A stretch of DNA of 64,000 bases. Origin: Methanosarcina mazei S-6. GTDB lineage: Archaea > Halobacteriota > Methanosarcinia > Methanosarcinales > Methanosarcinaceae. Position numbers and translations under genes: made by a program. Location: positions 2,666,001 to 2,730,000 of the forward strand of contig NZ_CP009512.1 of the NCBI RefSeq assembly GCF_000970205.1, read 5' to 3'. The notes under the pieces are model-generated. The model had not been told where the DNA came from and made no database searches. It saw only the letters and a program-made list of their open reading frames with translations. Positions 1-64,000 of this stretch are shown one piece after another; the stretch's first letter is position 1; each line of letters starts with the position of its first letter.

Positions 1-31
1 AATTGCCTTATTTTATGAAAAAAGGGAAAAT

Positions 32-53
32 ACTCATTAATTTGGTAATGAGT
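32..53. repeat. Perfect inverted repeat upstream of the surface-protein gene
   Basis: Eight-base arms ACTCATTA and TAATGAGT are separated by six bases. The element lies about 90 bases before the start codon at 145 in otherwise AT-rich leader DNA. It could be an operator or the terminator of a gene left of the window; the sequence alone does not decide. Confidence 0.4.
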
Positions 54-144
54 CAATAAGGACCTTTAGAAGTATAAAATTCATTAATAAAGTTTAGGTT
101 AATATTCATAATTGATTATATTAGAATAAAGTGGGGGGAAAGAA

Positions 145-188
145 ATGACAAGCAGAACACTTTTTTTAATAGTTTTAGTTTTTATTTT
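145..188 (+). pseudogene. Severed 5' end of the surface-protein gene (start codon and half the signal peptide)
   Basis: An ATG at 145 follows a strong purine-rich ribosome-binding site (GTGGGGGGAAAG at 131-142). It opens a frame MTSRTLFLIVLVF that runs into the IS66 element at 189. Removing the element (189-1717) and one copy of the 8-bp target duplication joins base 188 to base 1726 in frame. The joined signal peptide continues through IFIITISDMASA into the open frame at 1745. The fragment is therefore the true start of the NosD/PKD/YVTN gene, now separated by the insertion. Confidence 0.85.
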
Positions 189-200
189 GTAACTATTCAG

Positions 201-245
201 GTAGCCTTAACGAGGCTACACATTTTTCCTCGTTCCGAGGAAAAA
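201..245. repeat. Two hairpins at the left end of the IS66 element
   Basis: The first hairpin pairs GTAGCC (201-206) with GGCTAC (214-219). The second is a perfect ten-base-arm hairpin, TTTTTCCTCG (223-232) with CGAGGAAAAA (236-245). Both lie between the IS terminus and the transposase start at 276. The second ends in an A run on the + strand and a T run on the other, so it could stop transcription entering from outside. That would be a common IS safeguard; this role is inference. Confidence 0.6.
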
Positions 246-275
246 TTGGATATAAAATGATTCCTTTTTAGCTTT

Positions 276-1709
276 ATGAAACGTGATGAGATTCTTTCTT
301 ACTGTGCTTCAAATCCTGAAATTATTGTAGCTTACATTGAGAGTTTAGAATCTCAAGTTAAAGAACTCACTGAAAGACTTGTAGCCTTAGAATCTCGTTT
401 AAATCAAAACAGTCGTAACAGCAGTCGACCTCCTTCTACTGATTATTTTGTCAAAGAGAAACCTAATCCCAAGAGTCTGCGTAAACCAAGCGGGAAGAAA
501 CCTGGAGGTCAGGAAGGTCATCCAGGCACGACTCTTGATATGGTTGATCATCCTGAGTAGGTAATAGAACATTCTTTGACCTGCTGCAAAGAATGCGGAT
601 CTACCCTTGAGAATGTTGAAGTTGAAGCTTATGAGAGAAGACAGGTCTTTGACATTCCTCCCGTAAATCTAATTGTTACAGAACATAAAAGTCAGATTAA
701 AACCTGTCCTTGTTGTGGAAAGTTGAATAAAGCCGTTTTTCCCGAATCAGTGAAATATCCGGTTCAGTATGGCCCTAATATTTTAGCTTCAGCTATTTAC
801 TGTAAAAATTACCAGTTTGTTCCTTATGATAGAATTTCTGAGTTATTTGAAGACATTATGGGAATAAAAATCTGTCCTGCTACGATAATTAGAGCAGAAA
901 GAGAATGTTTCCAGAATTTAGAGGAATTTGAAAACGTTATTAGAGAGAAGTTATTAGCCTCGCCTGTAATCAATTTTGATGAAACTGGTATGAAGATTGA
1001 AGGAAAAAGACACTGGCTTCATGTAGCTTCTAATGAAAAATACACATGTTATTTTGCTCATACAAAAAGAGGAGCAGAAGCAATAGATGCTATGGGAATT
1101 CTTCCGAAGTTTAAGGGAGTAGCAGTTCATGATGGATGGAAACCTTACAACGTTTATGATTGTGATCATGCTCTGTGTAACGCTCATTTACAGAGAGAAC
1201 TTACAGGAATTGAAGAGAACTATAAACAGACATGGGCTAAAGAGATGAATGAACTGCTCACTGAGATGAAGAAATACACTGATGAGTGTAAAGAGCAATT
1301 AAGAGAACCTGATTTTGAGCAAATTAAAGCATTGGAAGAAAGGTTTGATGCAATTATCATTAGAGCGCTTGAAGAAAATCCGCATTCTCTAAATCCTGAA
1401 AAACAGGGAAAACGCGGTAAAAATCCAAAAACAAAATCAAGGAATCTGCTGGATAGGTTTATAGAACACAAAGAAAAGATTCTGAGATTCCTGACAGATT
1501 TGAAAGTTCCATTTGATAATAATCAGGCAGAAAGAGATATCAGGATGATGAAACTACAGCAGAAAATATCGGGAACTTTCAGAAAAGCAATGGGAGCGCA
1601 AGCTTTCTGCAGAATTAGGGCGTACATTTCTACAGGAAAAAAGAACGGTTTACCTGTTTTAGAGGGTATTCGTGCGGCGCTCATAGGAGCGCCGTTAACT
1701 ATACTCTGA
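276..1709 (+). CDS. IS66-family transposase with in-frame amber (candidate pyrrolysine) codon
   Basis: The frame is 477 residues if the TAG at 558-560 (residue 95) is read as sense. The N-terminal part has a short coiled coil and the IS66 hallmark RNSSRPPS/GKKPGGQEGHPG. After the TAG come a zinc-finger-like CCKECG and CPCCG pair, then the DDE nuclease: D235 (INFDETG), D286 (HDGWK) and E419 (NNQAERDI), ending in the usual C-terminal domain. The frame is continuous across the TAG. Methanosarcina inserts pyrrolysine at UAG, so a full-length product is plausible. The alternative is a nonsense mutation with a dead transposase; a TTG at 576 would give only a truncated protein lacking the N-terminal domain. 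Confidence 0.85.
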
Positions 1710-1744
1710 GCAGTTACTTTATTTTTATAATAACTATTTCAGAT

Positions 1745-4012
1745 ATGGCATCAGCAAAGGAAATTATAGTAGATGATGACTATGGAGCTGATTTCATATC
1801 AATTCAGGAAGCTGTGAATAATTCTGTAACAGGGGACATAATAATAGTAAGATCTGGCACTTATACTGAAAATGTTCTTGTTGATGTAACAGGGATAACT
1901 ATCAGGTCAGAATCAAACAATGGATCTGTGCAGGTAAAACCGCTGAATGAAAGTACAGGTACCCTTTTGATAACAGCTGATAATATAACGGTCAGCGGTT
2001 TGAATATAACGGGAGCCAGCAAGGATTCTTATAAAAATGCGATTTTTACTTATGGCGATATGAATAATGTGACAGGTAACACCGTCGAAAACGGTTCTAT
2101 TTTTCTGGGATCCTGCACACTGGAGAATTTAACGGGCATCCTGTACGGTGAAATGAATAATGTGACAGGCAATATTATCGAAAACGGTTCTATTTTTCTG
2201 GGACCCGAGATCTCAGACAATTTAATAGCCGAAAATAAAATTTCTAACGGCGAAGAAGGTGTACATATTTCCTGCTGTGGAATAAATAATACAGTATCAG
2301 GAAATACGATCTCAAATTGTTCCACTGGCATCTATGAATATGATCAGGGAGCGAATATCCACAATAACAGGATTACTGATTGCGATTATGGGATCAGCCT
2401 TTCGTTTGCAAGCGGAGGAATTGACAATAATGTAATATTAAATTGTAATACAGGGATTTTTTTAAGAGAAGCCTGTTATGTCGACATAATTAACAATACA
2501 ATTGCATCCTGTGCAGAATGCGGAATTTTTGATCAGGAAAACAACAATGGAAAACGGATCTACAATAATTATTTTAACAGCAGTCTGAACATCAGGTTCG
2601 GAGCTGGAGAAGGGGAAAATACCTGGAACAGTTCACTTGCTTCAGGCACTAATATTGCCGGAGGCCCTTACACTGGTGGCAACTTCTGGGCAAAGCCGGA
2701 TGGGACCGGTTTCTCCCAGATATGCGTGGACCTGGACTGGGATGGAATCGGGGACCTGCCTTATAATATCTATGAGGACGAATTTGACTATTTACCTCTT
2801 GTATCCCGGTCCGGCCCTCAAAATTCAGTTACCCCATCTGCTAACTTTACAGCCAGCGTCACTAACGGCATCGCACCCCTTGTTGTCGAGTTTACAGATC
2901 TTTCAAAGAGCGCAGTTGCGTGGAACTGGGACTTCGATAGTGATGGGATACCGGATTCCACAAAACAAAATCCTGTATATGTGTACAGAAATCAGGGAAA
3001 TTATACGGTTAATTTAACAGCCAGCAATGGACTTACTGCCAGTTCCAAAACTGCTGACATAAGCGTTGAAAAAAGAGTTGCACCCACATGGCCATTTGTA
3101 TACATGACAGGTGGATTAAACACTTTAAGGACTGTTTCCGTAATTGACATAAGAACAGGAATAGTTATAACCAAAGTGAAAACAGGAAAACACCCTTCAG
3201 GAATCGCAGTCACACCTGACGGAAAAACGGCATATGTGACAAATTCCTGGGATAATAATGTCTCGGTAATTGATACTGCAACAAACACTGTTATAGATAG
3301 TGTGAAAGTGGGATCTTATCCATGTGGAGTTGCAGTCAGTCCTGATGGAACAGAAGCATATGTGACCAATTGTGGCAGCAATAATGTCTCTGTGATCGAT
3401 ACCGGCGCAAACACTGTTACAGCTACTGTGCCTGTTGGAAACTGGCCAGAAGGGATTGCAGTGACCCCGGATGGAAAAAAGGCATATGTGGCGAACTCTG
3501 GCAATATTACTGCCCCTGAAGATACTGTTTCTGTAATTAATACAATAAATGATACGGTTACAGATACGATACCTGCAGGCAGGCACCCGTGTGGAGTTGC
3601 GGTTACTCCGGATGGAAAAAAGGTATATGTGGCGAACACATATGGCGGAACTGTTTCCGTAGTTGATGCAGCTACAGACACGGTTACAGCCACTGTGGAC
3701 ACTGGTAATTCTCCTTTTGAAGTTGCAGTTAATCCGGCAGGAACAATAGCATATGTGGCTAACGAGGGCGGTACTGTCTCTGTAATTGATATATCAAACG
3801 ATACCGTCATAGCTACGGTGGATGTGGCAGGAGGCAGGCTCGAAGGACTTGCAATAACCCCGGATGGAAAAAAGGTATATGTGGCACACTACGGCAGTTC
3901 TGATAACAGCACTCTCTCCGTAATTGATGCCTTAAACAATACTAATACTGTTACATCCTCTGTGGATGTCGAGGTTTATCCCGGGAAAATTGCGATCATT
4001 CCAGAGCCATAA
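1745..4012 (+). CDS. Surface protein with NosD beta-helix, PKD and YVTN beta-propeller domains, separated from its signal peptide
   Basis: The remaining open frame has 755 residues. Residues about 5-345 form parallel beta-helix repeats of the NosD/pectate-lyase type (GNTISNC, IINNTIASC). Residues about 362-443 are a PKD domain (WNWDFDSDG, YTVNLTASNG). Residues about 448-755 are YVTN propeller repeats (GVAVTPDGKKVYVANT, VSVIDTATNTV). This architecture is typical of exported Methanosarcina envelope proteins. The start and most of the signal peptide lie at 145-188, across the IS66 element. A product started at ATG 1745 would have no complete signal peptide, so the gene is probably functionally disrupted although its body is intact. 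Confidence 0.88.
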   Translation: MASAKEIIVDDDYGADFISIQEAVNNSVTGDIIIVRSGTYTENVLVDVTGITIRSESNNGSVQVKPLNESTGTLLITADNITVSGLNITGASKDSYKNAIFTYGDMNNVTGNTVENGSIFLGSCTLENLTGILYGEMNNVTGNIIENGSIFLGPEISDNLIAENKISNGEEGVHISCCGINNTVSGNTISNCSTGIYEYDQGANIHNNRITDCDYGISLSFASGGIDNNVILNCNTGIFLREACYVDIINNTIASCAECGIFDQENNNGKRIYNNYFNSSLNIRFGAGEGENTWNSSLASGTNIAGGPYTGGNFWAKPDGTGFSQICVDLDWDGIGDLPYNIYEDEFDYLPLVSRSGPQNSVTPSANFTASVTNGIAPLVVEFTDLSKSAVAWNWDFDSDGIPDSTKQNPVYVYRNQGNYTVNLTASNGLTASSKTADISVEKRVAPTWPFVYMTGGLNTLRTVSVIDIRTGIVITKVKTGKHPSGIAVTPDGKTAYVTNSWDNNVSVIDTATNTVIDSVKVGSYPCGVAVSPDGTEAYVTNCGSNNVSVIDTGANTVTATVPVGNWPEGIAVTPDGKKAYVANSGNITAPEDTVSVINTINDTVTDTIPAGRHPCGVAVTPDGKKVYVANTYGGTVSVVDAATDTVTATVDTGNSPFEVAVNPAGTIAYVANEGGTVSVIDISNDTVIATVDVAGGRLEGLAITPDGKKVYVAHYGSSDNSTLSVIDALNNTNTVTSSVDVEVYPGKIAIIPEP

Positions 4013-4262
4013 TCCTGACCAAACCTTGTAGATGGACAGATTTATCTGAGCAGTTCAATAAAAACTGTCCTTCTGCTCATTTTTGAATTTAAGGAATGGT
4101 AAAAATACAACTTCAAATATTCGCTTTGTGAATGGCTTCATGGTCATTGCTAAAGACAATATCAAGAACAAAAATCATGAAATTATATCTTCTTTATTCC
4201 TAAAACTGGTTTCTTCTCTTTTTGATTATTCTTCCCATCACTTTTTTCAGCTTCAGGGTTCT

Positions 4263-5024
4263 TTATGATAAGGAGGAGTCGGTCTTTGAAACCTTATTTT
4301 TCACTCCGATTACCCTTACAATTACCATGCTGATCTCAAAGAAGATTACCATGGGCACGGCAACCATCATCTGGCTGAATACGTCTGCCCCGGGAGTAAC
4401 AAGGGCTGCAACAAACATTGCAAGGACATAAATATGCTTGCGATAGGTCACAAGAGTGCTGTATTTTACAAACCCGTTTCGTGTAAGGAAGGTGAGCACT
4501 ATAGGGAGTTCAAATACCAGGCCAAAAATGGCTGTGGTCGTTGCTATAAATGAAATGAACTTGAAGATCGAATAAGTTGCAGTCACTCCTGAGCTTTCTG
4601 CATCCAGGTAAAGGAATTTAAGGAAGAGAGGCAGCATGAGGAAATAAGAGTATGCAACCCCCAGGATAAACATTATTACTACCGATATGCTCAGGAAAAA
4701 GAACTGGCCTTTTCCAATAGATACTGGAATTTTTATTGAGTACCTTCTTGAAATCGCCCTGTAAGCATAGAAGGCAATAATTGGCAGGGTAATTAGCAGT
4801 CCTATTATTATAGAGAGCTTAAGCTGAAGCATCATGACCTCCAGAGGAGACACGTAAACCAGCTTTGCACCTTCCGGCAGGAGGTCGATTTTCATTCTCT
4901 CGATCAGGGGACCTGTAAAATTGAAAGAGACAACAACGCCTGTGAGAAGAACTGCGGCTATCACAAGCAATTTATTTCTCAGGGTCACCAGGATTGCGCT
5001 TAAGTTTTCAATAGCTTCAGACAT
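4263..5024 (-). CDS. tatC: TatC-like translocase subunit lacking the twin-arginine-binding glutamates
   Basis: This is a six-helix membrane protein of about 253 residues. The start is placed at MSEAIENLS (5024) rather than the ATG at 5048, because TatC proteins begin just before the first helix. Family features are present: YVSPLEVMMLQLK before helix 2, the FELPIVLTFLTRNG segment and TPGADVFSQ near helix 5-6. In E. coli TatC the signal peptide's arginines are bound by glutamates in the N-terminal HLxELR and in the first cytoplasmic loop. Here these positions read NLSAILVTLR and SRRYSIK, without glutamate. It is divergent from the second tatC at 5782. A specialised or accessory TatC is likely. 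Confidence 0.85.
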   Translation of the reverse strand: MSEAIENLSAILVTLRNKLLVIAAVLLTGVVVSFNFTGPLIERMKIDLLPEGAKLVYVSPLEVMMLQLKLSIIIGLLITLPIIAFYAYRAISRRYSIKIPVSIGKGQFFFLSISVVIMFILGVAYSYFLMLPLFLKFLYLDAESSGVTATYSIFKFISFIATTTAIFGLVFELPIVLTFLTRNGFVKYSTLVTYRKHIYVLAMFVAALVTPGADVFSQMMVAVPMVIFFEISMVIVRVIGVKNKVSKTDSSLS

Positions 5025-5781
5025 ATGAGTACCTATCCGGAAAAGCAAAAGGAAATTCGAAACCTGACATCAAAGAACCTGCAGACACAGCAGGAGTTAT
5101 ATCATCAACTTTCCTTTTCCTATTTTGTTTTTTCCTTTCAGTTTTATGCAGCCTCTTCAATGTAATATTTTCATACTGATGTTTAACACTAATATATTAA
5201 TACTAATATATTAATACTAATATTTTCATACTAAAGTTTTCATATTAATATTTTCATACTTCTGAAATCGCCAGATATTCAGAAGGAAACCCTATCCGGG
5301 AAAAACATAATTATTATAATATTTTCCTGACTGCCTATACTGAAGAAATAATATATTAAGTTTTATATAATAAATCAATTATTGTTACTACCTAACTCAT
5401 AATATAATGATTTAAATACTATAAATTTTCAGGTATGTAACTATCAGGTTTTACAGCTATATTATATAGCTGTAATTCTCGATGTACCATGAAGAATACT
5501 GGAAATGCAGGTAAGCAGAACGTTACTTAAGGTTAGCTGAACAATTCAGGTAAGCTGAACATCACTTGAAGAGAATCTGAAATTACCTCAAAAGTGATAT
5601 GAACGTTACTTAAAGTAAGCTGAACATCATCCTGAAGAGAAACCTTAACAGCACCCGGGAATACATGCAAACCGGCTTATTCAGTGGTCTTAAATAAATG
5701 CAAAGATAGATCGGGTTAAAAACCAATAATATATTCCGATATAAATATATTTAGGTACGTGTTAAGTGAGAGCGGAAAAAA
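5025..5781. other. AT-rich intergenic region between the two divergent tatC genes
   Basis: It holds no convincing gene. At 5190-5262 there are short AT repeats (units such as TAATACTAATAT and TTTTCATACT). At 5451-5475 there is a perfect 25-base palindrome. From about 5505 to 5645 a degenerate repeat recurs, with phrases like AAGCTGAACATCA and GAACGTTACTTAA. Promoters for both tatC genes must lie here; a TATA-like ATATAAATATA at 5739-5749 precedes the gene at 5782. Confidence 0.6.
5451..5475. repeat. Perfect 25-base palindrome between the tatC genes
   Basis: Arms TTACAGCTATAT (5451-5462) and ATATAGCTGTAA (5464-5475) flank a single central T. Its position midway between divergent genes fits an operator or a structured leader. 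No protein partner can be inferred. Confidence 0.5.
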
Positions 5782-6558
5782 ATGGACTCACAGCAGACAG
5801 GCAACGTTGCCCCTTCCACAAACGCATCCGGAAAGAATTCATATGCGTCCGGTGTGCCCGGGGATGTCGAAGAACCCGTCATGGCACACCTGTTTGAGCT
5901 CAGGGACCGTCTGGCAATCGTTTTAATCTGGCTGGTTGTGGGAATAATTATTTCTTTCCCGTTTTCGGCAAGGGGAATGCTGCTTCTCTGGAAAGAGTTT
6001 ATAGGCCCGGGCATGATCATGTCAGCGTATTCTCCTCTTGAATGGACTCTCGCCCGCCTCAAGCTCTGCCTGATCTTTGCTCTTGCAATTTCAATTCCGT
6101 TATTCTTTTATGAGCTTTACAGGTTTGCAGCTAAAGGGCTTTATCCGAATGAAAGGCGCTTTTTCATAAAGGTGATCCCGGCATCTTTCCTGCTTTTCAT
6201 GCTGGGGACAGCAATAGGCTACTTCCTTGTCCTGCCTGTGATGTTCAGGTATATCCTATTCTATTCGGGAGACATGGCCACAGCCCAGCTTTCCGTCCAG
6301 AATACCGTCTCAGCAGTTACCACCATCCTGGCGGGTTTCGGGGTTGTGTTCCAGCTTCCCCTACTTGTGGTCTTTGCGGTAAAAATGGGACTTGTACAGT
6401 ACCAGACCCTGAAAAAACAGAGGATTCTTGTCTACAGTGCAATACTGGCTTTCTCCCTGTTCATTACCCCTGACCCTACTTTCATTGCCCAGATTGTTGT
6501 GGCGATTTTGCTGGCAGTCCTCTTTGAGTTCAGCCTGCTGCTGGTCAGGTTGTTTTAA
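5782..6558 (+). CDS. tatC: Sec-independent protein translocase TatC (canonical)
   Basis: The protein has 258 residues and six transmembrane helices after a hydrophilic head of about 30 residues. It keeps both signal-recognition glutamates of the family: HLFELRDRL before helix 1 and YPNERR in the first cytoplasmic loop. SAYSPLEWTLARLKL precedes helix 2. TatC is the receptor for folded proteins with twin-arginine signals and works with TatA in the cytoplasmic membrane. Two tatA genes follow on the same strand at 6688 and 7341, so this is the likely main TatC. It is the divergent partner of the atypical copy at 4263-5024. Confidence 0.93.
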   Translation: MDSQQTGNVAPSTNASGKNSYASGVPGDVEEPVMAHLFELRDRLAIVLIWLVVGIIISFPFSARGMLLLWKEFIGPGMIMSAYSPLEWTLARLKLCLIFALAISIPLFFYELYRFAAKGLYPNERRFFIKVIPASFLLFMLGTAIGYFLVLPVMFRYILFYSGDMATAQLSVQNTVSAVTTILAGFGVVFQLPLLVVFAVKMGLVQYQTLKKQRILVYSAILAFSLFITPDPTFIAQIVVAILLAVLFEFSLLLVRLF

Positions 6559-6687
6559 GCGCGGATCCGATAATAATGATGGAACAGGTAATATCAAAAA
6601 ACCTTTTTTTAAAGAATTTCCTGATACAGCCTGCCCACAAACTGTTTTAAAAGAACTTTTATATCTGGATGATAATAGTAGCCATCA

Positions 6688-7056
6688 ATGATAGGTTCAA
6701 CGGAACTGATTGCAATCATAATCGCTGCCCTCTTCCTCTTTGGGCCCCAGAAAATTCCGGAGCTTGCACGGGCTCTCGGAGGCGCAATAGGCGAGTTCAA
6801 AAAAGCACAGAGAGCCGCTGAGCTGGAGCTTAACGAGTTTGATCCTTATACCCGGAAGGCTGCAAATAAAGCCAGGGAAAAAGAGGAGAATAAGGAGAAA
6901 AAAGAGGCAGGTCCCGCAGAAGACGGGAACGAAAAAAAAGATAGTGAGAGAAACAAAAAGGAATCAAAACCCAATCCTCTTAATGCACTGGAATGCAGGC
7001 CCTCAATTCCTGACCTTGAAGAAACTCCTGAAAATCCGAATATCGGAATGAAATAA
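6688..7056 (+). CDS. tatA: Twin-arginine translocase subunit TatA/TatB family
   Basis: The protein has 122 residues. A short N-terminal membrane helix (residues about 5-20) is followed by the FGPQKIPELARALGGAIGEFKKAQ hinge and amphipathic helix that define TatA/B. A long, highly charged Lys/Glu tail follows from about residue 60 to 105. TatA oligomers form the transient protein-conducting patch recruited by TatC. The gene lies 129 bases after tatC. The long charged tail is closer in size to TatB-like forms, but archaea usually have only TatA. Confidence 0.93.
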   Translation: MIGSTELIAIIIAALFLFGPQKIPELARALGGAIGEFKKAQRAAELELNEFDPYTRKAANKAREKEENKEKKEAGPAEDGNEKKDSERNKKESKPNPLNALECRPSIPDLEETPENPNIGMK

Positions 7057-7340
7057 AAGGGATTAAAAAAGAACAGGATAGAAATAACATAATAAAAAAG
7101 GGATGATTCCGGGTTAAATAAAAAGCAAAAATAAAAAAACTTAAATAATATAAAACATTTCAGATATTAATAGAAAATAAAAACTTTATATAGCATGAAA
7201 AGACTAAGCCTAACTTAAAGATATTCGGCCATTTACTTAAATATTCAGATAATTATTCAGGAAATTTTACTTATTATTATGAAAATTACTACCGCTGAAG
7301 TTTACACAATTAAGGAAAACGAAAAGCTTGAGGTCCAGCC

Positions 7341-7646
7341 ATGATAGGCACACAAGAACTTATAATGATTTTTGGAGTAATCGTTTTACTTTTTGGGGCA
7401 GCCAAACTTCCTGAGCTTGCCAGGTCCATGGGGAGTTCAGTGGGAGAATTCAAAAAAGCCCAGAAAGAATCCGAAAAAAGCCTTAAAGAATTTGAAAAAT
7501 CACTAACCGAACCCGCCCCGGCTAAAACCAAGGTTCAGGAAACAGCTGAAAAAATGGGAATCGACATAAGAGGCAAAACTGACGATCAGCTTCTTGATGA
7601 GATTCAGAAGTCTTCAGAGAAGCCAAAAGAGGTTTCAGAACCGTAA
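7341..7646 (+). CDS. tatA: Twin-arginine translocase subunit TatA, second copy
   Basis: The protein has 101 residues with the same N-terminal helix, hinge (FGAAKLPELARSMGSSVGEFKKAQ) and amphipathic helix as the copy at 6688, but a shorter tail. A GAGGT ribosome-binding site lies just before the ATG. A 284-base AT-rich gap with a TATA-like TTTATATA near 7190 separates it from the first tatA, so it may have its own promoter. Two TatA and two TatC genes in one locus suggest paired systems, perhaps one pair per TatC. Confidence 0.93.
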   Translation: MIGTQELIMIFGVIVLLFGAAKLPELARSMGSSVGEFKKAQKESEKSLKEFEKSLTEPAPAKTKVQETAEKMGIDIRGKTDDQLLDEIQKSSEKPKEVSEP

Positions 7647-7829
7647 AAGGAATCTGAAGGATAAGCTTTTCTTTTCACCTTTTTATTCAGCTCTTTACTG
7701 AAGTTCTTCTTTATTATATTTTCATATTTTTATGCTTTATTTCACCGAAAACTTTTTTGGACTCTTTTTCTATAAAATAGAAGAACAGAGTCAGAGTAAG
7801 GTTAGACAAGGAGGCTTTTTCTGGTAGAA

Positions 7830-8342
7830 ATGATAAGTGAAGTTGACATGGACGACAATTTTCTTGGCCTGCGAGCCAGAGATGAGTTTTACTCGGGAAA
7901 ACACATCCACAGGGCTTCCCAGCTCATTCTCCTTGACCCTGAAAACAGGATTCTCCTGCAGAAAAGGTCGCCAGGAAAATTCTGGTTCCCAAACCGCTAT
8001 ACATACTCTGTCAGCGGTACTGTTGCAGATGAGTCCTACGAAGCCTGCATTGCTCGGGAGATGCTTGAAGAAATAGGGATTTCCGTCCCTTTCAGGAGAT
8101 TATTCAAGATCCCCTGCATCCGGGAAAACAAAGGGGCTTACCATACCATATTCTCAGGCAGATGCTCGGAAGAGGCTGCAAGCCTTATCCGGCATGACCT
8201 GGAAGAAGCTACATCCATTGAGTGGGTGGAACTCGAAGAACTGCACAGGGCTGTTAAAGCAGAGCCCGGCAACTATACTCCCGCCCTCAGGGAAGGAATA
8301 ATAAAGATCTTTAAAGAAGGGTGCGAAAAATATCTGTTCTGA
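7830..8342 (+). CDS. Nudix hydrolase of the isopentenyl-diphosphate isomerase-like group
   Basis: The protein has 170 residues. The Nudix motif is seen as GTVADESYEACIAREMLEEIG (residues about 71-91), with the REMLEEIG helix that binds Mg2+ and a serine where the first glycine of the box usually stands. The N-terminal HRASQLILLDPENRILLQKRS resembles the RxF-type region of type I IPP isomerases and related Nudix proteins. A strong AAGGAGG lies at 7808-7814, rather far (15 bases) from the ATG. Substrate is not determined by the sequence. Confidence 0.85.
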   Translation: MISEVDMDDNFLGLRARDEFYSGKHIHRASQLILLDPENRILLQKRSPGKFWFPNRYTYSVSGTVADESYEACIAREMLEEIGISVPFRRLFKIPCIRENKGAYHTIFSGRCSEEAASLIRHDLEEATSIEWVELEELHRAVKAEPGNYTPALREGIIKIFKEGCEKYLF

Positions 8343-8445
8343 TGCTCATTATCTAAAAATTAATGGAAACAGTATTCATCACATATTTATAACTTCACGC
8401 TGCTGTGTGACAGCTTCAAGACCTATCTTCACCCGGCATCTGGCT

Positions 8446-9510
8446 TCAAAACCTGTCATCATCCGGCAAGTGTTTTGAGCCTCCGTATTCTCCAGCAATG
8501 GGGATATTCTCTCCACAGGCAGGGCAGGTCTTTTCAGGGGTGATTTCGTACTTTTCTACATCAAAATAGCCCCGCAGGATCAACATTTTGCCGCAGTTGG
8601 GACAGAAAGTATTGTTGCGGTCACTTCCAGGGACATTGCCCATATAGACATATTTCATCCCCTCTTCGGTTGCGATTTTACAGGCATTCTCCATAGTTTT
8701 TACAGGTGTCGGGGAAAGGTCCTGCATCTTGTACTGCGGATGGAAGCGCGTAAAATGCAGGGGGGTATCTGGACCGAGGTTTTTATAGACCCATTTTGAA
8801 AGTTCCCTTAGCTCGTCAAGAGAATCATTTACTCCGGGAATAATCAGGGTCGTTATCTCCACATGGATCCCCAGCTCCTTTGCAAGAGCTGAAGCTTCAA
8901 GCACGGGAGCCAGTTTTGCACTGGCAATATCGTGATAGAACTTTTCGTTGAAAGCTTTAATATCGATGTTGGCTGCATCCAGATAAGGAGCGATATGTTT
9001 TAGCGATTCGGGAGTCATATAACCGTTTGTTACGTAAATAGTACCCAGACCCGCTTCTTTTGCCAGTTTTGCACTCTCATAGGTATACTCGTGCCAGATA
9101 GTAGGCTCGTTATATGTCCAAGCAATGGACTTCGAGTCTGATAAAAGGGCTCTTTCCACAAGCTCTTCCGGAAGAATGTCTTTTGTGTATGCGTCTTCCA
9201 GGCAGACCTGAGAGATTGACCAGTTCTGGCAGTGCTTACAGCGGAAATTGCACCCTATAGTACCTACCGAATAAACATAGGAACCCGGAAAGAAATGGTA
9301 AAGCGGCTTCTTTTCCACAGGGTCTATAGCTTCGCTTGAAACAGTACCGTAAATAAGAGAGTAAAGGTCTCCGTTCCTGTTTTCCCTGACCCCGCAAAAG
9401 CCTCTCTTTCCGGACGCAATTTTGCACCTGTGGGCACAGAGACTGCAGTGTACTTTATCGTCTCCGATCTTTTCGTAGAACATGGCTTCCTTTATCACAT
9501 AAATCCCCAT
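8446..9510 (-). CDS. amrS: AmrS-type radical SAM protein (AmmeMemoRadiSam system)
   Basis: The protein has 354 residues. The order is a cysteine-rich N-terminus (CSLCAHRCKIASGKRGFCGVREN), the radical SAM cluster site CNFRCKHC (residues about 92-99), the YNEPTIWHEY and TNGY motifs and a C-terminal zinc ribbon (CPNCG and CPACG). AmrS family members carry a [4Fe-4S] cluster that cleaves SAM; in many archaea they occur with AMMECR1 and Memo proteins, none of which is in this window. A close paralogue lies at 23682-24719. It is convergent with the Nudix gene and divergent from feoA. Confidence 0.92.
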   Translation of the reverse strand: MGIYVIKEAMFYEKIGDDKVHCSLCAHRCKIASGKRGFCGVRENRNGDLYSLIYGTVSSEAIDPVEKKPLYHFFPGSYVYSVGTIGCNFRCKHCQNWSISQVCLEDAYTKDILPEELVERALLSDSKSIAWTYNEPTIWHEYTYESAKLAKEAGLGTIYVTNGYMTPESLKHIAPYLDAANIDIKAFNEKFYHDIASAKLAPVLEASALAKELGIHVEITTLIIPGVNDSLDELRELSKWVYKNLGPDTPLHFTRFHPQYKMQDLSPTPVKTMENACKIATEEGMKYVYMGNVPGSDRNNTFCPNCGKMLILRGYFDVEKYEITPEKTCPACGENIPIAGEYGGSKHLPDDDRF

Positions 9511-9687
9511 TTAGTGATTGTTTTTTTGGGTAATAACGGTTACTGTTAGAGATTTCTGCCATGTTCAGGAAGCAGGTAAAGCGCTATTTTTTGTTACAAA
9601 AAACTGATTGTTCTCCAGGAATTTTCACATCGCAGACTTTTCTATATAGAGATTTTTGTCCTTAAAGATTATTTCATTTACGCACAT

Positions 9688-9716
9688 AATTTTCGTATAT
9701 GCGAAAATTTTAAATA
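9688..9716 (+). promoter_or_regulatory. feoA promoter with overlapping palindromic operator candidate
   Basis: An exact inverted repeat AATTTTCG (9688-9695) and CGAAAATT (9702-9709) with a six-base spacer abuts the TATA-like TTTAAATA at 9709-9716. It lies 66 bases before the feoA start. A protein bound here would cover the BRE/TATA region. A DtxR-type regulator gene lies at the end of the same locus. CGAAAAATATTCG upstream of that regulator (about 13654-13666) shares the CGAAAA core. Iron-dependent repression by that protein is inference. Confidence 0.55.
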
Positions 9717-9781
9717 ATTGGTATTGCATTTCAATGCTAAGCAAAAATTTTGGCAATCCGAATATCTTATGGTGATACAAA

Positions 9782-10030
9782 ATGACAGAAATCATCAATA
9801 AAACCCTGAATATGCTGGAAACAGGACAGAAAGCCCGTGTTATTCAGGTGAAGGGAGGCGGAAGTTCCCGAAAGCGTCTGCTCGATATGGGCATGGTTCC
9901 CGGGACTGTTCTCAGTGTTAGCAAAAAAGCCCCGCTGGGAGACCCTGTAGATTTCAAGCTAAAAGGGTACAACCTGTCTCTCAGGAAAAAAGAAGCTGAG
10001 ATGATAATTGTTGAACAGATGGAGGGTTAA
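9782..10030 (+). CDS. feoA: FeoA-domain protein
   Basis: The protein has 82 residues and is an SH3-like FeoA domain: QVKGGGSSRKRLLDMGMVPGTVLSVSKKAPLGDPVDFKLKGYNLSLRKKEAEMIIV. FeoA is a small cytosolic protein that supports ferrous iron uptake by FeoB. The gene is first in an operon with a second feoA (10032), feoB, a membrane protein and a FeoC-like protein; spacings are one base or overlaps at the front end. Confidence 0.93.
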   Translation: MTEIINKTLNMLETGQKARVIQVKGGGSSRKRLLDMGMVPGTVLSVSKKAPLGDPVDFKLKGYNLSLRKKEAEMIIVEQMEG

Positions 10031-10031
10031 T

Positions 10032-10286
10032 TTGCCCGCACAGATGCCTCTTACAATGCTCCAGGAAGGAAAAGGCTGCCGGATCAGCGAAGTTCGAGCA
10101 GGTGCTGAGCTCAGGAGAAGATTAATAGAGATGGGATTCACACCCTCGTCTTCTGTCCGGCTTATAGGGTGCGAGAGAGGAAATCTGCTTGTTAATGTAA
10201 ACGGAGCCAGATACGCCCTTGGAAAAGGAATGGCTATGAAAATCATGGTAGAGCCGGATTCATTTGAAGGTGCGGAAATTGGTTGA
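10032..10286 (+). CDS. feoA: FeoA-domain protein, second copy
   Basis: The start is placed at the TTG at 10032, six bases after a GGAGGG ribosome-binding site that overlaps the end of the first feoA; this gives 84 residues. An upstream in-frame TTG at 10008 has no such site. The FeoA core is clear: GKGCRISEVRAGAELRRRLIEMGFTPSSSVRLI, LLVNVNGARYALGKGMAMKIMV. Duplicate FeoA genes with FeoB are common in archaea and may act as a pair. The 3' end overlaps the start of feoB by eight bases. Confidence 0.92.
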   Translation: MPAQMPLTMLQEGKGCRISEVRAGAELRRRLIEMGFTPSSSVRLIGCERGNLLVNVNGARYALGKGMAMKIMVEPDSFEGAEIG

Positions 10287-12276
10287 GAATAAGATAAGGG
10301 TTGCACTTACAGGAAACCCCAATGTGGGAAAGACGACCATTTTCAATGCCATTACCGGAGCCAGGCAAAAGGTAGGAAACTGGCCAGGGGTAACAGTTGA
10401 GAAAAAAATAGGTACAAAGGCATATGGAGGACATGTCCTTGAAATTGTGGACCTTCCCGGCACCTACAGCCTTACAGCCTATTCCGCTGACGAGGTTGTT
10501 GCCAGGGATTACATCCTTGAAGAAAAACCTGATGTCGTAGTACAGGTCCTTGACTCGACAAATCTGGAACGCAATCTTTACCTGAGCACCCAGCTTCTGG
10601 AAATCGGCACGAACCTTATCCTTGCCCTCAACATGTCCGATCTTGCAGAAAAAAGGGGTGAAGGCTTAAACGCCCATGCGCTTGAGAAATTGCCTGAAGT
10701 CTCATTGATAAAAACAACCGCAAAAGAAAGCAAAGGTATCAATGAACTCCTTGACGCAGTCATTTCAAAATCCGGCTCTGCCAGACCTTCCAATAATAAA
10801 ATAGAGTACGGTGAAAAAATAGAGGAGAAAATCCGACATCTGGAACGGGTTCTGGCTGAAGATGAAACTCTTATGGCCAGGTATCCTTCCAGGTGGTTGA
10901 GCATCAAACTGCTGGAAGGGGATGAAAATGCGCACTCAAAGCTAACTTCCTCAAAGATAGAGGCTGAAGTTAAAAAATTCCTTTCCGGCCTGAACACTGA
11001 AGAATACGAAGCCGAAATGGCTGATAAGCGTTATGAATTCATAAGCAAGCTCCTTCCTGAGGTGAGTAAGAGCCACGTTGAAATAATGTCAGGCTCGGAT
11101 ATGATTGATAAGGTGCTTACAAACAGGTACCTGGGGATCCCCATATTCCTTGCCCTGATGTGGGGAATGTTTGAGCTGACATTTGCCTTCGCAACCCCTT
11201 TCATGGGAATTATTGAGATGTTTTTCGGCCTTCTTGCCGAAATAGTCACTGCAAACATAGATTCACCCTGGTTTTCATCCCTGCTTGCAGATGGGATAAT
11301 TGCAGGAGCTGGATCTGTCATGCTCTTTGTCCCCAACATCTTCATCCTGTTCTTCCTCCTCGCTTTGCTGGAAGACAGCGGATATCTGGCAAGAGCAGCC
11401 TTTATCATGGACAGGCTGATGTATGCGATGGGAATTCAGGGAAAATCATTTATTCCGATGCTCATGGGGTTCGGGTGTTCTGTCCCGGCTGTTATGGCAA
11501 CCCGTACCCTTGAAGACAGAGCAGACCGCCTTATCACAATGATGGTTACACCATTCATGTCCTGCGGAGCCAGGATGCCTGTTTACGTGCTGCTGGCAGG
11601 GACATTTTTCGGTAAACAGGCGGGATCCGTTATCTTCGGGATCTATGTGCTTGGAATTATTGTGGCAATAGTGTCTGCCAAGCTTTTCAGAACCATCATT
11701 TTCAAAGGCAGCCCGTCTGCCTTTATAATGGAACTTCCTCCCTACCACAGGCCTTCGGCTGTCAATTCTTTCAAGTACATGATGAACCAGGGCTTCCTTT
11801 ACCTCAAAAGAGCTGGTACCGTAATTGCTGGAGGAGTGATGGTTATATGGCTGCTTGCATACTTCCCTCAGGGAGTTGAATACGGAAGTGCGGAAAGCTA
11901 CATCGGCAGCCTCGGGAAACTGCTCGAACCTCTGGTAGCACCTCTGGGTTTTGACTGGAAAATTGCAATTTCCCTCATATTCGGGTTCCTTGCCAAAGAG
12001 GTTGTCATAGGCTCCCTGGGAACCCTTTACGGCACAGGAGCAGATGAAGGGATGCTATCTTCGGCGCTTGCCGCAGACCCGATATTTACACCTGCTGTTG
12101 CACTCGGGCTTATGGTGTTTACCCTTCTTTACGTTCCCTGCATAGGAGCGGTTGCGGTAATCAAAAAAGAGTCGGGTTCCTGGAAATGGATGTTTTTTGC
12201 AGCCGCCTATTCGACAGCTGTGGCATGGATAATGGCATTTTTGACGGTAAAAATGGGAAATATAGTGTTTGCATGA
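10279..12276 (+). CDS. feoB: Ferrous iron transport protein B, GTPase and permease
   Basis: The start is placed at TTG 10279 (MVENKIRVAL), seven bases after a GAAGGTG site; a TTG at 10264 is possible. The N-terminal G domain shows G1 GNPNVGKT, G3 DLPGTYS and G4 NMSD. A helical GDI-like segment follows to about residue 270, then the polytopic core with the two Gate motifs and conserved cysteines (GFGCSVPAVMATR, PFMSCGARMPVY, YVPCIGAV). It drives Fe2+ import across the cytoplasmic membrane and works with the FeoA proteins encoded just upstream. The length, 665 residues, is usual. Confidence 0.95.
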   Translation: MVENKIRVALTGNPNVGKTTIFNAITGARQKVGNWPGVTVEKKIGTKAYGGHVLEIVDLPGTYSLTAYSADEVVARDYILEEKPDVVVQVLDSTNLERNLYLSTQLLEIGTNLILALNMSDLAEKRGEGLNAHALEKLPEVSLIKTTAKESKGINELLDAVISKSGSARPSNNKIEYGEKIEEKIRHLERVLAEDETLMARYPSRWLSIKLLEGDENAHSKLTSSKIEAEVKKFLSGLNTEEYEAEMADKRYEFISKLLPEVSKSHVEIMSGSDMIDKVLTNRYLGIPIFLALMWGMFELTFAFATPFMGIIEMFFGLLAEIVTANIDSPWFSSLLADGIIAGAGSVMLFVPNIFILFFLLALLEDSGYLARAAFIMDRLMYAMGIQGKSFIPMLMGFGCSVPAVMATRTLEDRADRLITMMVTPFMSCGARMPVYVLLAGTFFGKQAGSVIFGIYVLGIIVAIVSAKLFRTIIFKGSPSAFIMELPPYHRPSAVNSFKYMMNQGFLYLKRAGTVIAGGVMVIWLLAYFPQGVEYGSAESYIGSLGKLLEPLVAPLGFDWKIAISLIFGFLAKEVVIGSLGTLYGTGADEGMLSSALAADPIFTPAVALGLMVFTLLYVPCIGAVAVIKKESGSWKWMFFAAAYSTAVAWIMAFLTVKMGNIVFA

Positions 12277-12289
12277 GGAGCTGATGTGA

Positions 12290-12748
12290 ATGGAAAATGA
12301 GAACAGAACCCTGACATGTTTTACTCTCCTCTGGGGGGCAACATACCTCGGAATCGGAGGCTTACAGGTCATGAAAGGAACAGGTCTTCTGCCCTATGAC
12401 TTTATATCCGCCAGCCTGTTCCCCCCTGAGGTTGCCGGAGGTCTGGTGCTTGCGATAGTGGGTGCAGTTTACTTACACGGGACTGTTGAGTTTTCAAAAG
12501 GGTCCTTTGAAGGAAAAGCCTATGTTTATGTGGGAATCGTACTTTCCCTGCTCTTTGGAGCTCTGTATCTGCTGACTTTTATTGCCGACGTCGTCAACGC
12601 CAGGGTACTGTCAGCTGACGGATTTGAGCAGTGGACACTTCTTTCCGGCATTAAACCTGCACTTTACCTCGGCCTGATTTCCCTGGCAGTATACACAGCA
12701 GGGGGAAAAACGTTCAGGCTACAGGATTCAGAAGGAATTACAGAATAA
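12290..12748 (+). CDS. Small four-helix membrane protein in the feo operon
   Basis: The protein has 152 residues with about four hydrophobic segments (LLWGATYLGIGGLQVM, VAGGLVLAIVGAVYLHG, YVGIVLSLLFGALYLLTFIA, LYLGLISLAVYTAGG). I do not recognise a family. It starts 14 bases after feoB and ends nine bases before the region of the FeoC-like gene, so it is very likely co-transcribed and may assist iron uptake. No metal-binding motif is visible. Confidence 0.8.
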   Translation: MENENRTLTCFTLLWGATYLGIGGLQVMKGTGLLPYDFISASLFPPEVAGGLVLAIVGAVYLHGTVEFSKGSFEGKAYVYVGIVLSLLFGALYLLTFIADVVNARVLSADGFEQWTLLSGIKPALYLGLISLAVYTAGGKTFRLQDSEGITE

Positions 12749-12780
12749 GAAAAAATTTGGGGATATGGAGAAAACAGATT

Positions 12781-13092
12781 ATGGTACTCGGATACATGTA
12801 TGTGTTAAAACAGATAGCGGAAGTGGAAAATAAAGGCAATATGTCTTTCAATGAGATATCGGGACATTTGAAAATGAGTACGCAGCAGCTTAGAGGCTTA
12901 CTCGAAATAATGGAAAGAATGGGACATATTGAAAAAGTTACGGACAACAGTTCCGTCTTATCCTCTTCCTGTCCCGGCTCCTGCAAAAACTGTGGATGTT
13001 GCGGGTTTTTAGAAAAACCCACCGTTTCAACAGGCACGGTTTACAGGCTGACCGAGAAGGGAAAAAGAGTCTGTCACAGCCAGACCGGCTAA
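12781..13092 (+). CDS. feoC: FeoC-like winged-helix protein with cysteine cluster
   Basis: The start is placed at ATG 12781, preceded by GGAG, giving 103 residues; an upstream TTG at 12757 has no clear site. The N-terminal half is a winged helix (FNEISGHLKMSTQQLRGLLEIMERMGHIEKV). It is followed by a cysteine-rich loop CPGSCKNCGCCGF and a second short wing (GTVYRLTEKGKRV). FeoC proteins are small winged-helix proteins with a possible Fe-S cluster that regulate FeoB stability or feo transcription. Its place at the end of the feo operon supports the call. Confidence 0.8.
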   Translation: MVLGYMYVLKQIAEVENKGNMSFNEISGHLKMSTQQLRGLLEIMERMGHIEKVTDNSSVLSSSCPGSCKNCGCCGFLEKPTVSTGTVYRLTEKGKRVCHSQTG

Positions 13093-13691
13093 CCTGAAAA
13101 ATCCTGATGAACAAAACAGGAGATTTCAAAACCCGGGCGCAGCCTCCCTGACCTTAAATGTGCATAAACAGACCAGAAAGCGAACAAAATACAGGACCAG
13201 AAATAAAAACGAGAACTGAAAAAATACTTTAAATTTTAAGGCAAGAGGATGCAAAGCATCCGGGTTTTTGAAATCTCGGCTTAAAGGAAAGGAAGACAGG
13301 AAAGAGATGCCTCCCAAGCTTGAAAAACTCCCGAAAATTATTATCCTGTCTTCCTCTCCGAAAATACCTGCACTTAAATAAGGGAAGAAAAATTTTCAAA
13401 AATTTATATTTCACAGAGGGGTTTACTTTACAAGGGGGTTTACTTCATAGCGGGATTTATTTCACAGAGAGATTTATTTCACAGAGAGATTTATTTCACA
13501 GAGAGATTTATTTCACAGAGAGATTTATTTCACAAAGGTTTTAACTTTAGTTTCAGTCCTTTATTCCACTTTTGATTCCAATTCTTTACCTTTTATTTTT
13601 TTGCTTACCGTACAGCTATCCTTATATGTCTTTCCCGCATAATTGAATATAATCGAAAAATATTCGGCATACAAAAAAAGGTTCGAGTTTT
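13093..13691. other. Intergenic region between the feo operon and the DtxR-type gene
   Basis: It has no supported gene. It contains the minisatellite at 13405-13537 and, at 13654-13666, the sequence CGAAAAATATTCG, whose outer CGAA/TTCG bases are symmetrical and lie 25-40 bases before the regulator start. This may be an autoregulatory operator. Confidence 0.5.
13405..13537. repeat. Tandem repeat, 17-bp unit
   Basis: The unit TTTATTTCACAGAGAGA occurs about four times perfectly between about 13456 and 13530, with degenerate copies before it (TTTACTTTACAAGGGGG and TTTACTTCATAGCGGGA). The array is downstream of feoC-like and upstream of the DtxR-type gene. Confidence 0.85.
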
Positions 13692-14177
13692 ATGACTACA
13701 GAAAGAGATGAAGACTACCTGAAAATTATCGCCTCAATTGTGGAAGAAAAAGGATACGCAAAAGTTAAAGATGTAGCGAAAGAGCTTGAACTCGGCCCCT
13801 CTACTGTAACAGGTATGTTCAAAAAACTGGATAAAGAAGGCTATATAAATTATGAAAAGTATGGCGGAGTAACCCTTACTGAAAAAGGGACGGAAATCGC
13901 CAGAAAGACAAGAGAAAAATACAGCATGCTCAAAGAATTTCTCATGCACCTGGGGCTTGATGAAAAGACGGCAGAAGAAGACGCCTGCAAGATTGAGCAC
14001 ATCCTTGACCCAAAAACTGCGAAAATCCTGAAAAAGTTTGTGGAATTCACGGATAAAGAAGACGAGTCAAGAATCTGGATAGAGCATTTCAGGTATTTTG
14101 TCGAGACCGGAAAATATATATATTACTCCCCCGAAAACCGCGACAAATGCCCTGTCCACGGAAAAAAAACGGACTGA
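13692..14177 (+). CDS. DtxR/MntR-family metal-dependent regulator
   Basis: The protein has 161 residues. The N-terminal winged helix is typical (YLKIIASIVEEKGYAKVKDVAKELELGPSTVTGMFKKLDKEGYINYEKYGGVTLTEKG). The dimerisation and metal-binding domain follows, with the family's HLGLDEKTAEEDACKIEH segment. The C-terminal tail ends in CPVHGKK and has no SH3-like third domain, as in MntR-type short forms. Members repress metal uptake genes when loaded with Fe2+ or Mn2+. It follows the feo operon on the same strand, so control of feo is likely (inference). Confidence 0.9.
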   Translation: MTTERDEDYLKIIASIVEEKGYAKVKDVAKELELGPSTVTGMFKKLDKEGYINYEKYGGVTLTEKGTEIARKTREKYSMLKEFLMHLGLDEKTAEEDACKIEHILDPKTAKILKKFVEFTDKEDESRIWIEHFRYFVETGKYIYYSPENRDKCPVHGKKTD

Positions 14178-14213
14178 TTTTATCAGGGCAGTCAGCTTTG
14201 CAAAAAGTCCTTT

Positions 14214-14239
14214 GACAGTTCCTGTTTGAAGGAACCGTC
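14214..14239. terminator. Hairpin between convergent genes
   Basis: GACAGTTCC (14214-14222) pairs with GGAACCGTC (14231-14239) with one G-T pair. It lies 37 bases after the regulator stop codon and between two convergent genes. A termination or mRNA-end role is likely. Confidence 0.5.
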
Positions 14240-14254
14240 ATGAACTTTCATCTG

Positions 14255-14370
14255 CAGATTTATAATATTTATATGTAGACTTATAACTTTTATATGTAGA
14301 CATATAACTTTTATATATATAATTATAAATTTTATATACAGACACATAATTTTCATATGCAGACTTATGA
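14255..14370. repeat. Degenerate AT-rich tandem repeat, about 21-bp unit
   Basis: About five units of the form TATGTAGACTTATAACTTTTA follow one another, with variants such as GACATATAACTTTTATATATA and CAGACACATAATTTTCATATG. The array separates the DtxR-type gene from the convergent methyltransferase. Confidence 0.7.
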
Positions 14371-14416
14371 TATCCTGCCCATATGATTTTGCAGTGGCTT
14401 TCTGTTTCTACAAAAC

Positions 14417-15649
14417 TCAGGTCACTTTCCATGCAAATACGATTCTTGACCCGTCCGTCATGTCAAGGGCACGAAAAACTTCAAGCCCGTGATTCCCCAG
14501 CATATCTATGTATTCACTGAAAGGAACGCTGTTTTCGAAACTGTAGCCGGAACTTCCTTTTTTAACATCTTCAAAAGTCCAGAGGTTCCAGTCAAGGCTC
14601 ATGAGAGGGCTGGATTTCATGCTTTCATCAGGAACCTGCCTTGTTATGAAAACCCCTTCCGGCTTTAAGGCTCCGGCAATTTTTGGAATAAGGGAAGGCA
14701 CCTTTCCTCCAGGGTTAAAGGAAGAGAATATAACGTCATAATCGCTTCCGATATCATCTTTAAAAAAGTCACCCGGAATTATGTCCACCCTTGAAGCCCC
14801 ATACTTATCTATGAAATATCTTGTTTCGCTGGTAACCGGTGGGAGGTCGAAAACAAAAGCCTGAAGGTTCTCGTTCAGGCTTGTCAGAGCAATTGAATAA
14901 AGCCCGTGCCCTCCTCCAAGGTCAAGAAACTTTTTGACATTTGTAAAATCAACGTTTTCCATGACAACCCTGACAGTTTCCTGAAGAAGCCCACAGCGTG
15001 CGTTTTCAGCCATGCAGTGTACAACTTCCCCGAAAAAAGGCCCTTTCTCAACAATATCAGGTCCCTGTCTCATAATCTGAGGAAGGCGGGACCAGCGCTC
15101 TACATTTCTTATCCTTTCGGCAAGGTAGTGCTTCTGGGAAAACGGAGAGTTTCCAGGAAGATAAGTTGCACTGAGCTCCGAGACAAAATACACTGCGCCG
15201 TCATTTTTTATTCTGTCACCGGGTTCGTCTCCGGGTTTTTCTTTCCCTTCGGCTTCTCCTGTGCCCTTTACTGCAATCTGCGCGTTTTCCTTTTCTTCGC
15301 TTATCCCTTCCTCAAACCTGTCAAGTAGCCCGAGGCTATGCAGTGCCTCGCAGAAATGAGGCATGAGCGCAGGGTCACAGCCAATTTTTTCAGCCAGAGC
15401 CCCTGCGGACAAAGGGACTTCAAGGGCTTTAAAAACTCCAAGCTCAAAAGCTGCAGAAATGAGCCTGCACTGCCTGAGGCCCTGGACAGAGGAGTCAAAC
15501 AGCTTGAAAAATCTGTCGGCATCTATCTCAGGCTTCTGCATCAGGTCAACAGGTGACTCAGTCTGATTCCGAGCTTTATTTTCCGTATCCTTGTCTTTGT
15601 CTTCCATACCATTTCTCCTATTTTCATATATTTCCCTGTTCATTTTCAT
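14417..15649 (-). CDS. SAM-dependent methyltransferase, O-methyltransferase type with dimerisation domain
   Basis: The protein has 410 residues. After a charged head, residues about 45-115 form the helical dimerisation domain of plant-type O-methyltransferases (FKLFDSSVQGLRQCRLISAAFELGVFKALEVPLSAGALAEKIG). A low-complexity Glu/Lys insert lies at about 117-150. The SAM-binding domain follows, with FLDLGGGHGLYSIAL as motif I and VDIIPGDFF as a later motif. The gene is on the same strand as the ABC importer operon and starts 158 bases after its last gene, so it may be co-expressed. Substrate is unknown; methylation of a transported compound or metal ligand is possible. Confidence 0.85.
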   Translation of the reverse strand: MKMNREIYENRRNGMEDKDKDTENKARNQTESPVDLMQKPEIDADRFFKLFDSSVQGLRQCRLISAAFELGVFKALEVPLSAGALAEKIGCDPALMPHFCEALHSLGLLDRFEEGISEEKENAQIAVKGTGEAEGKEKPGDEPGDRIKNDGAVYFVSELSATYLPGNSPFSQKHYLAERIRNVERWSRLPQIMRQGPDIVEKGPFFGEVVHCMAENARCGLLQETVRVVMENVDFTNVKKFLDLGGGHGLYSIALTSLNENLQAFVFDLPPVTSETRYFIDKYGASRVDIIPGDFFKDDIGSDYDVIFSSFNPGGKVPSLIPKIAGALKPEGVFITRQVPDESMKSSPLMSLDWNLWTFEDVKKGSSGYSFENSVPFSEYIDMLGNHGLEVFRALDMTDGSRIVFAWKVT

Positions 15650-15807
15650 TTATTTATCTGTTTGATCCGACTGAATATAGTTTATGAAGAGATGTAGTTT
15701 ATAGATTATGATTTAGAGTTAAACAGAGAAAAAGCAAGCAGGTAAAAATAAATTCAGCATAACCGGTCAAACCGGGCAAAGGACTACAGAATTCCCGTAT
15801 TGCAGCA

Positions 15808-16506
15808 TTACCTGAAACCGACAATTTTTCCTTCCTCCATGAAAGCGATTCTATCACTCATCCACTCAATTACCTGCATATCGTGTGAGATGAATAGAAA
15901 GCTGATCCCGTACTCTGTTTGCAGGTTTTTGAGCAGAGAAAGGATCTGCGCCTGGACAAGCGGGTCAAGCATGGAAGTTGGCTCATCTGCAACTATGAAT
16001 TCGGGATTCATGCCAAGTACCCTGGCTATTGCAACCCTCTGGAGCTGTCCTCCGCTCAGTTCCCTGGGATATCGGAAAAGCAGTTCTTCGCTCAGGGAAA
16101 CTGCCTCTATCAGCTCCCGCACCCGTCCCCTCTCCTCGCTTCTTTCACAGATCCTGTGGAGCCTCAGAGGTTCGGCAACAGCATCATAGACCTTCATCCT
16201 CGGGTTCAGGCAGGATTCCGGGTTCTGAAAGATGATCTGCATTCTCGTCCCGAGGCTTTTAAGGGAACTGCCTTTGAAACCTGAAATGTCCTGCTCATCA
16301 AAAAGCACCCTGCCGGAAGTTGGTTCAAGAAGCCTCAAAACCGTTCTTCCAAGTGTGGATTTTCCACAGCCGCTTCTTCCGACAAGACCGAGGGTTTCCC
16401 CTTTCTCAACCTCAAAACTGACCCCATCAACCGCTCTGTGGACCTCTTTTTTGAACAGTCCCGAATAATAGTACTTTCTCAGGTTTTCAACCTTCAAAAG
16501 TGCCAT
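15808..16506 (-). CDS. ABC importer ATP-binding protein, OppF/NikE type
   Basis: The protein has 232 residues. It shows Walker A GRSGCGKST, the Q-loop IIFQNPESCLNPR, signature ELSGGQLQRVAIARVLG, Walker B FIVADEPTSMLD and the H-loop FISHDMQVIEWMSDR. The family usually carries a C-terminal oligopeptide/dipeptide tail; this copy is short and stops soon after the H-loop (EEGKIVGFR). It overlaps the preceding ATPase gene by 13 bases. It powers import of the ligand bound by the lipoprotein at 19457-21031. Confidence 0.93.
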   Translation of the reverse strand: MALLKVENLRKYYYSGLFKKEVHRAVDGVSFEVEKGETLGLVGRSGCGKSTLGRTVLRLLEPTSGRVLFDEQDISGFKGSSLKSLGTRMQIIFQNPESCLNPRMKVYDAVAEPLRLHRICERSEERGRVRELIEAVSLSEELLFRYPRELSGGQLQRVAIARVLGMNPEFIVADEPTSMLDPLVQAQILSLLKNLQTEYGISFLFISHDMQVIEWMSDRIAFMEEGKIVGFR

Positions 16507-17522
16507 GTCTCTTCCTCCGTACAGCTGAAGGCAGGCTGTTCCCTGATGGGAGAATCAGCTGTATTTTCGGTTTTCCACTCCTTTCCGGAAAGAAGGCAGC
16601 GGATAAAGCGCCCGCCCTCATTTTTAAGAAGTTCCGGACGGACCTGTAAGCATGCCTCAAACCGACAACTGCAGCGCGGATGGTACCTGCAGCCCGATGG
16701 AGGAGAAACGAGGCTGGGGATCTGCCCTGAAACAGCCTTTAACCCTTTGCCCGGAAGGGAATGAAGCAGGTCACAGGTGTAAGGGTGCCCGGGATTGGAA
16801 ATAACTTCTTCCGCCTTTCCGATTTCAACAATTTCTCCTGCATACATGACTGCAATCCTGTCTGCAAGCCTGCCAGCAAGTTCAAGGTCGTGTGTGACAA
16901 GGAGCATGGAAGCGTTTTCTTTGCGCACAAGCCCGACAATCAGTTCTGCTATCTGCAGTTTTGTATCCGTGTCAAGCCCCTTTGTAGGCTCATCTGCGAT
17001 CAGGAGTCCGGGCCTCAGGGCAAGACCTATCGCAACCATAACCCTCTGAAGCATCCCTCCGCTGAACTGGTGGGGGTAGTCATCTTTCCTCAAAGAGCTT
17101 ATTCCCACAAGCTCGAGCATCTCTCCGGCTTTTTTTTCAGCTTCCTTTTTTCCCATGCCTTCATGGTAGCGGTAAATTTCCGCAATCTGCCTGCCTGCAG
17201 AAAGGACAGGGTTGAGGCAGGCTGAAGGGTTCTGGAGCATTATCCCTATTTCCTTTCCCCGAAACCGCCGCATTTCCTTTTCGGGAAGGGCAAGGATATC
17301 CGTACCCCTGTAAACTATTTTTCCTTCAAGTTTCACTTTTCCTGAGAGCAGTCTCAAAATAGCTTTCCCGAAGGTGGTTTTTCCGCAACCGGTTTCCCCT
17401 ATAAGCCCTAAAATCTCTCCCTCTCTCACCTCAAGGGAGACACCCTCATTGGCTTTTACAACCCCTTTTGAGGTTTTGAAAGAAACATTCAGGTCTTCTA
17501 CTGTGAGAACAGGAAAACTCAC
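16494..17522 (-). CDS. ABC importer ATP-binding protein, OppD/NikD type
   Basis: The protein has 342 residues. It shows Walker A GETGCGKTT, Q-loop IMLQNPSACLNPV, signature QFSGGMLQRVMVAIGLALRP, Walker B LLIADEPTKGLD and the H-loop LLVTHDLELAGRLADR. The family's C-terminal cysteine segment (CRYHPRCSCRFEAC, residues about 276-289) is present. It overlaps both neighbouring genes and forms the ATPase pair with the gene at 15808. PepT-family importers of this kind carry peptides, nickel or metal-chelate complexes. Confidence 0.94.
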   Translation of the reverse strand: MSFPVLTVEDLNVSFKTSKGVVKANEGVSLEVREGEILGLIGETGCGKTTFGKAILRLLSGKVKLEGKIVYRGTDILALPEKEMRRFRGKEIGIMLQNPSACLNPVLSAGRQIAEIYRYHEGMGKKEAEKKAGEMLELVGISSLRKDDYPHQFSGGMLQRVMVAIGLALRPGLLIADEPTKGLDTDTKLQIAELIVGLVRKENASMLLVTHDLELAGRLADRIAVMYAGEIVEIGKAEEVISNPGHPYTCDLLHSLPGKGLKAVSGQIPSLVSPPSGCRYHPRCSCRFEACLQVRPELLKNEGGRFIRCLLSGKEWKTENTADSPIREQPAFSCTEEETWHF

Positions 17523-18418
17523 CTTGCGAGCACCTCCTGGTTTTCAGGCTGCCCTAGGCTGTCCCTTAAGCCGTCTCCTGCAAAATTGAATGCAAAGACC
17601 GTGAATATAATCATCAACCCCGGGAAAAATGTGAGGTGTGGGGCGGTACGGAGATACGGGATACCGGCTTTTAGCATTGAGCCCCATTCAGGGACCGGAG
17701 GCTGGATCCCCAGTCCAAGAAAGCTCAGGGCTGAAGCGAAGATTATGACATGTGCGATCTCAAGGGTCGCAAGCACGATTACGGGTTCCATGCAGTTTGG
17801 AAGGATGTGTTTTCTTATTATGTAAAAATCCGAAGGCCTGAGAGCCCTTGCCGCCTCCACAAAAGCTCTCTTCCTGAGGGACAGGACCTGCCCGCGCACA
17901 AGCCTGGCATAGGCAGGCCACTGGGTAACGGCAAGGGCAAGTACAACACTGAAAAAACCCGGACCCATCAGCCCTGCAATCACAAGTGCGAGGATGATAT
18001 TGGGAAAAGCCATCACGATATCCACTCCTCTCATTAAAGCTTCATCGAGCAGTCCTCCGCTGTACCCCGAAAGCAGCCCGATAGCCGTGCCTGCAACAGA
18101 CGTTGCTGCAACTACAAGGATTCCTATGCCAAGTGAGATTCGCGTGCCGTAGATGACCCTTGAAAAAATGCAGCGCCCAAGCTCATCTGTTCCGAAAGGA
18201 TATTCCTGGGAAGGGGAAAGAAGCCTGCTGTCAAGCCTCTGGACAAAGGGATCGTGAGGGGCAATTTCAGGAGCAAATAGAGACAGAATGCAGAGAACGA
18301 CGATAAGCAGGAGGCCTGAAACCGCAAGCCTGTTATTCCGGAACTCTGCGATTCCCAGCCTTTTTTCAGCCAGGTACGCTTTTTCGGTAATCTCTGTTTT
18401 CTCAATCATGTCTGTCAT
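17519..18418 (-). CDS. ABC importer permease, OppC/NikC type
   Basis: The protein has 299 residues. A cytoplasmic head leads to helix 1 (LAVSGLLLIVVLCILSLFAPEIAP), the family's PFGTDELGRCIFSRVIYGTRISLGIG segment and five further helices. The EAARALRPSDFYIIRKHILPNC coupling motif is seen at about residues 188-209. It overlaps the ATPase gene by four bases and the second permease by 17 bases, as in tightly coupled operons. Confidence 0.94.
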   Translation of the reverse strand: MTDMIEKTEITEKAYLAEKRLGIAEFRNNRLAVSGLLLIVVLCILSLFAPEIAPHDPFVQRLDSRLLSPSQEYPFGTDELGRCIFSRVIYGTRISLGIGILVVAATSVAGTAIGLLSGYSGGLLDEALMRGVDIVMAFPNIILALVIAGLMGPGFFSVVLALAVTQWPAYARLVRGQVLSLRKRAFVEAARALRPSDFYIIRKHILPNCMEPVIVLATLEIAHVIIFASALSFLGLGIQPPVPEWGSMLKAGIPYLRTAPHLTFFPGLMIIFTVFAFNFAGDGLRDSLGQPENQEVLAR

Positions 18419-19343
18419 ATCTTATCCTCGGGTCAAGCACTGCATAGAGGAGGTCAACTGCCAGGCTGGATAGGGAAAATAGCACTGCTATAAAGAGGAC
18501 GCAGCCCTGGATCATGGAGAAGTCCCGCGCAAAAATCGAGTCGACAAGGAGTTTTCCAATTCCCGGCCAGGAGAAGATAGTCTCCACAACCACTGCTCCT
18601 CCCAGAAGGTAACCCAGCTGCATCCCTGCAAATGTGACAACCGGAAGAAGGGCGTTCTTCAGAGCGTGCCTGAAAAGGACCGTACGTTCGTCAAGCCCCC
18701 TTGCCCGGGCAGCCACAATGTATTCCTGCCCCATAACCTCAAGAAGGCTTGCGCGAGTCAGCCTTGCAGTAACAGCAGCCATTGAAGTGCCAAGGGTCAG
18801 GGCAGGGAGGACAAAATGCTTGAGACTCCCGTAACCGAAACTCGGGAGCATGTGAAGCGTCAGGGCAAAAAGCCAGATCAGGAGGAGCCCGAGCCAGAAG
18901 TTCGGGATGGAAACCCCCAGAAGAGAAACAAACATGCAGCCTCTGTCAAGAAAGGTGTTTTTCCGGAGCGCACTCAGGATCCCGGCTGGCAGGGCTATAA
19001 GGAGGGAAATCAGCAGGCTGGCAATTGCAAGTTCAGCAGTGGCAGGCAGTTTATGGAGGATTTCGTCAAGGACATCTTCCGATGTCACAAGCGATTTTCC
19101 AAGGTCAAGCCTCAGCAGGTGCCCGAGCCATATAAGGTACTGCACATGCACGGGGGAATCAAGTCCTTCTGCCTCCCTCACGGTTTCGATCTGGTCCGTG
19201 CTCAGGTCTTCACCGTACCTTTCAAGGGCAATAACCTCCGCAGGGTCTCCGGGAGCAAGGTACATCGCAGAAAATGCTACAAGCGTAACTCCCGCGATTA
19301 CAATGGAGACCATTGCAAGACGCTTTGCTATGTATTCCCACAT
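18402..19343 (-). CDS. ABC importer permease, OppB/NikB type
   Basis: The protein has 313 residues. The N-terminal MWEYIAKRLAMVSIVIAGVTLVAFSAMYLAPGDPAEV is typical of this permease type. The coupling motif is GQEYIVAARARGLDERTVLFRHALKNALLPV. The TIFSWPGIGKLLVDSIFARDFSMIQG segment near the C-terminus is also characteristic. It forms the channel with the OppC/NikC-type partner. The gene is preceded by a tandem duplication (19351-19436) that separates it from the binding-protein gene. Confidence 0.94.
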   Translation of the reverse strand: MWEYIAKRLAMVSIVIAGVTLVAFSAMYLAPGDPAEVIALERYGEDLSTDQIETVREAEGLDSPVHVQYLIWLGHLLRLDLGKSLVTSEDVLDEILHKLPATAELAIASLLISLLIALPAGILSALRKNTFLDRGCMFVSLLGVSIPNFWLGLLLIWLFALTLHMLPSFGYGSLKHFVLPALTLGTSMAAVTARLTRASLLEVMGQEYIVAARARGLDERTVLFRHALKNALLPVVTFAGMQLGYLLGGAVVVETIFSWPGIGKLLVDSIFARDFSMIQGCVLFIAVLFSLSSLAVDLLYAVLDPRIRYDRHD

Positions 19344-19350
19344 GGGTATC

Positions 19351-19436
19351 TCTCAAACTTTACCTTTTCCAGCCTATATTTTCCCTGACTTTCTCTCAAA
19401 CTTTACCTTTTTCCAGCTTATATTTTCCCTGACTTT
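19351..19436. repeat. Tandem duplication of about 43 bp inside the ABC operon
   Basis: Two copies of a unit beginning TCTCAAACTTTACCTTTT and ending TATTTTCCCTGACTTT start at 19351 and 19394 and differ in about three positions. The array fills the 113-base gap between the substrate-binding protein gene and the first permease gene. It may alter mRNA structure and so the strong excess of binding protein over permease usually needed. Confidence 0.85.
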
Positions 19437-19456
19437 GCATTTTTCGAAATCTGCAC

Positions 19457-21031
19457 TCACTTCCTTTCCAGATAGACCCCCGAAAGGTTCAGCCAGGGGT
19501 CTTCGGAACTTATGGTATAGCCTTTTACGGACGGACCGGTTGCAATGACCTTTTCTTCATGCACAAGGTAATAAGCCGGGACTTCTTCAATCACAAAAGC
19601 CTGCAGGGAATGATAGAGTTCTTCCTGCTCCTTTGCATCAACAGTCCTATCGGCTGCATCTACGAGCTCGTCGTAGGTCTCATTGTGGTAATGCGAATTT
19701 GGGCTTGCCGAATGGTGAATAAAGAAATGCTTCGGGTAAGGGCCCCAGACGAAATATCCGCTTCTCAGTATCATGCCGAAGTCCCCTGTGCTTTCGAGTT
19801 TGCTTATAGCTCCATCGTCAAGCACCTGGATTTCCACATCCATGCCAGTTTCTCTGAGAGTTCCCTGCACAACCTGAGCCATGGGATTATGCCTGGGTGC
19901 CCAGACTCCTTTGCTCACTACCAGAGTCACATGAAGAGGCTTCCCGTCTCTGTCCCTTATTCCATCCCCGTCAGAGTCTTTCCACCCTGCTTCTTCAAGA
20001 AGAGCTTTTGCTTTCTCAAGGTCCTGTGCATATGTCTTTAGCTCAGGGTCAGAGTACATCATTACAGGAGAATAGGGTCTTCCGCCTGCAGGTTCACCAA
20101 TGCCTTCAAGCACTTCGTTTACAAGGGTTTCAGTATCGACAGCATAAGCAACGCTCTGGCGCACCCTCGTATCATTGAAGGGGGAATTGTCGCAGTTAAA
20201 CTGGAGGAAGTCCGTAAAGGTCGTGAGTTTTCTATGGATCTGGATCCCATCTTTGGCTTCAAGCCTTTTAACATCATACTCAGGGACCTTGATTATCATG
20301 TCCACTTCCCCGGTCTCAAGGGCGATAACCCTGGTAGCGGCTTCAGGAATTACCTTGAAAGTGACCTTATCAAGAAGCGATTTTTCTCCCCAGTATGCCT
20401 CGTTTCTTGTGAGCACCACTTCCTGGTCTTTTTTCTGAGATTCAAACATAAAAGGCCCGGTACCTACGGGTTTAACAAAGTTCCCTTCGGAGTCAACGCA
20501 GCCGGGTCCCATTACAGGCCAGGCTATATGGGTCAGGTAATAAGGCAATGGCATGGGTTTTGCCAGGACAAATTTCACGGTATACTCGTCAACGGCTTCC
20601 ACGCTCTGTACAGGCTTTAAGACAGCCTGCCTTACATAGGACTGGTTGGAATAAGAGAACACAACCGAATCCGCATTTAAAGGGGTACCGTCGTGGAAAG
20701 TGACATTTTCGCGAAGGTGGAAGATCCAGGTCTTGCCTTCATCAGGAGTTTCCCAGGATTCGGCAAGACCCGGAATGATATTCAGATCCGAATCAAGCCT
20801 TACAAGGGTTTCATAAACCTGAGACCAGACAAAACGTGCGTCACCGGATGCAAACGTGTTAAGGTACCAGTTGCTGACATCCGTACCTATGCCCACGACA
20901 AGTCCCTGGGAGCCTTCTCCGGAAACCGAACCTTTTGCAGTCCCTTCCTTTTCTTCTCCTATGCAGGCACTTGCTCCGATTACGGCAAGCAGCATAAAGA
21001 TTATCAGAATCAACTTGAAACTTCGATTCAT
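19457..21031 (-). CDS. ABC importer substrate-binding lipoprotein, peptide/nickel (SBP family 5)
   Basis: The protein has 524 residues. A lipoprotein signal with lipobox IGASAC (cysteine at about residue 23) is followed by the family 5 fold: VYETLVRLDSDLNIIPGLAESWE, the VTFHDGTPLNADSVVFS motif and GTGPFMF. A histidine-rich stretch HFFIHHSASPNSHYHNETYD lies at about residues 434-453, near the region that lines the ligand pocket in NikA-type proteins. It delivers ligand to the permease and ATPase genes that follow. Nickel, cobalt or a metal-chelate is plausible for a methanogen, but a peptide cannot be excluded. Confidence 0.92.
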   Translation of the reverse strand: MNRSFKLILIIFMLLAVIGASACIGEEKEGTAKGSVSGEGSQGLVVGIGTDVSNWYLNTFASGDARFVWSQVYETLVRLDSDLNIIPGLAESWETPDEGKTWIFHLRENVTFHDGTPLNADSVVFSYSNQSYVRQAVLKPVQSVEAVDEYTVKFVLAKPMPLPYYLTHIAWPVMGPGCVDSEGNFVKPVGTGPFMFESQKKDQEVVLTRNEAYWGEKSLLDKVTFKVIPEAATRVIALETGEVDMIIKVPEYDVKRLEAKDGIQIHRKLTTFTDFLQFNCDNSPFNDTRVRQSVAYAVDTETLVNEVLEGIGEPAGGRPYSPVMMYSDPELKTYAQDLEKAKALLEEAGWKDSDGDGIRDRDGKPLHVTLVVSKGVWAPRHNPMAQVVQGTLRETGMDVEIQVLDDGAISKLESTGDFGMILRSGYFVWGPYPKHFFIHHSASPNSHYHNETYDELVDAADRTVDAKEQEELYHSLQAFVIEEVPAYYLVHEEKVIATGPSVKGYTISSEDPWLNLSGVYLERK

Positions 21032-21972
21032 AAACAGTCCTCGATTTTCGATGGTGGAAACATAATTAATGAGAATCTGACAGAACTTTGATCAACTTAG
21101 CAATATTTTCTCGGGCGGTTTAGCTCAAAGCTTTTTGAGAGACGTTTTAACATTAAGAATCACCTGAAGTTTCTTGTCTGCTCATATTTTTGAAAGAAAC
21201 TGGTTAAAGGGATCAAAACCGGAGAATATCAGCCGTAAAAAAGCTTCATTTACCCCGGATAAATATCTTCAAACCAGGCTTGCAGATTGTTTTTCAAAAC
21301 GATAACTCCAGATGTACTGCCCTACAATTATTATTTTGATAAAATAATGTAACATTTAATAAGATAAAAGATTTTTCTTATAACAAAACAAGTAAACGCT
21401 GTTAACAGGATGTAATACTGCATGGACGTTATGAAGACGTTGAGTAAAGGCGTTATAAAAAAATGCGTATAAAGTAAAGATGTAGAGTAAAGATGTAGAG
21501 TAAAGATGTAGAGTAAAGATGTAGAGTAAAGATGTAGAGTAAAGATGTAGAGTAAAGATGTAGAGTAAAGAAGCTGTACAAAAAAAGACGCTGTACAAAA
21601 ATCAAGGAAAGCGTTGGGTAAAGATGAAGTATAAAATACTGTAAAATACTGTATCCGAAAAAAACAGGAAATGTTCTTTATGGCAGCCTGCGACCAGCTT
21701 CTAAGCAGGAAAAAGAAGTAGAAAAAGAAAGAGCAGAAAAAAATTAAGGGTAATCAGATTGAAGGATCATCAGATTAAAGAATTATCAGAAGGATCAGCA
21801 GATCAAAGGATTATCAGAAAAATCAGCGGGTTAAAGAGTCACCAGATTAAAAAATCAGCAGGTTAAAGGATCAGCAGGTAAACTGAGGGCGATTTAGTTT
21901 CAGGAATCAAAAATCAGACTTGAAACAGATAAAAGAAAAACAAATCAAGAAACAGTAAATATAAAAAGAGTT
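21032..21972. other. AT-rich intergenic region upstream of the ABC operon
   Basis: No supported gene. It carries the ABC operon promoter region (about 21060-21330), the 13-bp minisatellite at 21480-21570 and, at about 21760-21885, a looser run of phrases such as ATCAGCAGGTTAAAG and ATTATCAGAAGGATC. Short open frames here are products of the repeats. Confidence 0.6.
21480..21570. repeat. Tandem repeat, seven perfect copies of a 13-bp unit
   Basis: The unit ATGTAGAGTAAAG is repeated seven times without error, in the gap upstream of the ABC operon. The perfection of the copies points to recent expansion by slippage. On the minus strand it reads as a run of TCTACATCTTTAC. Confidence 0.92.
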
Positions 21973-22158
21973 TTAGAAGGCTGCATCGACATAATCAACG
22001 GGCCTTTTGAAAACAGCTGCTACCATGCCGTTTTCATCTATTTCGTTTGAAAACTTAATTAGCTCCCAGCCTTCAACTCCAAGGTTGTTAAGGTCTTCCT
22101 TTGCCTTTGACCACTCACTGAACCTGATCTCTTTAACATCGTATTCCCAGATGGTCAC
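21973..22158 (-). CDS. Small DUF4177-like protein
   Basis: The protein has 61 residues. The pattern MTIWEYDVKEIRF, LNNLGVEGWELIKF and MVAAVFKRPV is that of the DUF4177 family, small alpha-beta proteins with a conserved GxEGWELV core. No function is established. It stands alone, with about 300 bases of gene-free DNA before the next gene. Confidence 0.8.
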   Translation of the reverse strand: MTIWEYDVKEIRFSEWSKAKEDLNNLGVEGWELIKFSNEIDENGMVAAVFKRPVDYVDAAF

Positions 22159-22462
22159 TTTCAGTCATCTCCAGTAAAATTGGGTAATATAATATCATAT
22201 ATTAACTGGTTGTATCTGCTATATGTACCTTTTTAAAAAATAGAATTGAGATCATGACAACTAAAGTTGATTTCAAAACAGAATATATATCTGCTTATGC
22301 AGGAAATATCTGAACATTTTTCAGCCAGCTTTTGTTGGAATCGGACACATAAAAAAAACCAGGCAGTGAACTGATATATCTGTGGAGGAATGCAGAAATT
22401 ATGATGTTCATGCCCGGTACATCTGCTGAAATACTGATATCAAAATCTTTTCCTGAATATTT
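22159..22462. other. Intergenic region with nothing recognised
   Basis: AT-rich leader of the DUF4177 gene. TATA-like stretches near 22190-22205 and 22280-22290 are the only features I see. The right-hand part is the 3' flank of the CooC-like gene. Confidence 0.4.
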
Positions 22463-23227
22463 TCAGGCTCTATTTCCGGAAACAAGGAAGTCAGCAATGG
22501 CCTCTATTTCCGGGAGTTCCACATTCAGTTCTTCGCCTGCAAAACCTGCCCTGAAAACTTCCATATCCGACGGCACTGAAGCCAGGACGTGAGTCTTATC
22601 CACAGTTTCCATCATAAAATGAGTCCCTATCTTATCTGCACGGTTAAGGATGAAGTACAGGGGCTTCCCGGCTTTTTCTGCAAGCTGCCTTATTTTTTCT
22701 GAAAGCCTTATGGACTCGTAAGATGGATCAAGCACCATCAGCAAAAGGTCGCACCCTTCCTCAACTCCTCTTCCGAAGTGCTCTATCCCGGCTTCCGTGT
22801 CGACAAGCACAAGGTCTTCCGACGTTGTCTCTATATTTTTCAGGAGGTGCCTGGCAAGCGCACCCATAGGACAGGCGCAGCCCTCTCCAAAATCGTGGAT
22901 TTTTCCCACAGCCATCATTTTTATATTGCCGTTTGTTGCAGTGTAAGCCTCCGGGATTTCGGGTATTCCCCATTTTTCTTCAAAAATGCTTGCAGCCTCT
23001 CCTTTCTGGAAAGCCTTCATCATCTTTTCTCCGAGAGCCTTTTTCCCTCCCAGGTAATTCATGAAATCATCAGGCATTTCAACACCAAGCTGCCTGTGCA
23101 GCCCGAAATTTGACTCATCGCTGTCCACAACAAGCACATTGTACCCTCTTCTTGCCATTGCCTTGGCAAGCAGGGCGGTAACCGTACTCTTGCCGCTTCC
23201 ACCTTTACCACAAATAAGGACTTTCAT
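22463..23227 (-). CDS. CooC-like MinD-family ATPase
   Basis: The start is placed at MKVLICGKGG (23227), eight bases after a GAGGTG site; this gives 254 residues. The deviant Walker A motif is GKGGSGKST (residues 7-15). VLVVDSDESN is the switch I-type region. LVLVDTEAGIEHFGRGVEE is the Walker B/switch II region. A C-x-C pair in GEGCACPMGALAR is the cysteine motif by which CooC proteins bind nickel or zinc at the dimer interface. CooC inserts nickel into carbon monoxide dehydrogenase, an enzyme central to Methanosarcina. No CODH gene is nearby, so the client is not shown. Confidence 0.88.
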   Translation of the reverse strand: MKVLICGKGGSGKSTVTALLAKAMARRGYNVLVVDSDESNFGLHRQLGVEMPDDFMNYLGGKKALGEKMMKAFQKGEAASIFEEKWGIPEIPEAYTATNGNIKMMAVGKIHDFGEGCACPMGALARHLLKNIETTSEDLVLVDTEAGIEHFGRGVEEGCDLLLMVLDPSYESIRLSEKIRQLAEKAGKPLYFILNRADKIGTHFMMETVDKTHVLASVPSDMEVFRAGFAGEELNVELPEIEAIADFLVSGNRA

Positions 23228-23681
23228 TTTCACACCTCTTTTCAAACACCATTTCATCAAATAACAAAGAAATTTTCAATTCCATATAATTAAACAAGAA
23301 AGCTGAGCACCAATTAAAATTTTATTTTGCCTAATTAGCATTTGTTATTAATAATTTCTTTATTATTATGCTCAAATAAGGAGAATATCCAAGATTGATA
23401 AAACTTTCGAAATAATACTTTTCATAAAAATAGGTACATTTGATCGACTGTATGATCTCTTCCGGAACTCAGGCAGAATTTTTATTATTCTTCTCATATG
23501 CTGCCTCTGCAATAGTCGGCCTGTCAGCCCTGTTAACTAGAGAATAAAACAGCTGGCACCGACACAACAGTAAAGAGACAATACACTGAAAAAAAATCCT
23601 TCAGCCTTGATAATACTTTTCTTAACACGAAAAATTGTCTTTTAGCTTACACAGCTTTAAATTAACAAAATAGAAACAGAA
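23228..23681. other. Intergenic region upstream of the CooC-like gene
   Basis: No supported gene. It is AT-rich with likely promoter elements near 23320-23350. A TTTCATAAAAATAGG stretch and the flank of the second AmrS gene occupy the right side. Confidence 0.4.
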
Positions 23682-24719
23682 TTAAATCATACCTGAACTT
23701 TTTCGATATTCTCCTGTAATAGGAATTGTTTCTCCGCATTTTGGGCAGGTCTTATCCGGGCTTATGTTATACTCCTGGACTTCGAAAAACCCTCTTGCAA
23801 TCAGCAGGCTCCCACATTCAGGACAGTAAGTATTCTCATGAGGGTGCCCAGGTACATTGCCAATATACACGAAACGCATGCCTTCCTCAATTGCAATTGA
23901 GCGTGCCCTGTCAAGAGTATTTATGGGTGTAGGAGGAAGGTGCTTCATTTCGTAGTGAGGGTGGAAGCGGTTGAAGTGAAGAGGGGTATCCTTCCCCAGG
24001 TTTTCGTAAACCCAGCGGGAAAGTTCCCTAATCTCGTCGGGAGAATCATTATGAGTTGGAATTACCAGGTTTACGACTTCTACATGGATCCCCAGTTCTT
24101 TTGCAAGCCTTGATGTTTCCAGTACGGGAGCCAGTTTTGCCCCGCAAATCTCCCTGTAGAATGCTTCGGAAAAACCCTTGATATCTACGCTGAAAGCGTC
24201 GAGGTAAGGGGCAATATTTTCGAGAGCTTCAGGCGTAATGTAACCATTTGTCACATAGCTTGTCCCCAGACCTTCTTCTTTTGCAAGCCTTGCCCCTTCG
24301 TAAGTATATTCATACCAGACCGTGGGTTCATTGTAAGTCCAGGAAACCGACTGACAGCCCGCCATTTTAGCCTGCATGACAAGCTGGGAAGGGCTGAGGG
24401 TTCCCAGAAAAGCATCCTCAGGGGCTGCTCTGGAAAGCCTCCAGTTCTGGCAGTGCCTGCACCTGAAGTTGCAGCCTATGGTCCCGACAGAGTATGCCGT
24501 GGACCCTGGGTAATAGTGATAAAAAGGCTTCTGTTCTATGTTCGCCACATCTTCGTTTGCAACTCCTCCGTAGACCAGGGAAAAAAGCGACCCTTCACAG
24601 TTTTCCCTTACTCCGCAAATGCCCCGTTTACCGGGCCTGACCCTGCATCTGTGAGCACAGAGGTTGCATTGCACCTCATTTTCGGCGAGCTTTTCATAAA
24701 ACATTGCTTCGTGAATCAT
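23682..24719 (-). CDS. amrS: AmrS-type radical SAM protein, second copy
   Basis: The protein has 345 residues and is clearly paralogous to the one at 8446-9510. The order is CNLCAHRCRVRPGKRGICGVREN, the cluster motif CNFRCRHC, YNEPTVWYEY, TNGYITPEAL and a C-terminal zinc ribbon (CPECG, CPKCG). The main differences are in the loop after the cluster and in the metal-ribbon tail. It is divergent from the Mth938-like gene at 24897; the two may share a promoter region. Target and partner proteins are not shown here. Confidence 0.92.
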   Translation of the reverse strand: MIHEAMFYEKLAENEVQCNLCAHRCRVRPGKRGICGVRENCEGSLFSLVYGGVANEDVANIEQKPFYHYYPGSTAYSVGTIGCNFRCRHCQNWRLSRAAPEDAFLGTLSPSQLVMQAKMAGCQSVSWTYNEPTVWYEYTYEGARLAKEEGLGTSYVTNGYITPEALENIAPYLDAFSVDIKGFSEAFYREICGAKLAPVLETSRLAKELGIHVEVVNLVIPTHNDSPDEIRELSRWVYENLGKDTPLHFNRFHPHYEMKHLPPTPINTLDRARSIAIEEGMRFVYIGNVPGHPHENTYCPECGSLLIARGFFEVQEYNISPDKTCPKCGETIPITGEYRKSSGMI

Positions 24720-24896
24720 TTACAAATCTCATTCCTGCGAAATTCCCTGTTCCGGGATATGCGATTATTGAAAAAGGCGGGACAATGTTCTCCCGTATTC
24801 ATTTGTTTCCTGCAGGGTAATAAGCCTGTGGTCTCATAAAGAGTGCTGTCAGAGTGCTGTATGCAAAATGAAATTTCGTTTTGAGGAGGGGAAAAT

Positions 24897-25259
24897 GTGA
24901 AACCGAAAATCAATTCCACAAGTTTTGGTTCGATAACTGTCAGGGGAAAAACCTTTAATTATGATATCCTTATCCGATTGGACGGGAAGGTCGAAAAACG
25001 CAGGAAAAAGCTTTCAAAAAAACTGTACGGAACATCCCATAAGATCTCGCTTGAAGAAGCGAAATACATCCATGAAAAAGGAGCAGAGAAGCTCATTATG
25101 GGGACTGGGCAGACCGGCTACGTAGAGCTTTCGAAAAAAGCAGAGAAATATTTCAGGAAAAAAGACTGCAAGGTTAAACTCCTTCCGACCCCTGAAGCAA
25201 TAAAAATCTGGAACAAAAGCAAAGGAAAAAACATTGCAATGTTTCATGTTACCTGTTGA
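24897..25259 (+). CDS. Mth938-domain (AAMDC-like) protein
   Basis: The protein has 120 residues and starts at GTG 24897 after a strong GGAGGGG site. The pattern INSTSFGSITVRGKTFNYDILIRLDGKVEKRRK, EKLIMGTGQTGYVELSKKAEKYF and KVKLLPTPEAIKIWNK matches the Mth938 domain, a compact alpha-beta fold also found in human AAMDC. Its molecular role is unknown. It is divergent from the AmrS gene by 177 bases. Confidence 0.85.
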   Translation: MKPKINSTSFGSITVRGKTFNYDILIRLDGKVEKRRKKLSKKLYGTSHKISLEEAKYIHEKGAEKLIMGTGQTGYVELSKKAEKYFRKKDCKVKLLPTPEAIKIWNKSKGKNIAMFHVTC

Positions 25260-25309
25260 GCTGTATATCTTAAAAAGGGTCAATTAAAAAGGGTCAAAAA
25301 AACACAAAA

Positions 25310-25398
25310 ATTAAAAAAGAGAAGAAATTAAAAAAGAGAAGAAATTAAAAAAGAGAAGAAATTAAAAAAGAGAAGAAATTAAAAAAGAGAAGAAATTA
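25310..25398. repeat. Tandem repeat, five copies of a 17-bp unit
   Basis: The unit ATTAAAAAAGAGAAGAA is repeated five times without error, immediately downstream of the Mth938-like gene. A related loose copy (TTAAAAAGGGTCAA, twice) precedes it at 25270-25297. Confidence 0.92.
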
Positions 25399-25443
25399 AA
25401 ATATTAGAAAGGGTTAAACAAAGAGCCAAAAAAGCGGTTTACC

Positions 25444-26553
25444 TCAGATCTCTATCAGCTCGTATTCCCTGCTCCCCATCCCGATTAGTTCAGCATATTC
25501 AAGCTGGTGAGTACCGTCAATTTTAGGCCAGGTCCCTTTAAACTTGTCAGCTCCTGCTTCATGGTTGCAGTGGAGAGCAGAGCCCACAAGCCCTTTCTGC
25601 CTGTTAACAAGGTCGTAGCTTGCCTGGTCGAGAGCCACAGGGTCTGTTGATGCAAGGATTCCTATATCAGGCACAATGGGCGCATCACTCCAGGGCACAC
25701 AGTCGCAGTCCGGGGTGATTTTAAGCAGGAAATTGATATAGCCTACCCTGTTTTCTTTTCCAATTACAGCTCCACATGCGTATTCAGTCATACACTCCAG
25801 GAACTCGGGGATGTCCTGTTCCCAGTTGAGGTCGATGGCGTTTTCGGGACAGACCTCCATGCACTGCCCGCAGCTGATGCAGACTCCGGGATTTATTCTG
25901 GAAACATCGCCTTCGAGGGATGCTGCTCCTACAGGACAGATTTCCACGCAGTTCCCGCAGCCGATGCACTTCTCCTCGACAACGTGCGGGCTTGTAGGGT
26001 AATGCTGGTCTTTTTTACCCGCCGCAGGCGCACATCCCATTGCCAGGTTTTTGATAGCACCCCCAAACCCTGCCATGATATGGCCCTTGAAATGGGACAT
26101 CACAATCATGGAATCGGCTTCAACGATGTCAGACCCTATTTTCACGGTTTTGAAGTGCTTCTGCCTGATATCGACCTCTGCTATGTTCTGGCTCTTAAGC
26201 CCGTCCGAAATAATGAGCGGAGCCCGGACGACAGAGTAATCAAAACCATGTTCTATGGCTGTTGTCAGGTGGTCAACCGCATTATGCCGGCTCCCGGAGT
26301 AGAGGGTGTTTGTGTCCGTGATAAACGGTTTCGCTCCGGCTGCCCTTATTTTATCAACTACCTGCCTGACAAAGACCGGGTTTATGTAGCCGTCATTCCC
26401 GTATTCTCCGAAATGGATCTTGATTGCGGTCAGGTCTTCTGCTCCGAGCAGCTCGACAAATCCTGCTTTATCGAAAAGCTTCTGGATCTTGCTTATCTTG
26501 CTCTCGTAGGGATTTTTTGCCCTCAGGTCTGAGAAATATACTTTACTTGCCAT
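25444..26553 (-). CDS. DUF362 protein with two [4Fe-4S] ferredoxin motifs
   Basis: The protein has 369 residues. The N-terminal and C-terminal parts form the DUF362 domain (IKIHFGEYGNDGYINPVFVRQVVDK, VMSHFKGHIMAGFGGAIKNLAMG, GILASTDPVALDQASYDLV). Two bacterial-type ferredoxin clusters are inserted at about residues 193-235: CIGCGNCVEICPVG and CISCGQCMEVCPEN. Such proteins are probably cytosolic redox proteins; their reaction is unknown. The length and domain order match archaeal family members. Confidence 0.92.
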   Translation of the reverse strand: MASKVYFSDLRAKNPYESKISKIQKLFDKAGFVELLGAEDLTAIKIHFGEYGNDGYINPVFVRQVVDKIRAAGAKPFITDTNTLYSGSRHNAVDHLTTAIEHGFDYSVVRAPLIISDGLKSQNIAEVDIRQKHFKTVKIGSDIVEADSMIVMSHFKGHIMAGFGGAIKNLAMGCAPAAGKKDQHYPTSPHVVEEKCIGCGNCVEICPVGAASLEGDVSRINPGVCISCGQCMEVCPENAIDLNWEQDIPEFLECMTEYACGAVIGKENRVGYINFLLKITPDCDCVPWSDAPIVPDIGILASTDPVALDQASYDLVNRQKGLVGSALHCNHEAGADKFKGTWPKIDGTHQLEYAELIGMGSREYELIEI

Positions 26554-26763
26554 TCAAATAACTCCCATCAAAAGAAAATGAAATTATTACTCTTACCCTG
26601 CTGTGCAACTAAGAAAGTCTTATTCATTTTTAGGTGTTACGCTGTTCTGGAGAGAAGGAAATAAATCAGTTGTCTATTCAAGTACTCTTTAAATAACCTG
26701 AAACTCAGAAAAAATAGGACGAGTATAAAGTGAGCCTTCATTATTCAAAAATAGAATAGGCCG

Positions 26764-26975
26764 CCTGACAGCTTTCCTCTCAATTTATTATATTTTTTAA
26801 TATCCACTGCTATTTCCCTGTATCTTTCCTTTTCAAGCCGTTTAAGCCCGATTTTGGCTTTTTTGACGGTAAAATGAGTTCTTCAGTTAACCTGTGGTAG
26901 CTGGCAAGCCGTTCCTCAGGAATAAGCCCGTCCTCAACCGCTTTCAGGACAGCTCAGCCGGGCTCTTTCAGAGGC
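26764..26975 (-). pseudogene. Decayed copy of the 3' end of rsgA
   Basis: The sequence follows the last 210 bases of rsgA (29760-29965) almost throughout: for example TTATATTTTTTAATATCCACTGCTATTT against TTATATTTTTTAATGTCCACTGCTATTT, and the shared GCTGGCAAGCCGTTCCTCAGGAATAA. I judge about three quarters of positions identical, with small gaps and an interrupted frame. It carries no start and none of the GTPase motifs. It sits on the other side of the TPR gene from the intact rsgA, in the same orientation. Confidence 0.85.
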
Positions 26976-27029
26976 TGGTAAAAAGTTGGATGGGGCATCG
27001 AGTGCCCTCAGATTTCTATTGTTTCGAGA

Positions 27030-29603
27030 TCATAGCTCTTCGACTAAGGAAGTCCATTCAGGGTCTTCTTCAGTCAGTTTTGCGTCGAGCTCTTCAGCTT
27101 TTTTACGGTATTCCTTTGCAGTTTTGGAGTCCCCCAGCTCTTCAAGGAGATTTGCGTAGTTGCTGAAAAGTAAAAAATTTCTTCTCAGGGGATTAAGGTC
27201 TTCCGGATTGGATTTTGCCAGGCTTTCGTTAAGGGCAAGGGCTTTTTCAAAGCACTCTTTTCCTTTTTCCTGCTGATCCGTAACCGAATATCCGATCCCG
27301 ATATTATTCAGGGCTCCAAGCATATGATGGAGGTGCTTTGGGTTTTCAGGGTCGTTTTCATACAGGATTTTGAGGCTTCTGTATGCATATTCGTATTCCT
27401 GGATTGTTTCTTCCAGTTTATCGGCATCCCTGTATATGTCCCCGATTTGTTCGGCAAAACTGGCAAGCATCTCCTGAAGCTTCAGGTTCATCGGGTAAGC
27501 TTCATATAATTTTTCAATTGTTCGGAGTGCAAGCTCATAGTATTTCCTGGCAATGCTTGAGTCTTTATTTTCAGACTCCAATTTTTCAAGGAGGGACATT
27601 CCTGAGAAGAATGCTTTACCTGATGTAAGGATTAAGATTTCCGGGTTCCCGGACTGTTCAGCAATTATTTGTTCAAATCTTTCAAGAGCCTGCCTGTGGT
27701 AGACACTGGCTTTTTCTTCGTCTCCAATTTCGGAATGCAGCACTCCAAGTTCAAAGTATGTAGTTTCTATATCCAGATCATGACAGTGTTCCAGAGCATG
27801 ATCATGGTCCATTTCATGATCATGATCCAGATCGTGGTTTAGATCGTGGTCGTGGTTTAGATCATGGGTATGGTTCAGATTATGGCTGTGGTTCAGATTA
27901 TGGCTGTGGTTCAGATTATGGTCGTGGTCATGATCATGGCAACTCGCAGGAGGCATTATCTCAAGGAGCTGTTTCTGTACTTCCAGAACCCTTTCATACA
28001 TCCGGATTGCTTTTTCGAATTCCCGGTTCTCTTTGAACAGCGTACCCAGGACTGTCAGGGTTTCGAGCAGCTCCTCATGGAAAAATTCACTCGTGGGGTC
28101 AGATTCGAAGGCTTCCAGAAATATTGGGAGAGCCCTTTCGTGATATTGCACTGCAGTTTCAGGCTCCTCTTCTGCATACAGCCTTCCAATCTGGTTCCAG
28201 GTATCGGCTTTATTAGCTTCTAACATGAGTTTATCGGCTTCTGCTGGGTGAAGATTTTCGTAAATTTCGATTTCTTTATCATAATAAGCCCTTGCTTTTT
28301 CAATTTCTTCCTCTTCCGCAAAAAGGTCACCAAGCTCCCGGTAGATGTCGGAAAGCTTAAGAGAATATTCAGGATTTTCAGGGTTTTCAGGTTCTTTTTG
28401 CAGCAGATTTTCATAGATATGCAGTTCGTCCTTATAGCACATTTCTGCACTTTCGAAGTCTCCAATCTCTGAAAACAGCTCTGCCAGTTCATCTAAAGAG
28501 ATGGCAAGGTTTTTATCGGCTCCAAGCAGATCCGGGTATTTATCAATCAGTCCCCGGAAAGTTTCCCTCGCCTTCGTATAGTAGTCCCTGGCTTTTGTAG
28601 TGTCTTCCGTGTCTGAAAATATTAAGCCTGAATCTTTGTACATATCTGCAATGGCCATAGAAAAAAGAATATTTCTGGGAACTGAAATGTTTTCGGAAAC
28701 TTCAATATTTTCAGAAACCGGAATATTTTCAGGCTCTTCTTTGATTTCGCTCTCAAGCAGGTTCAATGCCTCCTTATAGCACTCCTCTGCCTTTACGAGA
28801 TTTTCCTGGTCCGAATATATACCTGCCAGGTAACGGTATATGTAACTCAGGTAAACTTTGGTTTCAGAGTTTTCAGGGTCTTTATCGAGGACTTTTCCGT
28901 AAATCTCTATTGCCCGATCATAAACGCGCTTTGCCTCTTCTATATATTCCTCTTCTAAATATTCCTCTCCCTCACACATCCTTCCAAAATTCATGAGAGA
29001 ATCATCAAGGCTGCTGAGGTGTTCGGATATTTCAGTTTCACTTTTGAGCAATTTCTCAATGAGATCGAATTTTTTATCAAAAAGTGGAACTGCGTCTCCG
29101 GTCAATTCTCCGGCTTCAAAACAGAGCCCTATGTGTTCGATCGTTTTCAGGAAATCTTCCAGGTACTCCGGATTTTCGGGATCTGACTCCAATAACTTCT
29201 CAAAACCCAGAACCGTTTTTTCAAAAATCCCTTTCATCGGAGAGATATACTCTCTTGCTTTAACGGGATCTTCAAGCTTCAGAAGGATATCTCCAATACT
29301 TCCAATCGTGTCTCGCATAAAAGACCGGTAATCTTCTTTTTCCGGTTCTTTTGAAAAAAGGTCCCAGCTAATTTCCAGCGCCTTTCCGAAAAGTGCAAGC
29401 GACTCTTCGAGTTCATCAATCCTGTATTTTGCAAAACCTTTAAAAAACAGAAGATGATATGAAATCTCAGGGTTATTCACTTCCTTTTCGATCTTTTCAA
29501 CCTTATCAAGGTTTTCAAAGGCTTTTTTATATCTATCATGATCTATATCGTAGGCTGCTTTCTTCAATAAACGAAAAGCAGAATCCTGTAGCTTCCTTGA
29601 CAT
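27030..29603 (-). CDS. Large TPR-repeat protein with a His/Asp/Asn-rich insert
   Basis: The protein has 857 residues and no signal peptide or membrane segment. Most of it is tetratricopeptide repeats of about 45-50 residues, each with patterns such as KARDYYTKARETFRGLIDKYP, ESAEMCYKDELHIYENLLQKEPENP and KARAYYDKEIEIYENLHP. At about residues 553-610 it is interrupted by a low-complexity stretch of alternating HD, NH and HN pairs (CHDHDHDHNLNHSHNLNH and so on) with two cysteines. This could bind transition metals, or be a neutral microsatellite. The gene is flanked by rsgA and the rsgA remnant. Partner proteins are unknown. Confidence 0.9.
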   Translation of the reverse strand: MSRKLQDSAFRLLKKAAYDIDHDRYKKAFENLDKVEKIEKEVNNPEISYHLLFFKGFAKYRIDELEESLALFGKALEISWDLFSKEPEKEDYRSFMRDTIGSIGDILLKLEDPVKAREYISPMKGIFEKTVLGFEKLLESDPENPEYLEDFLKTIEHIGLCFEAGELTGDAVPLFDKKFDLIEKLLKSETEISEHLSSLDDSLMNFGRMCEGEEYLEEEYIEEAKRVYDRAIEIYGKVLDKDPENSETKVYLSYIYRYLAGIYSDQENLVKAEECYKEALNLLESEIKEEPENIPVSENIEVSENISVPRNILFSMAIADMYKDSGLIFSDTEDTTKARDYYTKARETFRGLIDKYPDLLGADKNLAISLDELAELFSEIGDFESAEMCYKDELHIYENLLQKEPENPENPEYSLKLSDIYRELGDLFAEEEEIEKARAYYDKEIEIYENLHPAEADKLMLEANKADTWNQIGRLYAEEEPETAVQYHERALPIFLEAFESDPTSEFFHEELLETLTVLGTLFKENREFEKAIRMYERVLEVQKQLLEIMPPASCHDHDHDHNLNHSHNLNHSHNLNHTHDLNHDHDLNHDLDHDHEMDHDHALEHCHDLDIETTYFELGVLHSEIGDEEKASVYHRQALERFEQIIAEQSGNPEILILTSGKAFFSGMSLLEKLESENKDSSIARKYYELALRTIEKLYEAYPMNLKLQEMLASFAEQIGDIYRDADKLEETIQEYEYAYRSLKILYENDPENPKHLHHMLGALNNIGIGYSVTDQQEKGKECFEKALALNESLAKSNPEDLNPLRRNFLLFSNYANLLEELGDSKTAKEYRKKAEELDAKLTEEDPEWTSLVEEL

Positions 29604-29759
29604 AGAAATAGCATAGGTTTTTTCATATAATAATTGTAGGTCAGGGTAATTGTAAGTCAGGGAGGGTTCAATGTAAACTACTCCTCCCAGTTTCCTCCCA
29701 GGTCGAAAACGATTGATAAAACCCTGATAATGCTTGCATTCTTAAAAATAAACCCTATC

Positions 29760-30869
29760 TTACAGCTTCCCGGTGGATTTCTTATATTTTTTAATGTCCA
29801 CTGCTATTTTCTTGAACCTTTCCTTTTCAAGCCTCTTCAACCCGATTTCTGACTTTCTTGACTGAAACGCAAGTTCGTCAGTTAACCTGTGATAGCTGGC
29901 AAGCCGTTCCTCAGGAATAATCCCATCCTTAACAGCTTTCAGTACGGCACAGCCCGGCTCGTCCCGGTGGGTGCAGTCTTTAAACTTACAATTGCTGGCT
30001 GCATCAACGATTTCGGAAAAAGCTTTCTCAATCCCTTCGGCAGAATCCCCGAGCTGGATTTCCCTGATCCCGGGGTTGTCTATAAGGACTGCTCCATTCG
30101 GAAGAAGAAACATCTGGCGGACTGTGGTTGTGTGCCTGCCTTTTTCATCGTCTTCCCTGATACCCCCGGTTCTCTGGACGGTTTCACCAAGAAGAGAGTT
30201 GATAAGTGTGGATTTTCCGACACCAGAAGAGCCTACAAGTGCAACTGTTTCACCCGGATTGAGGTGAGGACTTAGTGCCTCCAGCCCTGTTTTTGAGAGG
30301 GCACTTAACGGAATAACCGGCACGTTTCCTGCAATAGATTGGATTTTTTCTACCAGCCGGATTGGATTGTCCTCAAGGTCAATTTTGTTAAGCAGAATCA
30401 CAGGTCTTGCCCCGGAAGAATACACAATGGCAAGATATCTCTCAAGCCTTCGAAGGTTGAGATCCTTCCCCGTGGCAGTCACAATGAAAATTGTATCAAT
30501 ATTTGCAGCAATTACCTGCTCTCCGCCCCCATCTCCTGCTGCTCCTCTTGAAAGGCAGGTCCTTCTGGGCAGGATATTCACAATCATACGCGAACCAGTC
30601 TCGGGCTGGTCGAGCAAAACAACAAAATCCCCTACAACAGGCTGCTTTCCGATTTTTTGGAGTGCACCGGAAATTCCTGCCTGTATGACAGCCCCAGGGG
30701 CAAGGACTTCGCAGACTGTTTTGTGCCTTGATGTGACCCTTCCGGGAACGTAGGGGCCTTTGTAGAAGGAAAAAGCCAGCTCAAGTTCTTCATTCCAGCC
30801 TGGAATATTATCGGTGTCACTGTGGACTGAATTGTGACCTGAACCTTCCGTTTCACTATGATTATTCAT
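29760..30869 (-). CDS. rsgA: Ribosome-associated GTPase RsgA (YjeQ/EngC)
   Basis: The protein has 369 residues. After a variable head comes an OB-fold (residues about 35-110). The circularly permuted GTPase domain follows, with G4 LLNKIDLED before G1 [16 protein letters not shown] (about 210-225) and G3 [14 protein letters not shown]-terminal zinc-knuckle reads [14 protein letters not shown]. RsgA assists late assembly of the small ribosomal subunit in bacteria; archaeal occurrences are patchy, so transfer from bacteria is likely (inference). Its 3' end was partly duplicated to 26764-26975. Confidence 0.93.
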
Positions 30870-31085
30870 AAGATGGAAGTATCCGATTAAATTGATAAAT
30901 ATTTTGATATTTAGATGTTATCGGCTGGATTTTACCCGAGAATTTCTTTTTTACCGAGTGTAGAAACTCCTACTGAAGATAAATTTCAATATTTCACCAG
31001 CAGACAAAAATCCCCATCCTAAACCCGAGTACTCTGTTTCAAACTCTTTTTATAGAAATACAGAGGAATAAAAGAAAGAGTAAGA

Positions 31086-31355
31086 ATGAATGGAAAAGAT
31101 AAAGAGAACGTAAAAGAAGATGCAATGGGTTCAGGACTTGCAATTGGCATGTCATTAGGTTTGATATTTGGAGCTTTAATGAACAATATAGCCCTGGGAG
31201 TTGCTTTTGGACCTGTTATTGGAATTGCTTTAGGGGCTTTATTTCAGGGAAAAAAGGAAAGAGAGTATGTGAAAAATCAAACTGCGGGCGGCCACCCCAC
31301 CCTAAAGGATGGGGTATGCTTCGGGCCGCCCGCCCGGTTACTCGGGGACAGATAA
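31086..31355 (+). CDS. Small glycine-zipper membrane protein whose C-terminus runs into a palindromic element
   Basis: The protein has 89 residues. Residues about 15-55 form two hydrophobic, glycine-rich segments (GLAIGMSLGLIFGALM, IALGVAFGPVIGIALGALF) with GxxxG spacing. The last 24 residues, from about residue 66, are encoded by the GC-rich nested palindrome at 31284-31333 and differ in base composition from the rest. The ancestral stop codon may therefore have been lost by insertion of that element. Function is unknown. Confidence 0.65.
   Translation: MNGKDKENVKEDAMGSGLAIGMSLGLIFGALMNNIALGVAFGPVIGIALGALFQGKKEREYVKNQTAGGHPTLKDGVCFGPPARLLGDR
31284..31333. repeat. Nested palindromic element 1 (REP-like or IS200/IS605-type end)
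   Basis: A perfect outer stem GCGGGCGGCC (31284-31293) with GGCCGCCCGC (31324-31333) encloses an inner hairpin CCCCACCC-TAAA-GGATGGGG (31295-31314) followed by GTATGC. The inner core is shared with the element at 31482-31530, while the outer stems differ in sequence. Confidence 0.85.
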
Positions 31356-31763
31356 TTAAGCATCCTCTAACAAGGTTTCATGAACATAAGTGATTGAAAT
31401 TTGCCTCGGTTTCCGGTCCGATTTACGATTATTATACAAGGAAGCTATGATTTAGAGATTTAAAGAGAAAAACGAAGAGGCGAGGGTTCACTTCATCCCC
31501 TACCTAAAGGAAGGGGTATTCGTGACCCTCTGCGCTCCCGTTGTAATAAATAGTAACTTACTTTCATGCCAATGAATAAGGGCTCTGTAGATTTCCACAA
31601 AGCCGTATCTGTTTAAAGAACGGATTACTTCAAAAGCATTAAAAAAAGGAATTATCAGGTTTATGAGAGCCAGGAATTATTTCAGCTCCATTCGAGCCTG
31701 TAAATTTGTCTATCCCTCTTAGACCTGATAGTACCGCTGATACAACATTTCACTATTCAATAG
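31356..31763. other. Intergenic region containing the second palindromic element
   Basis: No gene is supported. The palindromic element at 31482-31530 is the only clear structure. The right side, to 31763, is the 3' flank of the catalase gene; TTCATAAAAGAGGC-like runs are absent and no strong terminator is seen. Confidence 0.5.
31482..31530. repeat. Nested palindromic element 2, same core as element 1
   Basis: Outer stem GAGGGTTCAC (31482-31491) with GTGACCCTC (31522-31530), one base bulged. The inner hairpin is CCCCTACC-TAAA-GGAAGGGG (31497-31516) followed by GTATTC. In both elements the third pair from the loop is a mismatch opposite A, and the loop is TAAA. Confidence 0.85.
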
Positions 31764-33461
31764 TTACAAAAGCCAGGGATCATTTTCGGGTTCAATGTAG
31801 GGATCACCGTTAGTATCAATTTCCCTGCACGAATCTTTTTTCATTGTCGGTTGATTTAATTCGGGATGCTTATTGTTTGCCTCGTAATTGGCTTCTCTTG
31901 AAGTACGCGCTGGCAAGTTTAAATCAACGGTTGAGATATCTATCTCCAGTGCTTTTGCAACACCTTCACCATATTTAGGGTCTGCCTGATAGCAATTGTA
32001 AATATGCCTGTGCTTGATCTGGAGGGTGGAATCGCCCATATTTCTGGCGGTATTTTCAAACAGAACCTGCTGCTGATCAGGAGTCATAGCTCTGAATAAC
32101 TCGCCTGGCTGAGTGTAATAATCACTGTCATCTTCTCTGAAATCATATCTCAGGATGTCTGTTGAACCTGTTTTTTCAACCGGAAGTGCATATTGAGGCT
32201 GGTCTTTCCAGTTTCCATAGCTATTGGGTTCATAATGCAGCTGGCTTCCTCTATTGCCATCAACTCTCATCTGTCCGTCCCTATGGAAGCTGTGATAGTT
32301 TTTAACGCCCTGGGGAGAATTCACAGGTATCTGATGGTGGTTTACACCCAATCTATACCTGTGTGCATCCCCATAAGAGAACAAACGCCCCTGCAACATG
32401 CGGTCCGGGGAAAAACTAATTCCCGGGACTACGTTAGCTGGCGAAAAAGCAGCCTGTTCCACGTCTGCAAAATAGTTTTCAGGATTTTTGTTTAACTCAA
32501 ATTCACCAACCGGTATCAGTGGAAAATCCTTTTTATGCCACATTTTAGTCAGGTCAAATGGGTTATTCTTCATAGAATTTGCCTGTTCCTCTGTCATAAC
32601 CTGGATATACATTTTCCATTTTGGGAACATGCCTTTTTCAATGGCTTCGTAGAGGTCTCTTTGATGGCTTTCACGGTCCATTCCGACAACTATTGCAGCT
32701 TCCTGGTCTGTGAGGTTTCTTATACCCTGCTGTGACCTGAAGTGGAACCTTACCCATACACGCTCATTATTTTTGTTTATCAAACTGTAAGCATGACTGC
32801 TAAATCCATGCATGTGCCTGAATGAAGAAGGTAGTCCACGGTCACCCATGATAATAGTTACCTGCAGCAGGGCTTCGGGTAAAGATGTCCAGAAGTCCCA
32901 GTTAGTATTTGGGCTGCGCATATTGGTACGCGGGTCACGTTTAACAGCGTGGTTCAGGTCAGGAAACTTAAGAGGGTCTCGGAAAAAGAACACAGGCGTG
33001 TTGTTCCCTACCATGTCCCAGTTGCCTTCTTCAGTGTAAAACTTCAAAGCAAAACCACGAATATCACGCTCTGCATCAGCCGCTCCACGCTCACCAGCTA
33101 CGGTAGAAAAGCGTGCAAACATTTTGGTTTGCTTTCCTATTTCAGAAAATATGGCTGCTTTGGTGTAACTGGTTATATCATGAGTTACGGTAAACGTCCC
33201 AAATGCTCCCGAGCCTTTTGCATGCATTCTGCGCTCCGGAATTACTTCTCTGTCAAAATGTGCCAGTTTTTCCAAAAACCAGATATCCTGAAGCATAAGG
33301 GGACCGCGTCTACCGCTTGTCATGCTGTCCTGGTTGCTTTCCACCGGAGCTCCTGCTACTGTAGTTAATTCAGGAGTGTCTCCCACTGTTTGATTTCTGC
33401 TTGGAAGCGGCTCACCTAATTGATTTTTATCCATAGGATTTTTACAGTTGTCGCCTTTCAT
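31764..33461 (-). CDS. katA: Monofunctional heme catalase
   Basis: The protein has 565 residues. The distal histidine lies in [16 protein letters not shown], the active-site asparagine in [10 protein letters not shown], and the proximal heme tyrosine in [14 protein letters not shown]. Clade-type segments such as [24 protein letters not shown] and SPDRMLQGR are present. It decomposes hydrogen peroxide in the cytosol. It is somewhat longer than small-subunit bacterial catalases (about 480-500 residues), from extensions at both ends. Catalase in a strict anaerobe suggests an aerotolerance role and a bacterial origin (inference). Confidence 0.95.
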
Positions 33462-33954
33462 AAAATACCCTCAACTATACTCTCACGTAACTTTTTTGTG
33501 TTCACATTAAGACACTATCAAGTCCACTGGAAAAAAATCACTTTCATCAGAATTTAAGCATGTAAACTATTTCTTCCTCGCAGACCTGATAAAACCTTAA
33601 AACCTATTCCCCTGTAAAGGCAAATGTTTTTACAATTTAACCTTACTATGAATACAATTTAAACCTTATATTAGCTCTGGTTAACATTTATTGAGATATC
33701 TTTGTCCAGTACTAATCCCGTTATTTTTCAGGGTAGCTTCATCTTGTAATTTCAATGCTTTATTTACAGGCTTTACTATGAAACCCAATTATTACAGAAG
33801 ACATAACTCTAAAAAAACAAACATGGAACTCTTCGAATTACAGGCACAAAAATATGAAAATTCTTTCAAGTACTTTCATGCTAAATAGTAAAAAAGGCAT
33901 TTAAGGCTTTTAAATTGGGGAAGAAGGAATGCAGTTATTACTGGAGGTAATTGT
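33462..33954. other. AT-rich leader region between the catalase start and the structured element
   Basis: No gene is supported. It contains the likely catalase promoter (TATA-like stretches near 33640-33660) and a short open frame at 33778-33888 that I could not support. Confidence 0.4.
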
Positions 33955-34155
33955 CGGGCAGCCTGTTCAGGTTGGAGTAGCCGCACACAATTTGATTTTA
34001 GCATAAATTTCCCACCCCGCAGTCAACGACCTCTGCCCGTTGGTCCGAAGGCATCGGAAGGGTGCATTTTGACATCGTAGCGGCACGAACTGGCTGTCGT
34101 TCTTATTCTCGTGCCCGGGTTTTTGCAGGAGCAGTCCATTGCTCCTGCCGATGCC
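33955..34155. ncRNA. Candidate structured RNA: GC-rich, four interlocking stems
   Basis: Stem 1 pairs CGGGCAG (33955-33961) with CTGCCCG (34033-34039). Stem 2 pairs GGCATCGG (34050-34057) with CCGATGCC (34148-34155). Stem 2 encloses stem 3, GGCACGA (34082-34088) with TCGTGCC (34109-34115), and stem 4, GCAGGAGCA (34125-34133) with TGCTCCTGC (34140-34148). All are perfect pairs. The base composition is clearly richer in G and C than the flanks. It lies 47 bases past the end of the helicase gene and about 500 bases before catalase. I could not match it to RNase P, SRP or tRNA. Direction of transcription is unknown, and an inactive mobile-element end is an alternative. Confidence 0.5.
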
Positions 34156-34201
34156 AATCGATCAATGGTTAGTTATAATGCAATGCACAGACGAACGGTG
34201 T

Positions 34202-35410
34202 TTAATAGTTTTTGTGCCTGGGTTTATGACGTTTTCTGGAGGGGTTGTCCATCCTATTTACCGGCTTTGGCAACCTTATTTCCGGTCTTTCAATTACAAT
34301 CTTCTTCAGAGCAGGTAGTGCCTGTTCCTTAATATCCACATCATTGTCTTTCAGCACACTCATGAAATTAGCGTGGTCATTTTTGGAAAGGATATTTATC
34401 GCTTTTCCTTCTGTTCCTGCTCGTGCGGTTCTTCCAATCCTGTGAATATACTGTTTACTCTCCCTGGGAATATCATAATTGTAAACATGGGAAACACCCT
34501 GTATATCAAGTCCTCTTCCGGCTACATCTGTGCATACAAGGACACCTATGTTCCCGGAATGAAATTTTTCCATTATGCGAGTTCGTTCGTTCTGTGTCAG
34601 TCCGCCATGAATTGCCACGGCATTGATACTTGATTTTCTCAGGTTTTTTGCGACTTTGTCAGTGTTTCTTTTTGTGTTGCAGAAAACCATCCCGAGGTTT
34701 GACTTCTCATTTTGTAGAAGGTACACGAGCAGAGATAATTTCATGTCATCCTGTACTTTATAAACGACCTGATTCAATTTTTGCGGGTCGATATAAGACT
34801 CTGTTGATACTCGAACCGGATTTTTCATGTACTTGCGGGAAAGCTGGACAATATCTTTTGTAATGGTCGCAGAGAACAAAAGGGTCTGCCTGTTTTGAGG
34901 ACATTCCTTGATAATTTTTTCTACATCCACTTTGAATCCCATATCAAACATATGGTCTGCCTCATCAAGGACAAGGGTTTTCACATTATTGAGTTTGATG
35001 GTATTTCTGCTGATATGATCGAGTAGCCTACCGGGTGTTCCCACAACAACCTCGGCATTTTTTAATTCTTTAATTTGTGTATTGATCCCTACACCGCCAT
35101 AGATAGATGCGATATTTAACGGGTCGTATTTTGAGAATTTCCTTAAAGAATTTGCTACCTGCTCCGCCAGTTCTCTTGTAGGGGTCAGGATCAAAGCCTG
35201 AATTCCTTTTCCTTTTTCGGAATTTTGTAATATGCCGGAAGCAAATGAGAGTGTTTTTCCGGAACCTGTTGCGGCTCCGCCTATAACATCTTCCCCAGCA
35301 AGTATTAGGGGAATTGATTTTTCCTGTATTGCTGTAGGGCTTTCAAAGCCATGTTCATCTATTGATTTCAAAACAGCATTACTGAGACCTAGTTTTTTAA
35401 AATTATTCAT
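34202..35410 (-). CDS. DEAD-box RNA helicase
   Basis: The start is placed at MNNFKKLGLS (35410), because upstream ATGs would add a head unlike the family; this gives 402 residues. Motifs are Q (GFESPTAIQEKSIP), I (AATGSGKT), Ia (PTRELAEQ), II (DEAD at about residue 147), III (SAT), IV-VI (HGGLTQNERTRIM, CTDVAGRGLDI, HRIGRTARAG). The C-terminus ends in a basic tail RKRHKPRHKNY. It unwinds RNA in an ATP-dependent way; such genes in methanogens often respond to cold. It is followed by the candidate structured RNA. Confidence 0.93.
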   Translation of the reverse strand: MNNFKKLGLSNAVLKSIDEHGFESPTAIQEKSIPLILAGEDVIGGAATGSGKTLSFASGILQNSEKGKGIQALILTPTRELAEQVANSLRKFSKYDPLNIASIYGGVGINTQIKELKNAEVVVGTPGRLLDHISRNTIKLNNVKTLVLDEADHMFDMGFKVDVEKIIKECPQNRQTLLFSATITKDIVQLSRKYMKNPVRVSTESYIDPQKLNQVVYKVQDDMKLSLLVYLLQNEKSNLGMVFCNTKRNTDKVAKNLRKSSINAVAIHGGLTQNERTRIMEKFHSGNIGVLVCTDVAGRGLDIQGVSHVYNYDIPRESKQYIHRIGRTARAGTEGKAINILSKNDHANFMSVLKDNDVDIKEQALPALKKIVIERPEIRLPKPVNRMDNPSRKRHKPRHKNY

Positions 35411-35603
35411 AGTTAGACTTTCCATGATTTTTCTGAAAAAGCTACTTAATTGCTTTTTCATATTCATATATTTAAGATATATTAAAAACAATTAAGAGCT
35501 ATAAACACAACTTCAGAAAAGTTAAGATTAATTTACTGCTTAAAAGTTCGTAATCGCTTATAACGGTGAACTCTCCCTTTATACTTTTGCCTATTTTGAT
35601 GAT

Positions 35604-35918
35604 GTGATTACCCAGCATTCATTGTTCTTCCAAAGGTTCGACCCCAAATGGGTAGACCCGGACGGCATGACTTACGAAGAATATCAGGCTGCAATGGATA
35701 AGATGTGGCTTAGAATGGCAGAGCCGGACGGAGAAGGCATAGACCTGCACCCAGATGACTCAAGGCGGCGGTTTATAGCGACCAGTGGGGGTTTAATCTT
35801 CAGTCAAGCGCCCCCCTTAACCGAAGAAGACAGGCTCGAAGCGGACCGGCTTTGGGACAGCATAGCCCTGCCAGGGACCAGTCCGGGTATCGTGACCCCT
35901 GAGAAGAAGACGCACTGA
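35604..35918 (+). CDS. Hypothetical acidic protein
   Basis: The protein has 104 residues from GTG 35604. It is acidic, rich in Asp, Glu, Pro and Trp (KWVDPDGMTYEEYQAAMDKMWLRMAEPDG, LTEEDRLEADRLWDS), with no membrane segment. No family is recognised. The base composition is higher in G and C than its surroundings, suggesting separate origin. A start further in, at MTYEEY, is possible; no strong ribosome-binding site distinguishes them. Confidence 0.55.
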   Translation: MITQHSLFFQRFDPKWVDPDGMTYEEYQAAMDKMWLRMAEPDGEGIDLHPDDSRRRFIATSGGLIFSQAPPLTEEDRLEADRLWDSIALPGTSPGIVTPEKKTH

Positions 35919-36022
35919 AAAAATTATAAGATAGACGACACAAAATATAAGTGCGAGGGTGGGATTCTAAACTCCTTATCCTTCAATCAAACCGCGACAT
36001 GTAAGGCAAAGTCCCCTTTTAT

Positions 36023-36634
36023 TCATAGTTTTAATTGAGTGTCCGTAACATGCTTCTCTTTGTAGGGAAATTGCTTTTCAAAATCCTCCAGCTCCTCATT
36101 TTCTATTTTAAAAACCTCGTCCTCATAAAATTTTCCTGAAATGCCCCTCAAGCTACCATCGTAAAGTTCCAATGCCATAAATGCATCAAAATTATCGCCC
36201 CAGGATGTCCGGATATCATATTCTCTAGCATTGACAAAACCAAAACGATGATAATAATCAGGATTTCCAAAAATAATTACACCCTTATATGCCAGCTGTC
36301 TTGCTTTTTCGATAGAATAATTCATTAATAAAGAACCGATCCCCTGCTTTTGATATGATGGCAATACTGTTAATGGGCCCATACATAAAACTTCGAATTC
36401 TTTATTTTCCTCATTCAGGACCTTAGCTCTTGAATAAATAATATTGCCGACGATTGTATCCTCATCACATGCAACAAAATCCAGTTCTTTTACAAATGCA
36501 GGTACTTTTCTTATTTTATGCAGTACAAGATGTTCATCACATCCTGGTTTGTATAAATCCCAGAATGCTTCTCTTGTCGTGTATTCTACAATTTTGAAGT
36601 CCTTTTCTTCTTCTACTCTGATAGAAATGTTCAT
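36023..36634 (-). CDS. GNAT-family N-acetyltransferase
   Basis: The start is placed at MNISIRVEEEKDF (36634), which has the usual GNAT beginning; this gives 203 residues. The acetyl-CoA motif is seen as LCMGPLTVLPSYQKQGIGSLLMNYSIEKARQLAYKGVIIFGNPDYYHRFGF (residues about 90-140), with QKQGIGS as the pyrophosphate loop. The layout matches the YhbS-like group of predicted acyltransferases. Substrate is unknown. Confidence 0.88.
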   Translation of the reverse strand: MNISIRVEEEKDFKIVEYTTREAFWDLYKPGCDEHLVLHKIRKVPAFVKELDFVACDEDTIVGNIIYSRAKVLNEENKEFEVLCMGPLTVLPSYQKQGIGSLLMNYSIEKARQLAYKGVIIFGNPDYYHRFGFVNAREYDIRTSWGDNFDAFMALELYDGSLRGISGKFYEDEVFKIENEELEDFEKQFPYKEKHVTDTQLKL

Positions 36635-36856
36635 TATCGTTTTCTCCTCGCTTCTAAAATAAAGCCGCCTCTTCAATGAATGAAAATAAGATTACTCCAC
36701 TTTCACATCAAAATTAAAATCTTTTGCGATATTTGTTTGCATCTGGCTTTCTGAGATAACCCTATAGTGCAACTTAAGGAGATCTTCTCATATCTCAGCC
36801 TGCCAATCCTAACAGCCTTTGGAAATGGGTTAGTTAAATGTCCAGGTCCATGCAGT

Positions 36857-37828
36857 TTAATAGGTGGATTCGTTTAGAAATTCTTTCACAAGCACCCTAG
36901 TCCCGTTCATTTGAGATAACATTCCATGGCCACCAGTATCATATAAAACAAGCTGCGACTTGTTTATTTTACTGTGAGCATTTTCCGCATGTTTGTAACT
37001 TACCAGCGCATCATCTTTAGCGTGGATAATTAATGCTGGTGCACCAAGGTTGTCTGTGGGTACGGTATAAAATTCAATCATTTTTTCATCGTTTACGGTG
37101 CCTCTATACCTTTGAGACATTGGGTGCATTATATCAAGCATTTCCTGTGCCAGTTCTTTCTGTTCCGGGTTAAATGTTTCGTACACCTGTGTTGGGATTC
37201 CCATCAGGTCCAGAACTGCAGGTTGAAAAAATCTTGTGAGGAGCCAGTATGCATAATCAGATTGCTGGATAATGTGAATAATACTAACATAAAAAGGATC
37301 CTGGTCGCCTGGTGCCGGGCCCATACTTACAGCAGAAATCAATATTAATGCTGAGCATCTGTCAGGATAGTCATTTGCAAACTGAGTGGCTGAAGGGCCT
37401 CCGGCTGATACGCCAACAACAATTACTTTGTCTATGCTTAAATTGTCCAGAAGAGTTTTATAAGCAGCAGCCTGTGACTCAATTGAAGCATTATCCGGAA
37501 TGGATGACCAAAGATAGCCATATCGTGAAACCGAGATGAATTTATACCCGTCCCCGAAAAATACTTTGCCCGCCCAGAGTCCCTGATCATAACCTCCTCC
37601 TGCGCCATGCAGCAATAAGATAGGAGTTCCTTCTCCCTCTACAGTATACTCAATATCCCCATACTCTGTTTTCAAAATAGTACTGTCCGCAAGCAATTGC
37701 TCTTCTGCTTCCGTCATCGTATCATGGTAATTCGGATAAGTTAGAGCAATTAGAATAATAGCTGAACAAATTAAAAATGCCAGTATAATCAGTAAAATAT
37801 TCCTGCTTCTTTTCTTAACTTCTTTCAA
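36857..37828 (-). CDS. Membrane-anchored alpha/beta hydrolase
   Basis: A TTG start at 37828 (KEVKKRSRN) is preferred; an open frame extends to 37888 but that part is palindromic IS-flank DNA. This gives about 323 residues. An N-terminal anchor helix (ILLIILAFLICSAIILIAL) is followed by the fold: LLLHGAGGGYDQG for the oxyanion hole, VVGVSAGGPSATQFA with the nucleophile serine, the aspartate in IIHAKDDALVS and the histidine in GGHGMLS. It probably faces outside. Substrate is unknown. The adjacent IS200/IS605 element may have displaced the native promoter. Confidence 0.85.
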   Translation of the reverse strand: MKEVKKRSRNILLIILAFLICSAIILIALTYPNYHDTMTEAEEQLLADSTILKTEYGDIEYTVEGEGTPILLLHGAGGGYDQGLWAGKVFFGDGYKFISVSRYGYLWSSIPDNASIESQAAAYKTLLDNLSIDKVIVVGVSAGGPSATQFANDYPDRCSALILISAVSMGPAPGDQDPFYVSIIHIIQQSDYAYWLLTRFFQPAVLDLMGIPTQVYETFNPEQKELAQEMLDIMHPMSQRYRGTVNDEKMIEFYTVPTDNLGAPALIIHAKDDALVSYKHAENAHSKINKSQLVLYDTGGHGMLSQMNGTRVLVKEFLNESTY

Positions 37829-37846
37829 GAATACCACTTCTAATTT

Positions 37847-37899
37847 GTAGTCACTATACCCCGGACTTAAGTCCAGGCATGTTTGCAAACCGTGACTAC
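37847..37899. repeat. Nested palindromes at the IS200/IS605 right flank
   Basis: GTAGTCAC (37847-37854) and GTGACTAC (37892-37899) form outer arms. Between them lie two further perfect palindromes, GGACTTAAGTCC (37863-37874) and GTTTGCAAAC (37881-37890). The region abuts the right-end hairpin at 37901-37920 and lies just before the hydrolase gene. It may be part of the element end or a target-site palindrome. Confidence 0.75.
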
Positions 37900-37904
37900 T
37901 CCCA

Positions 37905-39026
37905 TCACTGAAGTGACGGGCATCTACCAGAATTCTGGAGAGATTGTAATCCCAATCTCATAATGTTAATAGCGGCATTGTGATCTCTATCAAGAGTAAG
38001 ACCACAGTAAGGACAACTGTGTATTCTCTCTGATAGTTCTTTTTTAACTATTTCACCGCATCCAGAGCACATTTGTGATGTATTACATGGATTGACAAGC
38101 TCTACACGTTTACCAGCCCATTCTGCCTTGTAAGACGTGATAGTTACAAGCTTATTCCATGCAACATCAGCTATGTGTTTTGCTAGTTTGTGGTTTTTAA
38201 TCATACCTTTAATGTTCAAATCTTCAAAAGTAATCAGGTCATAATTCCTGACCAGATTAAGACTTACTTTCTGTACAAAATCCTCTCTCTTGTTTGAGAT
38301 TCTTTCGTGAACACGTTGAACAGCTTTCAAGGCTTTTGCTCTTTCAGGTGTTCCTTTTTCAAGTTTGGAGAGTTTTCTTTGGACTTTTGCCAGAAACTTT
38401 TCTTCTGTAACAAAGAATCTAGGATTAGGTACATAATTACCATCAGAAAGCGTTAAGAAGCTCTTGATACCTACGTCTACACCTACTGATAATCCTGTTT
38501 TTTGTAATTCCAAAGGAGTATCAGTTTCAACCAGAAAAGAAACAAACCATTTTCCTGTAGGCATCTTACGAACATTGAGTCTTTTAATTTCACCTTCTAC
38601 TGGTCTATGTAATTTGATTTTAATATCACCTATTTTTGATAGTGTTAACCTATCAGAATCCAGAGAAAAGCCTGATTGAGTATAGGTAAAACTATCATAC
38701 CTTCCGTATCCTCTGAATCTAGGATAGCCTGCCTTCTCTCCTGTTTTAACTCTACGGAAAAAGGCTTGAAAGGCAAGATCTACTCTCTTGATTACTTCCT
38801 GTAATACCTGTGAATGAACTGTTTTCAATTCAGGTTTTTCTTTTTTCCATTCAGGGATCATTTTCTTAGAATCATAGTACCCTATATTCTTTTGCTCTGA
38901 CTCCCATGCATCTTTCCTGAGTGCAAGTGTCTCGTTATATGTCCACCTACAAAGCTCAAGAGTATTATTCATAGTTGTTTTTTGAGCCTTTGTAGGATAG
39001 ACTCTATACCGAAGCACTTTTAACAT
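37905..39026 (-). CDS. tnpB: TnpB RNA-guided nuclease of the IS605 element
   Basis: The protein has 373 residues, full length. The RuvC-like triad is seen: D in VGVDVGIKSFLTL (about residue 190), E in LITFEDLNIKGM and D in LDRDHNAAINIMRLG. The zinc ribbon is CSGCGEIVKKELSERIHSCPYCG. TnpB family members cut DNA under the direction of an RNA from the right end and help retain the element. The stop codon lies within the right-end hairpin. It starts right after the tnpA stop. Both genes look intact, so the element may be active. Confidence 0.93.
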   Translation of the reverse strand: MLKVLRYRVYPTKAQKTTMNNTLELCRWTYNETLALRKDAWESEQKNIGYYDSKKMIPEWKKEKPELKTVHSQVLQEVIKRVDLAFQAFFRRVKTGEKAGYPRFRGYGRYDSFTYTQSGFSLDSDRLTLSKIGDIKIKLHRPVEGEIKRLNVRKMPTGKWFVSFLVETDTPLELQKTGLSVGVDVGIKSFLTLSDGNYVPNPRFFVTEEKFLAKVQRKLSKLEKGTPERAKALKAVQRVHERISNKREDFVQKVSLNLVRNYDLITFEDLNIKGMIKNHKLAKHIADVAWNKLVTITSYKAEWAGKRVELVNPCNTSQMCSGCGEIVKKELSERIHSCPYCGLTLDRDHNAAINIMRLGLQSLQNSGRCPSLQ

Positions 39027-39437
39027 TCATTTCACCTTTTGAGTTTCAATATACATTTTTACAGTTTCTTTTGTTGTATCTCCACATGTTCCAACATAAT
39101 AAGACGGATTCCAGAGATGACCATTCCATAATCTGCTCTTTATTTCAGGATGCATTTCAAAGAGTTTCTTTGCAGTAATTCCTTTGAATATTTTCACAAT
39201 ATCAGCAGGTGCAAACTTGGGATGCATGATAATGAAAAGATGCACATGATCCGGCATTACTTCTTGAGTGACAAGAGTTACACCTTTTTCTTTTGCTATC
39301 TGTTCGTGAAGCTCTTTCAGATCTTCAGCTATTTTTCCAATAAGGACTTTTCTTCTATATTTTGTAGACCATACGAAATGGTAATTTGTGTTATATACAC
39401 AACCTCTTGCACTTATCCAATGTTCTTTTCCTGCCAT
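39027..39437 (-). CDS. tnpA: TnpA Y1 (HUH) transposase of the IS605 element
   Basis: The protein has 136 residues. The HUH motif is PDHVHLFIIMHPK and the single catalytic tyrosine lies in NPSYYVGTCGDTTKETV. The N-terminal YNTNYHFVWSTKYRRKVL is also typical. It carries out single-strand excision and insertion at the hairpin ends. The gene is immediately upstream of tnpB. Length and motifs are those of an intact protein. Confidence 0.95.
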   Translation of the reverse strand: MAGKEHWISARGCVYNTNYHFVWSTKYRRKVLIGKIAEDLKELHEQIAKEKGVTLVTQEVMPDHVHLFIIMHPKFAPADIVKIFKGITAKKLFEMHPEIKSRLWNGHLWNPSYYVGTCGDTTKETVKMYIETQKVK

Positions 39438-39540
39438 GTTAGTATATACATATGGTAACCATGTGTATATTAATTTAACGCTATTATGTTAGGAAGTTGA
39501 CGGGCTGTATCCCACCATTGAAATGGCGGGGATTAGCCCT

Positions 39541-39871
39541 TACTTGCTTCTAGATTTTGAATACTGTTCAGCAATTAATTTCTCAACAACATTCAAAATA
39601 TTTAATAGAAAAATTCTCTATATAATATCCCATAACTCGCACTCTTATTAATCATTCCGACTTTCTATACAAAACTCAAAAATGTAAATTTTGATTGAGA
39701 ATTTTCGTACGACATTATAAACATTATTTGTCAGGCATGAAAAAGAAGAAGTTTATTAAAAACAGAATCGGAAGAAGTATAGGTGTGGCCTATTAGTGAG
39801 TAAGTCCCGACTAATGAGTAAGTCCTAAATAGTATAATCATTTGAAAACCTCAATACCTGGAGATGGAAGC
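39541..39871. other. Intergenic region before the pentapeptide gene
   Basis: No gene is supported. A direct repeat of AGTGAGTAAGTCC/AATGAGTAAGTCC lies at about 39795-39827. It is AT-rich, and the leader of the pentapeptide gene begins at its right end. Confidence 0.5.
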
Positions 39872-40477
39872 ATGTTGGAAAGCAGAATTATAGCCGCACA
39901 ATCTGATGACAGTTATATAGAAAGGATGCGCTTTGAAGGCGATATACTTTCGGACGTCGATATTGCAAGGATAGAATTTGAATCGGTACAGTTTATACAA
40001 TGCCAGTTCAGCAAATGTGATTTTTCAAAAGCCAGCTTTTACAATTCGGTGTTTGATAACTGCAATTTTGCAAACTGCATTTTTATGGAAAGCTACTGGA
40101 AAGGCTCCAGAATATTAACATGCAAGGGTGATGGCAGCAACTTCAGCAAGAGCCATATGAAAGAAACCTTTTTAGCGGACGGTTCCTTTCGGTACGCAGA
40201 TTTTTCAAGTTCCTTAATGGAAAACTGCTCCATTCGCGACTGCAATTTCACGGAAGCCTTCTTATCCGAGATTCGGTTAAAGAAGCCCACGCTGAAAGCG
40301 GTTAATTTCGCAGGAGCGGATTTCTTTAAAACCTTACTTAAAGGTATTGATTTATCTGATTGTATCATTGACGGGATCACAGTATCCGATACACGCAACG
40401 AACTCAGAGGGGCTATAGTCAATGCCGGGCAAGCAATAGAACTTGCTGCGCGGGTTCTGGGAATCAAAATTGTCTGA
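39872..40477 (+). CDS. Pentapeptide-repeat protein, Qnr-like size
   Basis: The start is placed at ATG 39872, after GGAGATGG; a TTG at 39842 is less likely. This gives 201 residues. Most of the chain is a right-handed quadrilateral helix of pentapeptide repeats: CQFSKCDFSKASFYNSVFDNCNFANCIF, FRYADFSSSLMENCSIRDCNF and VNFAGADFFKTLLKGIDLSDC. A C-terminal helix follows (AGQAIELAARVLGI). The length and two-part layout recall Qnr/McbG-type gyrase-protecting proteins (inference). It lies beside a CAT-family resistance gene. Confidence 0.85.
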   Translation: MLESRIIAAQSDDSYIERMRFEGDILSDVDIARIEFESVQFIQCQFSKCDFSKASFYNSVFDNCNFANCIFMESYWKGSRILTCKGDGSNFSKSHMKETFLADGSFRYADFSSSLMENCSIRDCNFTEAFLSEIRLKKPTLKAVNFAGADFFKTLLKGIDLSDCIIDGITVSDTRNELRGAIVNAGQAIELAARVLGIKIV

Positions 40478-40555
40478 AAAATAACTGCTACTGCTTCCGA
40501 ATTTTTCCCTTAAAGCATTCTAATTTCCCATCATGCCTGCCACCATGCTTGTAAT

Positions 40556-41185
40556 CTACACTTCATCCATGTATCTCTGCAGCTTATCCGCAAGTTTGCC
40601 AATGTGAATACCATCAACAAATGCGTGATGGACCTGGACTGCAAAAGGCATCATAAGTTTGCCTTCTTTTTTATGATATTTTCCCCAGTCAAATGTGGGT
40701 TGAGCTTTTTCCCTGTTTCCGAAATCCGTGTGCGAAATATGTGTAAACGTTATCCACGGCAGGGCAGAGAATTGATATACATCGTTTTCAACAGGTCCGG
40801 TAAAATGCTCTTTTTGATTTTCTGCCGTTACGGTTGCCAGTTGTACAAACTCCTCAATTGTGTCCTGCATGGGAACATTTACTACCTTAAATAATTCTGT
40901 TTCTTTATCAAGATATGTAAGTGAGGCATCAATCGATTCATACAATACAACTTCACCATCAAGAAAACGATACCGAAATTCCTCAATTTCATTTGCGCAT
41001 TTCGTAACAGCAAATATAAACGCCATTGTAAATGATAAGTTATTTTCTTTAACGTGCTTTTTAAAATTCGTCACATCAAGCTCAAAACTCACACAATATT
41101 GAGGCTGTACCGCAGTCCTGTATATTTGACAATACTCTTTTCTTTTCCAGGTTTCGAGATCTATTATATGGTATCTGTTTCCCAT
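40556..41185 (-). CDS. cat: Chloramphenicol acetyltransferase family protein
   Basis: The start is placed at MGNRYHIID (41185), giving 209 residues. The family's catalytic HHAFVDGIHIGK near the C-terminus has the HHxxxDG motif, and YCVSFELDVTNF plus the SALPWITFTHISH segment are typical of class A CAT proteins of Firmicutes. CATs O-acetylate chloramphenicol; chromosomal homologues may act on other acceptors. The gene ends in TAG, unlike the other genes whose stops I read. Bacterial transfer is likely. A second, broken copy lies at 41974-42027 and 44935-45042. Confidence 0.88.
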   Translation of the reverse strand: MGNRYHIIDLETWKRKEYCQIYRTAVQPQYCVSFELDVTNFKKHVKENNLSFTMAFIFAVTKCANEIEEFRYRFLDGEVVLYESIDASLTYLDKETELFKVVNVPMQDTIEEFVQLATVTAENQKEHFTGPVENDVYQFSALPWITFTHISHTDFGNREKAQPTFDWGKYHKKEGKLMMPFAVQVHHAFVDGIHIGKLADKLQRYMDEV

Positions 41186-41404
41186 GTTTACGCCTTCGTT
41201 CAATAGAATCTACATTACGATTATTTCCTTTTTTAGTTTCACTACCTGTTTTTTTCTGTAGATCTCAAAAATTACCATTTCCTTAAACGGTTTTTCTGGG
41301 TATTATAGAGGTCAGGACTCAAAAAGCCAGTGGAAATCAAATCCTGGCAGGGCAGAACGATATATATTAATATGGTATTAATCTTCTATTAATATTGGAT
41401 ATAC

Positions 41405-41644
41405 ATGGTTCAAGCGATAATAAACATTGATGAGCGCACTAATCGAATTTTGAATATTATCAAGGCCAAATACGGTTTAAAAGATAAAAGTGCCGCTATT
41501 AATAAAATGGCTGAAGAGTATGAAGAAGAGATTTTAGAGCCAGAGTTAAAACCTGAGTACATTGAAAAATTAAAGAAAATAGAAAAACAGGAAGCTATAG
41601 AAGTAGGCACTGTTGAAAATTTAAGGAAACGATATGGCCTTTGA
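41405..41644 (+). CDS. Antitoxin of a RelB-like type II pair (DUF2683-like)
   Basis: The protein has 79 residues. The N-terminal half (MVQAIINIDERTNRILNIIKAKYGLKDKSAAINKMAEEYEEEIL) is a predicted DNA-binding ribbon-helix-helix segment, and the C-terminus is a charged helix likely to wrap the toxin. A TATA-like run lies at 41365-41385. It overlaps the toxin gene by 11 bases. DUF2683-like antitoxins are common in archaea. Confidence 0.83.
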   Translation: MVQAIINIDERTNRILNIIKAKYGLKDKSAAINKMAEEYEEEILEPELKPEYIEKLKKIEKQEAIEVGTVENLRKRYGL

Positions 41645-41909
41645 TTTTATGTATTTCTTAAAAATCAGATCGGAACTTGATAGTAAATTTGAAAAACTAG
41701 CAAAAAAGAATAAAAAACAACTTGAAATTATTTTAGCTAAAGCAGATGAGATCCTGGAAAATCCACATCGATACAAAAATCTAAAAGCTCCGATGAACCA
41801 TTTAAAAAGAGTGCATATCGATAAACATTTTGTATTAGTCTTCTCTATTGATGAGGAATCAAGGTCTGTAACCCTGGAAGATTACGATCATCACGATAAA
41901 ATATACTGA
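41634..41909 (+). CDS. RelE/ParE-family toxin
   Basis: The protein has 91 residues. The fold is seen as FDSKFEKLAKKNKKQLEIILAKADEILENPHRYKNLKAPMNHLKRVHIDKHFVLVFSIDEESRSVTLEDYDHHDKIY, with the arginine/lysine-rich centre and the final aromatic residues of RelE-type mRNA interferases. It follows the antitoxin with overlap, the usual order of type II systems. ParE-type gyrase inhibition cannot be ruled out. Confidence 0.87.
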   Translation: MAFDFMYFLKIRSELDSKFEKLAKKNKKQLEIILAKADEILENPHRYKNLKAPMNHLKRVHIDKHFVLVFSIDEESRSVTLEDYDHHDKIY

Positions 41910-41973
41910 CTTTAAAATTTTGTTTATTTTTGTGGCAGCCCCTTGAAAATTTCCTTTGTGTGCCCGGAAGAAT

Positions 41974-42027
41974 AAGCCTGTTTTTTCTGTTTCCGAAATC
42001 CGTGTGAGAAATATGCGTAAATGTTAT
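41974..42027 (-). pseudogene. CAT gene fragment 1
   Basis: TTTCTGTTTCCGAAATCCGT and the following bases match the intact CAT gene at about 40702-40755 with few differences (for example ATATGCGTAAATG against ATATGTGTAAACG). The similarity stops sharply at about 42027. The fragment has no start codon or catalytic histidine region. It belongs with fragment 2 at 44935-45042. Confidence 0.83.
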
Positions 42028-42387
42028 TCTAAATGAGAACCCAAACAGATCAAACCAAGGACTTTACTCTGAAATAATGTTCTTACAGGAAAAAAAATCT
42101 CCATGGTATTAAGAGCAAGTCTTTCTTATCTTCCTCTTGCTCTATTACCTCATAATTTTATTTTTCTGAATCAAACTCTTCTTTTTTATAAGAATTAATT
42201 TTTCAAGAAATAAATGTAAACAATTATTTCGATTTCCAGAAGCATAAAACGGCAGATATATCTGTCAGAATGTTATAAAACTTTCAGACATTTAAGAATG
42301 TATCAAAATATGAAATACTCTATCCTCTGAAACAGAAGAGAAATTAAAGAGTGATGATTTATTTTTTAAAAATCGCAGGGGTTTAGT

Positions 42388-42915
42388 ATGAAAAAATCTA
42401 ACTTAACAGACTTTAAGAAGTATACTTATATTGCTATCTTTACTTTGCTAGCGTCAATACTTGCAGCTGGATGTACAGGAGTAGGAAATGAAAAAAATAC
42501 TTCTACACAGGTAAACTCAGAACAGCCTGAATATCAAGATCTTGCATGGATGGAGCATGGTGAAAAATATTCAGCACTAATAAAATCAGACATTGATAAT
42601 ATCGCACTTGCACAAAATACCCAGGATTTTAAACTATTGGCAGAATATGGTCAAGATCTTGTCAATGACACTCAAAATGCTCTTGATGAAAGTAGCCAGT
42701 ATACAGTATCTCCTAAGTATCAGGAAGCAAAGACCGAATGGGAATTAGCTATGAACGATGCAAATTCTGCAGGTCAATATATAGTCTCAAGTGCAAATAC
42801 ATGTTTGGCATATGGAGTGCCTGTAAGAGATCTAGAAGCGGAACAAAAAATACAGTCTCTTATGGTATCAAGCACAGGACATGCAAATAGATCAACTGCT
42901 CTGTTAAAAGGTTAA
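42388..42915 (+). CDS. Lipoprotein of unknown function, paired with a membrane pentapeptide protein
   Basis: The protein has 175 residues. A lipoprotein signal ends in the lipobox ILAAGC (cysteine at about residue 29). The mature part is helical, with ALAQNTQDFKLLAEYGQDLVNDTQNALDES and AKTEWELAMNDANSAGQYIVSSANTC, and resembles small alpha-helical extracytoplasmic proteins of methanogens. It lies 64 bases upstream of the pentapeptide membrane gene, and the pair is between the two CAT fragments. Function is unknown. Confidence 0.8.
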   Translation: MKKSNLTDFKKYTYIAIFTLLASILAAGCTGVGNEKNTSTQVNSEQPEYQDLAWMEHGEKYSALIKSDIDNIALAQNTQDFKLLAEYGQDLVNDTQNALDESSQYTVSPKYQEAKTEWELAMNDANSAGQYIVSSANTCLAYGVPVRDLEAEQKIQSLMVSSTGHANRSTALLKG

Positions 42916-42979
42916 TTCTCCCAATAAAGCTAGGAGTTTCACAATTCACTCCCAGACAGTTCCTAATTCATATAAAAAG

Positions 42980-44752
42980 ATGGTGAGATTTTTGGAAAGC
43001 GTGAGATCTTATCTTACTCAGTATAATAAAAATATAAAAAGGTACACGCCTATTTTGAAAAGAAATATAGAAAGATTTATTGAAAACTGTCACTACAAAA
43101 TAAATAAATATAAAAGACCTTTATCACTGATTGTTTTTGTTATTTTTATTTTTGCTACTCTTTTTTTTCTAAAATATGTCTATAATTATTTGTATAGTTT
43201 AGTATTCTATTATCCCATAGATAAAGTATCTCAGTATAATCTAACTAACATGACGCAGAATGCCATTCTAGAAAATCAGTATCGTGCTACCTCTGTCCAA
43301 TTAGTTGCTACTGTAGGTCAGATATTCGGTGGCATTGTTATCTTAATTGGAACTTATGTTGCTTGGGGAAATCTAACCGTTGCTAGGGAGGGGCAGATAA
43401 CGGAGAGATTTACTCGGGCTGTAGACCAACTCGGAAATCAAGCACAAGAGATTAGATTAGGCGGAGTACATGCTCTCGGGAGAATTTCAAGAGAATCTAA
43501 GAAAGATTATTCGACTATAATGACAATTCTAACAGATTATGTTAGAATAAACTCTAATATTTACAACCATTCAGAAAATAAACATCCGAAATACGAGTCT
43601 TTTTCAATGGATATTCTAGCCAACAAAACTACAACAAGTGGGATTCTGGATGGAATAATATCAACAGATATTCAAGCAGCTCTTAAAGTGATCGGAGAAC
43701 GTAAATCTTTCTTTAACGGAAAAGATAAACATCTAGACCTTAGAGAAACTTTTCTCAGAGGAGCTGATCTTTCAGATCTACATCTTGAAGGAGCTTACCT
43801 AAGTTGGGCTAACCTTGAAAAGGCTATGCTTTTTGGAACTCACCTGAATGACGCTTATCTTAGAGGGACTAATCTTAAATTTGCTAAACTTAATACAGCT
43901 GAACTAAGAGGAGCTCACTTAGAGCAAGCTGATCTTTCAAGAGCTAATCTTACACTTGCTCATCTTGAAGAGGCTAACCTTGAAGAGGCTATTTTAAAAT
44001 ACACTATACTGGAAGCTGCTCACCTCGAAAAAGCTAATCTTAAAGGAACTAATCTTGAAAAAGCTATCCTTGTAATAACTCATCTTGAAGGAGCTATGCT
44101 TGATGGAGCCAATCTTCGCGGAGCCATACTTAGATTAACTCATCTTCAAGGGGCACAACTTGGTGGTGCTAATCTTGAGGGAGCTTACCTGGGTGGTGCA
44201 TTCCTTGAAAAAGCTTTCTTCGGCAAGGCTAACCTAAAAGGAGCTGATCTATCGGATGCAGATTTAAAGGAAGCTATTCTTGGATCTACTAATCTTGAAA
44301 ATGCAAAACTATGGCATGCAAATCTTGAAAAGGCTAACCTATTAGATGCTAAAATTTGCAAGGCTGATCTTTTAGGAGTTAATCTTAAAGGGGCTTTTCT
44401 TTATAAAGCCGACCTTAGAGGAGCTAAACTATTAGGGGTCGATCTTGAAGAAGCTCATCTTACTGAAGCCAATCTTGAAGGAGCTGACCTTCAAGCAGTT
44501 AACCTTAAAGAAGCTAGCCTTGACCGAGCTAACCTTTCAGGAGTTAACTTTGAAAATGCTCGTCTTGACAATGCCGATCTTAAAGGAGCTGATCTTAGAA
44601 AAGCTCGCAACTTGTCCATTGACCAGCTTTCTAAAGTAAAATCATTAGACGGGGCAAAAATTGATGAAAATCTTCGCAGATCACTAGAAGAGAAAGATCC
44701 AGAGAAATACCAAACCCTTATTAAAAAACCTAGTTACTATAACTATGAATAA
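42980..44752 (+). CDS. Membrane protein with a large pentapeptide-repeat domain
   Basis: The protein has 590 residues. Two membrane segments are seen (LSLIVFVIFIFATLFFLKYVYNYL at about 50, VATVGQIFGGIVILIGTYVAW at about 111-131). They are followed by the conserved TERFTRAVDQLGNQAQEIRLGGVHALGRIS motif, then about 60 pentapeptide units to residue 560 (ANLEEANLE, GANLRGAIL, ADLKGADLRKA). The repeat domain should form a beta-helix on the cytoplasmic side. It is probably a two-gene unit with the lipoprotein at 42388. Its length exceeds typical Qnr proteins. Role unknown; such proteins sometimes belong to stress or defence islands. Confidence 0.87.
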   Translation: MVRFLESVRSYLTQYNKNIKRYTPILKRNIERFIENCHYKINKYKRPLSLIVFVIFIFATLFFLKYVYNYLYSLVFYYPIDKVSQYNLTNMTQNAILENQYRATSVQLVATVGQIFGGIVILIGTYVAWGNLTVAREGQITERFTRAVDQLGNQAQEIRLGGVHALGRISRESKKDYSTIMTILTDYVRINSNIYNHSENKHPKYESFSMDILANKTTTSGILDGIISTDIQAALKVIGERKSFFNGKDKHLDLRETFLRGADLSDLHLEGAYLSWANLEKAMLFGTHLNDAYLRGTNLKFAKLNTAELRGAHLEQADLSRANLTLAHLEEANLEEAILKYTILEAAHLEKANLKGTNLEKAILVITHLEGAMLDGANLRGAILRLTHLQGAQLGGANLEGAYLGGAFLEKAFFGKANLKGADLSDADLKEAILGSTNLENAKLWHANLEKANLLDAKICKADLLGVNLKGAFLYKADLRGAKLLGVDLEEAHLTEANLEGADLQAVNLKEASLDRANLSGVNFENARLDNADLKGADLRKARNLSIDQLSKVKSLDGAKIDENLRRSLEEKDPEKYQTLIKKPSYYNYE

Positions 44753-44934
44753 TTGATATTACTGGAATTTCCCATGCCTTTCCTTCCATATTTCCATAAA
44801 CAGCTTAATATTTTCCCCTTGCCTCAGTTATTTCAGCTTTCATTTTTAAAATCAAGATTTCATTTTAATAATAGGTTTTTAAATAATTTTATATTGAATA
44901 GGCAGACATCTTAACAGTTACTCCCATATTTTTG

Positions 44935-45042
44935 CAAAATGTTCGTTTTAATTTTCTGCCGTTACGATTGCTAGTTGTGCAAACTTCTCAATCGTATTGT
45001 ATATGGGTACATTTAATACCATAAATAATTCTGTTTATTCAT
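44935..45042 (-). pseudogene. CAT gene fragment 2
   Basis: The bases follow the intact CAT gene at 40802-40909 (for example ATTTTCTGCCGTTACG, AAATAATTCTGTTT), with a number of substitutions and at least one frame break. It starts at what corresponds to a point about 45 bases upstream (in the gene's own direction) of the end of fragment 1. The 2.9 kb between the fragments has the lipoprotein and pentapeptide genes. Together the fragments are one broken CAT copy. Confidence 0.85.
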
Positions 45043-45212
45043 CCCAAACAAAATTTTAGCTTCCATCAGATACCTGATATTTTTCCCTGAGAAATTCTTG
45101 TAGACTAATTCATAGTTATTTACTAACCCATAGTTATTTACTAATCAACAGTTATTTAATCACCTATAGTTATACTATATCCTGGAGTTATACAACTGAT
45201 GGAGTAAATAAA

Positions 45213-46013
45213 ATGGAAATAGAATCTGTGAAATTAGTCTATTTTTCACCCACCGGAACAACAAAGGCAGTTGTTCAGAGCATTGCTCATGGCATTAATC
45301 CGGGCACCGTGGAATTAATTGATATTACCAGACCGGATGCAAGAAAACAACCATTAGTGACCTCAGAAAATGAATTGCTTGTTATAGGAGTTCCCGTTTA
45401 TATGGGCAGAGTGCCGGCATTATTAAACGAATGGCTGAATGCAATCCAGGCTCGTAATACACCGACGGTCTGTGTTGTTGTTTATGGTAACCGTGTGTAT
45501 GATGATGCACTGCTCGAACTAAAAAATACTGTAATGAAATGCGGGTGTATTCCCATTGCCTGTGCAGCATATATCGGGGAACACTCATTCTCAAATTCCG
45601 AGACGCCAACAGCAGAGGGACGTCCAGATAAAGATGATTTACATCACGCAGAAGCATTTGGACAGAAAATATGTGAAAAACTGCAATCCGTTCCATCAAT
45701 CTCTCAGGTTTCCGATGTGCATGTGCCTGGCACTTATCCTTATGGAGGAGTTACAAAATTGTGGACTGTTGATTTTATCGTGGTCAGTGATGAGTGTACC
45801 CAGTGCGGGACCTGTGCAGAGGTTTGTCCAGTTGGTGCTGTTGATGCGGAAAATTCCCGCTTGATTGATATAGAAAAATGCATTACCTGCTGTGCGTGTA
45901 TCAAAAACTGCCCGCAAAGTGCCAGAACTATGAAACCCGGACTGGTAAAGGACGCATCAGTGCGCCTCCATACACTCTACAGCCAGCGGAAGGAACCTGA
46001 ATTTTTTATCTAA
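45213..46013 (+). CDS. Flavodoxin-ferredoxin fusion (EFR1-like)
   Basis: The protein has 266 residues. The N-terminal half is a flavodoxin-like FMN domain with YFSPTGTTKAVVQ as the phosphate loop. VYGNRVYDDALLELKN and the next segment are also typical. The C-terminus has two [4Fe-4S] clusters: CTQCGTCAEVCPVGAV and CITCCACIKNCPQSA (note the C-C-A-C). Electron transfer between ferredoxin and flavin is likely. The TetR-type gene at 46054 follows by 40 bases, so the pair is probably one transcript under its own regulation. Confidence 0.9.
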   Translation: MEIESVKLVYFSPTGTTKAVVQSIAHGINPGTVELIDITRPDARKQPLVTSENELLVIGVPVYMGRVPALLNEWLNAIQARNTPTVCVVVYGNRVYDDALLELKNTVMKCGCIPIACAAYIGEHSFSNSETPTAEGRPDKDDLHHAEAFGQKICEKLQSVPSISQVSDVHVPGTYPYGGVTKLWTVDFIVVSDECTQCGTCAEVCPVGAVDAENSRLIDIEKCITCCACIKNCPQSARTMKPGLVKDASVRLHTLYSQRKEPEFFI

Positions 46014-46053
46014 TGAATATATCCCGAATATACGGATTAAGTGGAGTGGAATT

Positions 46054-46770
46054 ATGGGAATCGCAGATAGGAGACAACGAGAAAAAGAACAGCGAAAAAC
46101 CGAGATCATCGATGCAGCCGAGCGTCTCTTTTTTTCCCGAAATTATGAAGATGTTTCCATGGAAGACATCGCCCGTGAGGTTGAACTGAATAAGGCTACC
46201 ATTTATCTATATTTTAAAAATAAGGAGGCACTTTACGCTACTATCGTACTCCGTGGTATCGAGATCCTGAAGGAGAAATACACAGAGTGCATGGAAAAAG
46301 AGGCTCCGGGAATTGTCAAGGTAGCCCTGATGGGCCAGGCCTATTATCAGTTTTCACAGGAATACCCGGATTATCTTCGTATGATCCATTTTTATGGTTC
46401 TGAGCGTTTTTCAAAAGAAAACCCGTGTACCGCAGAGATTGGAAAGGGGTACGGTACCTGCCGGCTGATCCTTCGGGATGCGATCAAGGAGGGTATCTAT
46501 GACGGTACAATCCGGGCCGATCTCGATCCGTTTCTGACCTCGATGTACCTTATGATCTCCTTCATGGGTATCCTGTCAATGGAAAATAAATGGAAAATAG
46601 TGATCGAGGCTGAGGGGTTCAGCTACGAGCAGTACACCAGTGAATTTTTCCGGTTCATCATTCCTGCTATCTCTTCCGAACCTCACAAAATGGATGTAAA
46701 AGATTTCGAATCATCTGGGTTCTTTTTAACCGAGCCTGCAGAACCTGAGAAAAAGAGAAAAAAATCTTAA
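46054..46770 (+). CDS. TetR-family transcriptional regulator
   Basis: The protein has 238 residues. The N-terminal HTH is AAERLFFSRNYEDVSMEDIAREVELNKATIYLYFKNKEALYATIV (residues about 19-65), and the rest is a helical ligand-binding domain. TetR regulators usually repress an adjacent operon, here the EFR1-like gene. The C-terminus has a short charged tail, PAEPEKKRKKS. A tandem repeat follows 45 bases after the stop codon. Confidence 0.9.
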   Translation: MGIADRRQREKEQRKTEIIDAAERLFFSRNYEDVSMEDIAREVELNKATIYLYFKNKEALYATIVLRGIEILKEKYTECMEKEAPGIVKVALMGQAYYQFSQEYPDYLRMIHFYGSERFSKENPCTAEIGKGYGTCRLILRDAIKEGIYDGTIRADLDPFLTSMYLMISFMGILSMENKWKIVIEAEGFSYEQYTSEFFRFIIPAISSEPHKMDVKDFESSGFFLTEPAEPEKKRKKS

Positions 46771-46815
46771 AGTTTTTAGAATTTTGAGGGTGAATTTTTC
46801 AGCTGTATTACATTT

Positions 46816-46920
46816 TACTCTGTTGCTTTCTACTCTGTTGCATTCTACTCTGTTGCATTCTACTCTGTTGCATTCTACTCTGTTGCATTCTACTCTGTTG
46901 CATTCTACTCTGTTGCGTTT
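46816..46920. repeat. Tandem repeat, seven copies of a 15-bp unit
   Basis: The unit TACTCTGTTGCATTC is repeated seven times with small changes at both ends (TGCTTTC at the first, TGCGTTT at the last). The array lies just downstream of the TetR-type gene. Confidence 0.92.
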
Positions 46921-47035
46921 TATTTTCTGGTTCTCGCCTGCTCCATACGGGACAGGTGGGTTCAACCAGAGATAATAAAATCGCTGGTTTTGTTCTACAA
47001 GAATCTAACCAGTCTGGAATGATCTGCCCGGCTGC

Positions 47036-47458
47036 TTAAGGCATTGTTTCGGGGAAAAAAATACCCTGCATTAAGTTTCCAAAAAGTTTACATGAATCAT
47101 TCACGCCGACGTATTGCCTGCCATTCTTAAAAATGGTATCATTATTTGCTCCTATTTCCATTTTTGAACCATCTCCAAGATCAAATGTGCATGTCGTATC
47201 TGCAAGTCCGCCATTAGCTTCTCCAAATCGAAAACTTAAAATTTGTACAATATTTACAGCCTGCTCGATATCCTCATCATTAGTGAGAGTAATGGTTTCG
47301 TTTCCCTGCATAATTTGCACAGATACGACACTCGCTCTTTCCAGTTCGTGAGCAACAGGTAAACCGTGTGCAAAATAAAAATATACCAGTAAAATTATAG
47401 TTGTAATAATAGTTGAAATAACAATTTGCGGTATAAACTTTGCATTCTTTTTGATCAC
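47036..47458 (-). CDS. Hypothetical protein with N-terminal membrane anchor
   Basis: The protein has 140 residues. One N-terminal helix (IVISTIITTIILLVYFYFAHG) anchors a small extracytoplasmic domain (VSVQIMQGNETITLTNDEDIEQAVNIVQILSF, CTFDLGDGSKMEIGANNDTIFKNGRQY). The domain resembles small beta-rich domains of unknown function in Gram-positives and methanogens. It stands alone and is convergent with the TetR-type gene. Confidence 0.75.
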   Translation of the reverse strand: MIKKNAKFIPQIVISTIITTIILLVYFYFAHGLPVAHELERASVVSVQIMQGNETITLTNDEDIEQAVNIVQILSFRFGEANGGLADTTCTFDLGDGSKMEIGANNDTIFKNGRQYVGVNDSCKLFGNLMQGIFFPETMP

Positions 47459-47795
47459 TATATTTTTACTCCATTACGTTTTCTGTCAGTAGTAATATAC
47501 TTCTTTTATTCTATGCCCTTAAGTAAAATTGTTCAGTTATCTTATTTCACTTATTTATATTTCGTTTTATAATCATATCAATTTATTATCTTTTATGATT
47601 CTAAAATATAATGAAAAGTTTTGCAGAAAAAACTTCAAATCAATAGTTCTAAAATCCACTGCCGTAATATCAGGAGGCCCGATATCCTCTCTGCAAATGC
47701 TTCCGCAGAAAAAAAGATAAAAAATAAAAAAAGATAAAAAATAGAAAGAAGTCACAACAGGATGAATAAAACTATGAATCAAATATGAATCCGCC
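47459..47795. other. Intergenic region with nothing recognised
   Basis: AT-rich DNA between two minus-strand genes. GATAAAAAATAAAAAAAGATAAAAAATA-like runs (about 47718-47742) are low-complexity. No gene or clear hairpin is supported. Confidence 0.4.
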
Positions 47796-48662
47796 TTAAA
47801 CTTCCAGCCCCTCTTCTTTGAGGAAATGATCAATCAGTTTCCTTGAAATGCTGATCTTTCCCGGAAGCACAGGCAGTTCGTTTACTGAAAACCATTTTGC
47901 GTCCTCGATTTCAAACCCGTCTGGCCGAATCTCTCCTGAATCATATTCTGCGGTAAAGCCGATCATCAGGGAATTTGGGAAAGGCCATGCCTGTGTCCCG
48001 AAGTAAGTTACATTTTTTACTTTGATACCGACCTCTTCCCAGATTTCCCTTTCAACCGCCGCTTCAGCCGATTCGCCTGGCTCGACAAAGCCTGCTATAA
48101 GGCTGTACATGTCAGGAGGGAAGTTGGGAGACCTTGCAAGCAGGATTTTACTGCCCTTTCTTATAAGCACTATAACAGCAGGCGAAATTCTGGGATAGAA
48201 AAGCTCTCCGCATTCAGGGCATTCCTTTCCTCTTTCTCCCGGTTTCTGCGAGGTCTTTGTTCCGCACCTGCTGCAGAACTGGTTTGTCCTGTCCCATTCC
48301 ATTACCTGAACTGCTTTGTTCACAAGCTCAAAACACCCCTCACTCATCTCGGAATATGCCTGCCTGAGGTCAACAAACTCCATACCTTCCGGAGCTTTAG
48401 CGTCCTGTGGAAGTTCAATAGAAAAGCAGTCTGTCCCCTCAAGTACGCCAAGGTACTGTTCCCTTATAACAGGAAGCCCGAGTTCCCTGATATCCAGCAG
48501 CCTGGGAATTGCTCCAGGGTTTTTATGGGTTTTAATAAGAATATCACGTCCCCGGAAAATGAACCAGAGAGCCTTTTTGGTCCTTCCGGCTGGCGGTTCT
48601 ATGCCTACGATGAACTTAGGATGAATAGGGTTTTCCCTGTTAGTGGGGGTCATAATGTCCAT
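47796..48662 (-). CDS. nudC: NADH pyrophosphatase-like Nudix hydrolase
   Basis: The protein has 288 residues; MTPTNREN at 48653 is an alternative start. An N-terminal NUDIX-like region is followed by a zinc ribbon CSRCGTK, CPECGELFYPR (residues about 130-153). The Nudix box is GFVEPGESAEAAVEREIWEEVGI (about 190-212). Downstream is the NudC signature TQAWPFPNS. NudC enzymes hydrolyse NAD(H) to NMN and AMP and remove NAD caps from RNA in bacteria. Confidence 0.93.
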   Translation of the reverse strand: MDIMTPTNRENPIHPKFIVGIEPPAGRTKKALWFIFRGRDILIKTHKNPGAIPRLLDIRELGLPVIREQYLGVLEGTDCFSIELPQDAKAPEGMEFVDLRQAYSEMSEGCFELVNKAVQVMEWDRTNQFCSRCGTKTSQKPGERGKECPECGELFYPRISPAVIVLIRKGSKILLARSPNFPPDMYSLIAGFVEPGESAEAAVEREIWEEVGIKVKNVTYFGTQAWPFPNSLMIGFTAEYDSGEIRPDGFEIEDAKWFSVNELPVLPGKISISRKLIDHFLKEEGLEV

Positions 48663-48867
48663 ACTATTGGATTTTGTTGTATATATGATTACGGGAGCGA
48701 TTTAATTTCAATAGTATCATGGATTTCAAAGGCGGTTTTGTAGAATTATGATTTTTTACGAGAATAAAAACAAAGGAAGAGCTATCTCCTCACATATTCT
48801 GAAAAAATAGGAAAATAGGAAAATAGGAAAATGAAGTTTTCTCAGGAGCAAAACCCAACCTTGAATT

Positions 48868-51525
48868 TTACCTGTGGGCTCTTCGTTCCAGATATTTAGC
48901 AACTTCCATGACTATAAGAGTGGTAGAAGCCAGAGGAATGATCATTCCCCAATCCGAAAGCGAGAGAGGTACAGTCCTGAAAGCTGTCTGCAGAACAGGG
49001 ACATAAATTGCTGCAAGCTGCAGAAGCACAGTGCTCAGGATGGCATAGATCAGGGGCCAGTTTGTGAAAATTCCCAGGGAAAAGACCGATAGCCTGTCAG
49101 AACGCCAGTTAAACGCGTTGAACATCAGAGAAATCACAACCAGGGTAAAGATCAGAGTCTGGATCTTTGGAAGAGGCATTCCTTCTTCAAGAGCCCAGGA
49201 AAGAACTCCAAGAGACTGGACTGCAATAAGGGCTCCCAATCCAAGGCTCGCTATGAGCATTCTCCTGGAAACCAGTCCTTCTGTAGATTTTCTGGGTTTC
49301 TGCTTCATAAGCCCCCTGTCAGGAGCTTCCAGAGAAAGCGCCATTGGAGGAAGCCCATCTGTGATAAGGTTGATCCAGAGGATCTGGACTGCAATTACAG
49401 GCAGGATCTGCCAGGCAAGCACTCCGACAAGGACAATCAGGACAACTCCTATATGGCAGGTAAGGCCGTAAGCAATAAAGTTTTTGATATTCTTCAATAT
49501 ATTTCGGCCCTCTTCAACTGCGGAAACAATGGATGCGAAATTGTCATCTGTCAGGATCATGCTGGAAGCTTCCTTACTGACTTCGGTTCCGGTAATTCCC
49601 ATTGCAATACCCATATCTGCGGCTTTCAGGGCAGGGGCATCGTTTACTCCGTCCCCGGTCATTGCAACGATATAGCCTTTTTTCTTGAGGGCGTTAACAA
49701 CCTTCAGCTTATGCTCGGGATACACTCTTGCATAGACCGAAACCTTCTCCACCATGTCTTCGAATTCTTTGTCTCCAAGGGCGTCCAGTTCCGTGCCTGT
49801 AAGGACAAGGTCCCCTTCCCGGTAAATCCCTATCTCTCTTGCAATAGCAAAGGCGGTTGTTTTGTGGTCTCCAGTAATCATTACAGTCCTGATTCCTGCA
49901 TCAGTACAGGTGGCAATCGCAACCTTTACCTCTTCTCTGGGTGGGTCACGCATGCCCATGAGCCCGGCAAACACCATCTCCCGTTCAGCGTTTTCAGGAA
50001 CTATATTCTCAGGAACCTGACGGTAAGCAAAACCCATCACCCTGAGAGTCTGGTTTGCCATCTCATTTACGGTATCCAGGATTTCCTTCCTAATTTCAGG
50101 GGTTAACTCCTTCTCCTGCCCTCCAAGGAAAATTTTCGTACAGCAGCCAAGAATGACTTCCGGAGCTCCTTTAGAATATGCATACAGACCTTCTTCTGAA
50201 GCGTTCAGGGTAGTCATCATCTTTCTTTCGGAAGAAAACGGAACTTCTCCGATACGCCTGTGACCTAGCTCAAGATCAGGTCTCCAGATCCCTTTTTTGG
50301 CTGCCGCAACTACAAGGGCGCCCTCAGTGGGATCTCCAATAATATCCCCTATTCCTTCCTCCTCGACCAATCCCGCATCATTGCAGAGAGCTCCTGTTAC
50401 CAGCAGCTTATGAAGATGTATGTCTTCAGAAACAGGCTGGCCTTCCTTGAAAAAGTCTCCCACGGGCTCATATCCGTTACCTGTAACACTCAACATGGTC
50501 CCGTTTACATACACCTTCTCAACGGTCATCTTGTTCTGGGTGAGCGTCCCGGTTTTGTCCGTACAGATAATGTTGGTAGAGCCGAGGGTTTCTACGGAAG
50601 GCAATTTTCTCACAAGGGCATGCCTCTTGACCATTCTTCTGACCCCGAGAGCAAGTCCCACAGTCACAACCGCAGGGAGAGCTTCGGGAATTGCTGCAAC
50701 TGCGAGTGCAACGCCCCAGAGAAACATCTCAAAAGGATCAAAGCCCTTAAAGATTCCGAGCACTGCTACAAAAGCAACAACAATAAGAGTTGCGGCTCCA
50801 AGCCAGCGCCCGAACTGGTCGAGCTTTTCCTGCAAAGGGGTTCTTTCCCTTTCGATTTCTCCCAGGAGACCGGCAAGTTTTCCAAAAGCAGTACTCATGC
50901 CTGTTGCCGTAATTACTGCTTTCCCCCTGCCATAGGTAACCGAAGTTCCGGTATAAGCCATATTTTTCCTGTCAGGCTGCGGAGTTTCGGGAAGAAGAAT
51001 TTTGATGCTTTTTTCTACAGGAACAGATTCTCCTGTGAGAGAAGATTCGTCGATTTTAAGAGACTGAGCCTCAAGCAGTCTGGCATCTGCAGGTATTCTG
51101 TCCCCTGCCTGCAAAATAAGGATATCTCCCGGGACAAGTAAGGAAGAAGGGACTTTTACTTCCTTCCCGTCCCTTACCACAAGAGCTTCGGGGCTGGTCA
51201 GTGATTTTAGAAGCTTGATAGATTCTTCTGCCCTGTATTCCTGGACAAAACCAAGAACTCCTGCAAGGAATACTGTGAACAGAATAACAAGGGCATCTAC
51301 AAGCTCTCCAAGGAAGGCAGAAAACAGCGCTGCAACAATTAAAATGAGAATCAGGAAACTTTTGAACTGAGAAAGAAAAAGTTTTACTGCAGATGTTTTT
51401 TCTTCTTCTTTAAGTTCGTTTTTTCCATATTTTTCAAGTCTGTTTTCTGCTTCTCCCGAACTCAGTCCGGTTTCGGATGTGTCCAGGGTTTTTAGAACCG
51501 CGTCAGCGGCTTCATCATGATACAT
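48868..51525 (-). CDS. P-type cation-transporting ATPase (type II, Ca2+-ATPase-like)
   Basis: The protein has 885 residues. The N-terminal cation ATPase domain (EAADAVLKTLDTSETGLSSGEAENRLEKYG) leads to the actuator domain (LTGESVPVEKS), the phosphorylation site CTDKTGTLTQNKM, the hinge MTGDGVNDAPALK and a ten-helix membrane region. VAAIPEALPAVVTV in helix 4 holds the ion-binding glutamate typical of type II pumps. Ca2+ is the likely cargo, but Na+ or K+ cannot be excluded. There is no autoinhibitory tail. Confidence 0.93.
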   Translation of the reverse strand: MYHDEAADAVLKTLDTSETGLSSGEAENRLEKYGKNELKEEEKTSAVKLFLSQFKSFLILILIVAALFSAFLGELVDALVILFTVFLAGVLGFVQEYRAEESIKLLKSLTSPEALVVRDGKEVKVPSSLLVPGDILILQAGDRIPADARLLEAQSLKIDESSLTGESVPVEKSIKILLPETPQPDRKNMAYTGTSVTYGRGKAVITATGMSTAFGKLAGLLGEIERERTPLQEKLDQFGRWLGAATLIVVAFVAVLGIFKGFDPFEMFLWGVALAVAAIPEALPAVVTVGLALGVRRMVKRHALVRKLPSVETLGSTNIICTDKTGTLTQNKMTVEKVYVNGTMLSVTGNGYEPVGDFFKEGQPVSEDIHLHKLLVTGALCNDAGLVEEEGIGDIIGDPTEGALVVAAAKKGIWRPDLELGHRRIGEVPFSSERKMMTTLNASEEGLYAYSKGAPEVILGCCTKIFLGGQEKELTPEIRKEILDTVNEMANQTLRVMGFAYRQVPENIVPENAEREMVFAGLMGMRDPPREEVKVAIATCTDAGIRTVMITGDHKTTAFAIAREIGIYREGDLVLTGTELDALGDKEFEDMVEKVSVYARVYPEHKLKVVNALKKKGYIVAMTGDGVNDAPALKAADMGIAMGITGTEVSKEASSMILTDDNFASIVSAVEEGRNILKNIKNFIAYGLTCHIGVVLIVLVGVLAWQILPVIAVQILWINLITDGLPPMALSLEAPDRGLMKQKPRKSTEGLVSRRMLIASLGLGALIAVQSLGVLSWALEEGMPLPKIQTLIFTLVVISLMFNAFNWRSDRLSVFSLGIFTNWPLIYAILSTVLLQLAAIYVPVLQTAFRTVPLSLSDWGMIIPLASTTLIVMEVAKYLERRAHR

Positions 51526-51749
51526 CCTGTTCTTATCTCCAGTAAATAAGGCAAACGTTTCTGGGTTGAAAGCATTTTAGTCTGACATGTTAAAGGTAAA
51601 AATTCAGGTGGATTAAATTCACTAATTAGATATAGAGTTATCTATGGAGAACCAGAACTTTATATGATGAGTTTCTGAAAGGTTTAAGGTTTTTAAAAAA
51701 CCTGGAGTTCTAGCAGGAAAATAGATATAAAAGACAGGTTTTAAGGCAG

Positions 51750-51830
51750 GTTTCAGAATAATTTTAAAATAGATTTATTCCAGAAATAATTTTGAAATAG
51801 ATTTATTCCAGAAATAATTTTAAAATAGAT
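51750..51830. repeat. Tandem repeat of about 27-28 bp between the pump and hemK2-like genes
   Basis: Three copies of AGAATAATTTTAAAATAGAT or close variants, two of them joined by TTATTCC, lie just before the end of the methylase gene and after the ATPase start. Confidence 0.75.
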
Positions 51831-51839
51831 TCTAAAAAA

Positions 51840-52448
51840 TTAAGGAATCTTCCCCCTGACTACGATTAACTCTTCAAATGAAACTTTTTTTCTCAATACA
51901 ACATCAACCTCAAAACCCATTTTTATCATCCTATCCTTTACAGCCTCAAGCCCTGTAATCGAAGAAATCAATACCAGGACTTTTCCTCCGGGCTTCAGGT
52001 AGTTTCTTACTTCATCCAGAAAACGGTCAAGAGTCTCTCTCCCGCTGGCTCCGCCGTCAAAAGCGTAGTTAAGCCAGCCGGTAACTTTTTCTTCTTCGGA
52101 AGTTGGAAGATAAGGCGGATTAAAAAGGATGAGGTCAAAAGGAGTTCCCTTACTTCCGGGTTTTAGCCCCCTGAAAAGGTCGGTGCGGATTACTTCAACC
52201 CCATTGGCTTTTGCGCAGAGGGCGGCATGAGGGTTGATCTCGGTTGCAAAAATTCGGATACCTTTAACATTTGCCCTGATAACAGCAGATACGAAACCTG
52301 ATCCAGCTCCGATTTCCAGGATACGCATACCCGGTTCTGCCTCTTCAAGAGCGGCATCGGCAAGCAAAAAAGAATCCTCTGCCGGCTCGTAAACGAGATC
52401 CGAAGCTCCGAGTCTGACCCGGGTATTTCTGTATTCGATTTCAACCAT
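51840..52448 (-). CDS. HemK2/Mtq2-like class I methyltransferase
   Basis: The protein has 202 residues. Motif I is ILEIGAGSGFVSAVI (residues about 43-57), the acidic loop IFATEINPHA follows, and NPPYLPTSEEE (about 110) is the NPPY motif of glutamine and DNA amino-methyltransferases. Archaeal/eukaryal HemK2 proteins methylate the GGQ glutamine of release factor aRF1, and this is its likely role. It begins 18 bases after the end of rsmA. It is part of a translation cluster with rsmA, DUF655, rpoF and rpl21e. Confidence 0.92.
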   Translation of the reverse strand: MVEIEYRNTRVRLGASDLVYEPAEDSFLLADAALEEAEPGMRILEIGAGSGFVSAVIRANVKGIRIFATEINPHAALCAKANGVEVIRTDLFRGLKPGSKGTPFDLILFNPPYLPTSEEEKVTGWLNYAFDGGASGRETLDRFLDEVRNYLKPGGKVLVLISSITGLEAVKDRMIKMGFEVDVVLRKKVSFEELIVVRGKIP

Positions 52449-52466
52449 ATTTATCGGAATTTTATG

Positions 52467-53282
52467 TCAGAAATTTCTGGATTTAAGGTCAAAAATCATG
52501 TTTGCAACGCTGGCAAGCTCTTCAGGTGTAAGGTCTTCCGCCCTTTTGTTCATGAAATCTTCGGGGAGCTGGCTTACAATCTCTTTGATGTCAGGGATTT
52601 TGAGCAAAGAACTGGTGTTCAGTATTGCGTTTCTGAGCTTTTTCCGGCGCTGGCTAAAGACCGCAGCTACAAACTGGAGGAAGAAAGTTTCATCCCTCAC
52701 CTCAAAAGGAGCCGGGCGCGGAATCAGTTTGATAACCGCAGAATCAACCTCAGGGGCTGGCTGGAAGGCGCCTTTCGGGACCTTCATGACAATGGAGGCA
52801 TCAGCAAAGTAGCAGGTATCGATCGTGAGACGGGAATAGTCTTTACAGCCGGGAGGAGAGACCATGCGAACTGCAAACTCGTACTGGTACATAAGAACCC
52901 CGAGTTTGAATTTATGACGTAAAAGCTTGAAAGTAATTTCCGAGGAGATAGAATAGGGAAGGTTTGAGACGACCTTGTCGAACTCAGGGAAATCGACTTT
53001 CAGGGCGTCTCCTGCTATAATCTCTATATTCTCTGCAGCATCGAAACGGTCATGCAGGACTGATACAAGGGCAGGGTCAAGCTCGACAGCAATCACCTTC
53101 TTTGCCCTTCTTGCGAGTCTTTCCGTAAGGTTTCCGATTCCCGCACCTATCTCAAGAACTGTATCCTGCGGACTCAGCTCAGCAGCAGCGACTATCCGGT
53201 CAAGGTAGCCTGCATCGATAAGAAAATGCTGGTCAAAGGTGCCCCCTTTTATATTGTACTTTTTAAGAATAGAACGAACCAG
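52467..53282 (-). CDS. rsmA: 16S rRNA dimethyladenosine transferase RsmA (KsgA), with a likely CTG start
   Basis: The gene is proposed to start at a CTG at 53282-53280, giving 271 residues beginning MVRSILKKYNIKGGTFDQHF. It lies eight bases after a perfect AGGAGG (53296-53291). No ATG, GTG or TTG occurs in frame between the upstream region and GTG 53096, and a start at 53096 would delete motif I (VLEIGAGIGNLTERLA). SNLPYSISSEI is the NLPY catalytic motif. RsmA dimethylates two adenines near the 3' end of 16S rRNA. Neighbours are ribosomal and translation genes. Confidence 0.88.
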   Translation of the reverse strand: MVRSILKKYNIKGGTFDQHFLIDAGYLDRIVAAAELSPQDTVLEIGAGIGNLTERLARRAKKVIAVELDPALVSVLHDRFDAAENIEIIAGDALKVDFPEFDKVVSNLPYSISSEITFKLLRHKFKLGVLMYQYEFAVRMVSPPGCKDYSRLTIDTCYFADASIVMKVPKGAFQPAPEVDSAVIKLIPRPAPFEVRDETFFLQFVAAVFSQRRKKLRNAILNTSSLLKIPDIKEIVSQLPEDFMNKRAEDLTPEELASVANMIFDLKSRNF

Positions 53283-53376
53283 GTCTGAAACCTCCTGAAT
53301 GAAATAATGTTTTAAAACTGAGCGTACAGAAACAATACCGGAAAAAAATTAAAAAATAGAAAAAAAAGTTTCCCGC

Positions 53377-54114
53377 TCACTCGGGTCTCTGGCGGCGGGG
53401 AGGTGTGGTGAATAGCCTGTACTTTATAAAGTCATCTTTGAGTTCTTCTTCGATCCTGTGAGAGATAACCTTGGCAGGGTCGTGAAGACTTGGAATCCTT
53501 TCGCGGATGTCCTGAAAGCTCTTGAAATCCCCTTTCTTGCGTTCATCAATGATGGACCACATAAGTTTTTTACCAATTCCAGGAAGGAGTTCAAGCATAT
53601 GCAGACGGGTTGTAATGGAATGGGCATCATTGAAAAATTTTACGAATGCTTCTTCTCTGTGCCTTACAATAGCTTCAAGGATAAACGGCAGCTCCAGGTT
53701 GGCTCCGTTTGTAAGGTCAGAGTAACCTATCCTCTGCTTTACGTGGTCTATTTCATTCCTGTCCCCCGGGCCTATATAGACCCTTGACTGGATATCAGGA
53801 ATAACCCCGCTTTTGGGGACGAGTTCCATAAGAGTAAACTTCTTGTCCCCAATAGCCTGCACGAGAGGTTTTTTCTGATAAGCTGACTTGCCGTCAATGG
53901 ATTTTCCGTATGGGAGATAATCCAGCACCCATACGTATTCTTCCCTGTCCTGCGAACTTTCCACGGCTTTCCCGGATGAGCGCGGAGCTCTTTCTGACTG
54001 CCTTTCAAATTGCGGTTTGCCTGCCGGACGCCTGCCGCCAGAAGAAGGTCTTTCGGCAGTGGTTCTGCCAGTGTACGGTCTACCTGATTGCGACTTATCT
54101 ACTTTCATCAGCAC
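53377..54114 (-). CDS. DUF655 protein
   Basis: The protein has 245 residues; MKVDKS at 54108 is an alternative start. The first 60 residues are basic and disordered (GRRPAGKPQFERQSERAPRSSGK). The conserved DUF655 domain follows (EEYVWVLDYLPYGK, SRVYIGPGDRNEIDHVKQRI), with a helix-hairpin-helix-like LLPGIGKKLMWSIIDERKKGDFKSFQDIRERIPSL. It lies upstream of rsmA in archaea generally, so an RNA- or ribosome-linked role is likely. Confidence 0.9.
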   Translation of the reverse strand: MLMKVDKSQSGRPYTGRTTAERPSSGGRRPAGKPQFERQSERAPRSSGKAVESSQDREEYVWVLDYLPYGKSIDGKSAYQKKPLVQAIGDKKFTLMELVPKSGVIPDIQSRVYIGPGDRNEIDHVKQRIGYSDLTNGANLELPFILEAIVRHREEAFVKFFNDAHSITTRLHMLELLPGIGKKLMWSIIDERKKGDFKSFQDIRERIPSLHDPAKVISHRIEEELKDDFIKYRLFTTPPRRQRPE

Positions 54115-54460
54115 CCATCCTATCGGTAATATGAAACCCCTTTAATTGAGACCCCGGTGTATCTTTCAGGGATGCTCAAACTTAGATATGCCCAGCTTCT
54201 TTTAGCTCTCTTTTTGTTCAGGGTTTTTCCCGGATGCATTAACACATCCCTTCAGTTCTGAAAACCGGGAGATAACCTGCAACACGGGATTCTCAGGTTA
54301 AAATATTTTAAGAACCAGAGAATTTTATAATGCTAAATTCTAATGCTAAATTTATCAGGTCGGAGCACTTGCATACTTTAAAGTACTCCAACAAGTTTTA
54401 GAATACTTCCCTCATAAATAACAAATACACTGCTATATAGTTATTCTCTTTAACTTTTAA
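54115..54460. other. Intergenic region between DUF655 and rpoF
   Basis: No gene is supported. There is a purine-poor, AT-rich segment around 54300-54360 (TTTTATAATGCTAAATTC twice in part) that may hold a promoter for the DUF655-rsmA-hemK2 group. No clear hairpin was seen. Confidence 0.45.
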
Positions 54461-54814
54461 TTATTCCATAGCTGCGAATACATAGTCCAGAATTTGATCA
54501 AGCTCTTCATTGCTCAGTGTGTATTTTTCTTTTGCATAGATTGACCTGAGTTCGTCTCTGGATTGAGGCAGGATATCCGCGATCCTGACCGCAATAACCG
54601 GTTTCATTTTTTCGAGCTCAAGCAATTTATTAACAAGTTCTCTTGATTTTACTCCGCTGATCCTGGAGAACTGCTCCGCATGATTGAGGGCTTTTCTAAA
54701 ACTGTATGAAACCTCGATCCCCTTCTCTCTGCGCTCTTCAGCGATCGCGGTAAGTATATCCTTGACCTCAGCCAGTGTCAATAATTCTTCGTTGAGTACT
54801 TCCTTAACTATCAT
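54461..54814 (-). CDS. rpoF: DNA-directed RNA polymerase subunit F (Rpo4)
   Basis: The protein has 117 residues. The helical HRDC-like fold of Rpb4/RpoF is seen: EVLNEELLTLAEVKDILTAIAEERREKG, YSFRKALNHAEQFSRI, SRELVNKLLELEKMKPVIAVRIADILPQSRDELRSIYAKEKYTLS. RpoF pairs with RpoE to form the stalk of archaeal RNA polymerase. It is downstream of rpl21e in archaeal genomes, as here. Confidence 0.94.
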   Translation of the reverse strand: MIVKEVLNEELLTLAEVKDILTAIAEERREKGIEVSYSFRKALNHAEQFSRISGVKSRELVNKLLELEKMKPVIAVRIADILPQSRDELRSIYAKEKYTLSNEELDQILDYVFAAME

Positions 54815-55204
54815 CGAAATACACTCTTTTGAATTAAAATATCAGTATCTGTACTTCCTTACAGAGCAATCCTTTCCAGTGCTTTTATGAGCTCTGATTC
54901 CTGCTGCCAGTATTATGTCTTTGAGTACCGGTATGCACCCGATAAGCCGGAACTATTTTAAATAACGGTATCCTGAGCCATCTGTGCCATGTTCACAGAT
55001 AATACATCTCAACCATATGTTTTACAAATGATATATAATTATAGATGTTCCCTTACCAGGATAAGAGATTAATTTTAAAAAGCAGTTGTTCCAGATCCCT
55101 TACAAGCATACTTGCTTTATAAAGGCTTTAAGGGATTGGTTCTGTTATGTCTGATACCTGCTATTATTCAGCCTGCAATTTGCTGGAATTCCGTCAGGAT
55201 TTTA

Positions 55205-55222
55205 GACCTCCGGCTGGAGGTC
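55205..55222. terminator. Perfect hairpin downstream of rpl21e
   Basis: GACCTCC (55205-55211) pairs with GGAGGTC (55216-55222) around GGCT. It lies 63 bases beyond the rpl21e stop codon on the minus strand. A termination or processing role is likely. Confidence 0.55.
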
Positions 55223-55252
55223 AGCATACCTTAAACCCTTAAGAGAAGGAGA

Positions 55253-55270
55253 TTAGGTTTAAAAACCTAA
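55253..55270. terminator. AT-rich hairpin just after rpl21e
   Basis: TTAGGTTT (55253-55260) pairs with AAACCTAA (55263-55270), 15 bases after the rpl21e stop codon. With the GC hairpin at 55205 it forms a pair of transcript-end structures. Confidence 0.5.
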
Positions 55271-55284
55271 CTGCCTGCTCGAAA

Positions 55285-55605
<321 letters not shown>

Positions 55606-55830
55606 TTAATTTCTCTTTAATAAAGTTTCTGTTTGGTTTTCCTCTAAATAAAATGGATATTATTTAAATGAACCGTTCATGAAGCCACTTATTCCCTATG
55701 GCTCGGCCGGCCAGTGAAACCGATTAGATGGATAGATTCATTTAGTTCAGATAGATCAGGATTCCAGATCAGATCTATCCAAATTATTTAGATTTATCTG
55801 GTTTTAAGGGCAGGTTCAGATGTTTAAGGC

Positions 55831-57126
55831 TTAAATTTCGACGTTAACCACATCAAGATCTTCCACGAGCGCAGGGATTCCTAAAAGCCCTGTCAGGCTC
55901 GGGTTTGTCCTGCCTTCATCTCCGGAAATCAGTTCTTTGACGTACAGCCCGCCTTCACAGTTTACGGTGATATAAGCATAACCGTCATCCGTCAGCTCGT
56001 TAAGCGTGATGCTGTGCACGTACCTTTTCCGTATAAGGTCTGCCCGCCTGTGGACCACACGCTTTGGGGTCTGCTGGGCGATCTCTGTGCCATTCAAAGA
56101 CTCAAGGCAGGATTTAAGCTTTTCCTCTGAGACAGGCTCTTTAAATGTAACTTTAAGCTTATAAGTTTTATCCGCCTTTGAGCTTTTCAGGGTTTCGATC
56201 ATTCCTTTTTCAACGAAGCGAAGATCCCTTACCTCGACTTTTCCTGCCGCATTTTCATTAATTTTTGCAGCAAGTGCTTCAAGGTCGGCACTGCGTTTTA
56301 CAGGAGACTTTGCTTCCACCACAAAGGGCCTGCCGCTTCCAAGCATAAGGGCATCGATATCTTCCCTGCCCGACCCATGGAAAGCCGTGTCAACAGCTTC
56401 AAAAGCCTCGACAACGGGGCCTTTGATAAGCTCGTCCACGGATTCCGGGTACTGTTTGCCTGTAAACCCGCATTTCTCGCAGCCTTTACCCCTGCATTTT
56501 CTGCAGGGCCAGCGTGTCTGGGGAATTCCTCTGACCTTTTTAAGGTAGCGCCCATAGATATACACTGAGCGGACCTGAAGCTCGAATTTGTTTGTTGCAA
56601 GGTCAAGGGTGATAACAATATCCGGGTTTTCAAAGTCCACTTCCTTATTGACTCTTTCTGCAATCCGCTTGCCCACTTCCCTGTTAAGCTCGGTTTTCAA
56701 CTGCTCGGCATATGCAGTCCCTGCCTCAGCCCACAGGATTTCCTCATTCTCACTGAGAAGCCCGCTTACCTTTGTGCCGACGAGGAAGGTGGAGTACTCA
56801 AGCCCTTCCAGAGCTTTTGCAGCTTCCTCTGCCCAGAAATCCAGTTTTTTAAACTGGTCAAGGCAGACCCAGCACTGCTCGTTTTCACCCTCTATTCTTA
56901 GAGTTTTCCTGGCAAGGGCGCTGCACGGGGCAAGCTCCTTTAAAAGGGAGTCATCATTTTCACTTTTATAAATGCGGTCCCCTTCCAGGGCAAGGGCAAG
57001 TTTTACTGCCTGTCCGCGTTCTCTGTTGCTGAGACCTGTAGATAATTTTGCAAACTGACGGCCCATGCAGTGGTCACATACAGGGCCCTCGTGCAGAATC
57101 TTTTTTGAAATTTCGAGTACATCCAT
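55831..57126 (-). CDS. pus10: tRNA pseudouridine synthase Pus10
   Basis: The protein has 431 residues. The N-terminal zinc-binding pairs CDHCMGRQFAKL and CWVCLDQF (THUMP-like region) precede a third cysteine group CRKCRGKGCEKCGFTGKQY (about residues 208-226). The catalytic aspartate lies in GSGREDIDALMLGSGRPFVVE (about 251-271), and VHRRADLIRKRYVHSI is a PUS motif. Archaeal Pus10 makes pseudouridine at positions 54 and 55 of tRNA. The product at 54 is the substrate of TrmY, encoded nearby at 57386-58021. Confidence 0.94.
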   Translation of the reverse strand: MDVLEISKKILHEGPVCDHCMGRQFAKLSTGLSNRERGQAVKLALALEGDRIYKSENDDSLLKELAPCSALARKTLRIEGENEQCWVCLDQFKKLDFWAEEAAKALEGLEYSTFLVGTKVSGLLSENEEILWAEAGTAYAEQLKTELNREVGKRIAERVNKEVDFENPDIVITLDLATNKFELQVRSVYIYGRYLKKVRGIPQTRWPCRKCRGKGCEKCGFTGKQYPESVDELIKGPVVEAFEAVDTAFHGSGREDIDALMLGSGRPFVVEAKSPVKRSADLEALAAKINENAAGKVEVRDLRFVEKGMIETLKSSKADKTYKLKVTFKEPVSEEKLKSCLESLNGTEIAQQTPKRVVHRRADLIRKRYVHSITLNELTDDGYAYITVNCEGGLYVKELISGDEGRTNPSLTGLLGIPALVEDLDVVNVEI

Positions 57127-57385
57127 TTATTTCACATTCTCCAAGCTTGTTTTCGGGGAATAGACCTGAAGCGGATTATTGAGAGCTTATATTGAAAGAC
57201 CTGGTTTAATTAAGAGACCAGGTGAGGATTATATTAAGATATATATTAACAAATTACTGAAAGGAGGTCCCCGGCAGTATTCAATAAAGCATCTGCCCTG
57301 AAATGCACGTCCGGATAAGTTCTGTCCTGATACAGGGAAATAGGATATAACTTTTTGGATAAAAACCAGAAACAAAAACTGAATC

Positions 57386-58021
57386 TCAGTCTTCGGGTCG
57401 GGAAATGTTTCCTCCTGGAATTTCCCCTCTCTCGGCTTCAACCCTGTCAAGTTCGTTATGAATAAGGGTTATGCAGTGGTTGGAGTGAAGGGAAATGGGC
57501 CCAACGGAAATGACCTGTGCTCCTGCTTCAAGGAGCTGCTTTTCCTCTTCTTCCGTAACTCCTGTATGGTCGCCCAGAATAAAAACAGGGTCTTGAATCT
57601 CACGGGCGATTTCTCTGAAGTCCTTCCCATCTTCCCTCAGATAAAGCAGGGTACGCCCCTCAAAAGAAGCCAGAAGGGAATTCAAATCCCCGGTGAGGGT
57701 CCAGACTCCGGGCGTGGACCTTATATCCTGTCCGGCTGCATTTTTCAGAAGGGCTTTCTGGATAAGCGAACCGCTGCTCCTTTCGTCGGGATTGAGGTAT
57801 CTCAGGTGGAGACCTTCAAACCGGATTATTTTTCCGGGCTCGGGCTCTCCCAGGAGGAGCAGGTGAACATTTACATCCCTGCGCATCCCGAAAGAGAGAA
57901 AAAGGGAAGAGCTTACGCAGCGGCAAAGTATGTCCATTCTTCCTGCAGACCCCGGAAGATCGTTTAAAGAAAAGTCACCGCTTGTCATTGCTTTATGCCC
58001 TATGATTACGATATCGCGCAT
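57386..58021 (-). CDS. trmY: tRNA pseudouridine(54) N1-methyltransferase TrmY
   Basis: The protein has 211 residues. The SPOUT-type pattern is seen as VFILGDHTGVTEEEEKQLLEAGAQVISVGPISLHSNHCITLIHNELDR, with the C-terminal trefoil knot SAM-binding part; the N-terminal MRDIVIIGHKAMTSGDFSLNDLPGSAGRMDILCRC is typical. TrmY N1-methylates pseudouridine-54 in archaeal tRNA and so follows Pus10 in the same pathway; the gene is immediately upstream on the same strand. It is divergent from the phosphoesterase gene. Confidence 0.94.
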   Translation of the reverse strand: MRDIVIIGHKAMTSGDFSLNDLPGSAGRMDILCRCVSSSLFLSFGMRRDVNVHLLLLGEPEPGKIIRFEGLHLRYLNPDERSSGSLIQKALLKNAAGQDIRSTPGVWTLTGDLNSLLASFEGRTLLYLREDGKDFREIAREIQDPVFILGDHTGVTEEEEKQLLEAGAQVISVGPISLHSNHCITLIHNELDRVEAERGEIPGGNISRPED

Positions 58022-58196
58022 GGGGCAGTAATATTACGTAAGGGATATAAAACATGTATGCATGTTTCACAGAAGAACACATGACATAATATGAGAAAGA
58101 GATAATATTTAAGACTCGATAGAGAATAAAACCAGAGTAAAGAGTCATGATTAAACGATAAGTGGATTGAAAATTCAAAATAAGGACGAGATAAGG

Positions 58197-58853
58197 ATGA
58201 AGATACTCGCTATTTCCGACCCACATGGAGACTATTCGAAGATTGAAGAGATCATAGAAAAAGCCGGGGACTTTGACCTGGCTGTTGTGGTCGGGGACAT
58301 AACTAACTTCGGACCCGATGAGAAAGTAGATGAGCTGCTTGGGATGTTTGATAAGCCCGTGCTTGCAATCCCCGGGAACTGCGACCACAGGAGCATCCTG
58401 AAAGCCCTTGACAGTTCAAAAGCCGTAAACCTTCACGGAAAAGCCGAACAGGTTGGAAAAATCAGGTTCATAGGGCTTGGAGGCTCAAACCCTACCCCTT
58501 TTAGCACCCCTTTTGAGCTTTCCGAAGAAGAAATAGAAAACGCCCTTGAAGGAATGGTCTGCTCAGCCGAAAACTCAGGGGAATGCGGGAAAATAGTGCT
58601 CCTTACACATGCTCCTCCGCACGGAGCCAGAGATGAACTCCCATTCGGGCACGTGGGAAGCAAAGCGATCCAGAAGTTTATTGACAGGGTAGACCTTATC
58701 GTCTGCGGGCACATCCACGAAGCAAAAGGCATGGAAAAAGCCGGGAAAACACTTGTGGTAAATCCCGGAGAGGCCTGCAAGGGTTCCTGTGCTCTTATAA
58801 CCATTGAAGAGACCGAAAACAAACCCATCGAGGTTGAGTTCGTGGAAGTATAA
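58197..58853 (+). CDS. Metallophosphoesterase (YfcE/UPF0025-like)
   Basis: The start is placed at MKILAISDPHGD (58197), after AAGG; an upstream ATT-rich part of the frame has no signal. This gives 218 residues. The dimetal motifs are DPHGD, VVGDITNFG, GNCDH, LLTHAPPHG and CGHIHEAKG. It is a cytosolic phosphodiesterase of unknown substrate. Confidence 0.9.
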   Translation: MKILAISDPHGDYSKIEEIIEKAGDFDLAVVVGDITNFGPDEKVDELLGMFDKPVLAIPGNCDHRSILKALDSSKAVNLHGKAEQVGKIRFIGLGGSNPTPFSTPFELSEEEIENALEGMVCSAENSGECGKIVLLTHAPPHGARDELPFGHVGSKAIQKFIDRVDLIVCGHIHEAKGMEKAGKTLVVNPGEACKGSCALITIEETENKPIEVEFVEV

Positions 58854-59199
58854 ATAAGATTCAAATGGCTTAACTAGATTCAATTGGTTTAATGAAATTT
58901 ACTTGCTTTAGCAAAAACCATTTAGCCGCATTTGAGAAAATTCGGTGTTATTACAGGAATTTTAGAGATTCCAATAACTCCGAACCTTTTTCTACTCAGG
59001 AGTATATTCATTAGTAAGAACATCTTTACTATAGAATTATATTTTTGTTTTAAACTTTCATGTTAGCTTTAAACGTATCGTAAAATCCATTACAAAATCC
59101 AGTAAATATTGCTATTTTGCCGGCGTGCAGAATTATATAGAAAAGCTGAGGGGTTGAACTACGGACGTAATCAAAGATTTCGGTTTCGATCCAGTCTTT
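58854..59199. other. Intergenic region with nothing recognised, plus an uncertain start for the next gene
   Basis: No gene is supported. A GAGGGG site at 59149-59154 lies before the MgtC/DUF4010 gene. There is no ATG/GTG/TTG in that frame between the site and GTG 59200, so an ACG at 59161 or another rare codon may be the real start. Confidence 0.5.
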
Positions 59200-60441
59200 G
59201 TGGATTTCCTGACAAAACTTGCCATTGCATTTTTGATAGGGATAATGGTAGGTGTGGAAAGGGAACACAGGGGGCTTGAGCACGAGATTTTTGCAGGAGT
59301 CAGGAGTTACAGCATAACATGCATAACTGGCATGCTTGTAGCTCTGGCAAGCGAATCCATAGGAACAGGCTTTGTATACGTATCCACGCTTTTCTTTGCG
59401 GCTATGTGTTCCATAATCACCTATTCCAAAATATTCCTTTTCAAGAGGATAGGGGTTACAAGCCCCATTACTTTATTTTTTATTTTCGTGATGGGAGTCC
59501 TTGTAGGCTATGACTACGGCCTCTTTGCCATTGTTTCTTCAATAGTCGTAGCTTTCCTGCTTATCCAGAAACAGCCCCTCCACCAGTTTGCAGGAAACCT
59601 TACAAAAGAAGAGCTTTACAATGCCATACAGTTTCTGGCTGTCGCTTTCATACTTTATCCGGTTATGCCGGAAAAACAGTTCTTCGGGCTTCTAAACCTC
59701 AGATACGCGATCCTTATTGTAATTCTTGTTTCCCTTATCAGCTTTTCAAGTTATGTTCTTTTGAGAAAATTCGGGACAAAACGCGGCCTTTATTATTCGG
59801 GCTTTCTCGGGGGCTTTATTAACAGTGAAGCCACCACAGGAGCGCTGGCGGGACTTTCAAAGAAGGCAGAGGAAATGGCTGCCCCGGTTATTACAGGGAT
59901 CCTGCTCTGCAATATTTCCATGCTCATTCGGAACCTTGTTCTGGCGTTTATAGTTGACCCGACTGGCAGGACAACCATGCTTATGCTCCTTCCCCAGCTT
60001 GTACTTATTATAGTTTCAATTGGAATGGCTTACAGGCACAGCAAGAAGGTCTGCCCGATAGGCGGGGGAGAACTCAAGATCCAGTCTCCTTTCTCACTGG
60101 GCCAGGCATTTAAGTTTGGCATTGCTTTTACTCTGATCCTCGTTATAGGGAACTTTGCCTATAATGCTGCAGGGACTACAGGAATATACCTGACTGCCCT
60201 TGGTGCTCTTGTAAGCAGTTCAGGAGTGATAGTCTCCGTAACTCTTCTTGCCGTAAGTGGGAATATTTCTTACGAAGTCGCAGCAAATACAGCAGTAATT
60301 GCAAGCCTTGTAAGTACTGTAAATAAAATTCTGCTTTCGAAGATTTCAGGCTCTTCAAGTCTCTTTTCTCTTGCCATAAAGGATTTTGGGATCATTGCAG
60401 CCACAGGAACTCTGGCTTTAGTTATATTGAATTTTCTGTGA
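59200..60441 (+). CDS. MgtC/SapB-DUF4010 membrane protein
   Basis: From GTG 59200 the protein has 413 residues and about eleven hydrophobic segments. The N-terminal part is MgtC-like (KLAIAFLIGIMVGVEREHRGLEHEIFAGVRSYSITCITGML), with the conserved GVERE-R-G-R motif. The second half is DUF4010 (FINSEATTGALAGLSKKAEE, GALVSSSGVIVSVTLLAVSGNISYE). Function is unknown; MgtC proteins link to Mg2+ or pH stress. An N-terminal extension of 13 residues with ACG 59161 is possible. Confidence 0.88.
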   Translation: MDFLTKLAIAFLIGIMVGVEREHRGLEHEIFAGVRSYSITCITGMLVALASESIGTGFVYVSTLFFAAMCSIITYSKIFLFKRIGVTSPITLFFIFVMGVLVGYDYGLFAIVSSIVVAFLLIQKQPLHQFAGNLTKEELYNAIQFLAVAFILYPVMPEKQFFGLLNLRYAILIVILVSLISFSSYVLLRKFGTKRGLYYSGFLGGFINSEATTGALAGLSKKAEEMAAPVITGILLCNISMLIRNLVLAFIVDPTGRTTMLMLLPQLVLIIVSIGMAYRHSKKVCPIGGGELKIQSPFSLGQAFKFGIAFTLILVIGNFAYNAAGTTGIYLTALGALVSSSGVIVSVTLLAVSGNISYEVAANTAVIASLVSTVNKILLSKISGSSSLFSLAIKDFGIIAATGTLALVILNFL

Positions 60442-61117
60442 GATCGAATTCTGTAAGTCGAATTTCTATGAAATCGAATTCAGTAAGGCCGAATATTCTA
60501 TAAAATCGAATTCAGTAAGGTCGAATATTCTGTAAGATCGAGTATTTTGTAAGAAAAGCGGCAGAAAAAATGGTTTGTCGGGCACATTCATATCAGTACA
60601 GGCACACTCATCACACTCATATCAGTATAAATCAGCTTTAAGGACCTGATGCAGATAAGTAAAAAAATTAAGTGAAAAAATAACTGGAAGAAAGCAGTCG
60701 ATCCTGTACTATGTTTATACTTCAGGATAATTGCCACAGGCAAAATCTGTTTTGTCACCTGTTATAATTCTACAAAATTCTAACTGCTCTTGAATTCAAA
60801 ACAATGAACTAAAATTCAATGGGAGCCCTGCTAAGGATAATATCGAATATAAATGGAATTTACGAAAATATATTAATATGTAATAAACATATAAGGAAAG
60901 CTAACAGCTTAAAAAAGAAAAAAGTCCATTAAAACAAGAACTTAGAGTTAAATAACATTGGCTGTTAAATAAATAAGAGTAATCAATCAATGCTTGAAAA
61001 AATTCAGATAAATATATCAAAATATCAAAATAAACCTGTTGAAACTGGGATATTGAAACCCGGAATTATTTGTGAAAATTTCTTAATTCCATAAACAAAA
61101 AAATTGTGGGGAATATA
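60442..61117. other. Intergenic region with a degenerate repeat and nothing else recognised
   Basis: At 60442-60555 a phrase like AATCGAATTCAGTAAGGTCG and TATTCTGTAAGATCGA recurs about four times. At 60580-60635 CACACTCATATCAGTA is repeated in part. The rest is AT-rich, with a possible promoter for the lipoprotein gene near 61010-61080. No gene is supported. Confidence 0.55.
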
Positions 61118-61660
61118 ATGAAAACAAAGCTCATGGTTCTGCTTCTGGTATTAAGCGTTGTTTTACTCTCCGGATGCACTGGAGACGAACAGCCCTCCCC
61201 GGAAGAAAACGTGACACCTGAAGAAACAGTAACCCCGGAAGAAACCATTACTCCGGAAGAAACGGAAACGCCGGCAGAGACTGAAACTTCGGAGGAAGTT
61301 GAGACCCCGGTAGAAACTGAGACAGAAGAAGAAAATGTAACCGCGGAAGAAAATGAAACTGAAGAAAGACCTGCAAGCAATACTTCCATAAGGACATCTC
61401 CCTATACCATAAGGCTGGATAACTACAGGGCATCAGCCTCAAGTCTTGATATTAAAGAAGGGGAAACAGTTGCCTGGCTGAACTTTCAGGACAGCCCCAG
61501 GAGAGTTTTCACCCTTGTGAGTGAACAGGAACTTTTTGACAACCAGAGTCTTTCTTATAGGCGTTCATTTGCATATACTTTCAATGAGACCGGAACATAC
61601 AACTTTACAGTTGTCGGGCAGCCCAGAATGAACGTAACCGTAGCTGTAACTGAGCCTTAA
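61118..61660 (+). CDS. Lipoprotein with a Thr/Glu/Pro-rich linker and a cupredoxin-like domain
   Basis: The start is placed at ATG 61118 (MKTKLMVLLLV), after GGGGAATA; it gives 180 residues. The lipobox is VLLSGC (cysteine about 20). A low-complexity linker follows (PEETVTPEETITPEETETPAE and so on, to about residue 95). The C-terminal domain (YTIRLDNYRASASSLDIKEGETVAWLNFQDSPRRVFTLVSEQELFDNQSLSYRRSFAYTFNETGTYNFTVVG) has the shape of blue-copper proteins but lacks the usual copper-ligand histidines. Paralogous to the gene at 63484. Confidence 0.85.
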   Translation: MKTKLMVLLLVLSVVLLSGCTGDEQPSPEENVTPEETVTPEETITPEETETPAETETSEEVETPVETETEEENVTAEENETEERPASNTSIRTSPYTIRLDNYRASASSLDIKEGETVAWLNFQDSPRRVFTLVSEQELFDNQSLSYRRSFAYTFNETGTYNFTVVGQPRMNVTVAVTEP

Positions 61661-61756
61661 TGAATTTCTCAGAAATTCTGAGCCGTTCCTGAGAATACAG
61701 GAAACTCTTTAAAAAACTAATCTTAAACTGGAAAGTCAGCAAACTTTCCAGTAAAT

Positions 61757-61937
61757 TTACTTATTCTTCTTTTTATTCTAATTTTATTCTTCTTTTTATT
61801 CTAATTTTATTCTTCTTTTTATTCTAATTTTATTCTTCTTTTTATTCTTCTTTTTATTCTTCTTTTTATTCTTCTTTTTATTCTAATTTTATTCTTCTTT
61901 TTATTCTTCTTTTTATTCTTCTTTTTATTCTTCTGTT
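61757..61937. repeat. Tandem repeat of TTATTCTTCTTTT and TTATTCTAATTTT units
   Basis: Two variants of a 12-13 bp unit, ATTCTTCTTTTT and ATTCTAATTTT, are mixed over about 180 bases, between the lipoprotein gene and the IS256 element. The pattern is typical of slippage expansion. Confidence 0.88.
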
Positions 61938-62038
61938 TAACCTACTGCATTACATTTTTACATTGAACCCTTAACAAGAATATTGTTTCCGACATCTAAC
62001 TCATCGGCAGTGTACCGAAAGTTCTGTAAATTATGATT

Positions 62039-62086
62039 GACTCTGTATCCTTTTCCTTTCACCACAAAAAAACAGGATGCAGAGTC
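62039..62086. repeat. Hairpin just before the transposase start
   Basis: GACTCTGTATCCT (62039-62051) pairs with AGGATGCAGAGTC (62074-62086), one mismatch in thirteen. The second arm ends one base before the ATG at 62088. A read-through transcript from outside would fold here and hide the start region; a transcript that starts inside the first arm would not. This limits transposase expression from outside promoters (inference). Confidence 0.7.
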
Positions 62087-62087
62087 A

Positions 62088-63215
62088 ATGGTAGATTTAT
62101 TCTCACTCATAAAAGATTATCTTGTCGATCAGGAAGATGGAATTCGCCATTTAATTACGTGGTTTTTAAATCTCGTAATGGAGGAGGAAGCCCTCCTCCA
62201 GGTTGGTGCACAACGTTATGAGAGGACTGATTCTCGTAAAGCCAGTAGAAATGGCTACAAACCCCGAACCCTCCTTACCAAGTATGGAGAACTTGAATTA
62301 TTAAAACCTCAATTCCGTGAGTTTCCCTTTGAAACTCAGGTATTTGAGAAATATTCCCGAGTTGAACAGGCCATCTTATCCGCTGTAGCTGAATCTTACC
62401 TGCAAGGCGTTTCCACCCGAAGGGTGGATAAGGTCATGACTGCTTTGGGAGTTGAGGGAATCTCAGCCTCTTCAGTTTCCAGGATTACAAAAGAGCTGGA
62501 TGAGAAAGTTTCAGAATTTTTGTCAAAGCCAATAGAACACGAAATTCCTTATTTGTTTATTGATGCTACTTATCTCAAAGTAAGAGATGGACTTCATTAC
62601 GAAAATAAAGCTCTCTTTATAGTTTCTGGAGTCAGGGATGATGGTTTTCGCGAGATTCTTGGAGCAAGATTGGCAGACAGCGAAGACTCTCTGTTCTGGC
62701 AAGATCTATTCGAAGACCTGAAAGAAAGAGGGTTAAGAGGTGTCAAGTTAATTGTTTCTGATGGTCATAAAGGAATACAAAAAGCAGTTAGAGAATCCTT
62801 TATCGGATCAAGCTGGCAGATGTGCCACGTTCATCTGATAAGGCAAGCTCTAAAAAAGGTTCAAAAAAAGAAGCAAAAAGAAGTAGCAGATAAGATAAAA
62901 GAAGCATTGGTAGACCGTCATAAATACAATGATTTGATAAGGGAACTGGATAAGATGGAATATAAAAGTGCAGCTGATACTCTTGAGAATTTTCAGTATG
63001 ATGTAATGAATTACATGCAGTTTCCACAGAGTCATTGGAGAAAAATAAGGACGACAAATATGATGGAGAGAACTAACAAGGAGATAAAAAGAAGAACCAA
63101 AGTTGTAGGAGCATTCCCTAACCAGGAATCAGTATTGAGACTGGTAGTCTCAATACTCATTGATATAAATGAAGACTGGATTACTGGAAACAGGTATATA
63201 GTAATGGAGCAGTAA
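62088..63215 (+). CDS. IS256-family (mutator-type) transposase
   Basis: The start is placed at ATG 62088 (MVDLFSLIKDYL), giving 375 residues; an upstream TTG at 62037 would be in the hairpin. The DDE triad is D in IPYLFIDATYLKVRD, D in LIVSDGHKGIQKAV and E in MMERTNKEIKRRTKVVGAFPN. QMCHVHLIRQAL is the C-x-x-H signature of the family. The frame is intact and no accessory gene is present, so the element may be active. Confidence 0.95.
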   Translation: MVDLFSLIKDYLVDQEDGIRHLITWFLNLVMEEEALLQVGAQRYERTDSRKASRNGYKPRTLLTKYGELELLKPQFREFPFETQVFEKYSRVEQAILSAVAESYLQGVSTRRVDKVMTALGVEGISASSVSRITKELDEKVSEFLSKPIEHEIPYLFIDATYLKVRDGLHYENKALFIVSGVRDDGFREILGARLADSEDSLFWQDLFEDLKERGLRGVKLIVSDGHKGIQKAVRESFIGSSWQMCHVHLIRQALKKVQKKKQKEVADKIKEALVDRHKYNDLIRELDKMEYKSAADTLENFQYDVMNYMQFPQSHWRKIRTTNMMERTNKEIKRRTKVVGAFPNQESVLRLVVSILIDINEDWITGNRYIVMEQ

Positions 63216-63483
63216 TCAAAAAAGAAGACTAAGGGGTATAGAGCAAATTTTACAGAAAATTAGGCACACTGCCAACTCATCTTCATAGAAAAATAATTTC
63301 AGATAAAAAAGCTGGTAAATCGGAGAACCTTTCTTTCAAAAATTTATTTCTTTGAGAAAAAAAGTGATATCACCAATCACAAACAAACTATTTTTAAAAT
63401 AAGGTATATTATAAGAAAATATTATTATTTAATAGGATTATATTGAATTGGGAGTAAAAAAGAAATTAACTCAAGGGGGAATC

Positions 63484-64000
63484 ATGGCAATAAAAAAACT
63501 TATCCTGCTTTTTATAGTCCTGTCAGTCTTAATCTCCGGCTGCCTTAATTCAGGAGAAGAGCAGGAGCTGGAAGATGAAGATTCCGGGGATTCAGGAAGT
63601 TCCGGAGGGTATTCTGGAGGGCAGAGATACGAGGAAGTGCAAACAGCAGAAGAAACAATAACATCAGAAGAATTGGGAACGCCTGTAGAGACAGAAACGT
63701 TTGAGGAGATAGAGACTCCTTTTGAAACAGAAACAGCTGAAGAAACGCTGACTCCGGAAGGCGCTGGCACAATTGCAGAAGGGCAAACCGAAAACCTGAC
63801 GGAAGAAGAAACCTCGCAGCCTGCGGAAACCGAACCGAGAACGTACCTCGTAAGGCTCAGGGAATATGTGATCATCCCTTCGGAGCTGGAAATCAATGTA
63901 GGGGATCTCGTGGTATGGAGAAACTTTGAAGATAGCGTTTTTACCCTGACCAGCGAGGAAGGGCTTTTCGAGGACCAGAGGCTAGGATACGGGAACACCT
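63484..64000 (+). CDS. Lipoprotein paralogue, 3' end beyond the window
   Basis: The frame starts at ATG 63484 after AAGGGGGAA and is open to the window end (172 residues visible). A signal with lipobox LISGC (cysteine about 20) is followed by a Ser/Gly/Glu-rich and then Thr/Glu-rich linker. The start of the same cupredoxin-like domain as in the gene at 61118 is seen (YLVRLREYVIIPSELEINVGDLVVWRNFEDSVFTLTSEEGLFEDQRL). The two genes are a tandem duplicate separated by the repeat array and IS256. Confidence 0.85.
   Translation, partial: MAIKKLILLFIVLSVLISGCLNSGEEQELEDEDSGDSGSSGGYSGGQRYEEVQTAEETITSEELGTPVETETFEEIETPFETETAEETLTPEGAGTIAEGQTENLTEEETSQPAETEPRTYLVRLREYVIIPSELEINVGDLVVWRNFEDSVFTLTSEEGLFEDQRLGYGNT

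Follow-up and report, generated by a model that had tools for sequence, protein, structure and literature searches.

Among the described systems with which the locus analysed here may be compared, the attC sites of gene cassettes have outer arms with the consensus RYYYAAC and GTTRRRY. A different case is that of the palindrome-associated transposable elements (PATEs) of Haloquadratum, which are present as homogeneous copies (PMC3119063) and, by analogy, appear to constitute the closest known system to the element that we call module B. This element lies within positions 33955-34155 of a 64,000-nucleotide stretch of the Methanosarcina mazei S-6 genome, hereafter the window, between a gene for a DEAD-box RNA helicase (35491-34202, delimited as the longest open reading frame, the true start of which may be a later ATG) and a catalase gene (33461-31764), as originally predicted. 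Both genes are on the minus strand, so that the stretch is downstream of the helicase and upstream of the catalase, with minus as its natural sense strand. Comparison with relatives places seams at about 34068 and about 34000, and the stretch is a mosaic of three unrelated modules lying side by side, not a single RNA: module A, the 3' trailer of the helicase (34204-34069, minus strand); module B, a single copy of a two-hairpin element with a dispersed distribution (34067-34020, minus strand); and module C, a dispersed intergenic repeat of Methanosarcina (about 33999-33890, strand unassigned). In the interpretation that we favour with moderate confidence, the stretch would represent the 3' flank of a helicase unit, probably acquired by import, with repeat DNA beyond it, B being the terminal palindrome of a non-autonomous unit similar to IS200/IS605.

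The family of module B was tracked from two blastn matches in another family, through a pattern search that gave no match in controls, to covariance models. At E ≤ 1e-5, the model for B finds copies in 80 of the 238 genomes of the class, all within Methanosarcinales; Methanosarcina sequences and eight other loci formed its seed and match by construction, which does not apply to the remaining copies. Up to nine strong copies per genome occur in Methanosarcinales outside Methanosarcina, whereas Methanosarcina genomes have a single copy, found only behind the helicase and present at 10 of the 14 loci with this gene (it is absent from G002, G020, G175 and G176). The second stem of B varies while keeping its pairs: 80 distinct rows contain 78 double-change cells, compared with 26.4 after shuffling, a count of 78 is not reached in any of 500 shuffles, and slid controls give at most 34, in an alignment that was fitted to the structure and hence leans towards it. 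The window copy and those of other Methanosarcina have two mismatches in the second stem, which indicates that the Methanosarcina copy is worn. Neither in the window nor in 20 loci of relatives carrying B or B-like sequence does B have an Rfam match. Module B is a dispersed family of structured elements with strong covariation, absent from Rfam.

The 3' boundary of B, marked in the window by GTTGAC at 34027-34022, is fixed and sharp. In three pairs of duplicated units formed by a gene and B, namely L227/L229 (93% over about 1 kb), L222/L228 and L207/L230, the homology ends no more than 3 bases from the end of B. Moreover, a shared sequence starts exactly at the 3' end of B in L195, L221, L232, L242, L243, L245 and L258; it is probably a group II intron, and in L243 a match to Rfam RF00029 lies about 750 nt beyond its start. 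Other copies of B are followed by GGGATGGG...ATGCTC, which is also seen after IS200 right ends, and the sequence CGGGGTGGGAAATTTATGCT that follows B in the window (34019-34000, minus strand) likewise recurs in relatives after both B copies and IS200 right ends. Resident IS200/IS605 elements have right ends of the form GCC-hairpin-GGGG-TATAGTGAC/T or GGGG-TAATTGAC/TT (the slash marking the end) and B has one of the form GATGCC-hairpin-GGTCGTTGAC/T, so that B and resident TnpB/TnpA elements appear to have in common the layout GCC-hairpin-GG-spacer-TGAC/T, a likeness judged by eye across some 30 nt. The window has one such element at 37850-39401, in which two minus-strand genes encode a Y1 transposase (about 39039-39401) and a TnpB that looks intact (37905-39026); its right-end hairpin (37850-37880, minus strand) was used for comparison only, and the element runs into the start of a hydrolase open reading frame. 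Genes for Y1 transposases are present in all 10 genomes tested and lie within 1.5 kb upstream of B in 6 of 63 loci, always on the strand of B; the coordinates of the Y1 gene at L221 are partly unreliable, and its position upstream of B was found by two other comparisons too.

Module B is dispersed and multi-copy (one copy, at the helicase, in Methanosarcina) and has no transposase gene. Most likely, it is the worn terminal palindrome of a non-autonomous, PATE-like unit related to IS200/IS605. Its hairpin, folded as single-stranded DNA, would serve as the recognition site of a resident Y1 transposase, the end of the unit being expected immediately past TTGAC; in relatives, units of this type have one gene or a few preceding the palindrome. 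We infer both the mobility of the unit and its recognition by a transposase. The original prediction had listed the remnant of a mobile element end among its options, and this turns out to be the best reading for B and also fits C. Several observations are in tension with an IS200/IS605-like origin. Open reading frames of at least 120 aa within 200 nt upstream of B are on its strand in 24 cases and on the opposite one in 6 (p = 0.0014), a bias towards the 3' side of same-strand genes that is unexpected for a freely inserting element, while the open reading frames downstream of B have no strand bias. The likeness of the right ends extends over just those 30 nt or so, with weak partial matches of the model at TnpB loci; B is missing at four of the 14 helicase loci of Methanosarcina; and no left end is recognisable at 35639 for the block containing the helicase.

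The latter position is where homology upstream of the helicase breaks in several relatives. About 200 nt on the 5' side of the gene are conserved in the relatives compared (35405-35639) and form a candidate long leader or promoter. The helicase itself has the Pfam domains PF00270 and PF00271, its nearest NCBIfam models being CshA and DbpA, both below their cut-offs, and is present in 14 of 31 Methanosarcina genomes. Module A occurs in exactly the same 14 genomes, in perfect co-occurrence, and additionally in six genomes from two further genera of the same family; of the 186 genomes of the order, 20 have a match to its model, each a single one and invariably located at the helicase. Since A always accompanies the helicase, it is most likely a component of the transcription unit of that gene rather than an RNA gene in its own right, and the helicase-related RNA that had been envisaged is borne out for A by its location in all 20 of these genomes. 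Outside the order's assigned genomes, a contig filed under a Desulfobulbaceae genome (L081), probably mis-binned, contains the helicase of Methanosarcina together with modules A and B, the identity being 94%, and neither A nor B matched the plasmid records.

The core of module A (34204-34119, minus strand) comprises the stop codon and the first 83 nt or so of the trailer, with the hairpin GCAGGAGCA-AUGGAC-UGCUCCUGC (34148-34125; fold z = -4.0) and an A-run at its end; the distal part (34118-34069, minus strand) has a hairpin GGCACGA...UCGUGCC (34115-34082), being common to Methanosarcina and genus g15 and mostly lost in g24. We infer that A forms a stem-loop in the 3' UTR of the helicase mRNA, which would run past the stop codon into the trailer, and the strong hairpin may mark or protect the 3' end of this mRNA. 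That A works as a functional cis element of the mRNA, with a role in its autoregulation or stability, perhaps at low temperature, is compatible with our favoured reading of the stretch and can be entertained as a tentative proposal. Besides the perfect co-occurrence with the helicase and the z-score of the hairpin, it has in its favour the identity of the core to its most distant relatives (g24), which is 81-83% versus 69-75% at four-fold sites of the helicase, and single-base indels, by which coding is ruled out; a coding extension or small open reading frame was excluded on this ground. Conversely, the conservation is modestly above that of four-fold sites and in g15 equal to it, one related helicase (L089) lacks A, and covariation does not exceed that of shuffles: the hairpin has 96% of cells paired over 21 sequences, among which no double compensatory change is found, and for an alternative helix that would close A internally (34070-34077 with 34147-34154), pairing is at 88% and covariation is not significant. 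The original prediction had proposed a covariance search in Methanosarcina; the comparison of relatives gave strong covariation for B and none of significance for A. The idea of A as a strongly constrained RNA is weakened by the comparison with four-fold sites and by this covariation at the level of shuffles. The hairpin is followed by AAAAACCC, with no U-run directly after it on the minus strand, and consequently is not an intrinsic terminator on that strand, another point against the cis element. Overall, the sequence makes a modest case for an RNA function of A.

The strand bias and sharp boundary of B raise an evolutionary question that deserves consideration: could B be an attC-like recombination site of a gene-cassette system, in which an integrase adds or removes units formed by a gene and its site? 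Such a system, in which each gene bears at its 3' end a site that is conserved in its flanks and variable in its stem, would account for the 24:6 bias, the genes upstream of B being miscellaneous, and for the duplications and the common sequence (the probable group II intron) that stop or begin, respectively, at the 3' edge of B. In nine loci, same-strand copies of B are 0.5-1.3 kb apart, and in L282 (7600-10004) unrelated small genes are each followed by a same-strand B, in the order gene-B-gene-B, next to a gene on the opposite strand. However, the runs are only two to three copies long, and the arm pair RYYYAAC/GTTRRRY is absent in the copies examined: when 63 copies were compared by eye with the consensus, their 3' end was GTTGACT, with no matching 5' arm. 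The resemblance to right ends of IS200/IS605 elements explains the boundary more simply. An integron-type cassette system is hence unlikely, and it stays under consideration for its fit with the runs and with the bias towards gene ends, despite the missing core arms of attC. We regard as more doubtful still that B is the site of an unrecognised, non-integron cassette system of archaea which shuffles single genes in ANME and Methanoperedens-like organisms and was the source of the Methanosarcina helicase.

The original prediction considered the whole stretch as one candidate RNA of unknown class, an interpretation that now appears very improbable. With a minimum length of 7 bp, a stem search over the 201-base piece recovers exactly four perfect Watson-Crick stems, all those that had been reported: one of 9 bp (34125-34133/34140-34148), one of 8 bp enclosing two hairpins (34050-34057/34148-34155) and two of 7 bp (34082-34088/34109-34115 and 33955-33961/34033-34039). 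The GC content is indeed high, 55% compared with 42% in the window. These stems and the fold of the 136-nt A region (z = -2.44) would suit a single structured non-coding RNA, but two of the four cross the seams, the 8-bp stem joining B to A and the 7-bp stem that starts at 33955 joining C to B. Genomes without B or C cannot form them, and so neither stem can be general. Their number had been deemed very unlikely by chance, which was too strong: dinucleotide shuffling yields four or more such stems in 0.75% of cases (P = 0.0075), but when 201-base pieces are drawn at random from the window itself, about 10% have that many (P about 0.10). Structure prediction gives a similarly divided answer, with an ordinary fold for the entire stretch (z = -0.35 on the plus and -1.77 on the minus strand) and a strong one for the hairpin at 34148-34125 taken locally. 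The stretch shows how unrelated repeats that abut can give rise to a striking cluster of stems. RNase P, SRP RNA and tRNA had rightly been discounted, and no Rfam family reaches its gathering score in 33955-34155, nor is any tRNA or tmRNA detected in the window; nothing among the titles of the literature on Methanosarcina small and conserved RNAs corresponds to the stretch. Elsewhere in the window, Rfam recognises PYLIS_5 (pyrrolysine insertion sequence, transposase 1) at 558-657 with 129 bits. Least probable of all is that B constitutes the omegaRNA guide scaffold of a TnpB nuclease, for even if the hairpin at the end of resident TnpB elements is similar, this candidate is largely refuted by the finding of no TnpB in six B-rich genomes (G025, G032, G036, G044, G048 and G180), which argues against a guide scaffold, and by the covariance model of B giving only weak partial matches and no full B at the 13 TnpB loci, with B not lying at tnpB 3' ends.

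Returning to B as the palindrome of an IS200/IS605-like unit, the repeat DNA beyond it consists of module C (33890-33999), which is present in three places of the S-6 genome and has 22-23 matches in each of G004 and G019, no coding gene of its own being apparent. Given that B is common among the other Methanosarcinales and restricted to a single locus in Methanosarcina, joint import provides the simplest history, in which helicase, trailer and B would have arrived together in Methanosarcina. The Methanosarcinales that carry B include genomes read, putatively, as ANME-type or Methanoperedens-like. Should the mobility of B be confirmed, it would provide a means for individual genes to travel among anaerobic methane oxidisers and methanogens, the helicase being an example. 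What the comparison brings to light is the family itself, a structured element that is dispersed across Methanosarcinales, prefers the ends of genes and has a sharply defined 3' boundary, and this scattered family of hairpins is the one part of the stretch worth following.

In comparison with known systems, the predicted hairpin of module A resembles mRNA 3' UTR stem-loops in lying about 55 nt past the helicase stop codon, and it differs from intrinsic terminators in having no U-run. As in archaeal integrons with their attC sites (PMC9668308), B is a structured site on the 3' side of mixed genes, arranged in short same-strand runs and with a variable stem between conserved flanks, but without the attC core arm pair. 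With the right ends of IS200/IS605 elements B appears to share GCC-hairpin-GG followed by TGAC/T 7-9 nt on, while having an extra upstream hairpin (GCAUC/GAUGC) and no transposase gene of its own, many B-rich genomes also being devoid of TnpB. The comparison with PATEs concerns the 3' side, from which the B unit is known here: copies of B are far more diverged than those of PATEs and lie mostly 3' of genes, in units of a gene plus B. Yet both are transposase-free and multi-copy, without inverted terminal repeats; both have a near-terminal palindrome, in B putatively related to IS605-type ends as it is in PATEs, with similar last bases; and both have other mobile elements inserted at them (PMC3119063).
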